Assembly: GCF_004138135.1 (NCBI RefSeq)
Contig: NZ_RYFD01000014.1
Location: forward strand, 1-64,000
Length of the DNA: 64,000 bases
Direction of reading: 5' to 3'
Source of the DNA: Candidatus Oscillochloris fontis
GTDB lineage: Bacteria > Chloroflexota > Chloroflexia > Chloroflexales > Chloroflexaceae
Shown here: positions 1-64,000 of the stretch, in pieces
How positions within the stretch are numbered: position 1 is the first letter of the stretch
Layout of the letters: each line of letters starts with the position of its first letter
The notes under the pieces: model-generated
The model's input: the letters and a program-made list of their open reading frames with translations, nothing else
Told to the model about the DNA's origin: nothing
Databases searched by the model: none
Translations under genes and position numbers: made by a program

Positions 1-153
1 TGATCTGCGAAACCTCGCTCGTACCACGGGCATCAATACTCAGACCGGGCAGTTTGCTTTCAAACTCGACACCCGCCCCTTGGCCGCATCAGCCGTCCTA
101 ATCTGGTCATGCGAACCAAGATCCGCAGGCGCACCGGTTTTCGGAACCAACGA

Positions 154-279
154 TTACGTTGGTGGCCAGCCAAGCTCAATCTCACCGATGACTATTTTGC
201 CTTTGAGCATGAGAACAACCAGCAGGAGCACCAACACGACCGCAGCGCCAACGAGGGGGTAGAGCAGCCAGTCAGCCAT
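154..279 (-). CDS. Small single-span membrane protein, possibly a frameshifted remnant
   Basis: A 41-residue ORF starts at the ATG at 279, with GAGGT just upstream. Residues 5-25 are a continuous hydrophobic segment rich in Leu and Val, followed by a short charged tail (KGKIVIGEIELGWPPT). Further along the same strand, positions 88 to 1 read as a plausible coding stretch (EFESKLPGLSIDARGTSEVSQ) in another frame with no start codon. The two pieces may therefore be one gene broken by a frameshift and continuing beyond the left edge. I do not recognise the family. The membrane span is seen directly; the frameshift is inference. Confidence 0.35.
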   Translation of the reverse strand: MADWLLYPLVGAAVVLVLLLVVLMLKGKIVIGEIELGWPPT

Positions 280-351
280 AGGTACCTCGCAGGTAGGGGG
301 AAGATCGGTGGAATTATAGCATAGCTAGTATAGCACTTTCGTTCCTTCCGG

Positions 352-360
352 TGCTATAAT
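352..360 (+). promoter_or_regulatory. Extended -10 promoter of the small helical protein gene
   Basis: TGCTATAAT matches an extended -10 (TGnTATAAT) 88 bases before the ATG at 448. No good -35 is visible, which is normal for extended -10 promoters. The rplS promoter in this window has the same TGCTATAAT core. Confidence 0.45.
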
Positions 361-447
361 GATTCGCAAATACCAAACAGTAGCTTACTGAAACACTATT
401 GAGCAAACCTACATCGTTAGTGGCAAATACCAACACCTGAGGTAGTT

Positions 448-813
448 ATGAGTGAGCGATTAAGTCTAGAACTACCCGATACGATCATCCACAGCGCTCG
501 AACGGTAGCCATTCAGACCAACCGACGGGTCGAAGCAGTGGTAATCGAGTGGCTTGAGCGTGCAGCCGCTACAATTCCAGTTGACCAACTGCCTGATAAT
601 CAGGTGTTGGCTGTGCGTGATCAGCAGATGAGTGATGCAGAACAACGCGAATTGAGTGATTTGCTCGATCAACAACGCGAAGGCGAGCTTACCGCAACAA
701 GTCGGCAGCGACTTGAATCGTTGCTCCACATCTATCGTATCGGGATGGTGCGCAAGGCTCAGGCACTCAACGTTGCCGTCAAACGTGGACTCCAGCCACC
801 GATCCAAAACTGA
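448..813 (+). CDS. Small helical protein paired with an HNH endonuclease gene
   Basis: A 121-residue soluble, acidic, mostly helical protein. The N-terminal part (residues 1-45: LSLELPDTIIHSARTVAIQTNRRVEAVVIEWLERA) looks like an antitoxin-type or ribbon-helix-helix-like segment. The rest is a Gln/Arg/Leu-rich helical region. The stop at 811-813 is followed one base later by the ATG of an HNH endonuclease, so the two were probably co-transcribed. The pairing suggests a regulator or antitoxin-like partner, but no function is established from sequence. The HNH partner is truncated, so the pair is probably no longer complete. Confidence 0.6.
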   Translation: MSERLSLELPDTIIHSARTVAIQTNRRVEAVVIEWLERAAATIPVDQLPDNQVLAVRDQQMSDAEQRELSDLLDQQREGELTATSRQRLESLLHIYRIGMVRKAQALNVAVKRGLQPPIQN

Positions 814-814
814 T

Positions 815-1105
815 ATGGCACGCAGAGTCATTCCTATTGAACTTGCGCAGCATATCCGTTTAACAGCGGGAAATCGCTGTGGCTACTGTCTGAGTCCCCA
901 GCATCTTGTTATGGCTCGCCTAGAGATTGAGCATATCGTTCCAAGAATAGTATTCCTAAGCGGGGGCTTCGGGGGCCGCAGGCCCCCGAAAAAACCTCAC
1001 CCCAACAAATTACTCCGCGATCAGCGAATCAATCAACTGGCGAAAATTACTAAACGGCAACGCCCCACGCAACACAGTTCCATTCACGATAAAGTTAGGC
1101 GTTGA
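815..1105 (+). pseudogene. HNH endonuclease, truncated by a repeat
   Basis: The ATG at 815 opens a protein with the N-terminal half of an HNH nuclease: CGYCLSPQ supplies the first Cys pair and IEHIVPR supplies the His core (residues about 24-45). Homology stops near base 945, in the middle of the motif. The reading frame then runs through a GC-rich palindrome (GGRRPPKK) and into sequence antisense to the downstream dsbA-like gene, ending at 1105. The second Cys pair and the C-terminal His/Asn of the finger are missing, so it should be inactive. An insertion or deletion at the repeat is the simplest explanation. Confidence 0.6.
951..1003. repeat. GC-rich palindrome at the break in the HNH gene
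   Basis: CGGGGGCCGCAGGCCCCCG forms a perfect hairpin with a three-base loop, preceded by GCGGGGGCTT and followed by AAAAAACC. It resembles the short flanking hairpins of the covarying hairpin family found at eight other places here (family B). It is not a terminator for either neighbour, because the run after the stem is A, not T, on the plus strand and no T-run follows on the minus strand. Confidence 0.6.
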
Positions 1106-1741
1106 GTTAACCCCCAACTGCATCGCCGCCTGCATCTCAGCCTGAACCGCCTGCTCGGTGGCCGGATCATCCAGACACGCCGTAAATGCCACCGGCTCGA
1201 TCCCGATCTGGGTCGCCAAATCAATCATCGTCTCCCGATCCCGCTTCGGCACCCCGCCCCACTCCACCTGATGCGTCTCAAAAAGCGTCTCATACATCGG
1301 CCAGAAGTTCTGCTGGGCCGCTGCACAGTGCCCGGCGACTGCCGCCAACATCGCCGAAGCATGAATCTCCAGCGGTAGGTCGCGGCTGACAAAACGCACC
1401 TTGCCCGTCTCCACATACTCCGCGATAATCTGCGGGCGGGTTTCAGCATAGAACTGCTTACAGAACGGGCACTCGTAATCGGTGAACTCATAGATCGTGA
1501 TCGGCGCGTTGGGATCACCCAATGCACGCGGGTCATCGGCGGAGGTGGCGAGCAGCGCCGGGAAGGGCCGTGGCGTCGGCGGGGGCGAAGTCGGCACGGG
1601 TGCCAGCGTCGGGCGGGCACTAATGGCCACGCTCGTCTGGCGCTCCTCCACCACCGAGACGGTGGGGGCGGGCGGGGCGACCGTTCCGCACCCAGCCAGA
1701 GCAAGTGCGGCCAAGATGATCAGCAAAGAGAAGTTTTTCAT
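1010..1741 (-). CDS. DsbA-family thiol oxidoreductase lipoprotein
   Basis: 243 residues. An N-terminal signal peptide ends in a lipobox (LAGC, Cys18), followed by a Pro/Thr-rich linker (residues 25-70) that would place the domain outside the membrane. The thioredoxin-like domain begins near residue 75, with active site CPFC at 91-94 and a cis-Pro loop (NSTPNF) near residue 215, as in Thioredoxin_4/DsbA-like proteins. It probably makes or shuffles disulfides in exported proteins. It lies 8 bases downstream of the PucC-like gene on the same strand, so the two likely form an operon. The alternative, a DsbG-like isomerase, cannot be excluded. Confidence 0.85.
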   Translation of the reverse strand: MKNFSLLIILAALALAGCGTVAPPAPTVSVVEERQTSVAISARPTLAPVPTSPPPTPRPFPALLATSADDPRALGDPNAPITIYEFTDYECPFCKQFYAETRPQIIAEYVETGKVRFVSRDLPLEIHASAMLAAVAGHCAAAQQNFWPMYETLFETHQVEWGGVPKRDRETMIDLATQIGIEPVAFTACLDDPATEQAVQAEMQAAMQLGVNSTPNFIVNGTVLRGALPFSNFRQLIDSLIAE

Positions 1742-1749
1742 GCGATCAA

Positions 1750-3087
1750 TTATAGATCAACCGCTGCCAATGATGCCGCCTTGATCTTACGAACCTCCTC
1801 GTTGCGCGCAAACGCGGGCACATCGGTCTTGATCACCAACCAGATACATGCCAGCATACCAATCGCCTCAATGAAGAAGACCGTCCCGTAAGCAATCGTG
1901 TGCGCACCAGTAAGCCGATAGAAGAGATCATACCCGGCCCCACCCAAGAAGATCCCCAGACCGCGAAAGACGAGCTGGCCCACCGTCCACAGACCGAGAT
2001 AAGCTCCAGCGCGGCGATCCGAGGTCATCGCCATGAGCAACGAAAGCGCCCCGACCGTATAGATCCCATAACCCAGCCCAAACAGGAAGAGCACCGGCAC
2101 CAACAAACTGCGGTTAGCTGTAACAGCAACAGCACCCAACAGGATCAAGGCAACGGCAGTCACCACCAAGCCAATATTGTTGGTCAGGCTCTGCTCATAG
2201 GCCATGCGTCGCCGGGTAAAAAAGATCGTCAGCGGCAGACTGACCAAAACCCCGCCACCCCAATAGGCATTGAAGCGCGTCGTCTCACCAGCCGACATAT
2301 TGAAGACATGGAAGCCAAAGGGTTCGAGGATGGCATCCTGAGCCGAAGCGCTGGCCGCCCCCAAGGCGAGGAAGAGGAAGAAATAGCGCGTGCGCTGATC
2401 GGCCCACATTTCACGCAGCAACTCCTTGAAGGGTAGATGTTCATGGGGTTCATCCACCTCAATCCCCTGGCCACGGCGCTCCTCGCCAAAGACCGAGAAG
2501 ATGAAGAAGAAAGCCGCGATGCCCATTCCGGACAGCATTATCTTCCAGAAGGCGACCGGATCATAATGGGGCATCATCCGCGCATAGACAATCGCCGCCA
2601 GCGGAAAACTGACAATCAGGAACATCTGCACGATACTCATCGCGATGCCGCGTTTAGCCGGCGGGTTCGTATCGCGCACCAATGCCAAGAAGGGGCTACC
2701 AGAGAAGAGCGTACCAAGCCCATAGACCACGAAGGAGATCGTGGCTAATGTCCAGCCCAAGATCGAGCGTGGATCAGTGGCAAGCAAGATCGCCACCAGC
2801 GGGAGCAACGGCAACGAGATCACCATCGGCAAGCGGCCAAGCCAGATGTAGGGCAAGCGATGCAGGCCGAACACCGGTTTGGTATCCGAGCGATAGCCGA
2901 TCCAAATACTGATTGGGGCAAGTAGATAGCGCAGAGCGGAAAGGAACGCAACCGGCGTGGCCGCAATACCCAGATCACCAATCAGCACCCGGTTGAGCAC
3001 GCCTGAGGTGAGCAGATCGGTAAACGCCGAACCAATATGAAACGAACCGATCTTGAGTGTACGCAGGAAACTGAAGCGTTGGGCCAC
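1750..3087 (-). CDS. PucC/LhaA-type (BCD family) MFS transporter
   Basis: 445 residues with about 12 hydrophobic segments. The N-terminus (LKIGSFHIGSAFTDLLTSGVLNRVLIGDLGI) and the following ALRYLLAPISIWIGYRSD and LPYIWLGRLP stretches match the bacteriochlorophyll delivery family (PucC, LhaA, Bch2). These proteins help assemble light-harvesting or reaction-centre complexes in phototrophs. This is the main evidence that the host is, or descends from, a chlorophototroph. It is transcribed ahead of the DsbA-like gene. A divergent-hairpin repeat and a MerR-like regulator on the same strand lie upstream. Membrane topology is seen; the pigment role is known for the family; the exact substrate is unknown. 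Confidence 0.85.
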   Translation of the reverse strand: MAQRFSFLRTLKIGSFHIGSAFTDLLTSGVLNRVLIGDLGIAATPVAFLSALRYLLAPISIWIGYRSDTKPVFGLHRLPYIWLGRLPMVISLPLLPLVAILLATDPRSILGWTLATISFVVYGLGTLFSGSPFLALVRDTNPPAKRGIAMSIVQMFLIVSFPLAAIVYARMMPHYDPVAFWKIMLSGMGIAAFFFIFSVFGEERRGQGIEVDEPHEHLPFKELLREMWADQRTRYFFLFLALGAASASAQDAILEPFGFHVFNMSAGETTRFNAYWGGGVLVSLPLTIFFTRRRMAYEQSLTNNIGLVVTAVALILLGAVAVTANRSLLVPVLFLFGLGYGIYTVGALSLLMAMTSDRRAGAYLGLWTVGQLVFRGLGIFLGGAGYDLFYRLTGAHTIAYGTVFFIEAIGMLACIWLVIKTDVPAFARNEEVRKIKAASLAAVDL

Positions 3088-3120
3088 GTCTCTGTCCTTT
3101 GCATCGAGATACGAAGCGGA

Positions 3121-3262
3121 TCACCTTCGGTGGCAGGTCTGGGGCTGCGCCCCAGACCTGCTTTCTTCTCGTATGTTGGCGGCTGCGCCGCCAACATACG
3201 AGAAAAAAAGTTCTTCGGGGGAGGCTTACGTTCATGTCAATGGGCGGCTGCGCCGCCCCAAG
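3121..3262. repeat. Covarying hairpin repeat (family B), copy 1
   Basis: Three hairpins in a row. The first is AGGTCTGGGGC/GCCCCAGACCT. The second is a perfect 18-bp stem (3166-3183 with 3187-3204; inner arm CGTATGTTGGCGGC, loop TGC). The third is a GGGCGGC/GCCGCCC hairpin near 3243-3257. It fills the space between the pucC-like gene and the MerR-like gene, so it would lie in the pucC 5' leader if the two are transcribed together. Confidence 0.8.
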
Positions 3263-3300
3263 TAAGGTTGCACGATACGACCCAAACGAATATGGGATGC

Positions 3301-3966
3301 CTACGGATCGATCAACGTCTGGTCATTGACAGGAGATTGGACATTGATCATCGCCTGATAACTAGCGGCCACCACAAGTTGCACCTCATTCGCAATCCGA
3401 CTGATACGGCGTAGCAGGCGCGCACTTGCTTCGGGGCGGATATGCGATTCGGCTGGCATATCCATCGCCGCCTCCACCAGCGAGTCGCGGAAATAGAGTG
3501 CCGCTTCGAGCGCGGCAGTGAGCGAGAGACCCAAATGTAGCGCGTAGCGCGCATAATCGGCCCCAATCATCCGCGCTTCAGCGAGAAGAATCTCGTCCTC
3601 ATCGGGGCTATTAATCGAGCGTAGGACAACCCCCATCAGCTTGTAGCCCGTCCGACGCCATGCGGCGCGATCATCATCGGGGAGATCATTAACCCAGTAG
3701 AGACGGGTATGGCCATGGGCCAGTTCACTACGAGTCGTCGCCAACGCCTTACGCGCCCAGGTGGTTGCAATCGTCTGGCCGGGAATCGGGCGGCGTGCCG
3801 CGAGCGCCTCGATGTCGGCGCGGGCAAAACGGCGATGTCCGCCGGGCGTGATGTAGACCGGCACCGCGCCCGTGTCGGCCCAGCGACGAAGCGTAGTGCT
3901 GTGGACACCAAGCAACTCGCTGGCCGCCGAAAGTGACAGATAGGTCGCTGAGGGTTCGGGGGGCAT
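3301..3966 (-). CDS. MerR/excisionase-type helix-turn-helix regulator
   Basis: 221 residues. Residues 10-55 form a winged-helix DNA-binding domain of the MerR/BldC/excisionase type (LSAASELLGVHSTTLRRW followed by TPGGHRRFARADIEAL). The remaining 150 residues are a helical domain I do not recognise by name, possibly a sensor or dimerisation region (NSPDEDEILLAEARMIGADYARYALHLG). It lies upstream of and in the same direction as the PucC-like gene, so it may control pigment-protein genes; that link is positional only. The ATG at 3966 is the first start and the DNA-binding domain follows directly. Confidence 0.75.
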   Translation of the reverse strand: MPPEPSATYLSLSAASELLGVHSTTLRRWADTGAVPVYITPGGHRRFARADIEALAARRPIPGQTIATTWARKALATTRSELAHGHTRLYWVNDLPDDDRAAWRRTGYKLMGVVLRSINSPDEDEILLAEARMIGADYARYALHLGLSLTAALEAALYFRDSLVEAAMDMPAESHIRPEASARLLRRISRIANEVQLVVAASYQAMINVQSPVNDQTLIDP

Positions 3967-4029
3967 TGGTAAATTTTAGGTAAAACTGGCTATGCGATAG
4001 ATGGATTATAGGGGGCAGGGGGGATCATG

Positions 4030-4128
4030 TCAATGCTCATCCGGTGGGGGTACGGGGGCGGCTGTGCCACCAAACAATAACAAAAATGAGGGTTTGGGGC
4101 GTAGCCCCAAGGAATTACCCAAGCAGCG
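4030..4128. repeat. Covarying hairpin repeat (family B), partial copy 2
   Basis: Contains the family hallmarks TCCGGTGGGGGTACGGG and TTTGGGGCGTAGCCCCAA. The central long hairpin is decayed (GCGGCTGTGCCACC, AACAATAACAAAAATG), so only the flanking GGGGC/GCCCC hairpin is intact. It precedes the membrane protein gene at 4191. Confidence 0.65.
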
Positions 4129-4190
4129 TAACTTTTCCCCTTGCCCAAACGGTATCGCTATAACCGAATCATCAGCGAGGGAGATTGTCT

Positions 4191-5027
4191 ATGTTGTTAC
4201 CCATCAACCAAATCACCCAGGTTCTCGGTAGTTCGGATGCACTGGCTGCGGGAGGGCTTTTAGCCCTCTCTATCGGGTTCCTCACCCTCACAACCCAACG
4301 CCTCTCGGTCATCACTTCAGCCTTAGGCGCGATTGGTCTGCCCTTCGTCCTCTTCTTTGCCGTTGAATTACTCCCTGTCTCATCATCGGTATCGGGGAGC
4401 CTGACGGCCAGTATTGCCGCCATCCTAGCCGCGATCTATACGGCATGGATGACGCACAACGCCAGCGAAGATGGTCAACTCATCTGGACATTACTGCCGC
4501 TGGTGATCATCCTGAGTGGGCTGAGCATTCTCGCCTCGCTCTTCTTGGCCCAAACAGCCGTCGTCACCTATGCCATCGTTATGGGCGTTGCCAGTTGGGT
4601 CTTCTGGCAGATTCACCAGGGCCAATTTGAGCGCTTGGGGGCATGGCGTAGCCCAGTGGCGGGCCTCGCCCTACTGGTAGTGATCATCTTGCTACCCATG
4701 TGGAAATCGGCCATCTTCAACTCGCTACGCGCATCCTATGGGCTAACCCTCTGGGCGACGGTGCCACTGATCCCGCTCTACCACTGGGCGGCCAATACAT
4801 GGCCGGGGAGACTCAAGGTAGGCTACCGGAAAGCACTGCATGCCATGGCCTTGGTCATGACCTTCGGTATGGGGGTGTTTATGTCCTTTGACCCATTCAG
4901 TGCCTTCTTCTTTTTTGGCATGATGACGCTGATATGGGTCTGGGAGGCCAACCTGAGCAAGAGCAAGTTCTGGATCGTTATGGCCGCACTAGGGGCAATT
5001 CAACTAATCTTGGGGATGTTTGGGTAG
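4191..5027 (+). CDS. Polytopic membrane protein of unknown function
   Basis: 278 residues with about 8 or 9 hydrophobic segments and short loops, and no catalytic motif that I recognise. The ATG at 4191 is preferred over an upstream TTG at 4185, because GAGGGAG ends about 7 bases before it. The stop codon TAG (5025-5027) is the first part of a TAGGGGCG repeat, so the original C-terminus may have been altered by that repeat. It stands alone between the MerR-like gene and carbonic anhydrase. Confidence 0.7.
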   Translation: MLLPINQITQVLGSSDALAAGGLLALSIGFLTLTTQRLSVITSALGAIGLPFVLFFAVELLPVSSSVSGSLTASIAAILAAIYTAWMTHNASEDGQLIWTLLPLVIILSGLSILASLFLAQTAVVTYAIVMGVASWVFWQIHQGQFERLGAWRSPVAGLALLVVIILLPMWKSAIFNSLRASYGLTLWATVPLIPLYHWAANTWPGRLKVGYRKALHAMALVMTFGMGVFMSFDPFSAFFFFGMMTLIWVWEANLSKSKFWIVMAALGAIQLILGMFG

Positions 5028-5225
5028 GGGCGCATCGCAACGCGCCCTATACCCCTCAAGCTAAGGGGATCTCTGCTTGGGGCTACGCCCCAAACCCATG
5101 GTTTTGCTGGTGCGGTTGGCCGCAAAGCGGCCAACCGCACCTTTTCCGTGGAGGCCGCAGACCCCCACCCTCCCGCTACAGGCTTAGCTTGCGTTCTATA
5201 GGGCCGTCTCTACGGCTGCCCTAGG
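5025..5225. repeat. Mixed palindromic repeat block, family C variant plus hairpin copy 3
   Basis: Begins with TAGGGGCGCATCGCAACGCGCCCTA. Then follow GGGGCTACGCCCC, a perfect 15-bp hairpin (5109-5123 with 5127-5141; arm GTGCGGTTGGCCGC, loop AAA) and a short GGGCCGTCTCTACGGC segment. It fills the whole space between two convergent genes, where it may also help end transcription. Confidence 0.75.
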
Positions 5226-5228
5226 GTA

Positions 5229-5897
5229 TTAGCGGTTAGAAGCGGCGATCTGGGCAATCGCCCGCTCATACTGATCATTCAGATCCTGGGGCGCACTGAC
5301 CTGGAGCGAAAGATCCTGGAGTAAGCCATCGGTAATGTCATAGATCAGGCCATGAACCGTCACCCGCTGGCCACGTTCCCAGGCATGCTGCACGACCGTT
5401 GTCTGACACACATTGACCACCTGCTCGACTACATTCAGTTCACACAGCCGGTGAACTTGCATGGTCGTATTCGGGCAAGCATTAATGATCGCGGCATGTT
5501 TGTTGCGTACATCCTGCACATGGCGCAACCAGTTATCCACCATGCCCCCCCGCGTGTCGGCGAGGGCGGCCTGCACCCCACCACAACTGTAGTGCCCACA
5601 CACAATAATGTGGCGCACTTTAAGTGCTGTTACACCATAGTGTAAAACCGATAGGCAATTCAGATCCGAATGGACGACAACATTGGCGATATTCCGATGA
5701 ACGAACATATCACCGGGTTGGAGACCGACGAGTTGGGTTGAGGGTACGCGGCTGTCGGAACAGCCGATCCAGAGGTAGGCCGGACTCTGCTGATTGATGA
5801 GCCGCTGGAAGAACTCAGGATCTTCAGCGGTCATCTTGGCCGCCCATGCGCGGTTTTTTTGCAGCAGTGGACTCAGATCGTCAGTGTTGTGTTCCAT
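5229..5897 (-). CDS. can: Beta-class carbonic anhydrase
   Basis: 222 residues from the ATG at 5897; an upstream in-frame start at 5915 would add six residues. It converts CO2 and water to bicarbonate and a proton in the cytosol. The zinc site is clear: Cys46 and Asp48 in CSDSR, then His102 and Cys105 in GHYSCGG. The Asp-Arg pair of the active site (Asp48, Arg50) is present. Length is typical of the bacterial family. In a phototroph it could supply bicarbonate for carbon fixation, but no carboxylase gene is nearby. It is transcribed away from the gabD-like gene. Confidence 0.93.
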   Translation of the reverse strand: MEHNTDDLSPLLQKNRAWAAKMTAEDPEFFQRLINQQSPAYLWIGCSDSRVPSTQLVGLQPGDMFVHRNIANVVVHSDLNCLSVLHYGVTALKVRHIIVCGHYSCGGVQAALADTRGGMVDNWLRHVQDVRNKHAAIINACPNTTMQVHRLCELNVVEQVVNVCQTTVVQHAWERGQRVTVHGLIYDITDGLLQDLSLQVSAPQDLNDQYERAIAQIAASNR

Positions 5898-5943
5898 GGT
5901 GCTGTATAGTAGCATACGGTGTTACAATTTGATGCGTTAGGAA

Positions 5944-6078
5944 TGTGCCACCTTCGGTGGGGCTTCGAGAGCGGCTTCGCCTCTCCCGAAGAACTCTTTT
6001 TCTCTCATTTTGGCGGCTTCGCCGCCAAAATGAGAGAAAAAAGTGAGTCTGGGGCGCAGCCCCAACAACATTGCACAA
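5944..6078. repeat. Covarying hairpin repeat (family B), copy 4
   Basis: Best-formed copy. A perfect 21-bp stem (5997-6017 with 6021-6041; inner arm CTCATTTTGGCGGC, loop TTC) is flanked by GAGAGCGGCTTCGCCTCTC and TGGGGCGCAGCCCCA hairpins. The outer edges read TGCCACC and ATTGCAC. It lies between two divergent genes, so it is in or next to the 5' leader of each. Confidence 0.85.
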
Positions 6079-6111
6079 ACAGAAAGGCGATTTCTGGTGG
6101 ATACGCATGCT

Positions 6112-7566
6112 ATGGCAGCCTCAGTTCTATCAGATGAACCATACCGCCAACTGATTGCTGGTGAATGGGTTGAGGCTCATACCAACGCCCGTTTCCCGGT
6201 TACTAACCCGGCTACGGATGCCCAACTCACCGAGGTTCCCGATGGCGGAGCGGCGGATGCCCAGGCGGCGATTGAGGCGGCGGTGGCTGCATTACCGGGT
6301 TGGGCGGCCACGCCCGCACCCCAACGCGCCGGGGTGTTGCGGCGCGTCGCGGCACTGATGCTCGAACAGCAAGAGCGCCTCGCAACGATCATGACCTTGG
6401 AGCAGGGTAAGCCGTTGGCCGAGGCTCGTGGCGAGATTGCCTATGCGGCCTCTTTCTTCAGTTGGTTTGCCGGGGAGGCCGAGCGGATCTATGGCCAGAC
6501 TATTCCAGCGAGTGTGGCCAATAAACGCCTGTTGCTCTTGCGCCAGCCGGTGGGCGTGGTGGCGCTGATTACACCCTGGAACTTTCCGAGTGCCATGCTC
6601 GCACGCAAGCTGGCGGCGGCGCTCGCCGCAGGCTGTACCACCATCTGCAAGCCCGCTGAACAGACCCCGCTCTCCGCCCTCGAACTGGGCAGGATCGTCG
6701 GGCAGGCGGGCGCTCCGGCGGGAGTGGTCAATATTGTTACCTGCAACGACCCTCAGCCCTTCGCCGATACCATCTTTGCGGATGCGCGGGTGCGGAAGGT
6801 AAGCTTCACCGGCTCGACTGAGGTGGGCAAACTCCTCATCCGCCACTCGGCTGAGACGGTCAAGCGGGTGTCGTTGGAGTTGGGTGGCAATGCGCCGTTC
6901 CTCATCTTTGACGATGCGGATCTGGATGCGGCGGTCGCCGGGGCGATCAGTTCGAAGTTCCGCAATGCCGGCCAGACCTGCGTGTGTGCCAATCGCATCT
7001 TTGTGCAGCGTGGCATCTATGCGCAGTTTGCCGAGCGCTTTGCGGCTCAGGTGCGCAATCTGCGGGTGGGCAACGGCTTAGAGCCAGGCGTACACGTTGG
7101 CCCGCTGATTGATAGTGCGGCCATGGCGAAGGTGCAGCAGCATGTGGGCGAAGCCGCCGCCAATGGCGCACACGTCATGGTTGGCGGGAGCGCGGCAGCG
7201 CAGGGCGGGCTCTTCTGGACGCCGACGGTGCTCACCGACGTGGATGCCGGAATGTTGGTGGCCCGCGAGGAGACCTTTGGCCCGGTGGCACCGCTCATCC
7301 CCTTTGAGCACGAGGAAGACGGCTTGCGTATGGCCAACGCAACCAACTATGGCCTGGCGGCCTACTTCTACACCCGCGATGTCAGCCGTGTCTTCCGCGT
7401 GGCTGAAGGGTTGGAGTATGGCATCATCGGAGCCAACGACGCCCTCCCTTCAACTGCCCAAGCCCCGTTTGGTGGGGTCAAACAGAGTGGCATGGGGCGC
7501 GAAGGTGGCCCGCAGGGGATAGATGAATACCTGGATGTGAAGTATGTCTCGCTGGGTTTAGCATGA
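6112..7566 (+). CDS. gabD: NAD(P)-dependent aldehyde dehydrogenase, succinate-semialdehyde type
   Basis: 484 residues from the ATG at 6112; an upstream frame exists but is read from the hairpin repeat. It oxidises an aldehyde to an acid with NAD(P)+. Catalytic Cys290 (GQTCVCANR), general base Glu256 (LELGGNAP) and the PWNFP motif near 155 are all present. The sequence resembles succinate-semialdehyde dehydrogenase, the last step of 4-aminobutyrate breakdown. It overlaps the amidase gene by four bases (ATGA), so the two are translationally coupled; the amidase may release the amine or acid precursor. Substrate is inferred from family resemblance. Confidence 0.88.
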   Translation: MAASVLSDEPYRQLIAGEWVEAHTNARFPVTNPATDAQLTEVPDGGAADAQAAIEAAVAALPGWAATPAPQRAGVLRRVAALMLEQQERLATIMTLEQGKPLAEARGEIAYAASFFSWFAGEAERIYGQTIPASVANKRLLLLRQPVGVVALITPWNFPSAMLARKLAAALAAGCTTICKPAEQTPLSALELGRIVGQAGAPAGVVNIVTCNDPQPFADTIFADARVRKVSFTGSTEVGKLLIRHSAETVKRVSLELGGNAPFLIFDDADLDAAVAGAISSKFRNAGQTCVCANRIFVQRGIYAQFAERFAAQVRNLRVGNGLEPGVHVGPLIDSAAMAKVQQHVGEAAANGAHVMVGGSAAAQGGLFWTPTVLTDVDAGMLVAREETFGPVAPLIPFEHEEDGLRMANATNYGLAAYFYTRDVSRVFRVAEGLEYGIIGANDALPSTAQAPFGGVKQSGMGREGGPQGIDEYLDVKYVSLGLA

Positions 7567-9062
7567 ACATCTATGAAGCCACGATCACCGATCTGGCCAC
7601 CGCGATGGCCAATGGTCACCTCAGCGCCCAGCAGATCGTCACGGCCTACCAAGAGCGGATCGCCCAGCTTGATCAGGGCGCGAACGGCCTCCACGCGGTG
7701 CTGGAACTCAACCCTGAGGCACTAGCGCTGGCGGCCCAATCCGATGTGGAACGGGCATTTGGGCGCGTGCGCGGCCCCCTGCATGGCATCCCCATTCTGC
7801 TCAAGGATAACATCGCCACGACCGATACCATGCAGACCACAGCCGGATCGCTCGCACTGCTCCAGACACGCCCAGCCCATGAGGCGAGTGTCGTTACCCG
7901 CTTACGCCAAGCGGGGGCGATCATCCTCGGCAAGACCAACATGAGCGAGTGGGCCAACTTTCGCTCCACCCGCTCAAGCAGTGGCTGGAGTGCGCGGGGC
8001 GGCCAGACCCGCAACCCCTACCTGCTCGACCGTAGCCCGTGTGGATCTAGCTCTGGCTCGGCAGTGGCCGTGGCGGCCAGCCTGTGTGCGGCGGCCCTCA
8101 GCACCGAAACCGATGGCTCCATCGTCTGCCCGGCCTCCGTCTGTGGGGTTGTGGGACTCAAACCTACCGTTGGCCTCACCAGCCGGGCCGGGGTGATCCC
8201 GATCTCCACCACCCAGGATAGTGTTGGGGTGCATGCCCGCAGTCTCCACGATGCCGCGCTGGTGCTCACGGTCATTGCCGGGGGTGATCCGGCTGATCCA
8301 GCGACTGCCGCATGCCCTGACCGCGATCTAGACTACACCCAGATGCTCGATCCAGACGGGTTGCGCGGGGCACGGATCGGGGTGCTTCGGGGTGGCAAGC
8401 TCTGGGGCTACCATCCCGGTACGGATCGCATTGCGAGCGCAGTGCTGGCCCAAATACAAGCGTGTGGGGCCACACTCATTGATCCGATTGAACTGCCTGC
8501 AAACATCATCGAGGCGGAGCAAGCAGAATTCGATCTGCTGCTCTACGAATTTAAAGCCGGGTTGAATGACTACCTTACCAAGTGCCAGGGGGAACGACCG
8601 CGCAGCCTCGCCGATCTGATCGCCTTCAACCTCGCCCATAGCGATCAAGAGATGCCCTACTTTGGCCAAGAGATCTTCCTCTTAGCCGAAGCTAAAGGTG
8701 ACTTGGCGACACCTGCCTACCACGCAGCCCGTGCGCAGAGCCACGATCAAGCACGCAGCTTCATTGATACAACCATGGCGACCCACGATCTTGATGCACT
8801 CGTGATGCCGGGTGGTTCACCAGCATGGACGATTGACCTTGTGAATGGTGATCACTTTTTGGGTGGAAGTGCTGCGCTCGCTGCCCGTGCAGGCTACCCG
8901 CTGGTGAACATCCCTGCGGGTTACATCCATGGCTTACCAGTGGGCATATCCCTGATGGGCCGGGCGTTCAGTGAACCACATCTGCTGCGCCTTGCCTATG
9001 CCCTCGAACACGCACTACCGCCACGTCGTCCACCAATCTACCTTCCTACATTCCGTCGTTGA
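7563..9062 (+). CDS. Amidase of the amidase-signature family (GatA-like)
   Basis: 499 residues. The Ser-Ser-Lys triad is visible: Lys81 (LLKDN), cis-Ser162 in GSSSGS and nucleophile Ser186 in TDGSI, with the family's usual 24-residue spacing between the serines. It hydrolyses an amide bond in the cytosol. There is no GatB or GatC gene nearby, and it follows an aldehyde dehydrogenase with a four-base overlap. A catabolic amidase is therefore more likely than the tRNA amidotransferase subunit. The substrate is unknown. Confidence 0.88.
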   Translation: MNIYEATITDLATAMANGHLSAQQIVTAYQERIAQLDQGANGLHAVLELNPEALALAAQSDVERAFGRVRGPLHGIPILLKDNIATTDTMQTTAGSLALLQTRPAHEASVVTRLRQAGAIILGKTNMSEWANFRSTRSSSGWSARGGQTRNPYLLDRSPCGSSSGSAVAVAASLCAAALSTETDGSIVCPASVCGVVGLKPTVGLTSRAGVIPISTTQDSVGVHARSLHDAALVLTVIAGGDPADPATAACPDRDLDYTQMLDPDGLRGARIGVLRGGKLWGYHPGTDRIASAVLAQIQACGATLIDPIELPANIIEAEQAEFDLLLYEFKAGLNDYLTKCQGERPRSLADLIAFNLAHSDQEMPYFGQEIFLLAEAKGDLATPAYHAARAQSHDQARSFIDTTMATHDLDALVMPGGSPAWTIDLVNGDHFLGGSAALAARAGYPLVNIPAGYIHGLPVGISLMGRAFSEPHLLRLAYALEHALPPRRPPIYLPTFRR

Positions 9063-9167
9063 TATAAAATTATGTGAACACTGTAACTATTTATATTTCA
9101 TTAAAATAACCTCTAATGTTGCTCGTACAGAGCGCTAAGATTGCCCTAAAAAATCAGATCAAGGGGC

Positions 9168-9196
9168 TTCTCAAATCTAACGCACTGTGCTAAACT
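9168..9196 (+). promoter_or_regulatory. Probable promoter and long leader of the RRM gene
   Basis: TTCTCA, 17 bases, then TAAACT preceded by TG (extended -10). Transcription from here gives a leader of about 230 bases before the ATG at 9434. The stretch 9063-9165 before it is AT-rich and holds no gene. The leader contains imperfect GGCGTGGTTGGCGTG repeats and a 61-codon open frame (9241-9426) with no recognisable domain. Confidence 0.4.
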
Positions 9197-9433
9197 AAAG
9201 ACGTTGAGCAGCGTCACGTCGCCGCGAGAGTTCTCCTTCTATGGTCTCCTCGGCCCGCACGACCTCCGCGCCTGAGGCACAGCACGGGGACGTTGTGAAA
9301 CGACAGCGCCACTCGCCATACGAGGCGTGGCGTGGTTGGCGTGCCAGATTGGCGTGGTTGGTTGTGAAGTATGCAGGGATGTTCCTGCGGACGTGGTGCC
9401 GGGTATGCCTGGCATATGAGGAGTGAGACCGGA

Positions 9434-9733
9434 ATGCAAGTGAAGCTCTTTGTTGGCAATCTCGCCTGGAGTATCGACGATCAGAAGCTCGATAGTGTCT
9501 TCCGTGCCCATGGCAATGTCCAGAGTGCGCGGGTCATCCACGACCGCGATACGGGTCGCTCGCGTGGGTTTGGCTTTGTCGAGATGGATGTCCCAGATGT
9601 CAGCACGGTCATTCGAGCCACTGATGGCTTGGAAGTGGATGGCCGCCCGATTCGGGTGAACGAGGCGGAAGATAAGGGCGGCCCGCGTGGCCCGCGCCGT
9701 GACCGCGATGAGGGTTACAGCCGGCGCTACTAA
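9434..9733 (+). CDS. RNA-binding protein with one RRM domain
   Basis: 99 residues from the ATG at 9434, preceded by GAGGAG and by the leader. RNP2 is LFVGNL (residues 5-10) and RNP1 is RGFGFVEM (about residues 42-49), followed by a short Gly/Arg/Asp-rich tail (GGPRGPRRDRDEGYSRRY). This is the layout of the small RRM proteins of cyanobacteria and Chloroflexota, which bind single-stranded RNA and are often cold-induced. The unusually long leader fits post-transcriptional control, but that is inference. A strong terminator follows at 9789. Confidence 0.9.
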   Translation: MQVKLFVGNLAWSIDDQKLDSVFRAHGNVQSARVIHDRDTGRSRGFGFVEMDVPDVSTVIRATDGLEVDGRPIRVNEAEDKGGPRGPRRDRDEGYSRRY

Positions 9734-9788
9734 ACTGCCCGAATTGAGCTGGGTTGGCGCCTCGGCCAACTCCTGATGGTATACTACG

Positions 9789-9819
9789 AACCCTCTGCTC
9801 TTGTGAGCAGAGGGTTTTT
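9789..9819 (+). terminator. Rho-independent terminator after the RRM gene
   Basis: A 12-bp stem (9789-9800 with 9805-9816; arm AACCCTCTGCTC, loop TTGT) runs directly into TTTTT. Confidence 0.9.
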
Positions 9820-9832
9820 GGGTTAGGGTATG

Positions 9833-9908
9833 GGCAAAATCCTTGGGGCTGCGCCCCAAACCTCCATTTTTGTTATTTTTTGGCGGTTCGCCGCCAAAAA
9901 ATAACAAA
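9833..9908. repeat. Covarying hairpin repeat (family B), copy 5
   Basis: TTGGGGCTGCGCCCCAA followed by an 18-bp stem (9869-9886 with 9891-9908; arm GTTATTTTTTGGCGG, loop TTCG). It ends 14 bases before the ribosome site of the exchanger gene, so it would lie in that gene's leader. Confidence 0.8.
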
Positions 9909-9935
9909 TAAAGAACAATACCAGGAGTGAATCGC

Positions 9936-11006
9936 ATGACTGTTATGCTCTTTATTGTGGGAATTGTCCTCCTCATCTTTGGTGCCGATCTGTTGGTGCG
10001 CGGAGCCTCCCAACTGGCGGCGGGGTTTGGGGTTTCGGCGCTGCTGATCGGGTTGACAGTGGTGGCGATGGGCACAAGTGCGCCGGAGTTGGCGGTCAGT
10101 CTTCAGGCCGCGCTGATCGGCGAGGGGGCGATCACGCTGGGTAATGTGGTCGGGAGTAATATTGCCAATGTCCTGCTCATCCTGGGTATCGCTTCACTCT
10201 TTGGTAGTCTGCCGGTGGCCAAGCAGTTGCTCACCCGCGATGTGCCGGTGATGCTGGCAGCATCAATCTTGACGCTGCTCCTCGCGCTGGATGGCCGATT
10301 GAGCCAGATTGATGGGTTCTTGATGCTGCTGGGGTTGGCCGGGTATATGATCTTCACCATCCGTGGGGCGATGGTTGAAAGTACGAGGAGTGCAGAACCT
10401 CGGCCTCCGATCACGTTGCTGATCCTGCTGCGCAACCTGGGTCTGGTGATCGGTGGCTTGGCGCTGCTGATCATCGGCGCGAATTGGTTGGTGGATGGGG
10501 CCAAGATCTTTGCCGCGACCCTGGGGGTGAGCGAATTGATCATCGGCTTAACGATTGTTGCCGTGGGTACGTCCCTCCCCGAAATTGCCACCTCGGTTAT
10601 CGCGGGCCTGCGCGGTGAACGCGATATTGCGGTCGGGAATGTGGTGGGCAGTAATACGCTCAATCTCCTTCTGGTGCTGGGGCTGACCATGGTGCTCAGC
10701 CCGATGGCGTTGGAGGTGCCGAGCTCTGCGTTGCGCCTCGATCTGCCGGTGATGGTGGGTGTGGCGCTACTCTGTCTGCCGGTCTTCTTTACCCGCTATC
10801 TGGTCTCGCGGCGCGAAGGGTTGATGTTGCTGGGCCTCTATGTCGCCTACACGCTCTACCTGATCCTGGGGGCGGCGGGAAGTGCGCTGGTTGGCCCGTA
10901 TGGGTTGTTCATGCTGCTGGTGGTTATCCCGCTGGTGGTAGCGCTGCTGGTGGTACGGACGTTGCATTTTCTCGCGACCGAGCGGCGGCGCACGGTGGCG
11001 AAGTAG
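9936..11006 (+). CDS. Cation/calcium exchanger of the CaCA family (YrbG-like)
   Basis: 356 residues; the ATG at 9936 has AGGAG at 9923-9927. There are about 10 membrane segments in two homologous halves, each with the alpha-repeat signature: GTSAPELAVS in the first and GTSLPEIATS in the second, the acidic residues being the ion ligands. It exchanges Na+ or H+ for Ca2+ or a related cation across the inner membrane. The stop codon TAG is the first part of a TAGGCGCGAAGCATCGCCTA palindrome. It appears to be a single-gene unit. Confidence 0.9.
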   Translation: MTVMLFIVGIVLLIFGADLLVRGASQLAAGFGVSALLIGLTVVAMGTSAPELAVSLQAALIGEGAITLGNVVGSNIANVLLILGIASLFGSLPVAKQLLTRDVPVMLAASILTLLLALDGRLSQIDGFLMLLGLAGYMIFTIRGAMVESTRSAEPRPPITLLILLRNLGLVIGGLALLIIGANWLVDGAKIFAATLGVSELIIGLTIVAVGTSLPEIATSVIAGLRGERDIAVGNVVGSNTLNLLLVLGLTMVLSPMALEVPSSALRLDLPVMVGVALLCLPVFFTRYLVSRREGLMLLGLYVAYTLYLILGAAGSALVGPYGLFMLLVVIPLVVALLVVRTLHFLATERRRTVAK

Positions 11007-11120
11007 GCGCGAAGCATCGCCTAGCTTTCAGATTGACGCCAAGGCGCAAAGACGCAAAGGTTGTGATAGGCGTCTATGCCTAAAGACTTTGCGCCTTGGC
11101 ATCTTTGCGTCAAAACATGG
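11004..11120. repeat. Family C palindrome followed by an ACGCAAAG core hairpin
   Basis: TAGGCGCGAAGCATCGCCTA is followed at 11034-11117 by a long imperfect inverted repeat (TTGACGCCAAGGCGCAAAG pairing with CTTTGCGCCTTGGCATCTT). The latter is the core of the MITE-like family described below, but without the GTAACTRTTCACACTT ends. Confidence 0.75.
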
Positions 11121-11150
11121 ATGCTAGAGGAAGTGTAAGGATATCCTTTT

Positions 11151-12275
11151 ATGAAACTTGAGACAATGGCGATCCACATGGGGCAGACACCCGACCCCAC
11201 AACCGGGGCGGTGATTCCGCCGATCCACCTCTCGACCACCTTTGAACGTGCCGAGGATGGTTCCTTTCCGCAAGGTTATATCTATACCCGCTTGGGCAAC
11301 CCCAACCGCACGATGCTAGAGGAGTGTCTCGCAGCGCTTGAGGGTGGCGCGGAGTGTGCCGCCTTTAGCTCCGGCCAAGCGGCGGCGATGAGTGTCTTTC
11401 AGACCTTGCGCCCCGGCGATCATGTGGTGGCTCCCGATGATGCGTACCACGGGGTGACGCGGCTGTTGCGTGAGTTGATGACCACCTGGGGCGTGGAGTA
11501 TACCTTGGTGGATATGAATGATCCGGCCAATGTGCAGGCGGCGCTGCGCCCGAATACGCGGCTAGTCTGGATGGAGACGCCCTCCAACCCATTGTTGAAG
11601 GTGGCGGATATTGCCGCTGTTGCGGCAATCGCGCACGCGGCGGGCGCGCTGTGTGCGGTGGATAACACCTGGGCCACGCCGATCTTGCAGCGCCCGTTGG
11701 ATTTGGGGGCAGATCTGGTCATCCACGCCACCACCAAGTATCTCGGTGGGCATAGTGATGTCTTGGGCGGCGCGGTGATCGGGCGCGAGGTGGGGCCAGT
11801 CTGGGAGCGGCTACGCTTTCTCCAGGCCAACGGCGGGGCGGTGCCGTCGCCCTTTGATTGTTGGCTCATCCTGCGCGGGGTACGCACGCTCGCCTACCGT
11901 ATGCGCGCCCACTGCGCCCACGCCAGCCAGATCGCCGGTTTTCTGGCCCAGCACCCCCAGATCGAGGCGGTCCACTACCCCGGCCTGCCCGATCACCCCG
12001 GCCATGGCGTGGCGGCGCGCCAGATGCGCGATTTTGGCGGGATGCTCTCGATCCAGGTGCGTGGTGGCGAGGCGGCGGCGATGCGGGTGGCAGCGCGAGT
12101 GAAGATCTTTACCCGTGCTACCAGCCTGGGTGGGGCGGAGAGCTTGATCGAACATCGCGCTTCGGTAGAGGGGCCACACAGCACCACCCCGGCTAATCTG
12201 CTGCGCCTCGCGGTGGGGCTTGAACACCCCGATGATCTGCTGGCGGATCTGGAGCAGGCGTTGGTCTTTGATTGA
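11151..12275 (+). CDS. Trans-sulfuration PLP enzyme (cystathionine gamma-synthase/lyase family)
   Basis: 374 residues. PLP-binding Lys196 sits in ATTKYLGGHSDV, with Asp171 (VDNTW) stacking on the cofactor and Tyr46/Arg48 in YTRLGNPN. The family makes or cleaves cystathionine and related sulfur amino acids (MetB, MetC, MGL, CSE). The C-terminal SLGGAESLIEHRAS is typical of the gamma-synthase/gamma-lyase group, but the exact reaction cannot be fixed from sequence. The stop codon TGA lies in the first bases of a TGACGCAAAGACGCC repeat, so the C-terminus may have been set by that repeat. Confidence 0.88.
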   Translation: MKLETMAIHMGQTPDPTTGAVIPPIHLSTTFERAEDGSFPQGYIYTRLGNPNRTMLEECLAALEGGAECAAFSSGQAAAMSVFQTLRPGDHVVAPDDAYHGVTRLLRELMTTWGVEYTLVDMNDPANVQAALRPNTRLVWMETPSNPLLKVADIAAVAAIAHAAGALCAVDNTWATPILQRPLDLGADLVIHATTKYLGGHSDVLGGAVIGREVGPVWERLRFLQANGGAVPSPFDCWLILRGVRTLAYRMRAHCAHASQIAGFLAQHPQIEAVHYPGLPDHPGHGVAARQMRDFGGMLSIQVRGGEAAAMRVAARVKIFTRATSLGGAESLIEHRASVEGPHSTTPANLLRLAVGLEHPDDLLADLEQALVFD

Positions 12276-12500
12276 CGCAAAGACGCCAAGGCGCAAAGTC
12301 TTCAATAAAAGACCCTATCAAAATCTTGGCGTCTTGGTAAGAGTTCACACTTCTCCTTGCTTCCAGGTTTTGACGCAAAGACGCAGAGGCGCAAAGTCTG
12401 CAATACAACCTTTGCGTCCTTGCGCCTTTGCGTCAATACGAGATTTCTTTTACCCCAAGTGTGAACCCTTACCCGTCTTGGCGTCTTTGCGTCAAAATCG
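12273..12500. repeat. Nested repeat: MITE-like copy inside an ACGCAAAG hairpin
   Basis: The outer hairpin arms are TGACGCAAAGACGCCAAGG at 12273 and GTCTTGGCGTCTTTGCGTCA ending near 12494. Inside is a 136-bp element (12337-12472) bounded by GTAAGAGTTCACACTT and AAGTGTGAACCCTTAC. Its flanks are GCGTCTTG and CCGTCTTG (7 of 8 identical). This is what an 8-bp target duplication of an older insertion looks like. Confidence 0.85.
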
Positions 12501-12528
12501 GGGTCTCGGATCTGTATGAACAGCGTTG

Positions 12529-14604
12529 CTACCGGCGTAGCATGATGATCGTCACCCCATCAACCTGATACACCACCTCAAAGCCCGGATGCCCCACAAA
12601 GATCTCCGGCTTCAATGTGCCCGCCTGTGGCCCAAAGTAGAGGTGGGTGATGCCCTCACGGGCGATCAGATCGAAGAGCGCGGCTTCTTGACCGGGGGTG
12701 AAGGCGGCGATCTGCTGCTCAACCGCCTGGACATGGGCCACATAGGCGGGATCACCATACATGTAGAGCACCGGCGGGGTGCTGGTCTGGCGCCCGGTGA
12801 GCGGCAGAATCCACCATCCCCCATCCACCCCGCGCTGTGCGCCGGGCAGCCAGCCACTATGGTTGATCAGAAAGACGGCCTCTGGTGGCGTGTTGACTTC
12901 GACCCATGTCAGCGCGGCGCGGTCGGCGGGGGTGGCCAAAATCGTCACCTGGTTGATCACGCTGCGCTGGGCCAGCCCGCCCCACAAGCCGAGGCCCAGC
13001 AGCAGGGCGCTCGCACCCAACGCGAGGATGCGCGGCCAGCGGATACGCAGGATGAGCGAATCCCAAAAGAGCGCCGTGCCACCACCGATCAGCACCGCAA
13101 TCGGCACAAAGAGACTGATGATCACCACATCGTTGGTGATCAGCCAGAGATAGGGCAGCGCCACCAGCCACGGATTGATCAGCAATAGACCCAATCCGAT
13201 GATGCCAGTCGGCACGTTGTGCCCACGTAGTGACCAGAGCAGCAGCGCCAAGCCCAGCGCTGGAGCGAGGTAGGTGAGTAGCCAGGGGTTACTGAGGATG
13301 AGCAGCAACCCCGTCCAGAGCAGCATCACGAGGGCGGCATGCTTGCGCTGCCACAGCCCAATCAACGCGCCCAGTAGCGCCATGCCCACCAGCCACTCAT
13401 TCTGCCCCGACCAAAGCAGTCCACTACTGAAGGCATTGTAGTTGCCACCACCGGCCAGCCCGTTAGTAGCCAGCGCAGGCATCAGGGTGCGGCGGGCCAA
13501 GAGCCAGAGCCAGGGCGCGGTGAGGAGCAGCACGGCGATGCCACTGAACGCCATGGCCAAGCCACGTTGGCGGATCTGGGGCCAACGCGCCACGACAGCC
13601 CAGAGCGCCGCCTGCACCGCCAAGAGCGCCAGAGCAAAGATCAGCACCCGGAAGTGGACGAGGCTCAACCCGGCAAGCTGGAGCGCGATAAACGCCCAAT
13701 GGCTCGGTCGCCCGACCCGCAGCGCCTCACCCCAGGTGATCGCCAAACCGGGGAGCAACACCAATCCACACAGTTGAGTATAGCGCCCCCAAGAGACATA
13801 GTAGGCCGGCATGATCGAGAGCAAGCCCACCACCAGCAGCGCCCCCAGCGCCGCAACCGGGCGACGCCAGAGGTACTGAGCCAATCCGGCCACCACCAGG
13901 CCACACAGCACGTTGAGCATCTGCCCAGGCACGAGCATCAGCGTCACCAGATCCAGCCCACTCAGCCGCATCAGGGTCGCCATGAGCACGTGGTAGCCCC
14001 AGTGGTAGGGCAGATCATCCACGGGCAAGTAGGGGCGTAAGGTAAAGGGCGCAGCCCCCTGTTCTGCGGCGACACGGATCATCAGCGCGTGATGCACCGA
14101 GTCAACCCAGGCGGGCAGGGCGAGATCTTTGATCTGCTCCATACGCACCCAGAGGGTGAGGAGAAGCAAACCAGTAGAGACGGCCCGGTGGGCCGTCTCA
14201 CGCGCCTCCCCGTGGGCCGTCGCTTGCCCTTCCCAACCAAGATCGCGCCATGCAGCGGCAGCGCTACCCAGCGCAAGCAGGATGGCCAGCAGCCACAGCA
14301 CGGGATCGCCAAGGCGCAAACCCAGGCTGGTGATCCAGAGATAGAGCAGTGGCCACAGGCTCAGACTCAGCCCGATCCAGATCGTCAGGCGCGGCAGCCC
14401 AAGCAGATCGCGGGTCGCACTATGGCGCTCGATCAGATAGCCGGGAGCCAGGAGCAGCAGCGGGAGTCCCAGCAACATACGCCCCAGCGGCCCCATGAGG
14501 CCGAGCACCCCGGCACAAATCAAACCCGCCAGCAGCGCCCGCCTGCCTGCGGTGAGGGTGGTCGTGTTATAACTCTTCATGATCGGGGTAAACGGGTTGT
14601 TCAT
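12529..14604 (-). CDS. Large polytopic membrane protein, paralogue of the 53.2-55.2 kb gene
   Basis: About 691 residues with 14 or more hydrophobic segments and a C-terminal soluble domain of about 150 residues. Conserved patches WVDSVHH, LPYHWGYH and YYVSWGRYTQL also occur, in the same order, in the membrane protein at 53178-55208. That gene belongs to the polysaccharide operon, so both are probably membrane glycosyltransferase-like (GT-C type) or related proteins; substrate unknown. The start is uncertain: ATGs at 14604 and 14580 are both possible, and no ribosome site is clear because a repeat lies directly upstream. A GAGACGGCCC/GGGCCGTCTC palindrome lies inside the coding region near 14180-14202. 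Confidence 0.72.
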   Translation of the reverse strand: MNNPFTPIMKSYNTTTLTAGRRALLAGLICAGVLGLMGPLGRMLLGLPLLLLAPGYLIERHSATRDLLGLPRLTIWIGLSLSLWPLLYLWITSLGLRLGDPVLWLLAILLALGSAAAAWRDLGWEGQATAHGEARETAHRAVSTGLLLLTLWVRMEQIKDLALPAWVDSVHHALMIRVAAEQGAAPFTLRPYLPVDDLPYHWGYHVLMATLMRLSGLDLVTLMLVPGQMLNVLCGLVVAGLAQYLWRRPVAALGALLVVGLLSIMPAYYVSWGRYTQLCGLVLLPGLAITWGEALRVGRPSHWAFIALQLAGLSLVHFRVLIFALALLAVQAALWAVVARWPQIRQRGLAMAFSGIAVLLLTAPWLWLLARRTLMPALATNGLAGGGNYNAFSSGLLWSGQNEWLVGMALLGALIGLWQRKHAALVMLLWTGLLLILSNPWLLTYLAPALGLALLLWSLRGHNVPTGIIGLGLLLINPWLVALPYLWLITNDVVIISLFVPIAVLIGGGTALFWDSLILRIRWPRILALGASALLLGLGLWGGLAQRSVINQVTILATPADRAALTWVEVNTPPEAVFLINHSGWLPGAQRGVDGGWWILPLTGRQTSTPPVLYMYGDPAYVAHVQAVEQQIAAFTPGQEAALFDLIAREGITHLYFGPQAGTLKPEIFVGHPGFEVVYQVDGVTIIMLRR

Positions 14605-14606
14605 GT

Positions 14607-14680
14607 TGGGGCGATGCATCGCCCACCAACCTTGGTCGGGTTCCCCTGCTCCATGGCGGGCGATGCTTCGCCCCTACTTA
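14607..14680. repeat. Family C repeat, single unit
   Basis: GGGGCGATGCATCGCCC, a spacer and GGCGATGCTTCGCCCCTAC make one unit. It is nearly identical to the units of the tandem array at 63.1-63.75 kb, including the shared spacer words CCAACCTTG and GGTTCCCCTGC. Confidence 0.85.
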
Positions 14681-15145
14681 CCCCAAGGCCGCCAGCGCCT
14701 GGGCAACACTCTCAGCCGGTTTGACCTTGATCGCGGCAGCGATGATCACACCGTTCGCATCAATCACGAAGTGCGAGCGCTCAATGCCCATATACTTCTT
14801 ACCATACATACTCTTCTCAACCCACAGCCCATACAATTCAGCTACGGCATGGTCGGCATCCACCAGCAGCGTAAAGGGCAGATGATGCTTGGTCTTGAAC
14901 TTGAGGTGCGACTTGACCCCATCGGGGCTAACTCCCAGCACCACGGCATGCTGCTCCTCAATCTGCGGATAGGCGTCGCGAAATCCACACGCCTGGGTGG
15001 TACAACCAGAGGTATCGTCCTTGGGGTAGAAATAGAGGATCACCTTCTGTCCACGCAAACTAGAGAGCCTGATCGGTGTGCCGTTATCGCTGATGAGTTC
15101 AAAATCGGGAGCCAACATGCCAACTGTAATCCGAGGTTCGGACAT
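14678..15145 (-). CDS. bcp: Thioredoxin-dependent peroxiredoxin, Bcp/PrxQ type
   Basis: 155 residues, the normal family length. Peroxidatic Cys48 and resolving Cys53 lie in SGCTTQACGFRD, with the YFYPKDDT stretch before them and the catalytic Arg near residue 123 (GIERSHFVID). It reduces hydrogen peroxide and organic peroxides in the cytosol using thioredoxin. The stop is directly followed by a family C repeat. It is a single-gene unit, with AAGGAGC before the ATG. Confidence 0.95.
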   Translation of the reverse strand: MSEPRITVGMLAPDFELISDNGTPIRLSSLRGQKVILYFYPKDDTSGCTTQACGFRDAYPQIEEQHAVVLGVSPDGVKSHLKFKTKHHLPFTLLVDADHAVAELYGLWVEKSMYGKKYMGIERSHFVIDANGVIIAAAIKVKPAESVAQALAALG

Positions 15146-15407
15146 GGGGATGCTCCTTGTAAAATGACAACCTGTGCGCTTGATTCTACACGAACATGGA
15201 GGCGGCTGGGATGGAACTTCCTAGCGTCACCTTAAACGCTAAGATGAGACAACGCATCCCTCTCCCATCCTGGCGGCGAGTATGCGATAATGCTCTACGC
15301 AAATGGGAACCATGCCTACGTTCACACATATACCCTTTATGGAAGGGCGTTTGCGCATCCCCACCGGATGCCAGTATGTTGGGTGCCCGTGAAAGGATGA
15401 CGGTTCG
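15146..15407. other. Intergenic region between bcp and the MBL-cNMP gene
   Basis: 262 bases between divergent genes, with no ORF I would call. A possible -10 (GATAAT, 15286-15291) lies about 120 bases before the ATG at 15408; the matching -35 is weak. AAAGGATGACGG precedes the start. No repeats were seen. Confidence 0.4.
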
Positions 15408-17606
15408 ATGAGTGACACACCTGCGCTAACCAGTCAGAGCAACCATGTACATATTCTACCCAATAACATCTTTGTGGTAGAGACGCAGGCGGGCGCAATT
15501 CTGGTCAATTCCCCTCCCGAAACACTCAAATACCTGCTCTCTGCCGGGATTACACCCCCAGCCTATATCCTACTACCTCCTGATGTTGCCGGTGGGCAAG
15601 AGTTGGGATCGAGTGGGTTTGTGCGGCGGGGAATTAACTATGCCAGTGTTGAGTTTATCATCTACTCCAACTTTTTTGTGCGCAACCAACGCGCCCGCCT
15701 TATCACCGTGACTGAGGATCAGGCGCGGCGCTTACGGACAATCCTCGCCGAAACGATGAATGGCCCGGAACATGATGCCGACTATGGCTCCTACCTTTGG
15801 GTGCGCCGTGAGTGCGCTGCGGTCAGTTACTACCCCTCCTTTGGTCGCTCGCCTTGCCCCGATGACATGGTTGATGTGGTCAGCCTAGAGATGGGTGGCG
15901 GTAATCTAGGGCCAACCCAGATCCGCCTAGTGGGTAACCATTTCGTCTTTGTTGAAGCCGATATGGTCATTGCTGAGGTGAGTACCCAGATGATCCAGAT
16001 GGCGCTACCGCTCACGGTAGCACCACCGCGTCCATTGCACCGCCAAGAATTGACGCTCCAATTTATTGGTGGCAGCGATGGCTTTGATCCCGCTGGGATC
16101 ACGACCTGCTTTTTGGCCTACCTAGGGAATGATGTGCAGACCCAGGCGACTCTGTTTGATGCGGCGGCGTATGTCTTGGTGCGCTTGGGGCACCTGGGCA
16201 TGTCCTCGCACCACATCTCTGAGGTGGTGCTCTCGCACTTACACGAGGATCATGTGGCCGGGTTGCCCGAACTTATTCTGATGGGGAGCCACCGGGTGCG
16301 GTTACTCACCTCGGACATCATCTATACCAGTCTGCTACGCATGTTGGGCGCAATGCTGGCGCTGCCCGAAGAAGAGGTTGCCACACTCTTTGACTACTAC
16401 CCGCTCAACCCTGGCATGCCTGTTGAGATTGAGGGACGGCGCTTTGAAGCAATCTATGCCATCCACTCCATCCCCACGATTGCGGTGCGTGTGAATGGGA
16501 TTTGCTATTCGGGCGATATGCGCTACGATGAGGATTGGTTCACCGAGCTCGAATCGCGTGGGGTACTCTCGGCGGAGCGGCATCAGGAGTTGCTGCGCTT
16601 TGCCGAGGGTGCGAGTGTGCTGGTGCAGGATGTTGGCGGAGGTGCGATCCATAGCACCATTACCCCCCGGCTGCTCCAAGCGCTTACGGCCAAAAGCCAA
16701 CGCCTTGTCTTAGCCCATACCAGTAAGCATATGCTCCCCAGCGATCTCGAAGGTATAGATGGGCGGATCGAGTTTGCCCAGAGTGGCCATGTGGTGGCTA
16801 TGGGTGAAGTGCTGCCCGATGATGAACGCATCGAGATGGTCGAGACTATCTCGGCCTGCCCGCTCTTTGCGCGCCTTTCGGTCGCCAAACGCTTGAGCCT
16901 CGCGCTCCAGGTGGAGACGATGGAATGGGCCGATGGGGCCACGATCATGCAAGAGGGTGACCCTTCGGATCGCTCGGCCTATATCGTCCATTCAGGTCTG
17001 GTCGAGATCTGGATCGGTGGGGCACAGGTGCGTATCTTGGGGCGCGGGAGTAGTATCGGGGAGCGCGGGGCAATCTGGGGCGATAGCCGCAGCAGCACCA
17101 TGAAGGCTCGTGGTCGGGTGCAGTTGGTGCGGTTCCCCCCCGACATCTTCCAACCCATCGCCGAACAACTTGGCCTCGCCGATGCCTTTGCGCGCGCCGA
17201 TTGGCTGGCGAAGATCCCGGTGTTGCGTGATCTGCCCTGGGCCAGTCTGCTTGATCTGGCCCTCGACTTCCAACCGCGCCAAGTCGCAAGTGGCGAATTG
17301 CTCTTCAACTACGGCGATCCTGGCTACGATGGCTATGTGTTAGTGCTCGGCGAGATCGCCTTTAGCGATGCCAATGGAACCCTGATCGGCATGATGAGTG
17401 TGCCAGGGCAGTTCTTCGGTGGGCGCTCGGCACTCTACGGCACCCCCCGCAGTGCCTCAGCGCGCGCCGTCGTTGATTCTGAGATCTGGGAACTCTCTGC
17501 TCCCGCGATCCAGCGCCTCAATCTGCTCTACCCCAATATCCTCATGCACCTGCGCGCAGTCGAGGCCGAGTTGCAGCGCAACCGCAAAACACCGCTTGAT
17601 TCTTGA
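15408..17606 (+). CDS. Metallo-beta-lactamase-fold protein with two cyclic nucleotide-binding domains
   Basis: 732 residues. Residues about 10-210 are a region of unknown fold, possibly a degenerate MBL half (YILLPPDVAGGQE). Residues about 215-465 are an MBL-fold domain with the metal motif HLHEDH (277-282) and a later GDMRYDEDWF metal ligand. Two cNMP-binding-like beta-rolls follow, about 480-585 and 605-720, each with the IMQEGDPSDRSAYIVHSG or LLFNYGDPGYDGYVLVLGE signature. It is likely a hydrolase or ribonuclease-Z/phosphodiesterase-like enzyme allosterically controlled by a cyclic nucleotide. Substrate and ligand are unknown. There is no obvious operon partner. Confidence 0.82.
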   Translation: MSDTPALTSQSNHVHILPNNIFVVETQAGAILVNSPPETLKYLLSAGITPPAYILLPPDVAGGQELGSSGFVRRGINYASVEFIIYSNFFVRNQRARLITVTEDQARRLRTILAETMNGPEHDADYGSYLWVRRECAAVSYYPSFGRSPCPDDMVDVVSLEMGGGNLGPTQIRLVGNHFVFVEADMVIAEVSTQMIQMALPLTVAPPRPLHRQELTLQFIGGSDGFDPAGITTCFLAYLGNDVQTQATLFDAAAYVLVRLGHLGMSSHHISEVVLSHLHEDHVAGLPELILMGSHRVRLLTSDIIYTSLLRMLGAMLALPEEEVATLFDYYPLNPGMPVEIEGRRFEAIYAIHSIPTIAVRVNGICYSGDMRYDEDWFTELESRGVLSAERHQELLRFAEGASVLVQDVGGGAIHSTITPRLLQALTAKSQRLVLAHTSKHMLPSDLEGIDGRIEFAQSGHVVAMGEVLPDDERIEMVETISACPLFARLSVAKRLSLALQVETMEWADGATIMQEGDPSDRSAYIVHSGLVEIWIGGAQVRILGRGSSIGERGAIWGDSRSSTMKARGRVQLVRFPPDIFQPIAEQLGLADAFARADWLAKIPVLRDLPWASLLDLALDFQPRQVASGELLFNYGDPGYDGYVLVLGEIAFSDANGTLIGMMSVPGQFFGGRSALYGTPRSASARAVVDSEIWELSAPAIQRLNLLYPNILMHLRAVEAELQRNRKTPLDS

Positions 17607-17617
17607 TCGAAGACGCA

Positions 17618-17706
17618 ATGTATGGTAGAGACGCAACATGTTGCGTCGTAGAGACGCAAGATATTGCGTCGTAGAGTAGAGACGCAACATGTTGCGTCTC
17701 TACGTG
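17618..17706. repeat. GTAGAGACGCAACATGTTGCGTC palindrome cluster (family D)
   Basis: Three adjacent palindromes of the type GAGACGCAACATGTTGCGTC, the middle one reading GACGCAAGATATTGCGTC, linked by GTAGA. A related cluster lies at 39683-39766. It directly follows the MBL-cNMP gene. Confidence 0.85.
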
Positions 17707-18007
17707 CATCCCCCCGGCTTAGTCAGATCGTCTAGGAAATCCCTACCCCGCTTTAGACAAGATCACCGTGGTATTCCCCAACCCAATTTGTTACTATCAC
17801 GTTATGCCCAGTCGGAGGTTGATAGTGATCTAACGAGGCTCCGTATGCCTCATTGATGAGGGGGTGAATGCCCAGGTACTCCTATTGCCCCTGCGATGGT
17901 GCAGCTCGGTTCTGGTGTGCCTCGTTCAAATGGTCTATGTCTAGTCGTTTTCCGAAACGTATCCTTTCTCGTCGCACGGGAAAGTTCTGGTTTGAGGAGA
18001 CAGAACC
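17707..18007. promoter_or_regulatory. Leader/promoter region of amt
   Basis: About 300 bases without a gene. It contains a pair of short inverted words (ACTATCAC near 17792 and TGATAGTGAT near 17820) that could be an operator, and a GAGGAGA ribosome site 7 bases before the amt ATG. I see no certain -10/-35. Confidence 0.35.
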
Positions 18008-19450
18008 ATGAAGGTGAACTGGCGCAAAACAGGAATGGTTGCTGCGGGTGCCTTTGGGCTTTGGATGGCATCGGGTGGGAAGGCATTTGCCCAAGAAAGT
18101 GGTCCAAGCATGGAAGAACTTGCTATCGCACTTGATACGATGTGGTTGCTGATCGCTGCGTCCCTAGTCTTCTTCATGCAGGCAGGTTTTGCCCTGATTG
18201 AAGCCGGAATGACCCGCTCTAAGAGCACGGTCAATATCCTGATGAAGAATTTGATGGATTTTGCCATCGCCTCGATTGTCTTCTGGATGGTTGGCTGGGC
18301 GTTTGCCTATGGAACATCAGCTGGCGGCTTCATCGGGATCGATCATTTCTTCCTGAGCTATGATGCGGAAGCTACCGGTACACCTGTGCTGGCAAGCTGG
18401 CTCTTCCAGGTGGTCTTCGCTGGAACTGCGGCGACGATTGTCTCCGGCGCAATGGCCGAACGCACCAAGTTCACCTCCTACCTCATCTACAGCGCGGTCA
18501 TCTCGATCTTTATCTATCCCGTGGTCGTCCACTGGAGCTGGAGCGGTGCTGGTTGGCTCAACCACTACGCCGGTAGCACCGAGGGCAACTGGGGCTTCAC
18601 CGACTTTGCGGGTAGCACGGTCGTCCATAGTGTGGGTGGCTGGGCGGCACTCATGGGCGCACTCATCCTTGGGCCGCGTCTGGGTAAGTTCGGGCCTGAT
18701 GGCAAGCCCAAGTCCATCCCCGGCCACAACATGTCGCTCGCAGCGCTGGGTGTCTTCATCCTCTGGCTCGGTTGGTTCGGCTTCAACCCCGGTTCGCAAT
18801 TGGCGCTCTCCTCGCAGGCTGATGCCAACGCGGTTGCGCTGGTGGCGATGAATACCAACTTGGCCGCCGCCGCTGGTGCCCTCACCGCGATGATGGTCAC
18901 GTGGTTCCGTGCTGGTAAGCCGGAGCTAGGCATGACCCTCAATGGTACCCTGGCTGGCCTCGTTGCGATTACCGCTGGTTGTGCCTATGTCGATCCGATG
19001 TCGGCAGTCATCATTGGTGCAATTGCTGGCCCAGTGGTGGTGCTCGGTTGCGACCTGCTGGAGAAGCTGAAGATTGACGATCCAGTAAGCGCCGTTCCGG
19101 TCCACCTCGCCAATGGTATCTGGGGCACGCTCGCGGTTGGCCTCTTTGCCTCGATTGAGGGTAACACCGGGACGCTCGGCCTCTTCTATGGCGGTGGTAT
19201 GACCCTCCTGATCTCCCAGTTTGTTGGTGTCGCGGCGGTTGGCCTCTGGACGGCAGCGCTCTCCGGTGCGATGTTCTACCTCCTCAAGGCAACGGTTGGC
19301 CTGCGGGTCAGCAAGGAGGAAGAGGAAGTTGGCCTGGACATCGGTGAGCACAACGCGGTCGCCTACCCCGACTTCCAGAAACTGCCCGATCTGAGTGGCG
19401 CGACAGCAACCGCTCCTTCCGGTGCAGTAGCGACGGCTCCGACTAAGTAA
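18008..19450 (+). CDS. amt: Ammonium transporter Amt
   Basis: 480 residues. A cleavable signal peptide (to about residue 28, GKAFAQE) is followed by 11 membrane segments and a cytosolic tail of about 60 residues, as in Amt proteins. Family patches are present: FFMQAGFALIEAGM, the pore His in TVVHSVGGWAAL and the twin-His partner in VPVHLANGIWGTL. It moves ammonium/ammonia into the cell. The C-terminal tail is longer than usual and ends in Ala/Thr/Pro repeats. No glnK/glnB lies beside it, which is unusual because PII usually accompanies amt. Confidence 0.95.
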   Translation: MKVNWRKTGMVAAGAFGLWMASGGKAFAQESGPSMEELAIALDTMWLLIAASLVFFMQAGFALIEAGMTRSKSTVNILMKNLMDFAIASIVFWMVGWAFAYGTSAGGFIGIDHFFLSYDAEATGTPVLASWLFQVVFAGTAATIVSGAMAERTKFTSYLIYSAVISIFIYPVVVHWSWSGAGWLNHYAGSTEGNWGFTDFAGSTVVHSVGGWAALMGALILGPRLGKFGPDGKPKSIPGHNMSLAALGVFILWLGWFGFNPGSQLALSSQADANAVALVAMNTNLAAAAGALTAMMVTWFRAGKPELGMTLNGTLAGLVAITAGCAYVDPMSAVIIGAIAGPVVVLGCDLLEKLKIDDPVSAVPVHLANGIWGTLAVGLFASIEGNTGTLGLFYGGGMTLLISQFVGVAAVGLWTAALSGAMFYLLKATVGLRVSKEEEEVGLDIGEHNAVAYPDFQKLPDLSGATATAPSGAVATAPTK

Positions 19451-19473
19451 GAAAATCGCGGCCCTCACCCTCC

Positions 19474-19504
19474 TCGCCCCCCTCGCCCGTACACGGGCGA
19501 GGGG
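19474..19504 (+). terminator. Hairpin after amt
   Basis: CCCCCTCGCCCGT, a two- to three-base loop and ACGGGCGAGGGGGGT form a very stable hairpin 25 bases after the amt stop. There is no clear T-run, so it may be a processing barrier rather than a true terminator. Confidence 0.6.
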
Positions 19505-19664
19505 GGTATTGCTGTGCCCGCCCCTGGAAGGGAATTAAACAGAAGTGATCAAATTTAGACAAAACGTACAAAGAAATCCACCCTCAGACTGTTGAAAATA
19601 ACCAAACCATCTGTTACGATACGTACCAGAGGATCTGCAACGAAGCAGTCTGGAGGAGGTAACG

Positions 19665-19946
19665 ATGGACACCCTATATGCTCTGCAAAGCATTCTACTT
19701 GGCCTGTTGGGATGGGCAGCGACCGGAATGGTCGTCATGGGAACAAGCCGCTTGACCATCACGGATCGCCGCGCTATGCTCGTCTGCAACTGGCTACTCT
19801 GGATGATCTTTGCCTTCGGCACCCTGGTCTATCGTGGCCTGATGACGACCAGTACTGCCGCGATCTATTGTGGTGTCTCAACCGTTGCCCTGGGCTTGGT
19901 TGTGATGGCTTCTGCACGGCGCACGCGCACGCGCACGCATCACTAG
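19665..19946 (+). CDS. Small membrane protein of unknown function
   Basis: 93 residues with three hydrophobic segments (about residues 5-26, 39-58 and 65-82) and a basic tail (ARRTRTRTHH). GGAGGAGGT lies at the ideal distance before the ATG, a strong sign that it is translated. The stop is followed at once by a MITE-like repeat. No family recognised. It lies downstream of amt but after a hairpin and a 214-base gap, so it is probably transcribed separately. Confidence 0.72.
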   Translation: MDTLYALQSILLGLLGWAATGMVVMGTSRLTITDRRAMLVCNWLLWMIFAFGTLVYRGLMTTSTAAIYCGVSTVALGLVVMASARRTRTRTHH

Positions 19947-20101
19947 GTAGCTGTTCACACTTCTCCTAGCATCGTAACTGTTCACACTTTTCCTAGTTTT
20001 GACGCCAAGACGCAGAGGCGCAAAGCCTGCAACAAAACCTTTGCGTCCTTGCGCCTTTGCGCCAATACGAGATTTCTTTTACCCCAAGGGTGAATAGTTA
20101 C
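19947..20101. repeat. MITE-like element (family A), copy with a duplicated left end
   Basis: Left ends occur twice: GTAGCTGTTCACACTT at 19947 and GTAACTGTTCACACTT at 19974. They are followed by the ACGCC/GGCGCAAAG core hairpin and a right end AAGGGTGAATAGTTAC finishing at 20101. It begins directly after a stop codon. CACTAGGT occurs at both sides (19941 and 20107) but offset, so a target duplication is not clear here. Confidence 0.8.
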
Positions 20102-20115
20102 CGCACACCACTAGG

Positions 20116-20144
20116 TTGCCCACCACTCCAGATTGTGCTATAAT
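20116..20144 (+). promoter_or_regulatory. rplS promoter
   Basis: TTGCCC, 17 bases, TATAAT, with an extended -10 TG. The same TTGCCC-17-TATRAT pattern occurs before the LuxR-Kelch gene at 43381. Transcription would start near 20151. Confidence 0.75.
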
Positions 20145-20161
20145 CCCCGCCAGCATGCACG

Positions 20162-20240
20162 TCTGGCAGACGCCGTTTCGTCTGCCAGATTTCTATGTTT
20201 TCTGTGTCACGGCCCGCCAGTCCCGCGTGCGTGCGGGCGC
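20162..20240 (+). promoter_or_regulatory. Structured leader of rplS
   Basis: Hairpin 1: an 11-bp stem TCTGGCAGACG with CGTCTGCCAGA (20162-20172 with 20179-20189), followed by TTTCT. Hairpin 2: CCCGC with GCGGG near 20222-20236. A stable hairpin with a short T-run ahead of a ribosomal protein gene fits autogenous control or attenuation. L19 leaders are known in other phyla; homology to them is not claimed. Confidence 0.45.
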
Positions 20241-20276
20241 CTGGGGAGCCGTCTGAGAAAGGATCGTCGAGGGGTT

Positions 20277-20630
20277 ATGTCGCAACAGATCCTTACTGAG
20301 CTGGCTCAGCGTCAGTACAAGCAGGAGATTCCCGAATTTCGGGTGGGTGACACGGTTCGCGTCGGTGTGAAGGTGGTTGAAGGCAGCCGCGAGCGCGTCC
20401 AGGAGTTCGAGGGTGTGGTCATTCGCCGCCGTAGCGGTGGGATCAACGAGAACTTTACGGTGCGCCGGATCGCTTCACACGGCATCGGCGTTGAGCGTAC
20501 CTTCCTGCTCCACGCGCCCCGCCTGGATAGCATCAAGGTGATGCGCCGTGGTAAGGTACGCCGGGCTAAGCTCTACTACCTGCGTGGGCTTACTGGTAAG
20601 GCCGCACGTATCAAAGAGCGCCGCGTCTAG
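20277..20630 (+). CDS. rplS: 50S ribosomal protein L19
   Basis: 117 residues from the ATG at 20277, preceded by GAGGGG. The sequence is canonical L19: [52 protein letters not shown] and a basic C-terminus ([12 protein letters not shown]). It sits at the 30S-50S interface. The stop TAG overlaps the GTG start of the next gene by one base. The usual partners trmD and rimM are not beside it. Confidence 0.98.
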
Positions 20631-21298
20631 TGTCCGAGTACGACGGTTCTCTGAGGGCGCAGTCATCGTTCGGCGGTGGCTGCGCCTTTGCGCGTCTGGT
20701 CAACTGGGGCTTTGAGCGTCTCTACCGCGAGTTTGCCTGGAGCTATGATTGGGTGGCCGCAATGGTCTCCGCTGGCTTGTGGCAACGCTGGGGCTTGGCG
20801 GTGCTGCCCTTCCTCCACGGGCGGGTGCTGGAACTCGGCTTTGGCCCCGGCCACCTGCAATTGGCTATGGCGCAGGCGGGTATTGCTGCGTGTGGGGTGG
20901 ATTCCTCGCCCCAGATGCTGGCCCTCGCCCGCCAACGCCTCCGGCGCGCCGGTTGCTCCGCCCACCTCAGCCACGCCTACGCCCAACATCTGCCCTTTGC
21001 GGCAGCAGCGTTTGATACCGTGCTGGCAACCTTCCCAGCCGCGTATATTCTAGACCCCCGCAGCCACAACGAGATCCGGCGCGTGCTGGCTCCCGCTGGT
21101 CGGGTGGTGCTCCTACCCCAAGCTGAACTCGCTCCCGGTCGCTATGCTCATCTGGTTGCGCTGGCCTATCGGCTGTTGGGGGCGACAGCAGCACGGAACC
21201 CACAACCCGATCCCCAGCCCTTCTGGGTAGCCGATCTGCCCCTTTATCCCCACTGGGTCGCGGTGGGGCCGAGTCGCATCTTGATCTTTGTTTCTTAA
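20630..21298 (+). CDS. Class I SAM-dependent methyltransferase
   Basis: 222 residues from a GTG that overlaps the rplS stop (TAGTG), so it is translationally coupled. The SAM-binding motif VLELGFGPGHL (about 65-75) is followed by an acidic residue at the end of strand 2 (CGVDSSPQML) and motif AFDTVLATFPAAYI. This is the Methyltransf_11 type; substrate unknown. Coupling to rplS could mean a translation-related substrate, but the resemblance is equally good to small-molecule methyltransferases. Confidence 0.82.
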   Translation: MSEYDGSLRAQSSFGGGCAFARLVNWGFERLYREFAWSYDWVAAMVSAGLWQRWGLAVLPFLHGRVLELGFGPGHLQLAMAQAGIAACGVDSSPQMLALARQRLRRAGCSAHLSHAYAQHLPFAAAAFDTVLATFPAAYILDPRSHNEIRRVLAPAGRVVLLPQAELAPGRYAHLVALAYRLLGATAARNPQPDPQPFWVADLPLYPHWVAVGPSRILIFVS

Positions 21299-21307
21299 GC
21301 CTCCCGG

Positions 21308-21392
21308 TTTTGACGCAAAGACGCCAAGGCGCAAAGTTTTCTTAGCGCATACATAATCACATCCTTTGCGTCTTTGCGCCTTAGCGTCAAGC
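21308..21392. repeat. ACGCAAAG core hairpin without MITE ends
   Basis: Imperfect inverted repeat: TTGACGCAAAGACGCCAAGG on the left and TTTGCGTCTTTGCGCCTTAG on the right around an AT-rich centre. It is the same core as family A but lacks GTAACTRTTCACACTT ends. Confidence 0.75.
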
Positions 21393-21410
21393 AGATAACC
21401 AGCTTACTTA

Positions 21411-22034
21411 ATGTTACCCACGATTACGCATGAACGAGCACTGCACGCCCGTGGCTTCCCCAACTGCGCCGGGATTGATGAGGCCGGTCGGGGCTGTTGG
21501 GCTGGCCCGGTCGTGGCGGCGGCGGTGGTGCTGGCCCCCAGCATCTTCCAGCAACCTGATCTACTCGCCGGGGTTAACGATTCCAAGCAACTCGATGCCG
21601 CTACCCGTAGCCGCCTCTTTGTTCAGATCCACCACTACGCCTTGGGGGTGGGTGTCGGTATCGTTCCGGCCTACCTGATTGATGCCTATGGGATCGTTCC
21701 CGCTACCCGCCTCGCCATGACGAGTGCCTTGCTCAGCCTGCCCTGCCCGGTTGATGCACTTCTCATAGATGCGCTTATCCTGCCCGATCTTAGCCTGCCC
21801 CAAGAGGCGCTCATCAAGGGTGATGCGCGCAGCCTCTCGATTGCAGCGGCTTCGATCATCGCGAAGGTCACCCGTGACCGCCTGATGCAGACGGCGGATC
21901 GCGCCGTTCCGGGCTATGGCTTCGCGGCCCATAAGGGCTACGGCACTGCGGTACATCAACGTGCCCTCGCAACTCACGGGCCATGTGCGTTGCATCGGCG
22001 CACCTTCCAGCCATTGTTGGTTTATGATATGTGA
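21411..22034 (+). CDS. rnhB: Ribonuclease HII
   Basis: 207 residues. GIDEAGRG (Asp23, Glu24) and Asp120 (LLIDAL) provide the metal site, with further conserved KGDARS and [12 protein letters not shown] blocks. It cleaves RNA in RNA-DNA hybrids, including single ribonucleotides in DNA. The stop codon TGA (22032-22034) lies inside the left end of a MITE-like repeat (GTGACTGTTCACAC), so the C-terminus may have been set by that insertion. Confidence 0.95.
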
Positions 22035-22263
22035 CTGTTCACACTTGCTCAAGAACCTAAGGTTATTAACGCTAAGACGCCAAGGCGCGTAACTGTTCAC
22101 ACTGCCCCGAACATCGGGGTTTTGACGCAAAGACGCAAAGACGCAAAGACGCAAAGCATTATATTGGAGAACCAACTCCAATCTTTGCGTCTTCGCGCCT
22201 TTGCATCAACCTGTCGTTTTGCGTAGGAATGATAATCCGTTTACCCCCATCGTGAATAGTTAC
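22031..22263. repeat. Composite MITE-like element (family A) between rnhB and murF-alr
   Basis: Left end GTGACTGTTCACACTT at 22031, a second internal left end GTAACTGTTCACACTG at 22089, a core hairpin with tandem GACGCAAA units and a right end GTGAATAGTTAC at 22263. Length is 233 bp. It looks like one copy inserted in another. TTATGAT occurs on both sides, but offset by about two bases. Confidence 0.8.
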
Positions 22264-22267
22264 TCTT

Positions 22268-24790
22268 ATGATCACGCTAGATGACCTGCTCGCCGCTGGT
22301 GCCCGCCTGCATGGCTCCGCCCAGGCAACCAGTTTTATGGACTGGAGCTATGACTCGCGCCTGACCGCGTCGGGTGAGTGCTTTGTGGCCCTGCGTACCC
22401 CCCGCGCCGATGGCCACGATTTCATCCCCGCTGCGATTGCTGCTGGTGCGACCGGCATTCTCTGCTCCTGGCCGCCTGCCGATCCCGCTGGGGCAACTGT
22501 GCTCCTCTGCGATGATCCTCAGGCCACATTGCTGGGCTGGGCTGCCGAGCGCCTCGCTAATGTGCAGCCGACGGTGGTGGGTATTACCGGGAGTGTGGGC
22601 AAGACGACTGCCCGCCGCGCTGCGGCGGCGGTGCTCGCACGCCGTGCGGCCACCTTTCAGAGTCGGCGCAGTTTCAATTCACTGCTGGGCTTGCCGGTCG
22701 CACTGGCGCGTTTAGAAGATCAACACCGCTTCGCGGTGCTCGAACTGGGGAGTGATCGCCGTGGTGAGATTGCGCACCTCGCGACCTTCTTCCCGCCGCA
22801 GATTGCGCTGGTGACGGCAGTAGAGGCAGCGCATCTGCGGAGCTTTGGGACGCTGGAGGCGATTGCGGCTGAGAAGGGCGATCTGTTGGCGGCGCTGCCC
22901 CCGAAGGGTGTGGCGATCATCAATGGCGATAGCCCGCTTGCCCGCGCCTTGATGGGGCGCACCAAGGCGCATACGATCACCTATGGCCAGGGGCGCAGTT
23001 GCGATCTAAGTGGTCGCGGCTTGCACTATGATCTCGATGGCACTATGGTGCGCTTGCGCTGGTGCGGTACCGAACTGGATGTTCATACCCCGCTGATCGG
23101 TATTCCTGGCCTGTACGCGGCGCTGGCTGGGGTGGCGGTCGGCTTGGCTTGTGGCATGGATCTGGAAGATTGTGTCGCCGCACTCCCCCACCTAGAGCCA
23201 GTGGCTGGTCGCTTGCGCCCGCTCTCTGCGCTGGGTGGCGCGGCCCTGCTTGATGATAGTTTTAGTGCCGCGCCGCCCGCCGCCTTGGCCGCGCTGGATA
23301 CGCTTGCCGTCCTACCCGCCCGCCGCCGCATCGCGGTCATCGGCAGCCTCGCGGAGTTGCCGGTCGGCAGCGAGGAGCCGTTCTACCGCGAGCTAGGTAC
23401 CCGTGCTGCCAGTAGCGCCGACCTGCTGATTGTGAAGGGTGACTGGGGTGTGGTGATGGAACGCGCTGCCCGCCACATCAACCCGAATATTGCGGTGCAG
23501 GTGGTGGATACCACCGAGGCGACGTTGGCCGCGTTGCCCCCGGATCTTGGCGCGGGCGATTTGGTGCTGGTGAAGGGCGGCGCTGAGTCGCGCATGGAAC
23601 GAGTGGTCGCCCGCTTGGTAGATGCGGCCTTCGCCCCGCCCTTGGTGCGCCAAGAACCGGCGTGGCGTAGCGTGCGCGTTGGTGATCCCGACCGCCCGAC
23701 GTGGTTACGCATCAATCTTGATGCCCTCGCCGACAATGTGCGCCGCCTGCGCGAACTGGCCGGGGTGCCGCTGATGGCGGTGCTCAAGGCCGACGCCTAT
23801 GGCCATGGGGCTATTCGGGCGGCGCGGGCGGCGCTGGGGGCGGGTGCCGAGGCGCTGGCGGTAGCCACACTCGGTGAGGCGCGCACGCTGCGCACTCAAG
23901 GCATAACGGCGCGTATCCTGCTGCTCGGCTATACCCCCCCCTGGCAGGCCGATGAGACGGTGCGCTTGGGGCTGGATTGTACGCTCTTCGACCACGACTC
24001 GGCACTCGCGCTGAGTAATGCCGCGCAGAGTGCTGGCCGTCCGGTGCGGGTGCATGTCAAGGTTGATACCGGTATGGCGCGATTGGGCCTGGCTCCATCT
24101 GAAGTCGGCCCGTTCCTGGCTGCATTGCAGCACCTTCCCGGCTTGGAGATCCACGGCCTCTATACCCACTTTGCCAGCGCCGATGAGGCTGATCTGAGTG
24201 CAGCGCTGGCGCAGTTGGAGCGCTTCAATCATCTGCTGAATAGCCTGATCGCGGCTGGACTGCGCCCACCCCTGGTGCATGCGGCCAATAGTGCCGCCAC
24301 GTTGCGCCTCCCGGCGGCCCGCTTCGACATGGTGCGCCCAGGGATCGCCTGCTACGGCCTCCGCCCTAGCCCGCATGCCCCCCTACCACCCGGTTTCCAC
24401 CCCGTCCTCAGTTTCCATAGCGAAGTGGCCCAAGTGCGCGAACTCCCCGCCGGAGTGCCCGTCTCCTATGGCGGTACCTACATTACCCACAAGCCGACGC
24501 GCATCGCCACCATCCCGGCGGGCTACGCCGATGGTGTCCGCCGCGCCCCACCATGGCAGAGCGTGTTGATCGCGGGCCAGCGGGCTTCAGTGGTTGGGCG
24601 CATCTGTATGGACTACACCATGGTGGATGTGAGCCATATCCCCGGCGTGCGGCGCGGCGATGCCGTCGTCCTGATCGGGCACCAGGGTGAAGCCGCGATC
24701 AGCGCCGATGAGGTTGCCGAGTGGTTGGGGACGATCAGTTACGAGGTGTTGACTAGTATTCTGCCGCGTGTGCCGCGTGAGGTGGCGTAG
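22268..24790 (+). CDS. murF-alr: Bifunctional MurF ligase-alanine racemase
   Basis: 840 residues, a fusion. Residues 1-465 are a MurF-type Mur ligase with P-loop GITGSVGKTT (105-114), adding D-Ala-D-Ala to the UDP-MurNAc-tripeptide. Residues 478-840 are alanine racemase with PLP Lys507 in VLKADAYGHG and catalytic Tyr in ICMDYTMVDVS. The fusion couples D-Ala supply to its use in peptidoglycan synthesis. The MurF part is compact, and a conserved loop reads GRLRPLSALGGAALLDDSFSA. No ddl, murE or mraY gene is adjacent. It is directly preceded by a MITE-like repeat ending four bases before the ATG, so its ribosome site is weak or supplied by that repeat. Confidence 0.95.
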   Translation: MITLDDLLAAGARLHGSAQATSFMDWSYDSRLTASGECFVALRTPRADGHDFIPAAIAAGATGILCSWPPADPAGATVLLCDDPQATLLGWAAERLANVQPTVVGITGSVGKTTARRAAAAVLARRAATFQSRRSFNSLLGLPVALARLEDQHRFAVLELGSDRRGEIAHLATFFPPQIALVTAVEAAHLRSFGTLEAIAAEKGDLLAALPPKGVAIINGDSPLARALMGRTKAHTITYGQGRSCDLSGRGLHYDLDGTMVRLRWCGTELDVHTPLIGIPGLYAALAGVAVGLACGMDLEDCVAALPHLEPVAGRLRPLSALGGAALLDDSFSAAPPAALAALDTLAVLPARRRIAVIGSLAELPVGSEEPFYRELGTRAASSADLLIVKGDWGVVMERAARHINPNIAVQVVDTTEATLAALPPDLGAGDLVLVKGGAESRMERVVARLVDAAFAPPLVRQEPAWRSVRVGDPDRPTWLRINLDALADNVRRLRELAGVPLMAVLKADAYGHGAIRAARAALGAGAEALAVATLGEARTLRTQGITARILLLGYTPPWQADETVRLGLDCTLFDHDSALALSNAAQSAGRPVRVHVKVDTGMARLGLAPSEVGPFLAALQHLPGLEIHGLYTHFASADEADLSAALAQLERFNHLLNSLIAAGLRPPLVHAANSAATLRLPAARFDMVRPGIACYGLRPSPHAPLPPGFHPVLSFHSEVAQVRELPAGVPVSYGGTYITHKPTRIATIPAGYADGVRRAPPWQSVLIAGQRASVVGRICMDYTMVDVSHIPGVRRGDAVVLIGHQGEAAISADEVAEWLGTISYEVLTSILPRVPREVA

Positions 24791-24841
24791 AGAATGTGCT
24801 ACACTGTACATACGTTGTCAATACACGAGATGGGGGCAACT

Positions 24842-25171
24842 ATGCGCAAACCGACAACTTTTCGGTTAAAGGAATCCACCTACACCTTGCTCGACACCCT
24901 CGCACGTCAAGAGGATCTGTCGCGCACGGCCATGTTTGAACTGTTAGTACGTGAAGAGGCAAAGCGGCGTCACCTTGCGATCCCACTTACACCCCGTCAA
25001 CGGGCGGCGCTCGATTCCGACCCGCATGTCGGAGCAGCGCTGGAGCGATTGGGTACGAATGAGTCCTATGTGTTTGCCGATCCCGATGGGGGACCAGGGA
25101 CAATTTTCTTTACCCCTGCTGGTGATGAAGCCCCGGTACATGATCAGCGACTCGCAGAGCTTGAAGGGTAG
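24842..25171 (+). CDS. Ribbon-helix-helix-like antitoxin candidate
   Basis: 109 residues from the ATG at 24842 (GGGGG six bases before it). The N-terminal 45 residues (RKPTTFRLKESTYTLLDTLARQ, then LSRTAMFELLVREEA) look like a CopG/ribbon-helix-helix DNA-binding domain. The tail is acidic, as in antitoxins. The stop is followed 7 bases later by the toxin-like gene start at 25179. It is probably the first gene of a toxin-antitoxin operon that represses itself, but no toxin activity is shown. Confidence 0.65.
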   Translation: MRKPTTFRLKESTYTLLDTLARQEDLSRTAMFELLVREEAKRRHLAIPLTPRQRAALDSDPHVGAALERLGTNESYVFADPDGGPGTIFFTPAGDEAPVHDQRLAELEG

Positions 25172-25178
25172 GCCGCAT

Positions 25179-25616
25179 GCAAGTAGTCATAGCTTGGAGC
25201 GAAACCGCAACCCGTCAATATGCAACCCTTACGTAACTATTCACACTTGGGTAAAGGAAATCTCGTATTGACGCAAAGGCGCAAGGACGCAAAGGCTTTG
25301 TTGCAGGCTTTGCGCCTCTGCGTCTTTGCGTCAAAAACTGGAAGCTAGGAGAAGTGTGAACAGTTACACCCTTACTCCGCCCCAACAGCAGAGTGCCCGC
25401 AATCTGGTTCAGACGATCAAGGTTTCGCCCCGTGCGGCGCACTATTACCATACCGCCACTCAACGGGATGGCACCACCCGTGCCGTCTGGGTTGCCTATG
25501 GACTTACCGTGCGGATCTTATTCACTCTGGCAGAAGATGGACGCAGCCTCATTGCCCGAATCTTCGATGTAGCACCATCCGATCTCCCTGGTATCGCAGA
25601 CTACGAAGAGTCCTAA
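25179..25616 (+). pseudogene. RelE/ParE-like toxin candidate, split by a MITE-like element
   Basis: The reading frame starts at the ATG at 25179 and reads MQVVIAWSETATRQYATLT, then meets a stop inside the element at 25234. Removing the element (25233-25367) and one copy of the 8-bp duplication ACCCTTAC restores an open frame: TATLTPPQQQSARNLVQ and on to the stop at 25614. The restored protein has about 97 residues and ends RAVWVAYGLTVRILFTL, consistent with a small RelE/ParE-like toxin; the family call is tentative. The right part could still be made from a GTG at 25356 supplied by the element. Confidence 0.72.
25233..25367. mobile_element. MITE-like element (family A), 135 bp, in the toxin-like gene
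   Basis: Ends GTAACTATTCACACTT and AAGTGTGAACAGTTAC are 16-bp inverted repeats with one mismatch. The core is a GACGCAAAGGCGCAAGG hairpin. The 8-bp direct repeat ACCCTTAC is at 25225-25232 and 25368-25375. It has no coding capacity, so it needs a transposase in trans. The right end carries AGGAG followed four bases later by GTG, an outward-facing start. Confidence 0.9.
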
Positions 25617-25628
25617 CGTGACACACGG

Positions 25629-25665
25629 AAGGGGCATCGGGTAGACCCCGATGCCCCTCTTTTTT
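25629..25665 (+). terminator. Terminator after the toxin-like gene
   Basis: AGGGGCATCGGG, a short loop and CCCGATGCCCCT followed by CTTTTTT. It faces the toxin-antitoxin unit and sits 65 bases from the convergent liv operon. Confidence 0.9.
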
Positions 25666-25729
25666 CCCAACAGTCATGGTTCGTGCGCTGGCTGCGATCA
25701 TTCACCGTGTTGAAATGTGATCTCTCACC

Positions 25730-26446
25730 CTATTCCAACCCCAGGTACGCCTTTTGCACCATCGGATCTTCGATCAGTGCCTTGGCCTGGTTCTCCAGCA
25801 CGATCTCGCCGCTCTGCAACACATAACCCCGGTGAGCGATACTGAGCGCCTGGAGTGCGTTCTGCTCCACCAGCAGCACCGTCATGCCCTGAGCGTTGAT
25901 CTCCTGCACAATCTCGAAGATCTGCTCGACTAACACCGGGGCCAAACCCATGCTCGGCTCGTCAAGTAGCAGGATGCGCGGGCGGGTCATCAGGGCACGG
26001 GCGATGGCCAACATCTGCTGCTCACCGCCGGAGAGTGTGCCACCCTTCTGGTTGACCCGCTCGCGCAGACGCGGGAAGAGCGTCATCGCCCGTTCGAGAT
26101 CATTTTGGTACGCCTCGCTGTGCGTATCATGCAGGTAGGCTCCCAGTTCCAGATTCTCCAGCACGGTTAGGCGCGGGAAGATCTTGCGCCCCTCAGGCGA
26201 CTGGGCCACTCCCATCTTCACGATCTCGTGGGCGGGGATGTTGTGGATCGGCTTATCGTCCAGCAACACCTCACCCTGACGCGGGTTGAGCAACCCAGAG
26301 ATCGTGCGCAGGGTCGTACTCTTACCAGCCCCGTTGGAGCCGATCAGCGTCACAATCTCACCCTGGTTAATTTTGATCGAGATCCCCTTGAGGGCGTGGA
26401 TCTTGCCATAGTAGGTATGAACGTTGCGGAGTTCTAGTAGCGCCAT
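25730..26446 (-). CDS. livF: Branched-chain amino acid ABC transporter, ATP-binding protein LivF
   Basis: 238 residues, the family length. Walker A is GSNGAGKS (36-43), signature LSGGEQQ, Walker B LLLDEPSMGL and the switch His in the LLVEQN region. It hydrolyses ATP to drive uptake through LivH and LivM. It is the last gene of a five-gene operon on the minus strand (livJ, livH, livM, livG, livF), 16 bases after livG. Confidence 0.93.
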   Translation of the reverse strand: MALLELRNVHTYYGKIHALKGISIKINQGEIVTLIGSNGAGKSTTLRTISGLLNPRQGEVLLDDKPIHNIPAHEIVKMGVAQSPEGRKIFPRLTVLENLELGAYLHDTHSEAYQNDLERAMTLFPRLRERVNQKGGTLSGGEQQMLAIARALMTRPRILLLDEPSMGLAPVLVEQIFEIVQEINAQGMTVLLVEQNALQALSIAHRGYVLQSGEIVLENQAKALIEDPMVQKAYLGLE

Positions 26447-26462
26447 GTGGCTTCCTTCGCTA

Positions 26463-27239
26463 TCACCCGTGATGCCCGGCGGCCTTACCGAGATAGGCTT
26501 CGATCACCCGTGGGTTGCTGCGGATCACCTGTCCATCACCCTCGGCAATCTTGGTGCCATAATCGAGTACCGAAATACGCTCCGAGATGCTCATCACCAA
26601 GCGCATGTCATGTTCGATCAACACCACCGTCACCCCACGCTCATCGCGCAGACGGCGGATGAGGTGGGTCGCCTCGACCGTCTCGTTGGGGTTCATCCCA
26701 GCGGTCGGCTCGTCGAGCAGAATCAGCTTGGGATCACCCGCCAAAGCGCGGGCAATCTCCAGGCGGCGCTGATCGCCATAGGGCAAGTTCTTGGCCAGAT
26801 TGTCGCGTTTCTCATCCAGGCCGACAAAGCGCAACAGATCGCGGCTCGTGTCACGCGCCTTGCCCTCCTCTAGGCGCAGGCTGCGGTTGCGCAACAGAAT
26901 GTTCCAGAACGGTGCATGCAGATGAGTATGCATGCCCACCAACACATTCTCCAACACCGTCATGTTGGGGAAGAGCCGAATATTCTGGAAGGTACGCCGC
27001 ATCCCCAACGCGGCGATCTGGTCTGGACGCAGCCCCGTGATGGTCTGGCCATTAAAGAGCACACCACCCGTATCCGGCTTGTAGATGCCGGTTAGAATGT
27101 TGAAGAAGGTGGTCTTCCCGGCACCATTCGGCCCGATCACACTCACGATGTTACCCTGTTCTATCGTCAGGGTAACATCGTTGACCGCCGTGAGGCCACC
27201 GAAGACCTTGGTAATATTGTTGGCTTCAAGCAGGGCCAT
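26463..27239 (-). CDS. livG: Branched-chain amino acid ABC transporter, ATP-binding protein LivG
   Basis: 258 residues. Walker A is GPNGAGKT (36-43), the family-specific LPYGDQRRLEIARAL replaces the usual LSGGQ, and Walker B is ILLDEPTAGMNP. It forms the nucleotide-binding pair with LivF. It is 44 bases downstream of livM. Confidence 0.93.
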   Translation of the reverse strand: MALLEANNITKVFGGLTAVNDVTLTIEQGNIVSVIGPNGAGKTTFFNILTGIYKPDTGGVLFNGQTITGLRPDQIAALGMRRTFQNIRLFPNMTVLENVLVGMHTHLHAPFWNILLRNRSLRLEEGKARDTSRDLLRFVGLDEKRDNLAKNLPYGDQRRLEIARALAGDPKLILLDEPTAGMNPNETVEATHLIRRLRDERGVTVVLIEHDMRLVMSISERISVLDYGTKIAEGDGQVIRSNPRVIEAYLGKAAGHHG

Positions 27240-27283
27240 CGCCTCTCCTTATCGGTTTGGTAGTCGTCGTGTTGTAGACATCC

Positions 27284-28606
27284 CTACGACGTACTCACCT
27301 CAACCGGGTCGTCATCATGATCATGCAGTTCCTGGCGGCGTCGATCTTCGGGCAAGATACCTTCAGGTCGGAAGATCATCATCAGGATCATCAGCAGACC
27401 AAAAAGTAGTCGTTGGTACTGGGTAGGATCGAACGACTGCGGGATGGGCAACCCCGCATCCTTGGCGCTACGCAGAACCTCGGCGATACGCGGCAGGATC
27501 TGGATGTTGAGCAGTGTCACCAGCACCGCCCCTAGGATCACGCCGGGAATATTACCCAGACCACCCAGAATGACCATGGACAAGATACTAATCGAACGCA
27601 GCAGATCGAAGGTGGGCGGGTTAATGAAGAGTTGCTTCGAGGCGAAGATGACTCCCATTGCCCCAGCGAAGGATGCTCCCACCGCAAAGGCCATGAGCTT
27701 CATGCGCACCAGCGGAATCCCCTGGGCGATTGCAGCGGTCTCATCCTCACGGATGGCCGTCCAAGCGCGCCCGATGCGCGAGTTCTTCAGACGGCTGACC
27801 ACCAGCATCGTTATCAAGACCACCACCAGCACCATGAAGTAGAAGAAGATCTGGTAGAGTTGATTATTATCAAGATTGAAGCCGAGCGCCTTGAGTGCAG
27901 GCGCAAAGAAGAGCGGCGGACGCTCAATATCCTTGATCCCCTGGGCACCATTGGTGATATTGACCGGCTTATCCAGGTTGACCGCCAGCACCCGGATCAC
28001 CTCACCGAAGCCCAGCGTCACAATCGCTAGGTAGTCGCCGCGTAGGCGCAACACCGGCAGGCCGAGCATCACCCCAAACACGCCGCCGACCACCAGACCA
28101 ATAATGATGAAGAGATAGAACCAGCCCGCGCCAACCGGCGTGGCCCCACTGATCATATTGCCGATCTGATCGGTACTAAAGATAGACCAGAGATAGGCAC
28201 CAACCGCATAGAAGGCCACATAGCCTAAGTCGAGCAGACCCGCAAAACCGACCACCACATTCAGGCCCATCGCCAAGGTGGCAAAGATACCCGCCTGGGT
28301 AGCCACATCAATGTAGTAGGGGTTAAGCGTACCAAAGTAGGGCAGCACGAAACCCAACGCAACCACCGCGAGGGCGATCTTGAAGCCCAGCGCCACCCGC
28401 GAACGGTAGATGGCCAGAATGAGCAGCAAGAAGAGCACAAAGACGATGTCGGTAAAGAGGCTGGTACGTGGATTGGTAATCAACAGAGCCGAGGTGATCA
28501 GGGTATAGAGCGACAAGAACGTATACCCCGCCGGCCCCTTCGTCATCCACGCATTCAACTGATTCCAGAGACCCGTCTCTGGGGTGTGGGGAGGATTCTT
28601 GGCCAT
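27284..28606 (-). CDS. livM: Branched-chain amino acid ABC transporter, permease LivM
   Basis: 440 residues, longer than a typical LivM (about 300-425) because of an N-terminal extension of about 90 residues with two extra hydrophobic segments. The permease core begins near residue 90. The EAA-like loop reads SRIGRAWTAIREDETAAIAQGI and the following segment is MKLMAFAVGASFAGAMGVIFA. It forms the channel with LivH in the inner membrane. Only two bases separate it from the livH stop. Confidence 0.92.
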   Translation of the reverse strand: MAKNPPHTPETGLWNQLNAWMTKGPAGYTFLSLYTLITSALLITNPRTSLFTDIVFVLFLLLILAIYRSRVALGFKIALAVVALGFVLPYFGTLNPYYIDVATQAGIFATLAMGLNVVVGFAGLLDLGYVAFYAVGAYLWSIFSTDQIGNMISGATPVGAGWFYLFIIIGLVVGGVFGVMLGLPVLRLRGDYLAIVTLGFGEVIRVLAVNLDKPVNITNGAQGIKDIERPPLFFAPALKALGFNLDNNQLYQIFFYFMVLVVVLITMLVVSRLKNSRIGRAWTAIREDETAAIAQGIPLVRMKLMAFAVGASFAGAMGVIFASKQLFINPPTFDLLRSISILSMVILGGLGNIPGVILGAVLVTLLNIQILPRIAEVLRSAKDAGLPIPQSFDPTQYQRLLFGLLMILMMIFRPEGILPEDRRRQELHDHDDDPVEVSTS

Positions 28607-28608
28607 CG

Positions 28609-29778
28609 CTACACCTTTTGGGTCGTTGATTCGCCGAGGAGGCCCTCAGGACGGAAGATCAGGATCAGGATGAGGATGCTAAAGGCGGCAATATCGGCAT
28701 AACTCGCGCCGGAGAAGGCACCGCCGGTAAAGAGCGAGAGGTAGGAGGCCACAAAGGCTTCCAGGAAGCCCAATACAATCCCTCCCACCATCGCGCCGGT
28801 GATATTGCCAATGCCCCCCAACACCGCTGCGGTAAATGCCTTGAGGCCCGGAATAAAGCCCATGTAGGGGTTTACGGTGCCGATATTCATACCAAACAGA
28901 ACACCCGCTGCTCCACCTAGTGCCCCACCGATGAGGAAGGTGAGTGAGATGATCTGATTGACATTGATACCCATCAGGCTAGCCGTAGCGCGATCTTGGG
29001 CTACGGCACGAATCGCCTTACCCAGACGAGTCGCATTCACCAAGTAGTTGAGCGCCAACAGCATCAACAACGCGGCCACAATAAAGATCACCGCTTTGGG
29101 GCTGATCTGCACCGGAATTGCGCGTTCACCCAGAGGAATGCTGGCAATCTGGAACGGCTTGCCAAAATTGGGCGTCTCGAAGCGCGCATTAAAACCGAGT
29201 GGCGAACTGGTCGCAATTAGGCGTACCACATCTTGCAACACCAGCGACATACCAATCGCGGAGATCAGCGGGACGAGGCGCGGGGAATTGCGCAAGGGAC
29301 GATAGGCTACCCGTTCGGTTGCCATGGCCAAGAGGCCACTCACCGTCATACCCACGACCAGCGCAATCACCACAAAGACCAGCCAGGGGAGGGTCGAGAG
29401 CAAGCCCCACTGCATCAGCAGGTAGGCCACACCAGCCCCAACAAAACCACCCACCATGAAGATCTCACCATGGGCAAAGTTGATAAACTCCAGCACACCA
29501 TAGACCATGGTGTAGCCCAGTGCGATGGTGGCAAAGAGAAAGCCACGCACCATACCGTCAATCATCACCTGTGGCAGAATAGCTATCGCCGTCTGCATGA
29601 TCTTGGGGTCGGAGCGGCTAAGAAAGAAGGCCACAACAACAACGATCAAACCCAGAACAACGGCACTCCCAATAATAAAGAGGATGAGTTGGCCCAACGG
29701 CATAAAGACGGTACGCAAGGTTTGGAGCGTCCGCTGTCGTTGTAGATCTTGTTTGCTGACGTTTGCCTCGGCTACCAT
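28609..29778 (-). CDS. livH: Branched-chain amino acid ABC transporter, permease LivH
   Basis: 389 residues with about 9 membrane segments. The N-terminal 85 residues (with one hydrophobic segment) are extra compared with the usual 300-residue LivH; the core starts at QVMIDGMVRGFLFATIALGY. Motifs GVLEFINFAHGEIFMVG and TRLGKAIRAVAQDRATASLMGI are typical. Spacing to livM is two bases. Confidence 0.92.
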   Translation of the reverse strand: MVAEANVSKQDLQRQRTLQTLRTVFMPLGQLILFIIGSAVVLGLIVVVVAFFLSRSDPKIMQTAIAILPQVMIDGMVRGFLFATIALGYTMVYGVLEFINFAHGEIFMVGGFVGAGVAYLLMQWGLLSTLPWLVFVVIALVVGMTVSGLLAMATERVAYRPLRNSPRLVPLISAIGMSLVLQDVVRLIATSSPLGFNARFETPNFGKPFQIASIPLGERAIPVQISPKAVIFIVAALLMLLALNYLVNATRLGKAIRAVAQDRATASLMGINVNQIISLTFLIGGALGGAAGVLFGMNIGTVNPYMGFIPGLKAFTAAVLGGIGNITGAMVGGIVLGFLEAFVASYLSLFTGGAFSGASYADIAAFSILILILIFRPEGLLGESTTQKV

Positions 29779-29945
29779 GATGCACTCTCTGTCTGCTCAC
29801 AACGTTGTTGGAGAGGAGGACTACGTCAGTATTGCCCTTGTGTAGAAAGCGGAGGTATTCGTAGCAACTCCACGTGGTCTTGGAGCAGGCGGGATGAGCA
29901 GGTAATCACACCCGTCCAAGCACCATACTCTGGCAACACTCGAAA

Positions 29946-29978
29946 CTATGCTGCCAGGGCAATGCCCTGGCAGCATAG
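29946..29978. promoter_or_regulatory. Perfect palindrome between livJ and livH
   Basis: CTATGCTGCCAGGGCA pairs perfectly with TGCCCTGGCAGCATAG (one-base centre). It follows the livJ stop and precedes livH. A strong hairpin here would protect the livJ message and partly stop transcription, giving more binding protein than permease. This is a usual arrangement in such operons; the role is inferred. Confidence 0.6.
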
Positions 29979-29990
29979 GTGAAATACCGA

Positions 29991-31400
29991 TTACTCGGTG
30001 GGCGGAGCGCTCTCGATCTTCGAGGTCAACTCGTTCTGATCCCACATGGCCGGATCAGAGTTGGTGGCGAAGATGTAGTAGGTGGCCGGGTTCGGGTCAC
30101 CCTTCTCGCTGAAGCTGTAGGTGCCAGTGATACCACTGAGCGCCGGCAGGCTCTTCATCGCGGTCAACACCTGCTCGCGGGTCGGCTTGCCGTTGGCCTC
30201 AACCGCTGCGGTGACGATAGCAGCCTGACAGAAGGCAGCCGAGTCATACGCCTGGGCCGAGAAGGGCGGAGCGGAACCGTTGAACTTGGCGGTGTAGTCA
30301 GTCGCATACTGAGCAGCGTTGGGGAACTGGCTCACCGGGGCGGCCACGGTGGTGTAGTAGGTGCCCTCAAGGGCATCACCAGCCAGCTTGGCCAACTCAG
30401 GCGAATCCAGGCCGTCCGGGCCGAGGAACTGCGCCATGATGCCACGGTCGCGGGCCTGACGCAGCAGCGGGCCAGCCTGCGGGTAGAGGCCACCGAAGTA
30501 GATCATGTCCGGGTTGGCGGCCTGGAGGGGGGTCAGGATCGAGGAGAAGTCGCTCTTCTCATCGGTGCCCTCGAAGGCCAGCACTTCGAGGCCGAGGCGC
30601 TCGGCCTCAAGCTTGAAGAACTCAGCCACGCCCTGACCGTAGTCGGTCTTGTCGTGGAGGATGTAGACGGTCTTTACGCCAATTTCCTCGGCGAAGCGGG
30701 CGCCAATCGGACCCTGGAGGTCGTCACGACCCACCACGCGGAAGGCGTTGGCGTAGCCGCTCTCGGTGATCTTGGGGTTGGTGTTCGCAGGCGAGATCAT
30801 CACCAAGCTAGAGTTGCTGTAGTCGGGCAGCGAAGCCAGCGCCACACCCGAATTGAGGTGGCCAACCACGCAGAGGATGTCGGGGTCGGAGACGATGTTC
30901 TTGGCGTTGGCCGAACCAACCTCAGGCTGGGCCTGATCATCGAAGGGGGTGAAGCCAATCTCGACGCCCGAACCGGCCAGGGCGACGTTGGCCTGCTCGA
31001 TGGCCAACTCAACACCGTTGCGGATGCCGGTACCCAGCGCAGCCTGGTCGCCGGAGAGCGGGCTCTGCGAGGCGATCGTGATCGTGCCCAGGGCAGCCGC
31101 AGCCTCCGGGGTCATCCCGGCGGCGGTGGCCATGATGTACTCAACGACGGTCATCGCGGCCGGGGTTGGCTCGGCGGTGGCCTCGGTTGGTGCGACGGTG
31201 GCCTCGACAGTGGCCTCGACAGTGGCCTCAACAGTGGCCTCGACAGTGGCCTCGGTGGTGGCCGCAACAGTGGCCTCAGCAGTGGCCGGGGCGGTGGTCG
31301 CCGGGGCGGTGGTCGGTGACGCTGCCGGGGCGCTGCCACAGGCAGCCAGCAGCGACATCAGCACGCCGACCAGGACGATCAGACTCATGATACGCTTCAT
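29991..31400 (-). CDS. livJ: Branched-chain amino acid ABC transporter, substrate-binding lipoprotein
   Basis: 469 residues. Lipoprotein signal ends LLAAC (Cys21). Residues 28-80 are a low-complexity linker of Thr/Ala/Val/Glu with four or more exact EATV repeats. The type I periplasmic-binding fold follows (GTITIASQSPLSGDQAALGTGIRNG). It captures branched-chain amino acids or similar compounds outside the membrane. AAGGAG precedes the ATG. It is the first gene of the liv operon. Ligand specificity is inferred; Leu, Ile, Val, urea or amides are possible for this family. Confidence 0.92.
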   Translation of the reverse strand: MKRIMSLIVLVGVLMSLLAACGSAPAASPTTAPATTAPATAEATVAATTEATVEATVEATVEATVEATVAPTEATAEPTPAAMTVVEYIMATAAGMTPEAAAALGTITIASQSPLSGDQAALGTGIRNGVELAIEQANVALAGSGVEIGFTPFDDQAQPEVGSANAKNIVSDPDILCVVGHLNSGVALASLPDYSNSSLVMISPANTNPKITESGYANAFRVVGRDDLQGPIGARFAEEIGVKTVYILHDKTDYGQGVAEFFKLEAERLGLEVLAFEGTDEKSDFSSILTPLQAANPDMIYFGGLYPQAGPLLRQARDRGIMAQFLGPDGLDSPELAKLAGDALEGTYYTTVAAPVSQFPNAAQYATDYTAKFNGSAPPFSAQAYDSAAFCQAAIVTAAVEANGKPTREQVLTAMKSLPALSGITGTYSFSEKGDPNPATYYIFATNSDPAMWDQNELTSKIESAPPTE

Positions 31401-31704
31401 TACTTGTTAGCTCCTTGAAGTTCCAGTTAACGTAGAGGGAATTTGTGGGTACCTGCACCTGTTTAGACCAAGTTGGGTTGCTAACCCACCATGCGCCAGG
31501 CGCGCCGCGCTACGCAAGATAGCGTGAAACACCCCCTTTCGGAGTCGCGCTCCCTGACAGCGGGAGAGGAGCAGCATTGGACGCAGAGTTGGAGATAGAC
31601 GTAGCAGTAGGTCGCTACGCCCATATGGCATGTTCAAAAAACCCAACACTCCGGGGTATACAAGTGCGCAGTCTACCCGAAGCGAAAATCTTTGTCAAGA
31701 GGCC
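31401..31704. other. Upstream region of livJ
   Basis: 304 bases that should hold the liv promoter (minus strand). I see no gene and no certain -10/-35. No palindrome stands out, so an operator cannot be named. Confidence 0.3.
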
Positions 31705-31712
31705 CTGTTCCC

Positions 31713-31848
31713 GTAACTATTCACACTTGGGGTAAAAGAAATCTCGTATTGACGCAAAGGCGCAAGGACGCAAAGGTTTTGTTGCAGGCTTTGCGCCTCT
31801 GCGTCTTTGCGTCAAAAACTGGAAGCTAGGAGAAGTGTGAACAGTTAC
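31713..31848. mobile_element. MITE-like element (family A), 136 bp, with exact target duplication
   Basis: Ends GTAACTATTCACACTT and AAGTGTGAACAGTTAC, nearly identical throughout to the copy at 25233. The 8-bp direct repeat CTGTTCCC is at 31705-31712 and 31849-31856. This independently confirms the element's borders. It lies between livJ and the membrane-anchored protein gene. The stretch 31857-31967 holds a family C half-unit (near 31895-31917) and a TACAAT -10-like word at 31924. Confidence 0.9.
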
Positions 31849-31967
31849 CTGTTCCCCAATTCCCCCATCATCACCGGGTTCCCTGATCATCCCGTAGAGG
31901 CGATGCTTCGCCCCTACATAGGGTACAATAGATCCCGCACGAACCATGCGCACACGCTAGGAACCAC

Positions 31968-32540
31968 ATGGATAGTGAGTCATCACATAACATCCCGATC
32001 TGGATGTGGGGTGCGCTGGTCGCCCTGCTCTTGATCATCGTGAGTAGCCGTGGGCGGCTGGTGGGCAACCCGGCCCTCAGCCAGCAGTTTGCTATGCAAC
32101 CCACACCAAACATCGCGCTGCCCTTGCCCGATCTCCAGATCGGCAATCTCTCCCCCGATCTGCAAGCCCAGGCCCAGAGCCTCCTGCGCCAGATCGGCTT
32201 GGGTAATAGCGGTCGCCCGCTCGAACCGCTGGCAACCACCCCGCGCCTGCGGATCGAGGTGACTGAACTGCGTCCCGAAGAGACCGGCCTGCGGGTGATT
32301 GGGCGGGTGACGAATATCAGCACTACGGTGGTTACGGTGCCAATTAGCGCCTTTGAACTGCGCGATAGTACGGGGGCTTCGTATATCGCCGGTGGCAGCG
32401 GGAGCGCCGCACTGCAACCCGGTGAAGATACGCCCCTGGAGTTGACGGTGCCCCTGCCACCAGAGCGCGGTCTGCTCCTGATTACTCGTCTGCCTCCCGA
32501 TCCGCCTGCTGAACAGAAGTTGATAGTGAGTAATCCGTGA
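31968..32540 (+). CDS. Membrane-anchored protein with a beta-sandwich-like domain
   Basis: 190 residues. One N-terminal membrane segment (residues 13-27), a Pro/Leu/Gln-rich linker, then a domain of about 95 residues (LRIEVTELRPEETGLRVIG, then NISTTVVTVPISAFELRDSTG) that resembles DUF4352/FxLYD-type extracytoplasmic beta-sandwiches. It overlaps the YggS gene by four bases (GTGA), so the two are co-translated. The function is unknown. A possible -10 (TACAAT) lies 39 bases before the ATG. Confidence 0.72.
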   Translation: MDSESSHNIPIWMWGALVALLLIIVSSRGRLVGNPALSQQFAMQPTPNIALPLPDLQIGNLSPDLQAQAQSLLRQIGLGNSGRPLEPLATTPRLRIEVTELRPEETGLRVIGRVTNISTTVVTVPISAFELRDSTGASYIAGGSGSAALQPGEDTPLELTVPLPPERGLLLITRLPPDPPAEQKLIVSNP

Positions 32541-33277
32541 AGCCTGATTCATCATTCCAAGATATCGCGACGCGCCTCGCTCATGTCCACGAGCGCATGA
32601 CCGTAGCCGCCCACCGCGCCGCCCGCCACCCCGCCGATATTATGCTCGTCGCGGTAAGTAAGACCCATAGCCCCGACCATGTGCGGGCTGCCGTGGCCGC
32701 CGGCACCTACACCTTCGGTGAGAACCGCGTGCAAGAGGCGGCCCCTAAGATTGCTGCGCTCCACGATCTGCCACGCCGCCCGCGTTGGCATATGATCGGG
32801 CATCTCCAACGCAACAAGGCCCGTCTGGCCGTCGAACTCTTCGATCTGATCCAGTCGGTGGATAGCCTGCGCCTCGCCGAGACGCTCAATCAACACGCCC
32901 ACGAACTCGGACGGCGCGTGCCGATTCTGCTCCAAATCAATGTGAGTGGTGAAGCCAGTAAGGAGGGCTTCGTGCTCCCTGGTGGTATCGCCAACCACGC
33001 TGCCTACGCCCAACTCTTGAGCGAGATCGAGCAGATTGCCGCCTTACCCCAACTTGAAGTGCGCGGCCTCATGACCATCCCGCCCCTCACTGATGACCCG
33101 GAGGAGTCACGGCCCTACTTCCGCCTGTTGCGCGAACTGCGGGCCGATCTGGCCCGCCGTTTGCCGCAGACACGCTGGAACGATCTCTCCATGGGCATGA
33201 GTGATGATTTTGAGGTCGCCATCAGCGAGGAGGCGACGATCATTCGGGTTGGGCGGGCGATCTTTGGAGAACGGTGA
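32537..33277 (+). CDS. PLP homeostasis protein, YggS/PROSC family
   Basis: 246 residues from a GTG overlapping the previous stop. PLP Lys42 lies in LVAVSKTHS, and family blocks FGENRVQEA, WHMIGHLQRNK and GLMTIPPLTDDPEESRPYF are complete, with DLSMGMSDDFEVAI near the end. The family binds pyridoxal phosphate without known enzymatic activity and balances cofactor and amino-acid pools. Its usual neighbour in other bacteria is the sepF/ftsZ or proC region; here it is paired with a membrane-anchored protein. Confidence 0.93.
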   Translation: MKPDSSFQDIATRLAHVHERMTVAAHRAARHPADIMLVAVSKTHSPDHVRAAVAAGTYTFGENRVQEAAPKIAALHDLPRRPRWHMIGHLQRNKARLAVELFDLIQSVDSLRLAETLNQHAHELGRRVPILLQINVSGEASKEGFVLPGGIANHAAYAQLLSEIEQIAALPQLEVRGLMTIPPLTDDPEESRPYFRLLRELRADLARRLPQTRWNDLSMGMSDDFEVAISEEATIIRVGRAIFGER

Positions 33278-33281
33278 TCTG

Positions 33282-33352
33282 TAGGGGCGCGAAGCATCGC
33301 TGGTAAACGCCCTACGGAGGGGCGTTCACCGGCGATGCTTCGCCTCCTACGC
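33282..33352. repeat. Family C repeat between convergent genes
   Basis: GTAGGGGCGCGAAGCATCGC, a GGTAAACGCCC/GGGGCGTTCACC hairpin and GGCGATGCTTCGCCTCCTAC. The right end supplies the TAG stop codon of the oligopeptide permease gene on the minus strand. Confidence 0.85.
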
Positions 33353-34318
33353 GCTATCACGCGGATCGAGCGCGTCACGCAACCCATCGCCCAGGAAGGT
33401 GAACGAGAGCACCAGCGTCGAGATCATCACCACCGGGAAGAGCAACATCCAGGGGCCAGAACTGAGGTTGGAGAAGCCCTCCGACATCATCTGACCCAGG
33501 CTGGTGGGTAGCGCATTGGTTGAATCAACCGAAGGCTTCATACCTACGCCCAAGAAGGTCAGAATGGCCTCGGCCAGGATCAGGCCGGGGATGCTGAAGG
33601 AGATCGCCACGATGATCGGGGCCATGGTGTTGGGCAGAATGTGGCGGAAGAGGATGGTAGGCGTGGGAATGCCCAAGGCGCGTGCCGCTTCGATAAACTC
33701 CTTCTCCTTGAGCGAAAGTACCTGCCCCCGCACCAGCCGCGCCATGCCCGTCCATCCCACCGCTGCCAGCGCGGTGAAGATCAGCAAGAGGCCGTTGAAG
33801 GCTTTGCCAAACGCGGTATCACGGAAGGCCACCGTGAGCGTGATGATAAAGAGCAGATCGGGGAAGGAGGCCACAATCTCGGTGATGCGCATGAGCAGAT
33901 TGTCTAGCCACCGCTCGGCAAAACCAGAGATCAGGCCGATGGTGATACCGATGGTGACAATGATCAGTTGGGGAACAAGGCCGACAATCAGGGAGACCCG
34001 CACCCCATAGATCAAGCGCGAGAGAATGTCGCGCCCATTGGTGTCGGTGCCAAATAGATTCTCTGGGTTCGGCATGCGCTTGGGGTTGTCCGTCACCCAA
34101 ACCGGCGGGCGCAGGCTATTTCCCGATGTCTGCTCCACCGGGTTCTTGGGCGCGATCAGTGGCGCAAAGATGGCGATCAGCACATAGATCACCACTACCA
34201 CCAGACCCACCATCGCGGCACGATTGCGGCTCAGCCGCCGGAACGCATCGGCCCACAGACTACGCGGCTTTTGGATGTTGAGGTCGTTAAGAGTTGGGGC
34301 AGCGACGGTCATAACCAC
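33347..34318 (-). CDS. Oligopeptide/dipeptide ABC transporter, permease (OppC/DppC type)
   Basis: 323 residues with six membrane segments. The EAA loop reads EFIEAARALGIPTPTILFRHILPN, and the N-terminal OppC domain (SLWADAFRRLSRNRAAMVGL) is present. It forms the channel with the OppB-type protein encoded 3 bases upstream. The stop TAG comes from a family C repeat and gives the C-terminus LDPRDSA. It is the last gene of the five-gene transporter cluster. Confidence 0.92.
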   Translation of the reverse strand: MVMTVAAPTLNDLNIQKPRSLWADAFRRLSRNRAAMVGLVVVVIYVLIAIFAPLIAPKNPVEQTSGNSLRPPVWVTDNPKRMPNPENLFGTDTNGRDILSRLIYGVRVSLIVGLVPQLIIVTIGITIGLISGFAERWLDNLLMRITEIVASFPDLLFIITLTVAFRDTAFGKAFNGLLLIFTALAAVGWTGMARLVRGQVLSLKEKEFIEAARALGIPTPTILFRHILPNTMAPIIVAISFSIPGLILAEAILTFLGVGMKPSVDSTNALPTSLGQMMSEGFSNLSSGPWMLLFPVVMISTLVLSFTFLGDGLRDALDPRDSA

Positions 34319-34321
34319 GCC

Positions 34322-35326
34322 TCATTTGTAGCTAATGCGTGGGTCAATTGCGCCATAGGCAATATCAACCAGCAGGTTGGCGACCCCCAGGAAAAAGACA
34401 AAGATGAGTGCGCCCGATGTGATCATCGAGTAGTCGCGTTTGGAAATCGCCTCTACCAACAGATTGCCCATCCCCGGCACCTGGAAGATGATCTCGGTGT
34501 AGAGCGTTCCGGTGATCAACCCGGCTGCCAGTGGCCCCAGCACCGTCACGACGGGCAAGAGCGCATTCTTGAGCATATGCCGCCAAATCACGATCTGGTC
34601 GGCGAGACCTTTGGCCTGTGCAGTACGAATATAGTCTTGGCGCTTCACCTCCAGCACACTCGAACGGGTGAGCCGGGTAATAAAGCCAAGCGAGGTTGAA
34701 CCGAGCGCAATCGTGGGCAAGATCCAGGGCCGGATCGGATCTTGCCAATCGGCAATCACCGTGAACCAATTCAGATTGACCGCAAAGACGATCACCAGCA
34801 AAAAGCCAACGATCAGGGTTGAGAGCGAGACAAAAAAGGTAGAGATAAAGAGGATCAGATAATCAATGATCGTATTTTGGCGCAACGCGGCCAGCACGCC
34901 CATGGGAATTCCCAGCACCACCGCAAAGATGAGCGCCTGAATGCCTAAACGTGCCGAATAGTAGAAGCGCGAAGGCTTGCCCGAACGCTCCTCGAACAAC
35001 TCCTGTTGCACGGTGCGGTTGCCGCGTGAAGAGTAGGTCGGCCCGAAATTGCCGCCAATCGCCCCCCACTGCAACTCGGTCTCCCCCGTCTTGGGGTTCT
35101 CAACAAAGTCAAAGAACATATAGCGCGTGAACTGACGCCAGAAGGGCAGATCCATACCAAACTTTTGGCGCAGAATCTTCTCCACAGCCGGCGAGAGTTG
35201 GCGTCGGTCGGGATCAGTATCGAAGGGGCCACCGGGGGTTATCTTGGCAATACCAAAGGTCATCATACCGACAATGAGCAAGACGGGAATCTGCCACAGG
35301 ATGCGCCGAATGATGTAGGCGGTCAT
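34322..35326 (-). CDS. Oligopeptide/dipeptide ABC transporter, permease (OppB/DppB type)
   Basis: 334 residues with six membrane segments. It starts with the typical TAYIIRRILWQIPVLLIVG and has the EAA loop DYIRTAQAKGLADQIVIWRHML. An extra loop of about 60 residues after segment 1 (GGPFDTDPDRRQ...GNRTVQQELFE) is longer than in Escherichia coli OppB. A 155-base gap to the binding-protein gene holds a hairpin repeat. Confidence 0.92.
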   Translation of the reverse strand: MTAYIIRRILWQIPVLLIVGMMTFGIAKITPGGPFDTDPDRRQLSPAVEKILRQKFGMDLPFWRQFTRYMFFDFVENPKTGETELQWGAIGGNFGPTYSSRGNRTVQQELFEERSGKPSRFYYSARLGIQALIFAVVLGIPMGVLAALRQNTIIDYLILFISTFFVSLSTLIVGFLLVIVFAVNLNWFTVIADWQDPIRPWILPTIALGSTSLGFITRLTRSSVLEVKRQDYIRTAQAKGLADQIVIWRHMLKNALLPVVTVLGPLAAGLITGTLYTEIIFQVPGMGNLLVEAISKRDYSMITSGALIFVFFLGVANLLVDIAYGAIDPRISYK

Positions 35327-35339
35327 TGAATGTTTCCCC

Positions 35340-35478
35340 TCGGTTGGCCATTAGGTGGAGGTTCGGGGGGGGCTACGCCCAAACCTGTTTTTTTCGCTCA
35401 TGTTGGCGGCTTCGCCGCCAACATGAGCGAAAAAGAGTTCTTCGGGGGCGGCTTCGCCGCCCCCAAACCCCCGCTAGG
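35340..35478. repeat. Covarying hairpin repeat (family B), copy 6
   Basis: A perfect 21-bp stem (35390-35410 with 35414-35434; inner arm CTCATGTTGGCGGC, loop TTC) plus a GGGGGCGGC/GCCGCCCCC hairpin just after it. It lies between the binding-protein stop and the OppB start within the operon, where it could shield the upstream message and lower downstream expression. Confidence 0.85.
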
Positions 35479-35480
35479 GT

Positions 35481-37190
35481 TTACGGCTGCACGTCCACAT
35501 TGGCCAGGTTGAAGAAACCGAGCCAGTAGTCAATCGGGGTGATCGTCTCCTCGCTCACTCCCTGGACGTAAGGCTTAACCAACACCGGGCCACCATCGTT
35601 GCGCGTGAAGGTCACCGGCGCATCAATCACGAGCATCTCCTGGGCCTGGGCGTAGAGTTCGGCGCGCTTGGCCGCATCCTGCTCCACGTCGGCCTGACGC
35701 ACGAGGGCATCAAATTCGGGGTTGGAGTAGCCCACCCGCGAACTGAGCAACCCGTCGGTCTGGAAGAGCGAGATCCAGTTCTGCGGATCGGGGTAGTCGG
35801 CGCACCAGCCGAGGTTGAAGAGTTGCGGCGGATCAGTCTTGGTCAGCGCGGTGTAGGCAGTCGGATCAACCGGATCAAGCACGGCCTCAATCCCCAGGTT
35901 GGTCTTCAACTGCGCGGCCACCCACTCGAAGCGGGCGTTATTGCGCGCACTAGCACTGTAGGTCAGCTTGATCTCTGGCAGATTCTCGACCGAACCATAG
36001 CTCGATTCGGCCAGGGTCGCCTTGGCCGCCTCAGGATCAAACGGCCACAGATTCAGGTCTGGCTCGTAGCCAGGGAAACCGGGCGGGATGAAGCTGTAGG
36101 CCACGCTACCCATATTGCCGAAGATGTCGCGATTCCAGGCTTCGCGGTCGAAGGCTTGGGCAAATGCCTGGCGCACCTTGGTATCCTCGAAGGGAGCCTT
36201 CTTGGTGTTAAAACCGAAGTAGAAGGTGCAGGAGCCGGTGACATTCACAATCTCCTGGCTCAACACCGGATCGGTCTCCACCGCAGCCAGATCCTCCGGT
36301 GAGATGCCCAGCATATCCAACTCACCGTTCTGATACGCCTGGAAGGCCACCTGGCCTTCCGAGATCATGAAGTACTCAACCTTCTTCAGTTTGACCGGGC
36401 CAAGCGGGCCGTTGTAGTTGGGGTTAGCTTCCCAGACGGCCTTATTGCCGTGGTCCCACTCGCTCAGCACAAACGGGCCATTGCCGATGTAGTTCTCGGC
36501 GTCGTACCACCAATCGTCACCCTTGGCCACATCCGCTTCGCGCACCGGGGCACCGATCCAGAGTGCCGCCATGCTCAAGAAGTAGGGCGCGGGGGCGGTC
36601 AGTTCGATCTCCAACGTGCTGTCGTCAATCGCCTTGACCCCATAGTCAGCCTCAAGCGTGGCCAGATCCAATGCCATCGTCTCGGTCATGCTGAGACCCT
36701 GACAGGCGGCAGCCGACCACTCGCTATAGCCCTTGATGATGCCACACGGCAGCGACTGGTACTGTCCAGCCGTCTTCGGGTTGGCAAGGCGCTTCCATGC
36801 ATACTCAAAGTTCTTCGCCGTCAGCGGCGTGCCATCGGAGTAGGTGCTGTCGGGGCGAATCTTGAAGGTGTAGGTAAGACCATCATCCGAAACCTCGACG
36901 CTCTCAGCCGCGCCAGGGATGGGATTCATGTCCTGATCGAAGGTCATCAGACCCTGATAGGCCATCATGATGTACTGGATCTCACCGACGAAGCTGGCCA
37001 GTTGCGGATCGACATTGTCCGGCTCACTCCCGACATTGATGCGCAGCACCCCCGGCTCTGCCGAGCCAGTATCGGTAGGGACGGCAGTGGGGGATGCGGC
37101 GGGAGCGCCACCACAGGCGGCCAGCAGCGGAACTACCAACGCGAGCATCAGGACGACAGCGGCGCTACGTCGCAGACTGCGAACAAACAT
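35481..37190 (-). CDS. Oligopeptide ABC transporter, substrate-binding lipoprotein
   Basis: 569 residues. Lipobox LLAAC follows a signal peptide, then a short Ala/Pro/Thr linker. The SBP_bac_5 fold starts with GVLRINVGSEPDNVDPQLAS; typical YTFKIRPDSTYSDGTPLTAKNFEYAWKR-type and DREAWN signatures are visible. It binds peptides outside the membrane. AAGGAGA lies 6 bases before the ATG. An exact peptide-versus-nickel or sugar choice cannot be made, but the two neighbouring OppD/F proteins favour peptides. Confidence 0.9.
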   Translation of the reverse strand: MFVRSLRRSAAVVLMLALVVPLLAACGGAPAASPTAVPTDTGSAEPGVLRINVGSEPDNVDPQLASFVGEIQYIMMAYQGLMTFDQDMNPIPGAAESVEVSDDGLTYTFKIRPDSTYSDGTPLTAKNFEYAWKRLANPKTAGQYQSLPCGIIKGYSEWSAAACQGLSMTETMALDLATLEADYGVKAIDDSTLEIELTAPAPYFLSMAALWIGAPVREADVAKGDDWWYDAENYIGNGPFVLSEWDHGNKAVWEANPNYNGPLGPVKLKKVEYFMISEGQVAFQAYQNGELDMLGISPEDLAAVETDPVLSQEIVNVTGSCTFYFGFNTKKAPFEDTKVRQAFAQAFDREAWNRDIFGNMGSVAYSFIPPGFPGYEPDLNLWPFDPEAAKATLAESSYGSVENLPEIKLTYSASARNNARFEWVAAQLKTNLGIEAVLDPVDPTAYTALTKTDPPQLFNLGWCADYPDPQNWISLFQTDGLLSSRVGYSNPEFDALVRQADVEQDAAKRAELYAQAQEMLVIDAPVTFTRNDGGPVLVKPYVQGVSEETITPIDYWLGFFNLANVDVQP

Positions 37191-37385
37191 ACGGTTCTCC
37201 TTCCACGGGGAGTTTCTGCCAAACGATATAGGATATTCTCCATCCGGGGCGATACGGACACCTGCGCTACGATAGTGTCTGCTACTTTCTACGATGATGC
37301 TGGTACGTGGCCAACTCTATCGCTATGATGCGTGCATATCAGCCCCTTGATGCCGCATGGGCTACATCGTTGGGAGCGTAAACTT

Positions 37386-37442
37386 CCGGGAAGCTGAGTT
37401 TGAGCGTAACTTCCGGGAAGCTAGTAGCTTCCCGAAAGCTGA
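37386..37442. repeat. CTTCCGGGAAGCT palindrome cluster (family E)
   Basis: Three copies of AACTTCCGGGAAGCT or its complement with GTAGCTTCCCGAAAGCT at the end. Another pair lies at 57250-57292. It lies after the ATP-binding gene and before the binding-protein gene in the operon. The rest of the gap (37191-37385) would hold the promoter of the binding-protein gene; I see no clear boxes. Confidence 0.75.
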
Positions 37443-37456
37443 GGAGATGGGAATAG

Positions 37457-38566
37457 CTACCCCACCTTCGACTTCACCTTCACCTTGGCAATATCCGCCG
37501 CGATCCGTGCCGCGATAGCCTCTGCCTGCTTGCGTGCCACTGTCGGCATCAGTTCCGCCGACTCACGCGCCCGCCAACAGGCGGCAAAATGGCCATCGCC
37601 ATAATCGGTGAAGGGCGGTTCTTCTTCTTTGCATTTGGGAATCATGATCGGACAGCGGGTATGGAAGTGGCAGCCGCTGGGAGGATTGAGCGGGCTGGGG
37701 ACATCACCTTCGAGAATGATGCGCCGCCGTTGCTGTTCAACTTTGGGATCGGGGATCGGCACCGCCGAGAGGAGCGCCTGGGTGTAGGGGTGTAGGGGCA
37801 TACTGTAGAGCTTCGCGCCTTCGGATAGCTCAACGATCTTACCCAGATACATCACCGCCACCCGGTCGGAGATGTGCTTCACCACGCTCAGGTCGTGGGC
37901 AATGAAGAGGTAGGTCAGGCCCAGTTTCTGCTGCAACTCTTCGAGCAGGTTGACCACCTGGGCCTGGATGGAGACATCAAGCGCCGAGACCGGCTCATCA
38001 CACACGACAAACTGGGGTTCAACCGCCAAGGCGCGCGCAATGCCGATGCGCTGGCGCTGGCCACCGGAAAACTCGTGCGGGTAGCGGTTGGCGAAGGCCG
38101 AATTGAGACCCACGAGGCCGAGCAACTCATCAACCCGCTCGCGCACCGCCTTACCTTCACGGAGCCGATGGACTTTGATCGGCTCGCCAATAATATCCCC
38201 AACCGTCATACGCGGATTGAGCGAGGCATACGGGTCTTGGAAGATCATCTGCACCCGGCGACGCATCTTGCGCAGCGCATCACCCTTCAGGGTAGTCAGA
38301 TCCTGACCCTCAAAGATCACGTGCCCATTGGTTGGGCGATAGAGTTGAAGAATGGCGCGCCCAGTGGTACTCTTGCCACACCCCGACTCGCCCACCAACC
38401 CCAAAGTCTCGCCCTTCTTAATCGAGAACGAAAGGCCATCCACCGCCTTGATCGTACCTACCCGACGCTGAAAGACAATCCCCCGTGTGACCGGGAAGTG
38501 CATCTCTAAGTCCTGCACTTCGATCAGATTAGCTGCATCACCGCTACGGGGAGGTAATGACGTCAT
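37457..38566 (-). CDS. Oligopeptide ABC transporter, ATP-binding protein (OppF/DppF type)
   Basis: About 369 residues from the ATG at 38566; a GTG five codons earlier (38581) directly follows the upstream stop and is also possible. Walker A is GESGCGKST, signature [15 protein letters not shown], Walker [12 protein letters not shown]. The C-terminal oligopeptide-ABC extension includes Cys residues ([17 protein letters not shown]), which in this family can hold an iron-sulfur cluster. It follows the OppD-type gene directly. Confidence 0.92.
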
Positions 38567-38583
38567 AGCTGGAACTCTCACAT

Positions 38584-39600
38584 CTAGGCGGCGACACCCT
38601 CAGGTTTCTGCGCAGGCAGCGGGGTCTCCATCGTAATATCAAAGAGGCAGGCGGCGCGATGATCCTCAGCAACGCTCCGCAGCGGCGGTGTCTTCGTCAG
38701 GCACTCATCGCGCACATAATCGCAGCGCGGGCTAAATGGGCAAAGCTGGGGCAGGTCAATCAGGCTCGGTGGCAAGCCCCGAATGGGGTTAAGTTTACGC
38801 CCCCGCCCATCATCAAGGCGCGGGATCGAGCGTAACAAGCCGATGGTATAGGGCATACGCGGATTCGCGAAGAGTTCGGCGGTCTTCGCCTCCTCCACCA
38901 CCTTCCCCGCATACATCACCGTCACCCGGTCGGTCATGCCCGCCACCACCCCCAAGTCGTGGGTAATGATCATCACCGCCGTATCCAGTTCCTCCTTAAG
39001 CCGGTTGATCAGTTCAAGGATCTGGGCCTGGATCGTCACATCAAGCGCCGTCGTCGGCTCATCGGCGATGAGCAATTCAGGATTACACGAGATCGCCATC
39101 GCGATCATGACGCGCTGGCGCATCCCACCGGAGAACTGGTGCGGATAATTATCGAGGCGCTTACTGGCACTCGGAATCCCGACCATATCCAACAACTCAG
39201 CAGCGCGGCTCAGCGCCTCACGTTTGGTGAGCTTGAGATGCAACTCCAACGACTCGGTAATCTGCCGCCCCACCGTTAACACCGGATTGAGCGAGGTCAT
39301 CGGGTCCTGGAAGATCATAGCGATGCGATTGCCACGAATATGGCGCATCTGTTGTTCGCTGGCTTGGAGCAGATCTTGACCATCAAAGAAGATCTGGCCA
39401 CCGGCCACCTTACCGGGGGGGCTAGGAATGAGGCGCATGATCGAGAGCGAGGTGACACTCTTACCACACCCTGACTCACCCACAATGCCCAGTGTCTCAC
39501 CACGATTGACGTAGAAGGAGACAGTATCCACCGCCTTCACCACTCCATCCTGAGTATGAAAGTGGGTCTCCAAGTTACGCACGTCGAGCAGTGGGGCCAT
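38584..39600 (-). CDS. Oligopeptide ABC transporter, ATP-binding protein (OppD/DppD type)
   Basis: 338 residues from the ATG at 39600, chosen because GAGGAG lies just before it; an upstream start adds 12 unconserved residues. Walker A is GESGCGKSV, signature [15 protein letters not shown], Walker [12 protein letters not shown]. The C-terminal extension has [15 protein letters not shown]. It is the first gene of the transporter operon (OppD, OppF, binding protein, OppB, OppC). Confidence 0.92.
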
Positions 39601-39682
39601 GAGCTCCTCAGTTCTTCCTGATTTCGATGCACACACGCAAGGGGGGTGTGGTGATGATCACCACACCAGAAATTATAGCACA

Positions 39683-39766
39683 ATGTAGCGACGCCACGTA
39701 ACGACGCAAGATCTTGCGTCGCAATGTAGCGACGCAAGATCTTGCGTCGCTACATTGCACCACCCA
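39683..39766. repeat. AGCGACGCAAGATCTTGCGTCG palindromes (family D)
   Basis: Two palindromes GACGCAAGATCTTGCGTC (18 bp) joined by GCAATGTAGC, plus a decayed third (GACGCCACGTAACGACG). The layout is the same as at 17618 but with GATC in place of CATG at the centre, so the arms are conserved while the centre varies. Confidence 0.85.
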
Positions 39767-39771
39767 AACAA

Positions 39772-40872
39772 TCACACCACCAGGGGCGAGAAGGGCGTAA
39801 TCCGACCGCGCCGGGGACGGGCGGGCAGCATACGATCCAACGCCCGCTGGGTCATCTGATCATCATAGGCAATCTGGGCATTGCGACGCGCATCGCGTGG
39901 GTCGAAGAGACCACGGCCATCACCATCGAAGCTGTTGGCCACATAGGCAATGATCGTATCCGACAACTGGCGTACCAAGGCGGATGCATTGGGCAGGCGG
40001 CGCGCAAGCGTAGCCGACGGCCCCAGGCGACGTAGGTCACGCTGACCGAGGATCGCACCGAGGCGTTCGCGGGCATCGGCGGGATTATTGCCTGCTGAAC
40101 CGAGCATAATGCGCTGCAAGCCCACCGCTGGCGGCGGCATGATCGGTAATGGGCCAAGATCGGGGCTACCGGGGCCAAATGCGATCTGGCCCGCAAGCTG
40201 TAACACTTCGCGGTCAGCCTCACTGAGCATGCGTGGCCCATGGATCGTCGCGGTAATAAAGATGTTGGGTGGTAGCACGGGGCGTTGCGCTGGCGCAAGA
40301 CCAGGGAGCGCCAAGCGACGCTCACCATTGGCATCAATCTGGAGCAGATCGCGGGTATAGTGACGTAGCTCATCGAGCGTCAGCCCGCGCAGCAGCACCA
40401 TATAGAGCTTACCGAGGTTGGCCGGGTTCGCTGCCTCGTGCAACGTGTCAAGGAAGTGTAACGAACCGAGGCGTTCGTGGACACCCTGGTAGTAGCTCTG
40501 CTCACCGCTCTGTTCTGTCCAGCTATTCGAGCCAATCGTAACAAACTGCTCACTCTCAAGCCCCACCAGCGCCGAGGTAAACCCCGTCACCAACGCAGCC
40601 TTACCAGCCCCCTCAGGGCCAGTCAACACCACCAACGGATTGGTTTTGAGTGAGACATAGTAACTGGTGATCAACTGACGCGGAAACGCGCCACCCAACG
40701 CCCCACACACATGGTCAAGGAGATCCTGCTCGTTTGCCTTGGCCTGGGCAACCCGGTAGCCATGGTGGATCGAGCGATAGGCAGTGGCTGGGGTAGATGC
40801 CGACTTTCCCTGGCCCGCACCGGCCTGGCTGGAGGCAACACTGCCGCCAGCGCGGAAGTTGTAGGCGATCAT
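39772..40872 (-). CDS. AAA-type ATPase of unknown role
   Basis: 366 residues. The N-terminus (1-45) is Gly/Ser/Ala-rich and probably disordered. P-loop GPEGAGKAAL lies at 85-94. A later block PNIFITATIHGPRMLS resembles the sensor region of McrB-like AAA+ proteins, where a conserved Asn ends the strand. There is a C-terminal basic tail (RPRRGR). Walker B is not obvious, so the call rests on the P-loop and overall layout. It follows the nucleotidyltransferase gene by 8 bases on the same strand. Confidence 0.65.
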   Translation of the reverse strand: MIAYNFRAGGSVASSQAGAGQGKSASTPATAYRSIHHGYRVAQAKANEQDLLDHVCGALGGAFPRQLITSYYVSLKTNPLVVLTGPEGAGKAALVTGFTSALVGLESEQFVTIGSNSWTEQSGEQSYYQGVHERLGSLHFLDTLHEAANPANLGKLYMVLLRGLTLDELRHYTRDLLQIDANGERRLALPGLAPAQRPVLPPNIFITATIHGPRMLSEADREVLQLAGQIAFGPGSPDLGPLPIMPPPAVGLQRIMLGSAGNNPADARERLGAILGQRDLRRLGPSATLARRLPNASALVRQLSDTIIAYVANSFDGDGRGLFDPRDARRNAQIAYDDQMTQRALDRMLPARPRRGRITPFSPLVV

Positions 40873-40880
40873 AGGTTCAC

Positions 40881-41852
40881 CTAAAGAGATATACTTGCTG
40901 CATCACCAATATTGAGCTCATGAACCGAACCAGTCACGTTGGCCTTCTCGCCAATCACGCTCCCGGCCAACACTACGCCATAGACTGTCGCTCCGGCGTT
41001 GATGATCGAGTCGCTGATCACCGCGTTGCGCACCACCGCGCCTGCGCCAAGCGAGACATTCGGCCCAATCACCGCGTTTTCAACCTGTACCCCCGGCCCA
41101 AGATGCACCGGCGGGATGATCACGCTCTCAACCACCGCTTCATTGCGGCTGTGGCCATGGGCGAGGAGGTAGCGGTTGGTATCGAGCAGCGCATCGAAGG
41201 TGCCACAGTCACGCCACATCGGCACCACCTCGGAACGAAAATGCTCGCCGCGATCAATCATGATCTGGATCGCATCAGCGAGGTAGTACTCGCCCTTGGT
41301 CTGGATCTTGTGTTCCATCATGTAATTGATGGCTTCCATCAGGCGTTGAGCCTCCGGCACATAGTAGAACCCGACTACCGCAAGGTTAGAGACCGGCGTG
41401 GTTGGCTTCTCGACTAACCGGGTAATGCGGCCATCCTCAATGACAGCCACACCAAACCGGCTGGGATCTTCAACTTCTTGGCAGTAGATAACGCCCTCTT
41501 CGGGGTGGGCATTAAGGTAGTCTTTGTCAATTCCCACTAAGCCGTCGCCAAAGACGACCAACATGGGGCCTTGCACATCCTTCGCCAGATAGACGGCGTC
41601 GGCCTGGCCACGCATCTCGGTCTGCACCAAGAAACGCAGCGGCATGGTGTAGCGCTCGCGTACATAGCGCTCGATCTGATCGCCGAGATACCCGGTCACA
41701 CAGATCAGTTCATCGATCTGAAGATCGAGTAGATCATCAACGATATGCGCGAGTACCGGCTTCCCGGCCACACTCAGCAGCGGCTTGGGCTTGCTGTAGG
41801 TATGTGGGCGGAGGCGCGTTCCCAGCCCTGCGGTCAAGATCAGCACATGCAT
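40881..41852 (-). CDS. Sugar-nucleotide nucleotidyltransferase with left-handed beta-helix tail
   Basis: 323 residues. The nucleotidyltransferase signature LTAGLGTRLRPHTYSKPKPLL is at 5-25, and a metal Asp in VVFGDGLVG follows. Residues about 245-320 are hexapeptide repeats (VIIPPVHLGPGVQVENAVIG). It transfers a nucleotide to a sugar 1-phosphate (NDP-glucose or mannose type) or acts on related substrates. AAGGAG precedes the ATG. It is the second gene of FmdB-nucleotidyltransferase-ATPase. Confidence 0.88.
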   Translation of the reverse strand: MHVLILTAGLGTRLRPHTYSKPKPLLSVAGKPVLAHIVDDLLDLQIDELICVTGYLGDQIERYVRERYTMPLRFLVQTEMRGQADAVYLAKDVQGPMLVVFGDGLVGIDKDYLNAHPEEGVIYCQEVEDPSRFGVAVIEDGRITRLVEKPTTPVSNLAVVGFYYVPEAQRLMEAINYMMEHKIQTKGEYYLADAIQIMIDRGEHFRSEVVPMWRDCGTFDALLDTNRYLLAHGHSRNEAVVESVIIPPVHLGPGVQVENAVIGPNVSLGAGAVVRNAVISDSIINAGATVYGVVLAGSVIGEKANVTGSVHELNIGDAASISL

Positions 41853-41854
41853 GG

Positions 41855-42100
41855 CTAACTCCTTGGCCCACAGCTACAACCAGGGCACCCTTTACCACAA
41901 CTCGTCCCCGATGTTGAACCAGACTCGACCAAGGCTCCGATAGACGTATCACGCGAATAGGAGGCAAAGACCGAAATCAGACGTTCAACGTGATCACTAT
42001 CGCAAACCGGACATGTGACTCCGGTATCATCCTGATCCATACGGCGCAAACGATCAAAGCGGCTGTTGCACGTTTGACAGCCATACTCATACATCGGCAT
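41855..42100 (-). CDS. FmdB-family zinc ribbon protein
   Basis: 81 residues. The family start MPMYEYGCQTCNSRFDRLRR carries the first Cys pair and TCPVCDSD the second, together a zinc ribbon. A Cys/Gly-rich tail (CGKGCPGCSCGPRS) adds five more Cys residues and is typical of the long FmdB form. It is probably a regulatory or metal-related protein; the function is not established. GAGGTAA precedes the ATG. It is the first gene of the three-gene unit. Confidence 0.88.
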   Translation of the reverse strand: MPMYEYGCQTCNSRFDRLRRMDQDDTGVTCPVCDSDHVERLISVFASYSRDTSIGALVESGSTSGTSCGKGCPGCSCGPRS

Positions 42101-42184
42101 CGTGTTACCTCAAACTAGGTGGCGCGGCCGTTCCCATGCAATTATACCATGGCAGAATGTCCATGGTATGACCTCTTTTTGCAC

Positions 42185-42370
42185 ATCTTGGGCAAAGTCA
42201 CCTCCGGTGGAGGTTCGGGTGCGGCTACGCCCCCCCCGAAGATCTTCTTTGTTGTTTTTTGGCGGCTACGCCGCCAAAAAACAACAAAAATCGGGGTTTG
42301 GGGCTTCAGCCCCAAGGACTTTGCCCATGCCATCCGGTGGAGGTTCGGGGGCGCATCGCGATGCGCCCCA
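42185..42370. repeat. Covarying hairpin repeat (family B), copy 7, double unit
   Basis: A perfect 19-bp stem (42248-42266 with 42270-42288; arm GTTGTTTTTTGGCGGC, loop TAC), flanked by TTTGGGGCTTCAGCCCCAA and TTGGGCAAAGTC/GACTTTGCCCA. A second partial unit follows and ends GGGGCGCATCGCGATGCGCCCC. It lies between two same-strand genes. Confidence 0.85.
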
Positions 42371-42376
42371 TACGAA

Positions 42377-43174
42377 TCAATACCCAAACTTCGACCAGAA
42401 GGAGCGCTCTTGATCCTGCAAGGCTTCATCAATGCGATCCGGGGTCACCATATTCAGGCGCACCAAGATCTGGCCTAGGCTCAAGCGTTGGTTCCGCTGA
42501 TCGAGGCGCAGTTGTTCAGCTAAAGCCAATTCTAACTGCTCAGGCGTAATATAGTTCTGCCCCACCAAGTACTCGCCCAACACCTGAGGAGCAATACGCA
42601 GATTACTGCGCTCCTGTTGCTGCATAATCAAGGCTTTGGCCAATTTACTAGGGGTAATCAGTCCGCGTTGGAGTAAAATCTGCCCAACCCGCCGATCTGC
42701 CGAGATGACACTACCACTCTTCTGATAACGCAAGACCTCTTGCAACTCCTGGTTCGAGATCGCCCCAATCTCCACCAAAATATCCCCGATCAGGCGCGCC
42801 TGAGGCCGCTCGTGGAAGTGAAGGGTCTTGACATCGGCGATCAGTTGCATGGTGCGAATCTCGGCCATCCGGCGTTGGGCCGCCAAATCACCCGGCTCAA
42901 CAATCAGTTGGGCCTGAAGATAGGCCATTTGGATCGGTTCATTCTCGGGTGCCAGTACGGATGCCCGTTCCAGACAATCACGCCGTTGCCGAGGATCTTT
43001 GACCAGGTCACTCAACGCTAACCAAGCGTCAAGACACTGGTGCCCTTCGATTAAGTGAGCACGCAGCCGCTCGATACTCGTGTGGTTATTCGTAACAACT
43101 GGACAAGGATGCGAACACTGCTTCATTGCAACGATCTCGTAATGAGGACGCATTTTAAGGGTTGGACTAGCCAT
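42377..43174 (-). CDS. Protein built of MshEN-like (GspE N-terminal) repeats
   Basis: 265 residues. Residues 1-105 contain a helical, TPR-like section (Cys20 and Cys24 near the start). From about residue 125 four consecutive motifs follow the pattern LGxxLVxxGxIxxxxLxxAL: IGDILVEIGAISNQELQEVL, VGQILLQRGLITPSKLAKAL, LGEYLVGQNYITPEQLELAL and LGQILVRLNMVTPDRIDEAL. This is the pattern of the GspE/PilB N-terminal domain, which binds cyclic di-GMP in some proteins, but no ATPase domain follows. It may be a c-di-GMP receptor or adaptor (inference). GGGAGGTG precedes the ATG. Confidence 0.78.
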   Translation of the reverse strand: MASPTLKMRPHYEIVAMKQCSHPCPVVTNNHTSIERLRAHLIEGHQCLDAWLALSDLVKDPRQRRDCLERASVLAPENEPIQMAYLQAQLIVEPGDLAAQRRMAEIRTMQLIADVKTLHFHERPQARLIGDILVEIGAISNQELQEVLRYQKSGSVISADRRVGQILLQRGLITPSKLAKALIMQQQERSNLRIAPQVLGEYLVGQNYITPEQLELALAEQLRLDQRNQRLSLGQILVRLNMVTPDRIDEALQDQERSFWSKFGY

Positions 43175-43307
43175 TATACAACACCTCCCTAGGAGTACAA
43201 GGCGAAAAAAGGAACCTTCCCAGGGTGCGTACCAGATGCTCCAACCAGAGCCGTTTCTACTAGTTGGGCTTTAGTAAACGAGTACCTGCGGTTTTTTGGT
43301 AGATCTC

Positions 43308-43358
43308 TGTTGCTTCCGGTGGGGGTTTGGGGCGCAGCCCCAAGGACTTTGCCCATGC
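43308..43358. repeat. Covarying hairpin repeat (family B), truncated copy 8
   Basis: TTCCGGTGGGGGTTTGGGGCGCAGCCCCAAGG-type sequence: only the outer hairpin (TTTGGGGC with GCCCCAAG) remains, ending in GACTTTGCCCATGCC as in copy 7. It lies just upstream of the LuxR-Kelch promoter. Confidence 0.7.
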
Positions 43359-43380
43359 CCTGTTGACAGATCATCACTAC

Positions 43381-43409
43381 TTGCCCAAGCCCAAGGCTCA
43401 TGCTATGAT
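43381..43409 (+). promoter_or_regulatory. Promoter of the LuxR-Kelch gene
   Basis: TTGCCC, 17 bases, TATGAT. It supports the start at 43450 and rules out in-frame starts upstream. The -35 is identical to that of rplS. Confidence 0.7.
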
Positions 43410-43449
43410 CCGGCTGCGGCGCAGACGCAGACGCAGAGACTCTACCAGT

Positions 43450-44829
43450 ATGACCAACGAAAGCCCCATCAGCGAACGTGAGCGCGAGATCCTGAAGTTA
43501 GTTGCCACCGGCGCGAGTAACCAGCAGATCGCGCAACAACTCAACATCAGCATCAATACGGTCAAGGTGCATGTACGCAACATCTTCAGCAAAACTGGGG
43601 TTATGTCGCGTACCGAAGCGACCATCTATGCGATCAACCATGGCTTGGTGACGCCAGAACGTTTTGCGCCGAGTAGCGCAAGTAGTGATGCTGCACCGGT
43701 GGCCGAGGTTATCGAAGAGACTCGCCCACCCGCTCCTACCCCAGCAGCGGAACCAGCGGAACCAGCTACCGCGCTCGCCCAGAGCGATCCACCTGAAGCC
43801 CTCCAACCCACAATCACACCAGCACAGCCCCCGTGGCTACGGCTTGTTGGGGTGGCGGTACTGCTGCTCCTGGTTGTCGGCGGACTCATCATCTGGGCCA
43901 ACCCCAGCCTAGCGGAACCGCTTGCCGCCGCGCCGACACCCATCCCCGTGCCGAGCAGCGACCCCAACCAGCGCTGGTTTAGCCGGGCACCCATGCCGCA
44001 ACCCCGCGCTGCCTTTGCAATCACCGCCTATGATCTAGATCGCAAACTCTATGTGATCGGGGGCAGCATTGATGGCCAACCAAGTGCGGCGATTGATCGC
44101 TTTGACCCGGAGAACAACCTCTGGGTTTCGCTCACCGACAAGCCGACGGCGGTGAGCCACATTGGGGCGGCGGTATTACGCGGTAAGATCTACGTACCGG
44201 GGGGGATTGATGCCACTGGCCAAGTACGTGACATCCTGGAGATCTTTGACCCGCGTGAGCAGCGCTGGCACAGCGGGGCGACCCTACCTGCCCCACGCAG
44301 CAACTACGCACTGGTGGCGTGGGAGGGGCAACTCTACCTGATTGGCGGATGGGACGGAAACCGGGTGCGCAGCGAGGTCTATATCTATGACCCGCAGCGC
44401 GACACATGGAGTGAGGGAACAGCCCTACCTAGCCCGCGCCAAGATGCGGGGGCGACGGTGGTGGCGGGGCAGATCTACGTGGTGGGCGGGAGTGACGGGG
44501 CGGTGGGGTTAAGGGAGACGCTGGAGTTGAACCCGACTGAGGGCGAAATGCGTTGGCAGATGAAGGCACCGTTGCCATCTCCGATAGCAAACACTGGAGT
44601 AGTGAGTGCAATCAGTATGATTCTTGTCCTCGATCCTGTCAACAAGAGTATATTCGAGTATAACCAGATGAATGATGTTTGGATCAGCGTTGATGTGCCA
44701 GAATTTGTCGTTATTTCTTCAAGAACCACCCTGCTTGGATCGGATTTTTACATAATCAGTGAGGATTCCTTCGGAATTATGAGCGGATATAAGGCAATAT
44801 TTACGACATACATTTCACCATACAGATGA
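43450..44829 (+). CDS. LuxR-type HTH protein with a membrane segment and Kelch repeats
   Basis: 459 residues from the ATG at 43450. Residues 8-66 are a LuxR/GerE DNA-binding domain (SEREREILKLVATGAS, then NTVKVHVRNIFSKTG). A Pro/Ala linker follows, then one membrane segment (about 130-150), then five or so Kelch-type blades (about 185-400; motifs LYVIGGSIDG, IYVPGGIDATG, LYLIGGWDGN, IYVVGGSDGA). The predicted layout is DNA-binding inside, beta-propeller outside. From about base 44600 the sequence turns AT-rich and the propeller decays (NKSIFEYNQMNDVWISV), so the C-terminus may be a replaced or degenerate end. Its signal and targets are unknown. Confidence 0.82.
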   Translation: MTNESPISEREREILKLVATGASNQQIAQQLNISINTVKVHVRNIFSKTGVMSRTEATIYAINHGLVTPERFAPSSASSDAAPVAEVIEETRPPAPTPAAEPAEPATALAQSDPPEALQPTITPAQPPWLRLVGVAVLLLLVVGGLIIWANPSLAEPLAAAPTPIPVPSSDPNQRWFSRAPMPQPRAAFAITAYDLDRKLYVIGGSIDGQPSAAIDRFDPENNLWVSLTDKPTAVSHIGAAVLRGKIYVPGGIDATGQVRDILEIFDPREQRWHSGATLPAPRSNYALVAWEGQLYLIGGWDGNRVRSEVYIYDPQRDTWSEGTALPSPRQDAGATVVAGQIYVVGGSDGAVGLRETLELNPTEGEMRWQMKAPLPSPIANTGVVSAISMILVLDPVNKSIFEYNQMNDVWISVDVPEFVVISSRTTLLGSDFYIISEDSFGIMSGYKAIFTTYISPYR

Positions 44830-44883
44830 GATACGAATGAACGAGACATGGTATACTATAAGTAGCGTCATATCCTGATCAAA

Positions 44884-45474
44884 GTGACAGACATAGTCAG
44901 AACTAACATTATGATTCCTCCACTGCTCTCACCATATATCCGTGATCGTCGGTACAAGATCATCCAGCCATTTCTTTCGCAGAATATGCTGGATGTTGGT
45001 TGTGGGAATGCGTATTTACTCAGAACGATCCCACCTGTTGAGCGCTATATTGGCCTAGACATCAATGAACCTATGCTAAACATGGGGCGTGAATATTTTC
45101 CCCACCATGAGTTTCATATATGCAACTTAGAGGGAGGAAATATACCGGCCCATGTATATGAGCAACCTGTTCAAACGATTTTACTCATTGCGCTACTGGA
45201 ACATCTCGCCAACCCTGCGCAATTGATCACAGCCCTCGAACCAGCACTAGCACCGGGTGGGTACTTGGTTGCGACGACACCAACGCCACTGGGGCATACG
45301 GTTCACGCGATGGGTGCGCGACTCGGTCTCTTCTACAAAGAAGCTGCGGAAGACCATAAGAGCCGCCTGAATCAAAACCATCTGCGCCACATGTGCCAGG
45401 ATGCCGGACTAGAGGTAGTGATGTACCGTCAATTTGAATTTGGCTGTAATCAACTGATAGTAGCGAGGAAGTAG
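44884..45474 (+). CDS. Class I SAM-dependent methyltransferase
   Basis: 196 residues from a GTG at 44884; an ATG at 44911 is a possible alternative, and no ribosome site is clear. The SAM motif is MLDVGCGNAYLLR (about 35-47), with GLDINEPMLNMG as the strand-2 acidic region and TILLIALLEHLANP as motif IV. The C-terminus is typical of Methyltransf_11/23. It is AT-rich at the start, like the tail of the preceding gene, and lies at the edge of the polysaccharide region. It may methylate a sugar or a lipid-linked precursor; unproven. Confidence 0.75.
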   Translation: MTDIVRTNIMIPPLLSPYIRDRRYKIIQPFLSQNMLDVGCGNAYLLRTIPPVERYIGLDINEPMLNMGREYFPHHEFHICNLEGGNIPAHVYEQPVQTILLIALLEHLANPAQLITALEPALAPGGYLVATTPTPLGHTVHAMGARLGLFYKEAAEDHKSRLNQNHLRHMCQDAGLEVVMYRQFEFGCNQLIVARK

Positions 45475-45497
45475 CGAGGTACGACAGACAGACAGAC

Positions 45498-45533
45498 AAG
45501 GTTACGCTCGAATGAGCGTAACCTTATTTATTT
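45498..45533. terminator. Bidirectional terminator between convergent genes
   Basis: A perfect 12-bp stem AAGGTTACGCTC with GAGCGTAACCTT (loop GAAT), followed by ATTTATTTG. It stands between the methyltransferase (plus) and the lipoprotein (minus). Confidence 0.85.
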
Positions 45534-45535
45534 GC

Positions 45536-46228
45536 TTAACTCCGTGGATTCGGTACTTCTTCGCCAGTATTTGCATCAAGCGAATAGAGCCACACAAGGG
45601 TTGTCGGATCAACCACACTCCAGATCGGGTTGGACTTCCCTTCGAGATGCACCAATTCGAGATCGTAGGAGGTAGGATCACTCACAGTGAGGCCCAGAGC
45701 TGGTGCCTTTTCAAGAAAGCGTGCAAAGACCTGGTCACTGGTCACTTGGACGAGCGCCATATCAATGGGTAGCTCCTGCGGTATCGTCGGAACAACCGGT
45801 TCAGCTTCGGTAGTTCCCGAAACCTGTCCATCAATAACTTGGACATAGAACTCGCGGGAGGTACCTTCAACCTTAAACTTAAAGAACCACCCAGACACAA
45901 CCGGTGGTGATCCGATATTCCGCAACATGATCTGCGAAGGCACAACTGCATAGAGTTTAGCCTCAGGATTAAATGATTGAGCAACTGCCGTTTGAGCCGC
46001 AGCAAGACTATTTGCAACACTAACTGAGCGACCAAAAGGCGAGGCAGTTAAGGTAGGCCCGGGATACGGTTCACCAGAATCAGTGGGAGAGGGATAGCCA
46101 GAGTGATCTGGAGTTACGACAATGGGAGTTACCTGATAGGGTAAATCTGATGGACGAGGAGCGGCGCTACATGCTGTCAATAACAGCAGTAGCAAAACGA
46201 TCATAGATCGCCGATAGGAGAAAAGCAT
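45536..46228 (-). CDS. Lipoprotein of unknown function
   Basis: About 230 residues from the ATG at 46228 (AAGGTGAAG before it). The signal has the lipobox LLTAC, followed by a Pro/Ser/Thr-rich linker (residues 25-65) and a domain with AKLYAVVPSQIMLRNIGSPP, then FFKFKVEGTSREFYVQVIDG. The C-terminus ends VWLYSLDANTGEEVPNPRS. No family recognised. It is transcribed alone, 93 bases downstream of the secreted repeat protein. Confidence 0.72.
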   Translation of the reverse strand: MLFSYRRSMIVLLLLLLTACSAAPRPSDLPYQVTPIVVTPDHSGYPSPTDSGEPYPGPTLTASPFGRSVSVANSLAAAQTAVAQSFNPEAKLYAVVPSQIMLRNIGSPPVVSGWFFKFKVEGTSREFYVQVIDGQVSGTTEAEPVVPTIPQELPIDMALVQVTSDQVFARFLEKAPALGLTVSDPTSYDLELVHLEGKSNPIWSVVDPTTLVWLYSLDANTGEEVPNPRS

Positions 46229-46321
46229 CGTATCTTCACCTTTCAATCAAAATGGGTATGCAATCTCTTAAGAGATAATTGCATACCCATTCTCTATTAC
46301 ACGACTAGGTCACGAGCAATA

Positions 46322-47824
46322 TCACTGCATCGGTGTACCACTAAAGACATGCAGGTAATCTCCTGGTATTCTACCTTTATACCCTAGAACACTGGGGTCA
46401 GTATTATGCTGAACCAGTACTACGAGGGGCGACGTGGTAGGATTACCATTCACATCAACTGCACTGGCAATAGCCGCCGTGCTTGTTCGTACACTCCCGA
46501 AAGGATTATTGGGATTCTTCGCTAGGTGATTAAAGTTTGCGATACCATTGGTTGGGATCGGTGCTGGAGTGCGCCATGTCTTACCATCTTGATAGGTAAG
46601 CTGAATGTACGTAGGATCGCCCGTATTCTGTACCGAAATGTTGGTAAAGAAGCCGTAGAAGTTGCTCATCACACTCGGAACAATCACCTTAGGTGTGGGC
46701 TGTGAGGGGCAGTTGTAGTAGGCGTAGTCGCCGAGGATTGCGCCACCATTCAATTCTGGGGAGCGGCTATAGCCAACTACAGCCACAATGCTTCCGCCGG
46801 TAGATGTAACCTCAATCTTGGCTGAGAACGTACCATTAACATTACCGGAAGGAATTGTCTGACCTTCGGTCGTGTTACGATTGAACTGAAGAAACATAAT
46901 CGAGGCATTGGGTGCAAGACTGAAACGTTCAATCCCGCCACCGGAGTAGGTCACGGTACCTACGGCAGTATCGGTTTGATCCACATTCTGGATCGAGAGG
47001 GCCGAGCCAAAGCCATAGAAACGGTTCATCAGGTTGGGTGCATAGGCTGTGCGGCTACCGCTGATGAAGGCATTATAGCTGGCGCTCATATTGGTGGGCG
47101 TGGTACGCCAGACATTAGCAATACCAGCAATGTTGGTAGCACTCGAATTGACCACCATACCAAACGAGCCAGTAGGCCCACTGGGCAAACTCGTGAAGAG
47201 CGCATCGCTCGTTGCATAGGTCTTGGTACCATTGGCGGCCAGTGTCCCAAGTTGGATTGGTATAAGATTGAGTTTTGTCCCAGTAGCTGAGTAGAAGTCG
47301 GCGGTAAGGGTTGTCGCAGTCGTTGCACTGGTATTCTGGATGACCACCTCAGAGAAGAAGCCATAGAAACTCTTCATCGCGGCGGGGAAGAAGAGCTTCT
47401 GGGCGGTATTCGCCGCATCAACCCCCTCATAGGCGAAGGCCGTCCAGGGAGCAGTTATTTGATCCACTGAAGAGATTTGCACCGATACCGCAACCTTCTG
47501 ATTGCTACTCACAACTGCTGAGTACTGACCACGACCGAGTTGGGACAAATCCGGGATGAAGACATTGAGCAAGCCATTGGCGTCAATATTCAATGCCGGG
47601 GCCGAAGGTGCAGGGTAGGACAGAACAAGGCTGCTCCCTTGATAGAAATCAATTCGTACCCCTGCGGCAGCAGTTTCAGAGGTATTGCGAATGAGAACGG
47701 CGTTTGTCCAGACACCAGGAATGGCTGTGGTATCACGTTGTGCGAGTACTGCATTCGGACGCAAAGCCAAGGTGCCTAACAGGAGGGTAAAAACGATCAA
47801 CGGAATGATTATGCGTTTTAGCAT
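46322..47824 (-). CDS. Secreted protein with three internal repeats
   Basis: 500 residues. A signal peptide (to about residue 28, NAVLAQ) is followed by beta-rich sequence with three copies of a unit of about 120 residues. Each copy carries an xYGFxSxxxIQNT-like core: SFYGFFSEVVIQNTS, RFYGFGSALSIQNVD and NFYGFFTNISVQNTG. It resembles surface or S-layer-like adhesive proteins of Chloroflexota. GAGGAG lies about 9 bases before the ATG. It lies in the polysaccharide/cell-surface region. Confidence 0.78.
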   Translation of the reverse strand: MLKRIIIPLIVFTLLLGTLALRPNAVLAQRDTTAIPGVWTNAVLIRNTSETAAAGVRIDFYQGSSLVLSYPAPSAPALNIDANGLLNVFIPDLSQLGRGQYSAVVSSNQKVAVSVQISSVDQITAPWTAFAYEGVDAANTAQKLFFPAAMKSFYGFFSEVVIQNTSATTATTLTADFYSATGTKLNLIPIQLGTLAANGTKTYATSDALFTSLPSGPTGSFGMVVNSSATNIAGIANVWRTTPTNMSASYNAFISGSRTAYAPNLMNRFYGFGSALSIQNVDQTDTAVGTVTYSGGGIERFSLAPNASIMFLQFNRNTTEGQTIPSGNVNGTFSAKIEVTSTGGSIVAVVGYSRSPELNGGAILGDYAYYNCPSQPTPKVIVPSVMSNFYGFFTNISVQNTGDPTYIQLTYQDGKTWRTPAPIPTNGIANFNHLAKNPNNPFGSVRTSTAAIASAVDVNGNPTTSPLVVLVQHNTDPSVLGYKGRIPGDYLHVFSGTPMQ

Positions 47825-47989
47825 AGCCTACGACTCCTCAATGACTACTAATCCAACAACCGATGGTGATCCTTGTATCTACTATAGCAAATATAGCAAA
47901 CTGCGTCCGGAGTTCAATAACACCTTGGATATAATCATACAAGGAGTATTTGGCTTCAGAACGCCAAAAAGACGACTAATACTAAAGGG

Positions 47990-48784
47990 TTATCTCATAT
48001 CATCAAACCGAGAATCTTGTTCAAGAGCTAGGCGCAAGACACCCGACTGAAAATCTTCGGGCGTTCCGATATCGTGGTAGTGTGCTTCTAGTAGAGGAAT
48101 GCCTTGAATAGTAAGCCCTGCCTTCAGCGCTGCATTAAAGACACCACTCATCACATATTCAGTATCTTGAGGCGGCTGATCGGCGAGGTGTGCGGTAAGA
48201 AATTCGGTAAATCTGGGCGACCATGCCGCCATGCCCCACATAAGATGCAAATTACTCTGGGCGGGCTTCTCTATGAAATAGACCAGACGCCCTTGGTCAT
48301 CTTGTTCCACCATCCCGAATTTATGCGGTGTTGTTGTAGAAAACAGCCCCAGCGTCACATCAACCCCATGGCGTTGATGAAACGCGCTCACACGAGCCAT
48401 GGTTTCGGGTGGAGTAATGAGAGTATCGGGCATCGAGAAGAGCGTAGTGGACGAACCAATCCAGTCACGTGCAAGACTCAGCGCGAACGGCAATCCCTGC
48501 AATTGTTGTTGGTAGACATAAGCAACTGCTACCCCATAACGGGAGCCATCGCCAATGTAGCGCACGATATCCGCCTTACTCTCGCTAATAATCACCACTG
48601 CCCGACGGGCACCGGCTTGGCGCAGCGCATGGAGGTGTAGTTCCATCGCAGTCACTGGATGCCATGCGAGGGATGTGGTTTGGGTTGGGCGAAAGCCAAG
48701 CGGCATAATCTCTTTACTGCATGGAATGGGGCCAAGCCGTGAACCTCGGCCAGCAGCAGGCAGTAAACCAATAAGATCATTCAT
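47990..48784 (-). CDS. Sugar nucleotidyltransferase (RmlA/RfbA-like)
   Basis: 264 residues. The signature LLPAAGRGSRLGPIPCSKEIMPL is at 7-29 and a metal Asp lies in LFSMPDTLI. A variant of the glucose-1-phosphate thymidylyltransferase type that supplies activated sugars. It overlaps the upstream gene by four bases (ATGA) and is the last gene of the polysaccharide operon. The region 47825-47989 is AT-rich and holds no gene. Confidence 0.8.
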   Translation of the reverse strand: MNDLIGLLPAAGRGSRLGPIPCSKEIMPLGFRPTQTTSLAWHPVTAMELHLHALRQAGARRAVVIISESKADIVRYIGDGSRYGVAVAYVYQQQLQGLPFALSLARDWIGSSTTLFSMPDTLITPPETMARVSAFHQRHGVDVTLGLFSTTTPHKFGMVEQDDQGRLVYFIEKPAQSNLHLMWGMAAWSPRFTEFLTAHLADQPPQDTEYVMSGVFNAALKAGLTIQGIPLLEAHYHDIGTPEDFQSGVLRLALEQDSRFDDMR

Positions 48785-49749
48785 GATGGTTTGTATTGGT
48801 ATGTTCGTAAGCGACGATAGATCTGAATAGCTCCAAGTAAGATGAGGCTACAACCGATCTGCCCAAAGGTAAGAATCACTTTGACAATAATAGCCACTGC
48901 AATACCAACCGTAATTGGCCAATATTGAGCAAGTAATACGGTGAACGTGATTTCGCGGATAATCCCAAATACGCCCAAGGTTACGCTCATAGCATAACTT
49001 GCTAAGCTCGCTAATAACCAGATATGGGCGATAGTCAAGCACATATCAAAGTTGATAGGAACAAGCGCACGCATAATGAACCACATGATCAATATTCCGA
49101 TTGGCCATGAGGTGCCATACCAGAAGAGTGCAACAAGCCAATAGGCAAATTCTTTGAGACTCCGATGACCAGCATAGCGTGCCAGTAACCAGATGAAGGT
49201 ACTTAACCCACTCACAAACACGATCACCACAACAAATGGAGGCACCCAGTGACTCACCCATAGCGAGATGAGCAGCGTTGCTCCTGAGCCGATCATCAGG
49301 GCTAATTCACTCAGTGAAGCAACCACCACCGTTTTTTGAGCAACTCCACGTGCGTGGTAAAAGTGGGAACGGTTGGCAATATACCAAGCAATGGTAGGCA
49401 GGTACTTGACCAGATTACTCCCTGCGATTGCTTCGATATTGACACGTAACGTCACATGACCAAAGAAGATGCGCGTAAGCGCATGCCAACCAAGTATATG
49501 CATCCCAAAGGAAATAACATAGATCCCCAAGGCAAGGCTGAAGTAGATGGGGTCAATATGGACATCCTGAGGAAATTTCTGCCAAGAATAATAGATCCCT
49601 ATCGCAGCTACCACTAATGCTACCCACTGGAAGAGGTACCAAAACCAACGTGGAATGCTTGATGGAAGAAGTTTATCTACATAATGACGTAATAGACTAA
49701 TGAGACTGCGAATGCGTTCGGCCAGATTTGTTGATGTTTCCTGATTCAT
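48781..49749 (-). CDS. Polytopic membrane protein, LPG-synthase-TM/AglD-like
   Basis: 322 residues with about 8 membrane segments; the SNLVKYLPTIAWYIANRSHFYHARG block and the overall layout match the lysylphosphatidylglycerol-synthase transmembrane family, which includes flippase-like and dolichol-linked pathway proteins. It may be a lipid-carrier flippase-like partner of the glycosyltransferases. It overlaps the nucleotidyltransferase gene by four bases. Confidence 0.75.
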   Translation of the reverse strand: MNQETSTNLAERIRSLISLLRHYVDKLLPSSIPRWFWYLFQWVALVVAAIGIYYSWQKFPQDVHIDPIYFSLALGIYVISFGMHILGWHALTRIFFGHVTLRVNIEAIAGSNLVKYLPTIAWYIANRSHFYHARGVAQKTVVVASLSELALMIGSGATLLISLWVSHWVPPFVVVIVFVSGLSTFIWLLARYAGHRSLKEFAYWLVALFWYGTSWPIGILIMWFIMRALVPINFDMCLTIAHIWLLASLASYAMSVTLGVFGIIREITFTVLLAQYWPITVGIAVAIIVKVILTFGQIGCSLILLGAIQIYRRLRTYQYKPS

Positions 49750-49850
49750 ATCAGACGGCCCAATAAATCTGGCGGGTAGATGTACATATGACGTAGTAAA
49801 TCATAGCCAAATCAGAAGTGGAAAAAGAGGTTTTTTCGGGGATAATTTGA

Positions 49851-50765
49851 CTACTTTACCCATTCTGGCCGGAGATCATCGTTAAGATCGGCTCGGAGAG
49901 CAGTATAGATACCAGCAAAAAGGCTAGGAAAAACTCGAACATTACCCTTCACTGTCTCACGAAATATGAGCCAGAGTAGGTAGATATAGAAGGTACGAAG
50001 ATCATGGTGTTTGCGGTGATAGCGCACACAACTCTGACCAAAGACCTTCCACCAGCGCAGTCCCATGGCGCTATTCTTGGTGCTACGTGATACTTTATGC
50101 CAGAGGCGAGCTTGGGCCGAGTAGATGATGCGAAAACCGGCCTTGCGTGCGGCAACGCAGATGTCCCAATCATCGTAGTAGAAGAAGTAGCCCTCATCAA
50201 AGCTGATCTGTTCAGCCATGGCGCGGGTGAAGAGCAGACAGTAGCTGGGGGCAAATTGGATTTCGGTATCAATATCAAGTCTGGGGTTATCGCGCTGTTT
50301 CCGCCCCCGCATGACGATATTTGAGGGCATCCAGCGCGCATAGCCACCCGCTGAACAGATGTGATCCCGATCTGTATAGTAGAAGATCTTGGGCATAACC
50401 ATGCCACAGCCAGGGTTACGCTGTTGGGTTGCTACCATCTGGGTAACAAAGAGTGGGTCACACTCCAGATCATTATTCATTGGGACAACATGATCGGCTC
50501 CGCGCTGGAGGGCTACCTGAATACCAGCGTTGTAGCCACCAGCGATGCCACGGTTGTGAGAGCAACGCACCAGTTCAATTTCGGGATACTCAGCCGCAAT
50601 GCGATCCGGGCTATCGTCGCTCGATGCATTGTCAACCACAATGATCCGACAATTCGGGTAGGCTAACCCACGTAGTGATTCGAGACATTCGTGGGTGTCG
50701 TCATAGCCATTCCAGTTCAGTATCACCAGATAGACCAATGGAGCCGCGACAGTCGGTGCGTTCAT
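49851..50765 (-). CDS. Glycosyltransferase family 2
   Basis: 304 residues from the ATG at 50765, which overlaps the stop of the upstream gene (ATGA). The GT-A start LVILNWNGYDDTHECLESL, the nucleotide-binding VVDNASSDDSP and the DXD-like NNDLECDPLF are clear. A C-terminal helical segment follows. It transfers a sugar (often rhamnose) to a lipid-linked or surface glycan. Confidence 0.88.
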   Translation of the reverse strand: MNAPTVAAPLVYLVILNWNGYDDTHECLESLRGLAYPNCRIIVVDNASSDDSPDRIAAEYPEIELVRCSHNRGIAGGYNAGIQVALQRGADHVVPMNNDLECDPLFVTQMVATQQRNPGCGMVMPKIFYYTDRDHICSAGGYARWMPSNIVMRGRKQRDNPRLDIDTEIQFAPSYCLLFTRAMAEQISFDEGYFFYYDDWDICVAARKAGFRIIYSAQARLWHKVSRSTKNSAMGLRWWKVFGQSCVRYHRKHHDLRTFYIYLLWLIFRETVKGNVRVFPSLFAGIYTALRADLNDDLRPEWVK

Positions 50766-51964
50766 AGCGCCCTTGTTGAATAGATTGTTGCCCATATCTT
50801 TGCCAGTCGTTCCCAACTATAGTGGAGAGACTGGATATACGACTCACGGCTTAGTCTTTGTTGCCGCTGTGAATCAGTTAGTAGAGCAATGATCGCCTCA
50901 GCCAATGCCGCCGCATCGCCAGGTCGAACCAGCACTCCCGCCACACCATGGAGTAAGACATCTGCTCGATCACCAACATCACCCGTAATGACTGGGATAC
51001 CAAGCGCCATACTCTCCACGAGTTTGAGCGGTGAACGTGCTTGAGCAACCTTATTATCGTACACAGGATCAACACTCACGTCTGCAATGGACAATAGAGT
51101 AGGCACAGACTGATGTGAGACCTCGCCGGTAAAGTATACCAGATCTTGCAGATCAGCTTGCACTACCTGTTGCTGGAGCAGTGGAAGGTCCTCACCGCCA
51201 CCAATCATCAAGAGGGCAGCGGTAGGTATTCTACGTACAACCTCGCCAAACGCCTGAATTAAGAGGTCAACAGGATGATTCTGTAGTGCGAGGGTTCCAG
51301 CATACGCGACCAATCGGCGGTCACTCAATCCAAGTGCTGCGCGAAGGGCTTCACGCTGGACTAGTGGTGGCACGGTAAATTGTTCGAGGTTAACCCCATT
51401 GGGTACCAACACAATAGGATCAACCCCGGCTTTGCGCAGTCTTTCTTGTAAATAGCGCGTATTGACCGTAACACCAGCAGCAAGGCGAGGTAAAAGCCAT
51501 TGCCAGAAACCAAAGACGGCGCGTTGCCACGCGGCTGGTAAGCGATTGCTTAAGACTTCGTCATCATCGCAATCCACATAGAAGCGCTGGCGACGAATCA
51601 GGGAGACTGCGATCAACGCCGCCATCCCATTGATCGGTTGGGGTTTACCCAGATGATAGACATCGGCAGGCGAACAGATCACGCCCCAGATCATCCCTAA
51701 CGTTGCCGTTACTACGACACGCAGCAGAGCGAGTGGCCCAAAACGTTCGGGTAGGCTGCCGGATTTACGCGCATGCATCTGGCCCACATACCAGACCTCA
51801 ACCCCATCTTGAATGAAGCGGCGCTGCGGGCAATTGGGCAGATCGGGATGCAGTGCTAAGATGCGTACCGCGTGGCCTTGGCGTACCAATCCACGCGCAA
51901 GATGAAAATAACGCCGCCCAGATGGGCGTTCAATGCCCATGGTAATAAGCATCGTAACGCGCAT
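50762..51964 (-). CDS. Glycosyltransferase family 4
   Basis: 400 residues with a GT-B fold. The N-terminal half starts MRVTMLITMGIERPSGRRYF; the C-terminal half has VPNGVNLEQF, the acceptor-domain AYAGTLALQNHPVDLL and the E-x7-E region SPLKLVESMALGIPVITG. It uses an NDP-sugar to extend a surface glycan. Spacing to the next upstream gene is three bases. Confidence 0.88.
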   Translation of the reverse strand: MRVTMLITMGIERPSGRRYFHLARGLVRQGHAVRILALHPDLPNCPQRRFIQDGVEVWYVGQMHARKSGSLPERFGPLALLRVVVTATLGMIWGVICSPADVYHLGKPQPINGMAALIAVSLIRRQRFYVDCDDDEVLSNRLPAAWQRAVFGFWQWLLPRLAAGVTVNTRYLQERLRKAGVDPIVLVPNGVNLEQFTVPPLVQREALRAALGLSDRRLVAYAGTLALQNHPVDLLIQAFGEVVRRIPTAALLMIGGGEDLPLLQQQVVQADLQDLVYFTGEVSHQSVPTLLSIADVSVDPVYDNKVAQARSPLKLVESMALGIPVITGDVGDRADVLLHGVAGVLVRPGDAAALAEAIIALLTDSQRQQRLSRESYIQSLHYSWERLAKIWATIYSTRAL

Positions 51965-51967
51965 AGC

Positions 51968-53122
51968 CTAGTCTTCTACCCCTAACTCATGGGCTGCCGC
52001 TTTGATCGTCTCTACCAACTGCTGCCACGAGAAGCTGTGGACAGCATTGGCCAAGACATTAGCCCGAAAGCCGGAACCTAGATCTTCCTGAAAATAGCGC
52101 ACAATCGCATCAGCGAGGGCACGCTCATCCTGAGGAGGCACCACCAACCCATTGACCCCGTCTTCAACTACCTCATACAGACCCCCAACACGGGTGGTGA
52201 TGACGGGTTTTCCAAAACCAAAGGCCAACTGCACGACACCACTCTGGGTTGCAGATATATAGGGTAGTACAACCACATCAGCGGCATCAAAGAAGGGGCG
52301 TAGTTCCTCATTGGGCACATAACGATTGATGACGGTCATCATATCGCTGACCCCAAACTCCTCGGCGTAGCGTTGGTAGAAGTCGGGGTTAACCCAAAAC
52401 TCACCCACAACCAAGAGATGCACGTTGAGATGTTTGCGTACAAAATGCAGCGCATGGATCAGAAATTCCAAACCTTTATATGGACGTACAAAGCCGAAGA
52501 AGAGGATGACATGCGCATCCGAGGGTAAGCCAAGACCCTGACGTAGCTGGGCCGGATTGTCATGACTCTGTTGGGCAAGATCCGCATAGGTTGGGTGGTG
52601 CGCCTTAAAGACCCGTGCTTGGGGCAAGAGTGCGAGGAGGCGGTGGCGGTCTTCCTCGCTATGTACAATCATCGCATCACCACGCCGAAGTACGGTTAGC
52701 GCCAACCGACGATCAATTGTTCCACCACCATCGTGGGGAACCACGTTATGGCAGATAAAGATGATCTTGGTATTGGTTTTACGCTTGATCATGCTTGCAA
52801 TGGCGGTCAGACATGGCGTCCAATAGGGTACCCACCATTGCAAAATGAGGATGTCGGGGCGATCATGACGTACTCGACGGTACAGTCGCCACCACGTGAT
52901 CGGATCAATAGGGTCGAGGATATATTCGCAATCTACCCGTAAAGGAGACATACTCGGATCGCGATCTGTTCGCCCTGAGTAGAGTAAGCGTGGATATTGG
53001 CGGGTAAACGAATAGAGCGGAGTATCATAGCCGCTAGCACGCAACTGGCGTACCATCAGCGTCGTATAGTGTGCAATCCCACCGCGAAAGGGGTAGGTCG
53101 GGCCAACAACACTGATTCGCAC
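51968..53122 (-). CDS. Glycosyltransferase family 4
   Basis: 384 residues from a GTG at 53122, with GGAGGG at a good distance (an upstream TTG at 53137 is less likely). The N-terminal half has PFRGGIAHYTT, the donor-site block is LFFGFVRPYKGLEFLI and the acidic region is QSGVVQLAFGFGKPVITTRVGGL. It belongs to the polysaccharide operon, three bases before the next glycosyltransferase. Confidence 0.88.
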   Translation of the reverse strand: MRISVVGPTYPFRGGIAHYTTLMVRQLRASGYDTPLYSFTRQYPRLLYSGRTDRDPSMSPLRVDCEYILDPIDPITWWRLYRRVRHDRPDILILQWWVPYWTPCLTAIASMIKRKTNTKIIFICHNVVPHDGGGTIDRRLALTVLRRGDAMIVHSEEDRHRLLALLPQARVFKAHHPTYADLAQQSHDNPAQLRQGLGLPSDAHVILFFGFVRPYKGLEFLIHALHFVRKHLNVHLLVVGEFWVNPDFYQRYAEEFGVSDMMTVINRYVPNEELRPFFDAADVVVLPYISATQSGVVQLAFGFGKPVITTRVGGLYEVVEDGVNGLVVPPQDERALADAIVRYFQEDLGSGFRANVLANAVHSFSWQQLVETIKAAAHELGVED

Positions 53123-53177
53123 TAGTAGACCCTCCAAATAATTACTTTGTTGTGCAGATTTGCAGGCATATTATTAT

Positions 53178-55208
53178 TTATTTAGATAATAATTCAAAAA
53201 TCCAGACATTATCTTGATGATAGATCAGATGTAATGCTGGGTTTTTACGTAGTAGATCTGGTGCTAGGACATGATTTGTTCCAGTATACCCTATAGTCCC
53301 TTGATGCTGGCCGACATAGATATGTGTTACCCCACGTTCGCGTAAGAGCGCTAGGGTCTGATGGTCATTGATACCTTGGGTATAGAGTGCAGTATAAATT
53401 TGGTTGACCCATTCCTGATATTGTGGTCGTGATCCCTGTTCAGCACCATAGACCATCGGTGGTAAGACGACCTCTCGGTGCGCCAGCAGGGGTAACCACC
53501 AACCGGCATCGGAGCCAATAACCGAGACTACATTCAGATAATACCCATTGACTAAAAAGCGTGCGTCTGGAGGGAGGTTTTCATCAATCCAATTGGCAGC
53601 CTCAATATCAGCCGCAGTGACATAACTGGTAGGTTCAGCGCCAACATCTTGGAATCGGGCGTCCCATCCCCACCATATGCCGCCAAGCATACAGCATACA
53701 ACGAGCAGTTGCAGGAGCGGATGGCGCAAGCGATAGACCAACCAACCAATACTGACGCCTGCCAGTAATGCTGCCGGTATATAGGCGGCTATTGAGAGGG
53801 CGAAGTTGGTGAGAATAGCTGCACCGGGCAGGCGGAGCCATTGGGGGTTGACTATTATAGTGACAAATACCCACCACAAAGCCACGAGGTTGATCGCATG
53901 CTTGCGCTTCCAGAGTGCCCAAATGATGCTTACTGGTATGGTATACCACATTAAGAGTGGTAGAAAGAAACTATAATTACCTAGTGCATTGGTTGCGTCT
54001 ATGGATGGAGAACGTCCCCCTGTTGATGCTGTCGCCGAGATGATCATTATGGCAATATCTAGTAAGTTGCCTTCCAGCATGCGCAGGAACCAGGGCAGTA
54101 CAACCAACCCGCTACTGACACCTAACAGCATCCCGCGCCCAACCCACTGTCGCCATGGGTAACGCACACCCTCAACAATAATAAAAGCGGGGAAGAAGCA
54201 GACCGCAAAGATGGCAATGCGGTAGTGAGTCAGCAGCATCCCGGCAAGGCTGAGGATGCTGAGCAGCATGAGTGCCTTGGGGCGGCGTTCGGCTACGATG
54301 AGGAGTTCCCATGCGAGGTACAGGGCCGTCGGCATGATCACTTGCCCAACCAACTGGGTATAGCGGCCCCAGTTGATATAGTACATGGGCATGGCCGCCA
54401 TAAACCCTGCTAAGAAGATGGCCGCCCCCCCCGCCCAACGAGTCTGGCCTAACCGTAGCGCAAAGGGGTAGAGCGCAAAGACGGCGGCAATATTGGCGAT
54501 TTGACCAAAGAGCACCACGGCGCGGGGTGTCTCGGCTCCGGTGATCCATGTGAATACAGCCGCTTGACTGTGAAACCCAAAGTGGTAGGTGAGGGTTTCG
54601 AGTTCAGCATAGGGATGCCACGAATTAAAAAGCCCGCCATGATCAAGGATCAGTTGGGTGATCATGGTATGGTGTACGGAATCGGCCCAGAAGGGGATGC
54701 TGATGCTATGAGCCGGGATGCAACGAACCAGAGCGACGGCGCTGATCACGATGAGTAGGGCCAGGTTGGGCCACAGGTTGCCGCCGTGCTCACGCGCCCG
54801 CCAGCCGCTGAGTTGGGTGAGGGGTTGCTGCTTCAGTTGCCATGCGAGGAGCGGAAGTGCGAGCAGGGGTGGCAGCCACGCATTCAGTGGGCCGAGGTGT
54901 AGCCCGACCAGATCGGTGAAGAGCAGGAAGAGGGGGTAGATGGCGAGGCCAAGCCCCACCGCCAACCCGGCTTGCTCAGGCAGCGTCAGGCGCTGCGCTC
55001 CATCCCAGAGGCGCAGTATGGCCCAACCGGGTAGGAGGAAGAGCCACATAGCGGCAAGCAAGGCTCCGCCCCATTCGCGCATTCCGCCAATACGGTTGGG
55101 TTGCACATGGAGCGTATTGCTGATGAGCCAAGCCAGTAGGCCCATGAGCAAAAAGAGGCCAGCGCCAATCCAGTGCTGATAAGGACGCAGTCGTGTGAAG
55201 CTATTCAT
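53178..55208 (-). CDS. Large polytopic membrane protein, paralogue of the 12.5 kb gene
   Basis: 676 residues with about 14 membrane segments and a C-terminal soluble domain of about 150 residues. It shares the block order WADSVHH, LTYHFGFH and YYINWGRYTQL with the protein at 12529. The C-terminal domain has the GVTHIYVGQHQGT stretch, matched by GITHLYFGPQAGT in the other. Probably a GT-C-like transferase or polymerase acting on lipid-linked sugars; uncertain. It overlaps the phosphatase gene by four bases. Confidence 0.78.
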   Translation of the reverse strand: MNSFTRLRPYQHWIGAGLFLLMGLLAWLISNTLHVQPNRIGGMREWGGALLAAMWLFLLPGWAILRLWDGAQRLTLPEQAGLAVGLGLAIYPLFLLFTDLVGLHLGPLNAWLPPLLALPLLAWQLKQQPLTQLSGWRAREHGGNLWPNLALLIVISAVALVRCIPAHSISIPFWADSVHHTMITQLILDHGGLFNSWHPYAELETLTYHFGFHSQAAVFTWITGAETPRAVVLFGQIANIAAVFALYPFALRLGQTRWAGGAAIFLAGFMAAMPMYYINWGRYTQLVGQVIMPTALYLAWELLIVAERRPKALMLLSILSLAGMLLTHYRIAIFAVCFFPAFIIVEGVRYPWRQWVGRGMLLGVSSGLVVLPWFLRMLEGNLLDIAIMIISATASTGGRSPSIDATNALGNYSFFLPLLMWYTIPVSIIWALWKRKHAINLVALWWVFVTIIVNPQWLRLPGAAILTNFALSIAAYIPAALLAGVSIGWLVYRLRHPLLQLLVVCCMLGGIWWGWDARFQDVGAEPTSYVTAADIEAANWIDENLPPDARFLVNGYYLNVVSVIGSDAGWWLPLLAHREVVLPPMVYGAEQGSRPQYQEWVNQIYTALYTQGINDHQTLALLRERGVTHIYVGQHQGTIGYTGTNHVLAPDLLRKNPALHLIYHQDNVWIFELLSK

Positions 55209-55684
55209 GAGCGTAGACGAAACTCATACTCGCGCAACCGCAGCACCTGACGCGGATTGGGGGCGATAATCGGGCGCGCCCGGCGGATCAGGGTGAGTGC
55301 GTTGCGGGTTGAAAGATGGTGTACCGCAACTAAGTAGGCGGCGGCCATTAAAGGGGCGCGCCCCACCCCGGCATGGCAATGCACAAAGACCGGCATGCCT
55401 TCGGCGTGCGCGGCGGCAATAAAGGCTACGCCAGCATCAAATTGGCTGAAGGTGGCCGGGTGGAAATCCGGGATGAGCAAGTGCAGAGTGCGTTCTGGTG
55501 GTGTTCCCTGGAACTGATCTACTCGCTCGGCCTGGAGATTGAGGACAGCACGAATCCCCATCGCGGCAAGTTGTGGCCATTGATCGGCGCGAAATTCGCC
55601 CCCCACATAGAGGAGTGGGGCGACTTGGCTGATATTCAGGCCAAAGAAGCGGCTGAGTTGGGATTGAACGTAGGATCGGATCAT
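55205..55684 (-). CDS. Dual-specificity protein phosphatase
   Basis: 159 residues. The Cys-based active site is HCHAGVGRAP (Cys103, Arg109) with general acid Asp73 in LLIPDFHPA. Family: dual-specificity or tyrosine phosphatase. It is the first gene of the polysaccharide operon on the minus strand. Tyrosine-type phosphatases often regulate capsule export in such loci, which suggests but does not prove such a role here. Confidence 0.85.
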   Translation of the reverse strand: MIRSYVQSQLSRFFGLNISQVAPLLYVGGEFRADQWPQLAAMGIRAVLNLQAERVDQFQGTPPERTLHLLIPDFHPATFSQFDAGVAFIAAAHAEGMPVFVHCHAGVGRAPLMAAAYLVAVHHLSTRNALTLIRRARPIIAPNPRQVLRLREYEFRLRS

Positions 55685-55767
55685 GTGTTACGGCATGCTC
55701 ATGCGGTACAATAGAGCCAGCATTCACCCATGCAATGCCGTACTCACGGCGGTATCATACCACGATT

Positions 55768-56667
55768 ATGTGGCTCTTTCGCAAACCACCCAATCTGAAC
55801 CGTGCCCTCCCACGTATGGTGCATGCCGAAGATCTTACAAAGATCTCGCGGCTATTTCGTGATGGCAACTATCGCTACTATGGTTTCTCGGCATCTGAGT
55901 TAGAGGGGTTGCTGGCGGCAGGCTATGGGGCTGTCTTGGGTATTGGTGAAGAGTTGTTGGGCGTCGTCTTGATCCACTGGCCTGCCGAACATACCTGCTG
56001 GCTGCGGGGCTTGGCGCTGGCTGATGGGGTTGATCTGCACGCGGGGGTGCAAGCGCTGTTGCCCTTTCTGCATACGATGTTGGCCCAACGTAACCTGGAT
56101 ACGATCTATTACGCCGGGGATGATGCGAGTGATATTTGGCTTGTCCCTGCGTTGCTTCAACAGGGCTATGCGCAAGAGACCGATGTGGTAGTGTATGAGA
56201 AGCGCGATCTGCACATCCCCGATCTGGGGAATCCAGCGGTGCATATTCGCCCGGCCCTGAGTGGAGATATTGAGGCGGTGTTGCGCATTGATCGCGCCTG
56301 TTTTGAGCCGCAGTGGACGAAGGATGATCTGATTCTGGCTCCTGCAATTATTCAGGGGCCACTCTTTCTGATCGCCGAATGGGAAGGCCAGGTGGTTGGC
56401 TATGCTTATGCGACCAGCCACTTCGCCGGGCGCTTGCTGCATCTGGTGCGGATCGCGGTGGAACCGGGGCACCAAGGTGTACAGATCGGGGTGCGTCTGC
56501 TGGCCTCGGTCGTTTCGTTCGCGGCTGGTCAAGGAGCGACGGTGGTTACGTTAAATACACAAGCCTATAATGCGCATGCCCAGCGACTCTACCGGTGGTT
56601 TGGGTTTACACCCACCGGCGAGCGCCAACCGGTCTTGTCCTATCGGCTGGGTCAGCCGTGTGAATGA
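55768..56667 (+). CDS. GNAT-family acetyltransferase
   Basis: About 299 residues; the start could also be 55735 and no ribosome site decides it. The acetyl-CoA-binding motif is VRIAVEPGHQGVQIGVRLL (about 231-249 of the longer form), with the flanking LNTQAYNAHAQRLYRWFGF. The N-terminal 150 residues form a second, degenerate GNAT-like or regulatory half (NYRYYGFSASELEGLL). It is divergent from the polysaccharide operon with a TACAAT -10-like word at 55707. Substrate unknown. Confidence 0.82.
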   Translation: MWLFRKPPNLNRALPRMVHAEDLTKISRLFRDGNYRYYGFSASELEGLLAAGYGAVLGIGEELLGVVLIHWPAEHTCWLRGLALADGVDLHAGVQALLPFLHTMLAQRNLDTIYYAGDDASDIWLVPALLQQGYAQETDVVVYEKRDLHIPDLGNPAVHIRPALSGDIEAVLRIDRACFEPQWTKDDLILAPAIIQGPLFLIAEWEGQVVGYAYATSHFAGRLLHLVRIAVEPGHQGVQIGVRLLASVVSFAAGQGATVVTLNTQAYNAHAQRLYRWFGFTPTGERQPVLSYRLGQPCE

Positions 56668-56680
56668 TTGAGGAGGTCGT

Positions 56681-57244
56681 GTGCCACCAAAAATAGATCC
56701 TCGCGATTGGGATCGCCACTTTCGTCCGGGTGCTCCACGCCGGGGTGGCCCGCTTCAGACATTGGCGAATATTCTGCTGATTATGCTGGCATTAGGTATT
56801 TTGGGTGGGGCTGGTTTTTTTGCCTGGAACTATGGGCGTGAACAGGCTCAAGAGACGGCGGCGGCGGCATCGCGGAGGGTTGAAACGACGACTGCGGCGG
56901 CAATTGCTACCCGTACTGCACGTGCAGCTACACCTACTATCGCGCCTACTTTGGCGGCGATTGCAGAGACCCCGGCACTGCCTGCCGAGCCTATTCTGGG
57001 CCGGGCAACGGTGATCAATGGCGGGAATCTGCGCAGTGAGCCACGGGTGGCACCTGAGACGGTGGTTGGGCAGGTGTGTGTGAATGATCAGGTGGAGGTG
57101 TTGGAGGAGCAGACTCTGGCCAACGGGGCGCGCTGGTACCGCCTGCGCGTAATAAGTGCCCCCAATCCATGTGTGGCCGAACGGGCTGCGGTGGGGGTGG
57201 TGGGGTGGGTGAGTGCGTCGTTGCTGGGGCCGCTGAGTCCGTAG
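56681..57244 (+). CDS. Membrane-anchored SH3-domain protein
   Basis: 187 residues from a GTG at 56681 with GAGGAGGT at 56669 before it. One membrane segment (residues about 27-49), an Ala/Thr-rich linker and a C-terminal bacterial SH3 domain (ATVINGGNLRSEPRVAPETVVGQ, 108-185). SH3b domains typically bind cell-wall peptides outside the membrane. It lies 13 bases after the GNAT stop, so probably co-transcribed. Confidence 0.8.
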   Translation: MPPKIDPRDWDRHFRPGAPRRGGPLQTLANILLIMLALGILGGAGFFAWNYGREQAQETAAAASRRVETTTAAAIATRTARAATPTIAPTLAAIAETPALPAEPILGRATVINGGNLRSEPRVAPETVVGQVCVNDQVEVLEEQTLANGARWYRLRVISAPNPCVAERAAVGVVGWVSASLLGPLSP

Positions 57245-57249
57245 TATCC

Positions 57250-57292
57250 CGATCTTCCGGGAAGCTTGAAGCTTCCCGGAAGATTACGGCAT
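57250..57292. repeat. CTTCCGGGAAGCT palindrome (family E)
   Basis: CTTCCGGGAAGCTTGAAGCTTCCCGGAAG is a long perfect palindrome around TTGAA, the same words as at 37386. It follows the SH3-protein stop. Confidence 0.8.
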
Positions 57293-57366
57293 GTGGGGAT
57301 TTTCCCCCTCAGCATCTCCGCCTCAAGGCTGATCTCGCGTGTAACTCGTTTTGGTACAATCGGCCA

Positions 57367-57465
57367 CAGATAGATCATGGTTAGCGGTAGAGCTCTCTTG
57401 CAGACATCCCAAAGCTAACCAGGTTCCCCCCCTCTTGCACGGCTGCCACACGGCAGCCGTTTTTT
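57367..57465 (+). ncRNA. Candidate small RNA with its own promoter and terminator
   Basis: About 99 bases. An extended -10 TGGTACAAT (57352-57360) lies upstream, GGTTAGC (57379-57385) pairs with GCTAACC (57414-57420) and the segment ends in a strong terminator (57439-57465). No ORF is evident. It does not match tmRNA, 6S or SRP RNA, and is not a tRNA despite GGTAGAGC. Transcription is not shown; a short leader or transcription of the downstream gene is an alternative. Confidence 0.35.
57439..57465 (+). terminator. Rho-independent terminator
   Basis: ACGGCTGCC pairs perfectly with GGCAGCCGT (loop ACAC), followed by TTTTT. It lies 160 bases before the AT-rich transferase gene, so it terminates something upstream (SH3-protein mRNA or a small RNA). 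The stretch 57466-57625 becomes AT-rich and holds no other gene. Confidence 0.85.
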
Positions 57466-57625
57466 GGTTCACACTACAATGCCGTCTCTACTTAGGCTGC
57501 GGTGGCGAGTCTCTGGGTATCCTTATGCTATAATGCAACCTAATACACACCCTGTATGCTGGTATTCGTGATGCTTTAATCAAGAAAAAGTATCATAGTA
57601 TATTATAGATAACGGTGATTACATA

Positions 57626-59164
57626 ATGAAAAAGATTAACAAAACCGTACTGCTCGTGTTTTCCGTCGTGATCTTAGCAGCTTTAATTAGGGTGTGGGGG
57701 GTGAATTTTGGATTACCACAGCTCTACCATGCAGATGAGAGTAATAAGATTTCAATCGCTCAGAAAATGTTTAAGACGGGAGATCTTAACCCGCACTACT
57801 TTAAGAAGCCAACTCTTTTTATCTATCTCAATGCCTTATTATATATTCCTTATTATAAACTAGGAGAGATTTTAGGTGTTTTCAAAAATCCAAATGACAT
57901 ATCATACCCAATAACACTAACTATGGGGGTTGGTTATTCTGCACTCCCAACATCCGTTCTTATGGCAAGGCTTTTGTCGGTTGCTTTTTCTACGGCAACG
58001 ATACCTTTCATCTTTAGTATTGGTCAACGTCTCAGTAAAAAAACATCAGTTGGACTACTGGCTGCTCTATTTTTGGCTGTTTCTCCAACGCATGTGATGC
58101 TCAGTCGCGAAATTACCGAGAATGCTTTTCAAGTATTCTTTATGACTATTGTGGTTTGGGCTTCACTGCGGCTCTACGAAGAAGGCAAAACGATTGACTA
58201 TATTATTGCAGGCGTAGCCACGGGGCTAACTATTTCATCAAAGTATCCAGGGGTACTCATAGTTATTGTTCCAATTTGTGCGCATTTCTTGCGATCAGAA
58301 TTTAAAAAGGGAATAACAGATATTCGTATATACTATACGTTATTCCTTGCACCTATCACCTTTCTTGCAACAACTCCGTTTGCGTTACTCGATTATAAAA
58401 AATTCCTTGAAGATACCTTGTTTGAGGTTGATCACTATGCAACCGGGCATCCCGGTATGGAGGGAAATAGTCTTGTTTGGTATCTGACCTATGCATGGGG
58501 AACGTCCGCTTTGATTTATCTCTTTGCACTATTAGAGATTGTGCGTGGTTTATATACGCGCTCAAAAAATATCATTCTTTTATCTGTTTTTCCGGTAGTA
58601 CATTTTGTGTTTATCATTTCATTTGTTGTGCGTAATGATCGTACACTTCTTCCTTTAACTCCGATGCTGTTTGTCTTATCTGCGTCTTTTATTGTGTACA
58701 TATGGCGGCATTTCCTGGGTAATAGAATAGTAATTGGTTTGTTTGCGTCTTTAGTAATAATAAGCCTCTTTCAGCCAATTATGAAAACGTATCAAGAGGG
58801 AGTGCGATTAACGACGCCAGACAGTCGTGTAACCTCTATGGCATGGATTGAAGAGCATGTACCTGTTGGATCAAGGGTTGCCCTAGAAGCCTATGCTCCT
58901 TTTGTTAATCCTGACACATTCTTTGTTGTTCCTGTTGGTGTGATGATTAATTATGAGCCTGATTGGTATGTCGAACAAAAGATAGACTACCTCGTATTTG
59001 GGCATGGCATGTACGGAAGATTTTATCTCGATCCAGAACGATATAAAAATGAAATCACTCGGTATAATACTCTCTTTGAGTATGAACAATTTGAGCTTAT
59101 TCAACTTTTTAATGATGCAGGGTATGAAGTACGTATTTATCAAGTAGATCATTCCGATTCTTAG
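57626..59164 (+). CDS. GT39/PMT-like membrane glycosyltransferase, AT-rich
   Basis: 512 residues with about 11 membrane segments. The first extracytoplasmic loop carries the acidic motif YHADE (residues about 34-38; PMT/ArnT-type enzymes use a nearby DE or DD), with GLPQLYHADESNKI. The C-terminal 120 residues are soluble (WIEEHVPVGSRVALEAYAPF). It uses a lipid-linked sugar to glycosylate a protein or lipid. Base composition is far more AT-rich than its neighbours, with many AAA/ATA/TTA codons, suggesting acquisition by transfer. GGTGAT lies about 8 bases before the ATG. Confidence 0.8.
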   Translation: MKKINKTVLLVFSVVILAALIRVWGVNFGLPQLYHADESNKISIAQKMFKTGDLNPHYFKKPTLFIYLNALLYIPYYKLGEILGVFKNPNDISYPITLTMGVGYSALPTSVLMARLLSVAFSTATIPFIFSIGQRLSKKTSVGLLAALFLAVSPTHVMLSREITENAFQVFFMTIVVWASLRLYEEGKTIDYIIAGVATGLTISSKYPGVLIVIVPICAHFLRSEFKKGITDIRIYYTLFLAPITFLATTPFALLDYKKFLEDTLFEVDHYATGHPGMEGNSLVWYLTYAWGTSALIYLFALLEIVRGLYTRSKNIILLSVFPVVHFVFIISFVVRNDRTLLPLTPMLFVLSASFIVYIWRHFLGNRIVIGLFASLVIISLFQPIMKTYQEGVRLTTPDSRVTSMAWIEEHVPVGSRVALEAYAPFVNPDTFFVVPVGVMINYEPDWYVEQKIDYLVFGHGMYGRFYLDPERYKNEITRYNTLFEYEQFELIQLFNDAGYEVRIYQVDHSDS

Positions 59165-59179
59165 GATAGAGAGAAACTC

Positions 59180-59512
59180 ATGTCAGAGCCTCTTCCCACG
59201 CCCCTTACCGACCTGCGCCGCCGCGCACCGATAGCACGCACGTTGATCCGTGATGTCTTGACCGAGATGGTTGGTGAGGTTGAGGTTGTGTATGACTTCT
59301 ATCGCGAGTGGAATGGGTGCTGGTTGGTCAATGTCAAGGTGAGTGGGGCGGCGAGTGCGCAACTCAGCTTTACGCTGATGGATACGCCTAGTGGAGGTAT
59401 GCTGGCACTGCCGCGCCCCATGCCCAGCCGCTGGCGCAGCGTGGGGGTGCGGGCGACTGATGGGACGCGCTGGAGCCTGAGTGAGCAGGGGGCGTTGGTG
59501 CGGGTGGGGTAG
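59180..59512 (+). CDS. Small protein of unknown function
   Basis: 110 residues, soluble, GC-rich unlike the gene before it. No recognised domain. A pattern of beta-strands (EVEVVYDFYREWNGCWLVNVKV) and a final GALVRVG is visible. GAGAGAAA precedes the ATG. It is 15 bases after the transferase stop but differs sharply in composition, so operon membership is uncertain. Confidence 0.6.
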   Translation: MSEPLPTPLTDLRRRAPIARTLIRDVLTEMVGEVEVVYDFYREWNGCWLVNVKVSGAASAQLSFTLMDTPSGGMLALPRPMPSRWRSVGVRATDGTRWSLSEQGALVRVG

Positions 59513-59556
59513 AACCGCATAGCCATTCGGTAGTCGTATTGTGCCCTGGTTGTTGA

Positions 59557-59654
59557 CCGCAGAGGACGCAGAGGAAGAACCAGAGGTATAGCGTGCTTTG
59601 TACACGCAGGTAGATCAAAACCCATCCCTCTGCGTACCTCTGTGTCCTCTGCGG
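59557..59654. repeat. CCGCAGAGGACGCAGAGG inverted repeat
   Basis: Left arm CCGCAGAGGACGCAGAGG and right arm CCTCTGTGTCCTCTGCGG (one mismatch) enclose about 60 bases. A separate GGATGGGCTT/AAGCCCATCC hairpin (59662-59691) follows it. It is related in style to the GACGCAAAG hairpins but differs in sequence. Confidence 0.75.
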
Positions 59655-59722
59655 AGGAGGCGGATGGGCTTTATTATAACGAAGCCCATCCTTAACCGAA
59701 AGCAGCCCCCACCTATACCCCT

Positions 59723-62269
59723 TTACGGCTCGCGGCGCTGTTCCGCCTCGACCTCGGCGCGCTCGGCGGGGGTCTGGGCATGCTCGATGGCTTGGCGCAG
59801 ATCCTCACGGGCTGCGGCCATGTCGCCGGTGGCGCGGTGGTAGCGGGCGCGGATCAGGTAGGGGAGGTACCAGTCGGGGCTTTGCTCGATGCTGGTGTTG
59901 ATGAGTGGTGCGGCATCTTCCAGGCGTTCCAGCAGCATGTAGGCGCGGGCGAGGCTGAGTTGGGCGCTGGGTTGATCGTGGTTGAAGAGTGCATCAATGT
60001 AGCCCAGGCCATCCTGATGCTCACGAGCGGCTTCGAGATCGGGAAGCGCCGCTTCGGCTTGCTGTTGGGCCAGCAGGGCCAAGCCACGCCCGTAGATCGC
60101 CTCGATGTTGTCGGCACCAGCCTCTAGGGCGTGGTTAAAGTCTTGGAGCGCCTCGTCAGGGCGATCCAGGTGTAGGAGTATGAAGCCACGGAAGGTGGAG
60201 GTGGCCACATCAGCATCGCTGATCTTGACCATCGCTTCGGCATCTTCCAGCGCAAGTGCGTAGTTGCCCATGCGAATCAGCATGGCCGCGTGGCCCTCAC
60301 GCGCCTCGGTGTGTTCGGGGTCAAGCGCTATCGCGGCTGCGAAATCGGCGAGCGCGGCTTCGGGGTTCTGGTACACATAGCGGTTGAGGCGGCCCCGCCG
60401 CAACACGGCCTCGAAGTTGCGTGGATCGATCTTGAGGACGGCGTTGGTGTCAGCCAGCGCCTCGTCGTAGCGCGATTCGGTGTAGTTGGCCTCGGCGCGC
60501 AGGTTGAGGGCCAGCGTGTTGTTCGGTTCCTGTGCAATGACGGTGCTGGTGTCGCTGATCACCCGCTGACGACTCTTGGAGATGGTGTCGTAGAAGTCGG
60601 GGGCGGAGGTGAGTAGGCGGGCGTGAGCGATGTAGGCGGACATCAGGTTGGGATCGAGTTCAATCGCTCGCTCAAGATCCTGCAATGCCTGGCGGTGCGC
60701 CTGATCATCCTCGGTGGTCATTGCGATCAGTTCGGCCCGCGCCACATAGGCCGGGGCGTGTTGGGGATCGAGCGCCAGCGCGGCTTCAATGTCGGCGCGG
60801 GCCTGTTCGGTATAGGTGTAGACATCCCACCAGACATAGAGTTGGGCGCGGGCGGCCAGCAGCGCGGGGTTGTCCGGGTTGCGGTCAATCGCCATGGTAT
60901 AGATGCGCAGCGCTTGGTCGGGGTTGCCGTCGGGGCAGCCCGGCGCGGAGCAGGCGCGGAGCCCGTTGGCCAGTGGGTCGTTGGGATCGGGCGGCGGTGG
61001 GGTGTTACGCGGCGGGATCGGGAGGGTGTGCCCGTCGGCGGCGGCAGCCGTAGCATCTACACTCAACTCGGTCGGCACGACGAGCGCGCCAGCTTCGTTG
61101 AGTCCGCGAAAGACCATCATGCCACCGGCAATGAAGGCGCCGAGGACAAGTACCGCTAACGTGCTCAGCACGCCGATCATGATCGCGGATTTGCGCAGGC
61201 ACGAACGCTTTTTGGCCGCGATGGCTGGAGCGACGGGTGGTGCAGGCGCGGGTGTGGGCGCAGCGCTGGTCATGTCGAGGACGCGGGTCTCACGCGAGCG
61301 CGAGACGGCGTCGGGGTCGGTGACGGCCTGGAGTGAGACGAGACTCTGGGGGGCTTGGTTAGCCAAACTTGCAGTTGCCTCGCGTAGCGCAGCCCCGAAG
61401 GCGGCAGCATCCTGAAAGCGCTGGGCAGGATCTTTGGCCAAGGCTTTAAGTAAGACTTGCTCGATCTTGATCGGCAGATCGGGGCGCAGGCTACGCGGTG
61501 GCGGTAGTGCGGCGGTGCTGTGCTTCATGACGATGGCGAAGGGGGTGTCGGCATCGAAGGGTACCTGCCCGATCAGCAACTCGTAGAGCACAATCCCCAA
61601 TGAGTAGATGTCAGAACGCGCATCAACCCGTTCACCCCGGCCCTGTTCGGGCGACATATAGGCTGGCGAACCCAGGATGGTGCCAGCGGCGGTATGCTCG
61701 ACCGAGTCCTTGACGATCCGCGCCACGCCGAAGTCGGTCAGGACGACGCTGGTGGGGGTCAGATTGAGTAGCAGCGCGTCAACATCCGCATCACTCAGCG
61801 CAGCATCAGCGCGGTCACGGCGGCGGATGAGCACGTTAGCGGGCTTGACATCGCGGTGGATGACGTGTTGCTCGTGGGCATAGCCGAGCGCATCGGCGAG
61901 TTGGCTGATGATCTGGCCAACGACGGGGATGGGCAGCAGCTTACCACGCCGGTGCAGGCTTTGGATGGCGGCCTTGAGGGTGGGGCCGCTGACAAATTCC
62001 ATGGCCATGAAGGCGGTGCCCTCGTGGACATCAAAATCGTGGACTTGGACAATATTGGGGTGGTGGAGCGCCGCAACCGCCCGCGCCTCGCGCCCGAAGC
62101 GCTGGAGCAGATCGGGGTCGCTGGCGAGGTGCGGATAGATCACCTTGAGGGCCACAAAGCGATCCAGGGTTGGTTGGTAGGCGCGGTAGACTTCGGCCAT
62201 GCCCCCCCGGCCCAGGCGCTCTAGCACTTGGTAACGGCCCATGGTGCGCCCGGTAAGATCGTCGCTCAT
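59723..62269 (-). CDS. Ser/Thr protein kinase with transmembrane segment and TPR repeats
   Basis: 848 residues. The kinase domain (about 12-300) has Gly-loop LGRGGMAEV, Lys42, HRD Asp140 (VIHRDVKPANVL) and DFG 179-181, with a 25-residue insertion (RRRDRADAALSDADVDALLL) between HRD and DFG. A membrane segment lies at about 353-377. Outside are about 10 TPR-like repeats (400-830) with AAxxxLxxDPxxxxA patterns. This is a Hanks-type receptor kinase; TPRs probably bind proteins or ligands. No partner phosphatase gene is adjacent (the DSP at 55.2 kb is 4 kb away). Confidence 0.9.
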   Translation of the reverse strand: MSDDLTGRTMGRYQVLERLGRGGMAEVYRAYQPTLDRFVALKVIYPHLASDPDLLQRFGREARAVAALHHPNIVQVHDFDVHEGTAFMAMEFVSGPTLKAAIQSLHRRGKLLPIPVVGQIISQLADALGYAHEQHVIHRDVKPANVLIRRRDRADAALSDADVDALLLNLTPTSVVLTDFGVARIVKDSVEHTAAGTILGSPAYMSPEQGRGERVDARSDIYSLGIVLYELLIGQVPFDADTPFAIVMKHSTAALPPPRSLRPDLPIKIEQVLLKALAKDPAQRFQDAAAFGAALREATASLANQAPQSLVSLQAVTDPDAVSRSRETRVLDMTSAAPTPAPAPPVAPAIAAKKRSCLRKSAIMIGVLSTLAVLVLGAFIAGGMMVFRGLNEAGALVVPTELSVDATAAAADGHTLPIPPRNTPPPPDPNDPLANGLRACSAPGCPDGNPDQALRIYTMAIDRNPDNPALLAARAQLYVWWDVYTYTEQARADIEAALALDPQHAPAYVARAELIAMTTEDDQAHRQALQDLERAIELDPNLMSAYIAHARLLTSAPDFYDTISKSRQRVISDTSTVIAQEPNNTLALNLRAEANYTESRYDEALADTNAVLKIDPRNFEAVLRRGRLNRYVYQNPEAALADFAAAIALDPEHTEAREGHAAMLIRMGNYALALEDAEAMVKISDADVATSTFRGFILLHLDRPDEALQDFNHALEAGADNIEAIYGRGLALLAQQQAEAALPDLEAAREHQDGLGYIDALFNHDQPSAQLSLARAYMLLERLEDAAPLINTSIEQSPDWYLPYLIRARYHRATGDMAAAREDLRQAIEHAQTPAERAEVEAEQRREP

Positions 62270-62287
62270 TACAGAAACTCCTACTGG

Positions 62288-63031
62288 CTAACCAGCCAAA
62301 CCACCACCAATAATGAAGAGGAGTGCGCCCAGGCAGAGGTAACTACCATAGGCGATATAGTCGGGGGTAGGCCGCCCCATACGGCGCACAATGATGATTC
62401 CGGCGGCGACCAGTCCGGCAATCAGCATGCCCGGAATGATCGCGGCGGTCAGATTGATCACCCCAACTGCCGCACCGATAAAGATCGCCAGATAGACATC
62501 TCCGAGACCAAAGGGCGCGGCGTGGCCAGGGAAGATGAATTTGGCCAGCACGAAGAGGAGCAGGAACATGATCCCGCCGATCAGTGCGCCGAGAAGGACA
62601 TTGCGCCAATCCATACCCACCAGCGGGCCAACGATCAGCGCCACCAGGGCCGCACCGAGGATGACGAAGGTGTAGATCCAGCGGTGAATCCAGTCTATGG
62701 CCCCGGTGAGGATCAGCACGGCGCAGATGAAGGTCAGGTAGAAGAAATCGCTGCCGAACCCGTGGAGTTGATAGATGCGCAGCAACGAGATGGCCGCGAG
62801 GATCTCGACAAACGGGTAGATCCAGTGGATGCGGCGGCCATCGGCGGCGCGCCCGCGCTGGGCCAGCCAGCCGACCAGGGGTAGCAGATGCCACCAGGCC
62901 AGCGGGGCACCAGTACGGGTACAGCGTGGCCAACCGAGCAGCGTGCGTTCGCGGGGGATACGGATGATCAGCACGTTGAGGAACGTGCCGAGAAAGAGGC
63001 CGAGAATAAAGATAGCAAGCGAAGTCAGCAT
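62288..63031 (-). CDS. pilD: Prepilin leader peptidase (A24 family)
   Basis: 247 residues from the ATG at 63031, with GAAGGTG before it. About 7 membrane segments. Catalytic aspartates are Asp113 (TGAIDWIHRWI) and Asp178 (PFGLGDVYLA), as in type IV prepilin peptidases. The N-terminal methylase region is incomplete: only one Cys (Cys37) remains where four usually bind zinc, so N-methylation may be lost. It processes type IV pilin or secretion pseudopilins. No pilus genes are in the window. Confidence 0.88.
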   Translation of the reverse strand: MLTSLAIFILGLFLGTFLNVLIIRIPRERTLLGWPRCTRTGAPLAWWHLLPLVGWLAQRGRAADGRRIHWIYPFVEILAAISLLRIYQLHGFGSDFFYLTFICAVLILTGAIDWIHRWIYTFVILGAALVALIVGPLVGMDWRNVLLGALIGGIMFLLLFVLAKFIFPGHAAPFGLGDVYLAIFIGAAVGVINLTAAIIPGMLIAGLVAAGIIIVRRMGRPTPDYIAYGSYLCLGALLFIIGGGLAG

Positions 63032-63123
63032 AGAGACACCTTCGCGGGTTGATACCCATTGCCTGTATTGTAGGCGCATGGTAGCACCACCCTATTAAAC
63101 GACGGGTGCGGCCATGCTGTTGC

Positions 63124-63752
63124 AATAGCCCGATCATCCCGTAGGGGCGAAGCATCGCCAACCAACCTTGTTCGGGTTCCCCTGCCACATGGCGGGCGAT
63201 GCTTCGCCCCTACTTGTTCGGGTTGCCCGATCATCCCGTAGGGGCGAAGCATCGCCAACCAACCTTGTTTGGGTTCCCCTGCCACATGGCGGGCGATGCT
63301 TCGCCCCTACAATCCCGCGTTCGGATCTTGTTCGGGTTGCCCGATCATCCCGTAGGGGCGAAGCATCGCCAACCAACCTTGTTCGGGTTCCCCTGCCACA
63401 TGGCGGGCGATGCTTCGCCCCTACTTGTTCGGGTTGCCCGATCATCCCGTAGGGGCGAAGCATCGCCAACCAACCTTGTTCGGGTTCCCCTGCCACATCG
63501 CGGGCGATGCTTCGCCCCTACTTGTTCGGGTTGCCCGATCATCCCGTAGGGGCGAAGCATCGCCAACCAACCTTGTTCGGGTTCCCCTGCCACATCGCGG
63601 GCGATGCTTCGCCCCTACAATCCCGCGTTCGGATCACATGGTGGGCGATGCGTCGCCCCTACAATCCCGCGTTCGGATCACATGGCGGGCGATGCTTCGC
63701 CCCTACAATCCCGCGTTCGGATCACATGGCGGGCGATGCGTCGCCCCTACAA
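63124..63752. repeat. Tandem repeat array (family C)
   Basis: At least five units of 96-97 bp, one with an 18-bp extra (starts at 63130, 63226, 63340, 63437 and 63534), each containing GTAGGGGCGAAGCATCGCC and GGCGATGCTTCGCCCCTAC arms. Three shorter units of about 44 bp (words TCCCGCGTTCGGATCACATG) follow to 63752. Units are nearly identical, so the array is recent or homogenised. The region 63032-63746 contains no gene; the promoter of the prepilin peptidase should lie near 63100, outside the array. Confidence 0.9.
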
Positions 63753-64000
63753 TCCTCGAAACGCCGCCCACATCACCGCCAAGGGCGCGGGCTGGCCGAC
63801 CCAGCGGGTGAGTGCGAGCGCCCCTTGGTGTACCAGCATCCCCGCCCCGTCGCGGGTGGTTGCGCCGCGTGCGGATGCCTCGCGCAGCAGGCGGGTTTGG
63901 CGGTAGACCATGTCGTAGACGACGGTGTGCGCACCAACCGGCGGATCGGCGAGGGGCGTCTCGTCGCCGTGCCAGCCGAGTGAGGTGGCGTTGATCAGCA
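63747..64000 (-). CDS. aroE: Shikimate dehydrogenase, C-terminal part (partial)
   Basis: The gene runs off the right edge; 84 codons are visible. INATSLGW (the NATSxG motif of the NADP domain) and the C-terminal TRDGAGMLVHQGALALTRWVG identify AroE, which reduces dehydroshikimate in aromatic amino-acid synthesis. The stop TAG (63747-63749) lies at the start of the repeat array, so the last residues (FRGL) and stop come from the repeat border. The full length is not visible. Confidence 0.85.
   Translation of the reverse strand, partial: LINATSLGWHGDETPLADPPVGAHTVVYDMVYRQTRLLREASARGATTRDGAGMLVHQGALALTRWVGQPAPLAVMWAAFRGL

What the first reader, a model, noticed from the sequence alone, without database searches (positions are those of the whole stretch)
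25179..25616. A 135-bp element split a toxin-like gene, leaving an exact 8-bp target duplication
Seen: ACCCTTAC flanks the element (25225-25232 and 25368-25375), the ends are 16-bp imperfect inverted repeats, and deleting the element plus one duplication joins the two reading frames without a shift. Known: MITEs generate such duplications. Inference: the element moves by a transposase acting in trans, and the toxin-like gene was intact recently.
Basis: partly seen in the sequence, partly recalled or inferred. Interest (0 to 1): 0.85.

Follow-up and report, generated by a model that had tools for sequence, protein, structure and literature searches.

The report
Promoter-seeking mini-transposon in toxin-like gene
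A 135-base piece of mobile DNA that cannot move by itself has cut a small gene in two; it belongs to a very numerous family that seems to borrow an IS66-type enzyme and often lands at a fixed short distance in front of gene start signals, a habit known so far mainly from unrelated mobile elements.

Summary
In detail: a 135-bp element (25233-25367) with 15/16 inverted ends and an exact 8-bp duplication splits a small ORF. It is one copy of a MITE with about 350 end-like sites in this 4.46-Mb genome; 74 end pairs in the stretches read have matching 8-bp repeats. Its ends match, side for side, a 1,439-bp single-ORF IS66-family element in a same-family genome. No IS66 transposase was found in the own assembly.

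The unexpected part is where it lands: the GGGG-type end lies 8 bp (duplication) + 6 bp before a sigma70-like promoter. 26 of 61 sites score at least 8/12 against TTGACA-N16-18-TATAAT, 3 of 61 at the other end, 0.3% at random positions. Other genera repeat the distance (19 of 47 sites, either end), as do 4 of 7 tnpC-bearing copies. tRNA-Lys, -Gly, -Ser and tmRNA genes start just beyond some sites. Such targeting was described for Mutator-like elements (TnGBS, ISLre2, ISKra4); I found no report for IS66, and nine more distant IS66 elements do not show it. The toxin-gene hit fits only the -35 half of the rule. "Toxin" stays unproven.

The parts
25233..25367 (.). MITE copy, 135 bp, IS66-type ends
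25225..25232 (.). 8-bp target duplication, left copy ACCCTTAC
25368..25375 (.). 8-bp target duplication, right copy
25233..25264 (+). B-end (inner GGGTAAAGG...; one G fewer than the usual GGGGTAAA); corresponds to the tnpC 3' end of the IS in L044, whose first 32 bp match sister B-ends of this genome at 94-97%
25344..25367 (-). A-end (inner CTCCTAGC); corresponds to the tnpC 5' end of the IS in L044, whose last 23-24 bp match sister A-ends of this genome at 91-96%
25268..25334 (.). hairpin core, 30-nt arms, starting TTGACGCAAAGG; also found as a repeat without the ends in relatives
25213..25218 (-). target feature: -35-like TTGACG on the minus strand, 6 bp from the duplication, on the B-end side; no good -10 beyond it
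25177..25236 (+). upstream fragment of the split ORF (ATG to the TAA supplied by the element)
25377..25616 (+). downstream fragment of the split ORF
24794..25171 (+). ORF with ribbon-helix-helix domain (RHH_1, 20.2 bits, just under the cut-off of 20.5), possible antitoxin
19974..20101 (.). sister copy (no matching duplication, 4 of 8); B-end 14 bp before TTGCCC-N17-TATAAT (20116-20144), upstream of an ATG at 20277 of the ORF 20133-20630
31713..31848 (.). sister copy, exact duplication CTGTTCCC; B-end 14 bp before TTGACA-N17-TAGACT on the minus strand
12337..12472 (.). sister copy, duplication 7/8, inserted in hairpin-repeat DNA
22031..22263 (.). degenerate composite of MITE ends, no clean duplication

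Best explanation
The element is a non-autonomous mini-transposon: the two ends of an IS66-family (ISBst12-like, tnpC-only) insertion sequence around a hairpin repeat that was not part of the IS. An IS66-type TnpC binds the ends and inserts the element with an 8-bp staggered cut. The target is chosen by position relative to a sigma70-like promoter: 8 bp (duplicated) plus 6 bp separate the element from the -35 hexamer, in this genome with the B-end facing the promoter in nearly every case where a promoter is seen. A lone TTGAC at the right place seems to suffice at times; this would explain the hit in the toxin-like gene (TTGACG on its minus strand) and the repeated nesting 27 bp inside the element's own A-end, where the hairpin core begins with TTGAC. 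Shown by sequence: ends, duplications, copy number, matching IS66 element, fixed distance and orientation bias. Inferred: that TnpC moves it, and that RNA polymerase or sigma factor bound at the promoter (or TnpC reading -35 and -10 directly) guides the insertion.
For: IS66 link: L044 carries a 454-aa ORF, PF03050 8e-48 and NF033517 269 bits (cut-off 180), between ends whose outer 32 bp (up to 97%) and 23-24 bp (up to 96%) match B- and A-ends of own-genome copies on the right sides; one search reports no match to its interior there (40 of 216 first-look candidates scored). Duplications. Landing rule, own genome: sites with duplication 7-8/8, orientable, not nested inside another copy: 26 of 61 score >=8/12 beyond the B-end, 3 of 61 beyond the A-end, none on both. 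In the subset free of hairpin/MITE sequence, 22 of 45 against 2 of 46, random positions of the fetched own-genome DNA 0.29% of 15,402, Mann-Whitney B over A p = 1.6e-7; mean score 7.3 at 6 bp from the duplication, 5.7 and 5.1 one base either side, 3.3-4.4 elsewhere. The -10 is not a by-product of TTG: with TTG in place 15 of 28 sites have a -10 of >=5/6, against 1.2% of 6,226 TTGs in the fetched DNA; with TTG[AC]C 11 of 17, against 17% of 82 TTG[AC]C outside long ORFs, p = 1.3e-5. Genes beyond: of 40 loci that I chose for ARAGORN, 7 hold a tRNA/tmRNA gene; in 6 (L123 Lys, L172 Gly, L196 Ser, L188 tmRNA, L054 Lys, L041 Gly) it starts 49-64 bp beyond the element's end and points away; L168 does not. 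Other genera: 80 ends fetched, 48 with duplication >=7/8: >=8 at 10 of 48 beyond B and 10 of 48 beyond A, random 0.42%, B over random p = 4e-4; of 47 scorable on both sides, 19 on one side, 0 on both, mean peak again at 6 bp. Elements with tnpC sequence: at one end L044, L096, L081 and L086 score 8-11 (4 of 7; L073, L074, L093 score 3-7); of three IS-like ends of G024 cut by contig ends, L049 and L056 score 9, L039 5. Nesting: of 11 loci with nested pairs, 8 have the inner copy exactly 27 bp inside the outer A-end in the same orientation, L019 is a ninth; five different octamers, each duplicated within its own composite, point to at least five independent events (8 composites compared).
Against: No IS66 transposase in the own assembly, so the enzyme is inferred from another genome. 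L044 and its relative L096 have no matching 8-bp duplication (2 and 3 of 8), though more distant IS66 relatives do (L097, L099). Promoters are consensus matches, none measured. 32 of 61 own-genome sites reach 8/12 on neither side, and the toxin site scores 7 with a poor -10. Orientation is not fixed in the other genera (10 and 10 of 48, p = 0.54). In G024 the promoter-facing end has the sequence expected at the 5' end of tnpC, in L044 it is the 3' end. Nine more distant IS66 elements show no rule at 8/12 (L076, L089, L101, L103; L097, L099, L230, L231, L232), and a survey found IS66 over-represented between convergent genes (PMC9208149, passages), so the rule is not general for the family.
Confidence: 0.83

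Rival explanations
1. IS66-derived MITE whose transposase merely prefers a short TTGAC word 6 bp from the cut; promoters appear because TTGAC is common in them and because insertions in genes are purged.
For: Nested copies and the toxin site have TTGAC without a good -10; the -35 columns carry more information (0.65-1.2 bits) than the -10 columns (0.4-0.6 bits).
Against: With TTG[AC]C in place, 11 of 17 sites have a -10 of >=5/6, against 17% of 82 TTG[AC]C outside long ORFs. 4 of 17 sites without TTG keep such a -10. Purging cannot set a distance to one base or an orientation (inference).
Confidence: 0.25
2. The MITE belongs to a Mutator-like family (ISLre2, ISKra4), known to target promoters, and the IS66 element of L044 is a chance association.
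For: Same kind of target and similar distance in TnGBS/ISLre2/ISKra4 (PMC3942029, passages read).
Against: The outer 32 and 23-24 bp match the IS66 element side for side; IS66 elements with related GTAA...TTCA ends have 8-bp duplications (L097, L099); 4 of 7 elements with tnpC sequence obey the rule; no ISKra4 match in the own genome. ISLre2 was not searched.
Confidence: 0.04
3. Not a mobile element but a regulatory or structural hairpin repeat (REP- or terminator-like) kept in front of promoters.
For: Strong hairpin (z -6.3); the core occurs without the ends in relatives (6 of 6 loci looked at, no end core within 80 bp).
Against: Exact 8-bp duplications that differ from site to site, nested insertions with their own duplications, and an ORF split in frame.
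Confidence: 0.02

Closest known systems
ISDge4 and the ISBst12 group of the IS66 family (PMC12898284, passages read)
   Same: single transposase ORF (449 aa), ends GTGACTACTCAGCA / GTAACTGCTCAGCA, 8-bp direct repeat
   Different: autonomous; the reported insertion lies inside a gene; no target rule in the passages read (the word promoter does not occur in the main text)
TnGBS, ISLre2 and ISKra4 (Mutator-like, p-MULT 3 and 4; PMC3942029, passages read)
   Same: insertion at a fixed distance (15-17 bp) upstream of the -35 of sigmaA promoters; fixed orientation in most, both orientations where the inverted repeats are alike
   Different: Mutator-like transposases; that paper does not mention IS66; here the element's end lies 14 bp from the -35 and the carrier is a MITE
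MITEPsy1 (PMC3189936) and MITECca01 (PMC9769881), passages read
   Same: short non-autonomous elements with the ends of a known IS
   Different: linked to ISPsy2 (IS5?) and ISCca4 (IS982); MITEPsy1 duplicates 4 bp at CTAG/YTAA and has six copies in strain 1448A
Ty1/Ty3 of yeast (starts of abstracts; a sentence on Ty3)
   Same: works like: integration next to promoters through the transcription machinery
   Different: retrotransposons, Pol III, eukaryotes

Membership tests
MITE | short, no transposase gene, terminal inverted repeats | tested here: met
   135 bp, 15/16 inverted ends; mechanical ORFs that touch it have at most 106 aa
MITE | target-site duplication at many copies | tested here: met
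   74 of 135 pairs with 7-8 of 8
MITE | ends shared with an autonomous element | tested here: met
   L044, 32 bp at up to 97% and 23-24 bp at up to 96%; in another genome of the family, not in the own one
MITE | mobilised in trans by that transposase | not testable with these tools
   needs an assay
IS66 family, ISBst12-like group (the L044 element) | IS66 transposase | tested here: met
   NF033517 269 bits over cut-off 180; PF03050 8e-48
IS66 family, ISBst12-like group (the L044 element) | single ORF, no tnpA/tnpB | tested here: met
   one 454-aa ORF (1,365 of 1,439 bp); tnpA/tnpB profiles were not run
IS66 family, ISBst12-like group (the L044 element) | 8-bp duplication | tested here: inconclusive
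   absent at L044/L095 and L096, exact at L097 and L099; 7-8 of 8 at 74 MITE pairs
TnGBS / ISLre2 / ISKra4 promoter-targeting elements | fixed-distance insertion upstream of sigma70/sigmaA-type promoters | tested here: met
   for predicted promoters
TnGBS / ISLre2 / ISKra4 promoter-targeting elements | Mutator-like transposase | tested here: not met
   the transposase between the matching ends is IS66; no ISKra4 match in the own genome; ISLre2 not searched
type II toxin-antitoxin pair (the split gene and its neighbour) | recognisable toxin domain | tested here: not met
   no Pfam, NCBIfam or PADLOC match for the downstream piece
type II toxin-antitoxin pair (the split gene and its neighbour) | antitoxin-like DNA-binding gene just upstream | tested here: inconclusive
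   RHH_1 at 20.2 bits, cut-off 20.5

The most novel reading that the evidence does not exclude
An IS66-lineage transposase has, independently of the Mutator-like lineage, evolved to insert a fixed 14 bp upstream of sigma70 promoters, probably by docking on promoter-bound RNA polymerase, and its MITE carries a hairpin core that begins with a -35 mimic and so serves as a landing pad for further copies; promoter targeting would then be a convergent strategy of bacterial transposons.
Probability: 0.6. Interest if true: 0.8.

Novelty: new variant of a known kind. Interest (0 to 1): 0.72.

Why it matters
I found no description of how IS66 elements choose their targets. A rule precise to one base, tied to promoters and visible in the own genome, in three other genera and in elements that carry tnpC, gives a testable handle: does TnpC contact RNA polymerase? 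It also means that dozens of copies in this genome may lie where upstream activators and UP elements bind, some of them in front of tRNA and tmRNA genes, with possible effects on expression.

Tried and rejected
No empty-site allele: of 20 relatives searched with the 823-bp locus, 5 have matches, all listed ones within the element's core, and 15 none; the downstream piece is found in 3 of 400 genomes of the phylum, the own one included. An ISKra4 transposase in the own genome: none. The end pattern in viral contigs gave 3 stretches, none with a paired end and duplication. Chance pairing of ends at larger distances: none of 7 pairs above 320 bp has 7-8 of 8; one has 6, a nested array. A general IS66 landing rule: nine more distant IS66 elements showed none, so the claim is kept to this subgroup. 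Target preference inside the 8 bp: none seen (at most 0.1 bit per column). Structure prediction and fold search were not used.

Dropped rows: 2 of 74 pairs could not be oriented; 11 nested inner copies left 61 sites; 16 of these 61 were left out of the B-side 'clean' count because the flank holds hairpin or MITE sequence, and 15 of 61 out of the A-side count (that, or a short flank); all 61 are counted. 80 of the ends listed were fetched; 32 of these 80 had no partner with duplication >=7/8, and 1 of the 48 left had a flank too short. An earlier count said 17 of 20; recounted from the output it is 16 of 20.

Full report
What is there. The window holds a 135-bp element at 25233-25367 with 16-bp ends (15 of 16 complementary) and the exact 8-bp repeat ACCCTTAC on both sides. 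It interrupts a small ORF whose ATG is at 25177, five bases behind a gene with a ribbon-helix-helix domain just under Pfam's cut-off. The element's first bases supply a TAA at 25234. The frame is kept across the 143 extra bases by arithmetic. A homologue in genome G025 (37% identity over 79 residues) runs unbroken through the corresponding place; from an ATG inside its longer mechanical ORF it has 19 residues before that place, close to the 18 codons left of the element here. None of three libraries calls the product a toxin, so 'toxin-like' rests on gene order alone.

A large family. A 151-base query finds at least 40 near full-length copies (90-100% identity) in the own genome (40 of 299 first-look candidates scored), and the 16-base end occurs 351 times at up to 2 mismatches against 3 for the reversed pattern. 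The two ends differ inside the repeat: the B-end continues GGGGTAAA, the A-end CTCCTAGC. In the stretches read, 74 end pairs have 7-8 of 8 matching flanking bases, 55 of them exact.

The parent. Nine other genomes of the family, in four other genera, hold the exact end (10 of 41 genomes with the own one). In three of these genera copies enclose another hairpin (GGGAGCGAGGGC...), again with 8-bp repeats. In G010 (named record of the same contig: Oscillochloris sp. RM1_1_4) the ends enclose a 1,439-bp element with one 454-aa ORF, an IS66 transposase. Its B-side 32 bp and A-side 23-24 bp match own-genome copies at up to 97% and 96%; no match to its interior is reported. No IS66 transposase was found in the own genome by family, protein or DNA search; the assembly is a draft of 139 contigs.

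The landing rule. Aligning 60 own-genome sites with the A-end on the left showed, after six further bases beyond the duplication on the B side, TTG(A/C)C. Reading further, 15 of 28 repeat-free sites with TTG there have a TATAAT-like hexamer of at least 5/6 after 16-18 bases. Scored against TTGACA-N16-18-TATAAT, 26 of 61 B flanks and 3 of 61 A flanks reach 8 of 12, none on both sides. In the subset free of repeat sequence it is 22 of 45 and 2 of 46, against 0.29% of 15,402 random positions; the mean peaks sharply at 6 bp from the duplication. A TTGAC word alone does not explain this: where TTG[AC]C is present, 11 of 17 sites have a -10 of at least 5/6, against 17% of 82 TTG[AC]C outside long ORFs. 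Beyond several sites lie tRNA-Lys, tRNA-Gly, tRNA-Ser and tmRNA genes in the right direction (6 of the 7 loci with such genes among 40 scanned; for example L123).

Independent sets. In seven genomes of three other genera I fetched 80 B-ends of those listed. Of 48 copies with good duplications, 10 B flanks and 10 A flanks reach 8, random 0.42%; of 47 scorable on both sides 19 reach it on one side and none on both, with the mean peak again at 6 bp. Thus the distance is kept but the orientation is not fixed there, a result against a simple B-end rule. Elements with tnpC sequence follow the rule at one end in 4 of 7 cases (L044, L096, L081, L086; not L073, L074, L093), and two of three IS-like ends of G024 that are cut by contig ends do so too (L049, L056; not L039). 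Nine more distant IS66 elements do not.

Self-nesting. Of 11 loci with nested copies, 8 have the inner copy exactly 27 bp inside the outer A-end and in the same orientation; L019 is a ninth; L139, L121 and L118 are otherwise. In the eight composites compared the outer element reads N8-N6-TTGACG, because the hairpin core begins with TTGAC. The duplicated octamers differ between composites (five kinds) but agree within each, which argues for at least five separate events rather than one composite that spread.

The copy in hand. At the toxin-like gene the minus strand reads duplication, TGCATA, TTGACG: the -35 half of the rule is met on the B side, the -10 is poor (score 7). This copy looks like an off-target hit of a promoter-seeking element, whereas the sister copies at 19974-20101 and 31713-31848 stand before good promoters (score 10 each). 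The first lies upstream of an ATG at 20277 whose product looks, from recall, like ribosomal protein L19.

Known and new. Promoter-upstream insertion, with orientation tied to unlike inverted repeats, is described for TnGBS, ISLre2 and ISKra4 and called an unusual property there (PMC3942029, passages). For IS66 I found no such report in searches of the open-access library. PMC12898284 says that transposition mechanisms of IS66 elements remain insufficiently characterised (passages), and PMC9208149 finds IS66 over-represented between convergent genes (passages), which speaks against promoter targeting by the whole family. Papers under subscription could not be searched; the IS66 review of 2010, the IS679 paper of 2001 and the ISBst12 report, seen only as references, I have not read. 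The claim is therefore: an IS66-type MITE (known kind) with a target choice that I have not found described for its family, shown by sequence statistics, with the guiding contact inferred.

Noticed in passing
window 25268-25334; L022, L023, L024, L027, L028, L032; L181: The hairpin core TTGACGCAAAGGCGCAAAG... occurs in same-genus and same-family genomes without the MITE ends nearby; in other genera the same ends carry a different hairpin (GGGAGCGAGGGC...), and one own-genome copy (L181) has yet another core. The same ends seem to have picked up different hairpin repeats.
   Followed up: partly
L179 678-1072: Array with two A-ends and three B-ends spaced about 117 bp, as if a nested composite had expanded by recombination between direct repeats.
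   Followed up: no
L010 and L184 (contigs C137 and C134, near their ends): Two copies share the same right flank TAAATTAA just before the contig end; a larger repeat, perhaps an unassembled IS, may lie there.
   Followed up: no
L049/L061 and L056/L065 (G024): IS-like elements cut by contig ends can be paired by their 8-bp repeats; here the promoter-facing end resembles the 5' end of tnpC, opposite to L044.
   Followed up: partly
window 22031-22034: The ORF 21411-22034 ends within the first bases of a degenerate MITE end, which seems to supply its stop codon.
   Followed up: no
L168 552-831: A tRNA-Gly(ccc) gene lies beside the copy but points towards it, unlike the other six RNA genes.
   Followed up: no

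What the first reader, a model, noticed from the sequence alone, without database searches (positions are those of the whole stretch)
31705..31856. Second family A copy with a different perfect 8-bp duplication (CTGTTCCC)
The same element lies in a non-coding site, flanked by an unrelated exact direct repeat. Two independent target duplications at the same element borders are hard to explain by chance (about 1 in 65,000 for each 8-mer by random sequence).
Basis: seen in the sequence. Interest (0 to 1): 0.7.

Follow-up and report, generated by a model that had tools for sequence, protein, structure and literature searches.

The report
Mini-transposon that lands beside promoters
The 136-base repeat is one of about a hundred copies of a tiny transposon without genes of its own, and its copies did not land at random: most sit, usually in one orientation, at one fixed distance upstream of a bacterial promoter, a habit so far described for a different group of transposons.

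Summary
Confirmed. Window 31713-31848 is a 136-bp MITE with 16-bp inverted ends (GTAACTRTTCACACTT) between perfect 8-bp duplications, CTGTTCCC. Of 105 simple copies examined, 51 have exact and 18 have 7/8 duplications; mispaired flanks give 0.2% and 0.6%. About ten copies nested inside other copies restore the outer element when the insert and one duplicate are removed.

Ends and subterminal sequence match a 1439-bp IS66-type insertion sequence in a related genome (454-aa transposase, PF03050). No IS66 transposase was found in the window's own genome.

Unexpected: insertion is targeted and oriented. In 31 of 48 sites outside hairpin repeats, TTG starts exactly 14 bp beyond the left (GGGG) end (background 1.6%); a TATAAT-like box follows 16-18 bp later in 26 of 48. 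The target is a sigma70-type promoter: left end - duplication - N6 - TTGACA - N17 - TATAAT. This copy's promoter, TTGACA-N17-TAGACT (minus strand, 31698-31670), is conserved in four congeners lacking the MITE. Both close autonomous IS66 copies also sit 14 bp from a -35-like box. Such targeting is published for Mutator-type transposases (TnGBS/ISLre2, ISKra4); I found none for IS66. The docking mechanism is inferred.

The parts
31713..31848 (+). 136-bp MITE (family A copy), left (GGGG) end at 31713
   Evidence: sequence; homology borders and five other copies 100% identical to it
31705..31712 (+). left copy of the 8-bp target-site duplication CTGTTCCC
31849..31856 (+). right copy of the 8-bp target-site duplication CTGTTCCC
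31713..31728 (+). left terminal inverted repeat GTAACTATTCACACTT, followed by GGGGTAAA
   Evidence: same type of left end on the G010 IS66 element
31833..31848 (-). right terminal inverted repeat GTAACTGTTCACACTT, followed inward by CTCCTAGC
   Evidence: matches the right end of the G010 IS66 element
31749..31815 (+). internal imperfect palindrome (TTGACGCAAAGG...CTTTGCGTCAA); hairpins of this kind also occur without these ends in related genomes and act as insertion targets
   Evidence: no covariation above shuffles
31693..31698 (-). -35 box TTGACA of the targeted promoter; 14 bp lie between its first T and the element's left end
   Evidence: conserved in four congeners
31670..31675 (-). -10 box TAGACT, spacer 17 bp
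   Evidence: conserved in four congeners
31436..31699 (-). promoter plus leader block alignable in four same-genus genomes (64-72% identity); the similarity ends 13 bp before the MITE
29991..31400 (-). gene downstream of the targeted promoter: LIV-type ABC substrate-binding protein
   Evidence: PF13458 E=1.7e-50; next gene is a BPD_transp_2 permease
31968..32540 (+). divergent neighbour gene on the right side, no Pfam match; the next gene is YggS-like
25233..25367 (+). second family copy, 135 bp, duplication ACCCTTAC, TTGACG at the target distance, inside a called reading frame
12337..12472 (-). third family copy, duplication 7/8, inserted inside another TTGACGCAAAG hairpin repeat
19947..20101 (-). 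degenerate copy with two overlapping right ends (nested remnant)

Best explanation
The feature is a non-autonomous DNA transposon (MITE) moved in trans by an IS66-type DDE transposase that recognises its 16-bp ends; no copy of that transposase gene is in the assembled genome. The transpososome holds the left (GGGGTAAA) end next to a sigma70-type promoter and makes an 8-bp staggered cut whose near edge is 6 bp upstream of the -35 box, so the element lands upstream of a promoter with its left end facing it and leaves the promoter intact. Shown here: the element, the 8-bp duplication, its fixed distance and orientation relative to -35/-10 boxes, and matching ends on IS66 elements that sit at the same distance. 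Inferred: that an IS66 transposase moved these copies, and that it finds its target by reading the -35 region or by touching the RNA polymerase-sigma complex bound there.
For: 51/105 exact and 18 further 7/8 duplications, against 0.2%/0.6% in mispaired controls. Nested copies give empty sites: removal restores ...GTCAAAACCTG-GAGGCTAG-GAGAAGTGTGAACAGTTAC. TTG at exactly 14 bp from the left end in 31/48 non-hairpin sites against a background of 0.016 (p about 1e-43); the next best offset for CAA holds 3. -10-like box at spacer 16-18 in 26/48 on the left and 3/48 on the right; mean -10 score 3.6 at the predicted place and below 0 at every other shift tried. Sites with TTGAC: 13/14 have a -10, against 5/35 intergenic and 2.8% of genic TTGAC words (Fisher p=4e-7). 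Other genomes: 10 of 24 duplicated elements of sister MITE families have TTG at that position on one end (p about 5e-9), most with a -10. Autonomous relative G010:C286:19493-20931, 1439 bp, 28-bp identical left end, IS66 transposase (PF03050 8e-48, NF033517 9e-80), sits at TTGGCG-N18-TATAAT; a second in G066 (85% transposase identity) sits at TTGCCA-N17-GACAAT. For the window copy an independent consensus scan finds a single promoter in 31380-32000, exactly there, conserved in four congeners.
Against: No IS66 transposase gene was found in the window's genome, so the mobilising enzyme is inferred from ends shared with related genomes. The two complete autonomous copies lack matching duplications. 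21 of 69 sites lie in TTGAC-bearing hairpin repeats, nearly all without a -10 (1 of 14 TTGAC sites), so a full promoter is not always needed. Sister families in G009, G016 and G036 mostly lack the motif. Gene calls were crude: left neighbour reads in the promoter direction in 21/32, right neighbour reads away in 16/32. The motif was found and tested on the same 69 sites; only the other-genome set is held out. Promoters are consensus predictions; no transcription start is mapped.
Confidence: 0.83

Rival explanations
1. The transposase simply recognises a TTGAC-like DNA word 6 bp from the cut; promoters are hit because they hold that word and because insertions inside genes were lost by selection.
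For: Hairpin repeats with TTGAC but no -10 are used often (14 TTGAC sites, 1 with a -10). The element's own TTGACG at the right distance explains repeated self-nesting at one site in one orientation.
Against: 13/14 non-hairpin TTGAC targets carry a -10, while only 5/35 intergenic TTGAC sites do. Sites with a poor -35 still have a -10 at the right spacing (6/17, against about 2/48 in shifted controls; p=0.003).
Confidence: 0.35
2. The copies were moved by a Mutator-superfamily transposase (ISLre2 or ISKra4 type), already known to target sigmaA promoters, not by an IS66 enzyme.
For: Same habit: oriented, 15-17 bp upstream of -35, 8-9-bp duplications; p-MULT 4 elements occur in Chloroflexi (PMC3942029).
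Against: The elements with these same ends and subterminal sequence encode IS66 transposases and themselves sit at promoters.
Confidence: 0.1
3. The placement is adaptive: copies were kept because the element acts as an upstream activating sequence for the neighbouring promoter.
For: Placement at about -42 to -50, where upstream elements act (general knowledge).
Against: A single-base fixed distance, self-nesting at a site without a promoter, and copies in reading frames are not expected from retention alone.
Confidence: 0.06
4. Chance repeat, or a regulatory repeat without mobility.
For: The interior is a common hairpin repeat in related genomes.
Against: Duplication statistics, nested empty sites, absence from orthologous loci.
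Confidence: 0.01

Closest known systems
IS66 family insertion sequences, single-ORF type
   Same: Ends start GTAA, 8-bp duplications; autonomous relatives with the same ends encode an IS66 transposase (PF03050, NF033517).
   Different: The element is 136 bp with no gene, carries a hairpin in place of tnpC, and shows oriented promoter targeting, which I found described nowhere for IS66.
TnGBS ICEs / ISLre2 family and ISKra4 group (Mutator superfamily; Guerillot et al. 2014, PMC3942029)
   Same: Insertion at a fixed distance (15-17 bp) upstream of the -35 of sigmaA promoters, oriented in most; 8-9-bp duplications; orientation ascribed to dissymmetry of the two ends.
   Different: Their transposases are Mutator-type; here the transposase with matching ends is IS66-type, and 14 bp lie between the end and the first base of the -35 box.
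Bacterial MITEs such as Correia elements (review PMC10969869)
   Same: Short, gene-free, inverted ends, high copy number, mostly between genes.
   Different: Correia-type elements supply their own promoters; here the element is placed next to an existing promoter of the host.
Yeast Ty3 retrotransposon (compared to TnGBS in PMC3942029)
   Same: Works like it: integration next to promoters, proposed for TnGBS to run through contact with the transcription machinery.
   Different: Unrelated enzymes and hosts; protein contact is untested here.

Membership tests
MITE | short element with terminal inverted repeats and no transposase gene | tested here: met
   136 bp, 16-bp ends, no gene
MITE | target-site duplication of constant length | tested here: met
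   8 bp in 51 of 53 exact duplications of 8 bp or more; nested empty sites
MITE | high copy number from mobility | tested here: met
   205 ends genome-wide, 105 simple copies, six mutually identical
IS66-derived element | ends and subterminal sequence shared with an autonomous IS66 element | tested here: met
   28/28 left and 22/23 right bases, read against the G010 element
IS66-derived element | transposase with IS66 DDE domain in the autonomous partner | tested here: met
   PF03050 8e-48, NF033517 9e-80, but in a different genus
IS66-derived element | autonomous partner in the same genome | tested here: not met
   no PF03050 and no P0001 match in G000; draft assembly
IS66-derived element | 8-bp duplication around the autonomous copies | tested here: inconclusive
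   absent at both full copies in G010 and G066; end-bearing contig ends in G028 pair with identical 8-mers, interior not assembled
TnGBS/ISLre2/ISKra4 promoter-targeting group | insertion at fixed distance upstream of -35 | tested here: met
TnGBS/ISLre2/ISKra4 promoter-targeting group | Mutator-superfamily transposase | tested here: not met
   matching-end element encodes an IS66 transposase, no Mutator model among its Pfam hits
TnGBS/ISLre2/ISKra4 promoter-targeting group | transposase signature motif linked to promoter targeting | not tested
   motif is given only as a logo in PMC3942029

The most novel reading that the evidence does not exclude
An IS66-type transposase has independently evolved promoter targeting: its transpososome is guided by the sigma70-RNA polymerase complex at the -35 region and nearly always presents the same end, so that its MITEs mark the active promoters of these genomes.
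Probability: 0.45. Interest if true: 0.75.

Novelty: new variant of a known kind. Interest (0 to 1): 0.6.

Why it matters
Promoter-targeted, oriented DNA transposition in bacteria is published for two lineages of Mutator-type transposases. A third case in an unrelated transposase family would make it a recurring solution to the problem of spreading without breaking genes. It is directly testable, and the ~100 copies serve as a natural map of promoter positions in a lineage with few mapped promoters. It also explains, with one rule, why the element nests inside itself repeatedly at one site and in one orientation.

Tried and rejected
IS66 transposase in the own genome: none. Rfam: no family in the window or in the leader. 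Hairpin as a selected RNA structure: pair changes no better than shuffles. Exact orthologous empty site with one CTGTTCCC: region too diverged. A genome-contig scan with the YggS neighbour found no near relatives of the locus. Relatives of the transposase in plasmids and viral contigs: only distant haloarchaeal IS66 at 28-29%, and none. Literature searches for IS66 promoter targeting found nothing; subscription journals are mostly not held.

Full report
What was checked. The window is part of a 4.46-Mb draft genome in 139 contigs. The reported feature is real: CTGTTCCC at 31705-31712 and at 31849-31856 flanks a 136-bp element at 31713-31848. Searching the genome with it returns dozens of copies whose homology stops at the same borders. 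The end motif GTAANNNTTCACACTT occurs 205 times, its reversed control never.

Duplications. I fetched the copies piece by piece and delimited them by their two asymmetric ends, GTAACTRTTCACACTTGGGGTAAA (left) and GTAACTGTTCACACTTCTCCTAGC (right). Of 105 simple elements 51 have an exact 8-bp duplication and 18 match at 7 of 8; pairing left and right flanks of different copies gives 0.19% and 0.63%. Six copies including the window copy are identical, so activity was recent. Nested copies provide empty sites inside the genome: in about ten cases removing the inner copy and one 8-mer restores an ordinary right end, for example ...GCGTCAAAACCTG GAGGCTAG GAGAAGTGTGAACAGTTAC. The 8-mer differs with the outer copy (GAGGCTAG, GAGACTAG, GATGCAAG, GATGTTAG, GATGCGAG), which argues for repeated independent insertions at one spot in one orientation.

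Orthologous loci. Four same-genus genomes have the same neighbours and an alignable intergenic block (64-72% identity over up to about 270 bp) that ends 13 bp before the MITE; none has the MITE, and the gap from that block to the next start codon is roughly 70-90 bp there against 269 bp here. The last part is too diverged to exhibit a single CTGTTCCC.

Family. No IS66 transposase was found in the own genome. In a related genome (G010) two ends of this type lie 1439 bp apart and enclose one 454-aa gene, an IS66 transposase (PF03050 E=8e-48; NF033517 E=9e-80). The first 28 bases of its left end are identical to one subfamily of the MITEs, and the right end differs at one of 23 (read). A second element, in G066, has 85% transposase identity over 344 residues and ends of the same type. 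The MITE interior is not recognisably IS66 sequence; it is a hairpin of a type dispersed in many related genomes without these ends.

Target. Aligning the flanks of 69 copies with duplications of at least 7/8 showed KCAA at -18 to -15 from the left end. Removing 21 sites that lie in hairpin repeats leaves 48. In these, TTG read outward starts exactly 14 bp from the left end in 31 (background 0.016, p about 1e-43) and 14 bp from the right end in 5 (p=0.001); two of the latter have a good -10 box on the right. The other enriched columns, -43, -41, -39 and -38, are the -10 box ATTATA at a 17-bp spacer. A -10-like hexamer with spacer 16-18 is present on the left in 26 of 48 and on the right in 3; shifting the expected place removes the signal. 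Among TTGAC sites, 13 of 14 have a -10, against 5 of 35 intergenic and 2.8% of genic TTGAC words in control sequence. Six of 17 sites without TTG still have the -10. So the target is a sigma70-type promoter: left end, duplication (8), N6, TTGACA, N17, TATAAT.

Window copy. The boxes are TTGACA 31698-31693 and TAGACT 31675-31670 on the minus strand, the only promoter-like site found in 31380-32000 by an independent scan, and conserved in four congeners. They would serve a LIV-type substrate-binding protein gene starting at 31400, with a permease behind it.

Replication. In sister MITE families of related genomes, 10 of 24 elements with duplications have TTG at that distance on one end, most with a -10; the share is high in G018, G023 and G030 and low in G009, G016 and G036. 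Both close autonomous IS66 copies have the motif at the left end: TTGGCG-N18-TATAAT (G010) and TTGCCA-N17-GACAAT (G066). Neither has a matching duplication, perhaps through later rearrangement (inference).

Mechanism. Shown: fixed distance, orientation, duplication. Inferred: an IS66 transposase holds the left end against the -35 region, directly or through bound polymerase. Hairpin repeats that hold TTGACG but no -10 are also used, including the element's own right arm, which accounts for the self-nesting. This leaves a pure DNA-word reading possible (rival 1).

Literature. Insertion 15-17 bp upstream of sigmaA -35 boxes is described for TnGBS/ISLre2 (oriented) and for part of the ISKra4 group (both sides of the element), all Mutator superfamily, with 8-9-bp duplications and orientation ascribed to unequal ends; the authors propose contact with the RNA polymerase initiation complex (PMC3942029). 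I found no such report for IS66 in the library searched, and a review of prokaryotic MITEs mentions neither IS66 nor nesting. Placement of the host in Chloroflexales is my inference from genome sizes of relatives and was not tested.

Noticed in passing
window 31863-31917: A second dispersed repeat (ending GTAGAGGCGATGCTTCGCCCCTAC) lies right after the MITE; more than a dozen similar places in the genome match it.
   Followed up: no
window 31436-31699: About 260 bp of leader before the LIV substrate-binding protein gene is alignable in four congeners; no Rfam family matches. It could be a regulatory leader.
   Followed up: partly
window 25233-25367: The copy with duplication ACCCTTAC lies inside a called reading frame; the frame was not put back together or identified.
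   Followed up: no
window 22263; L246; L275; L280: A variant end type, GTAACTGTTCACGATNGGGGTAA, occurs in the window and, in genome G006, beside fragments of an IS66 transposase.
   Followed up: partly
L187-L191 (G028): Contig ends carry the same 16-bp ends with matching 8-mers on different contigs (TCACATGT, AAATCAGT), as expected of a multicopy insertion sequence collapsed in assembly.
   Followed up: partly
L186 1494-2932: The right end of the IS66 element holds TTCACA-N18-TATACT, so the terminal repeat may supply the -35 of the transposase promoter.
   Followed up: no
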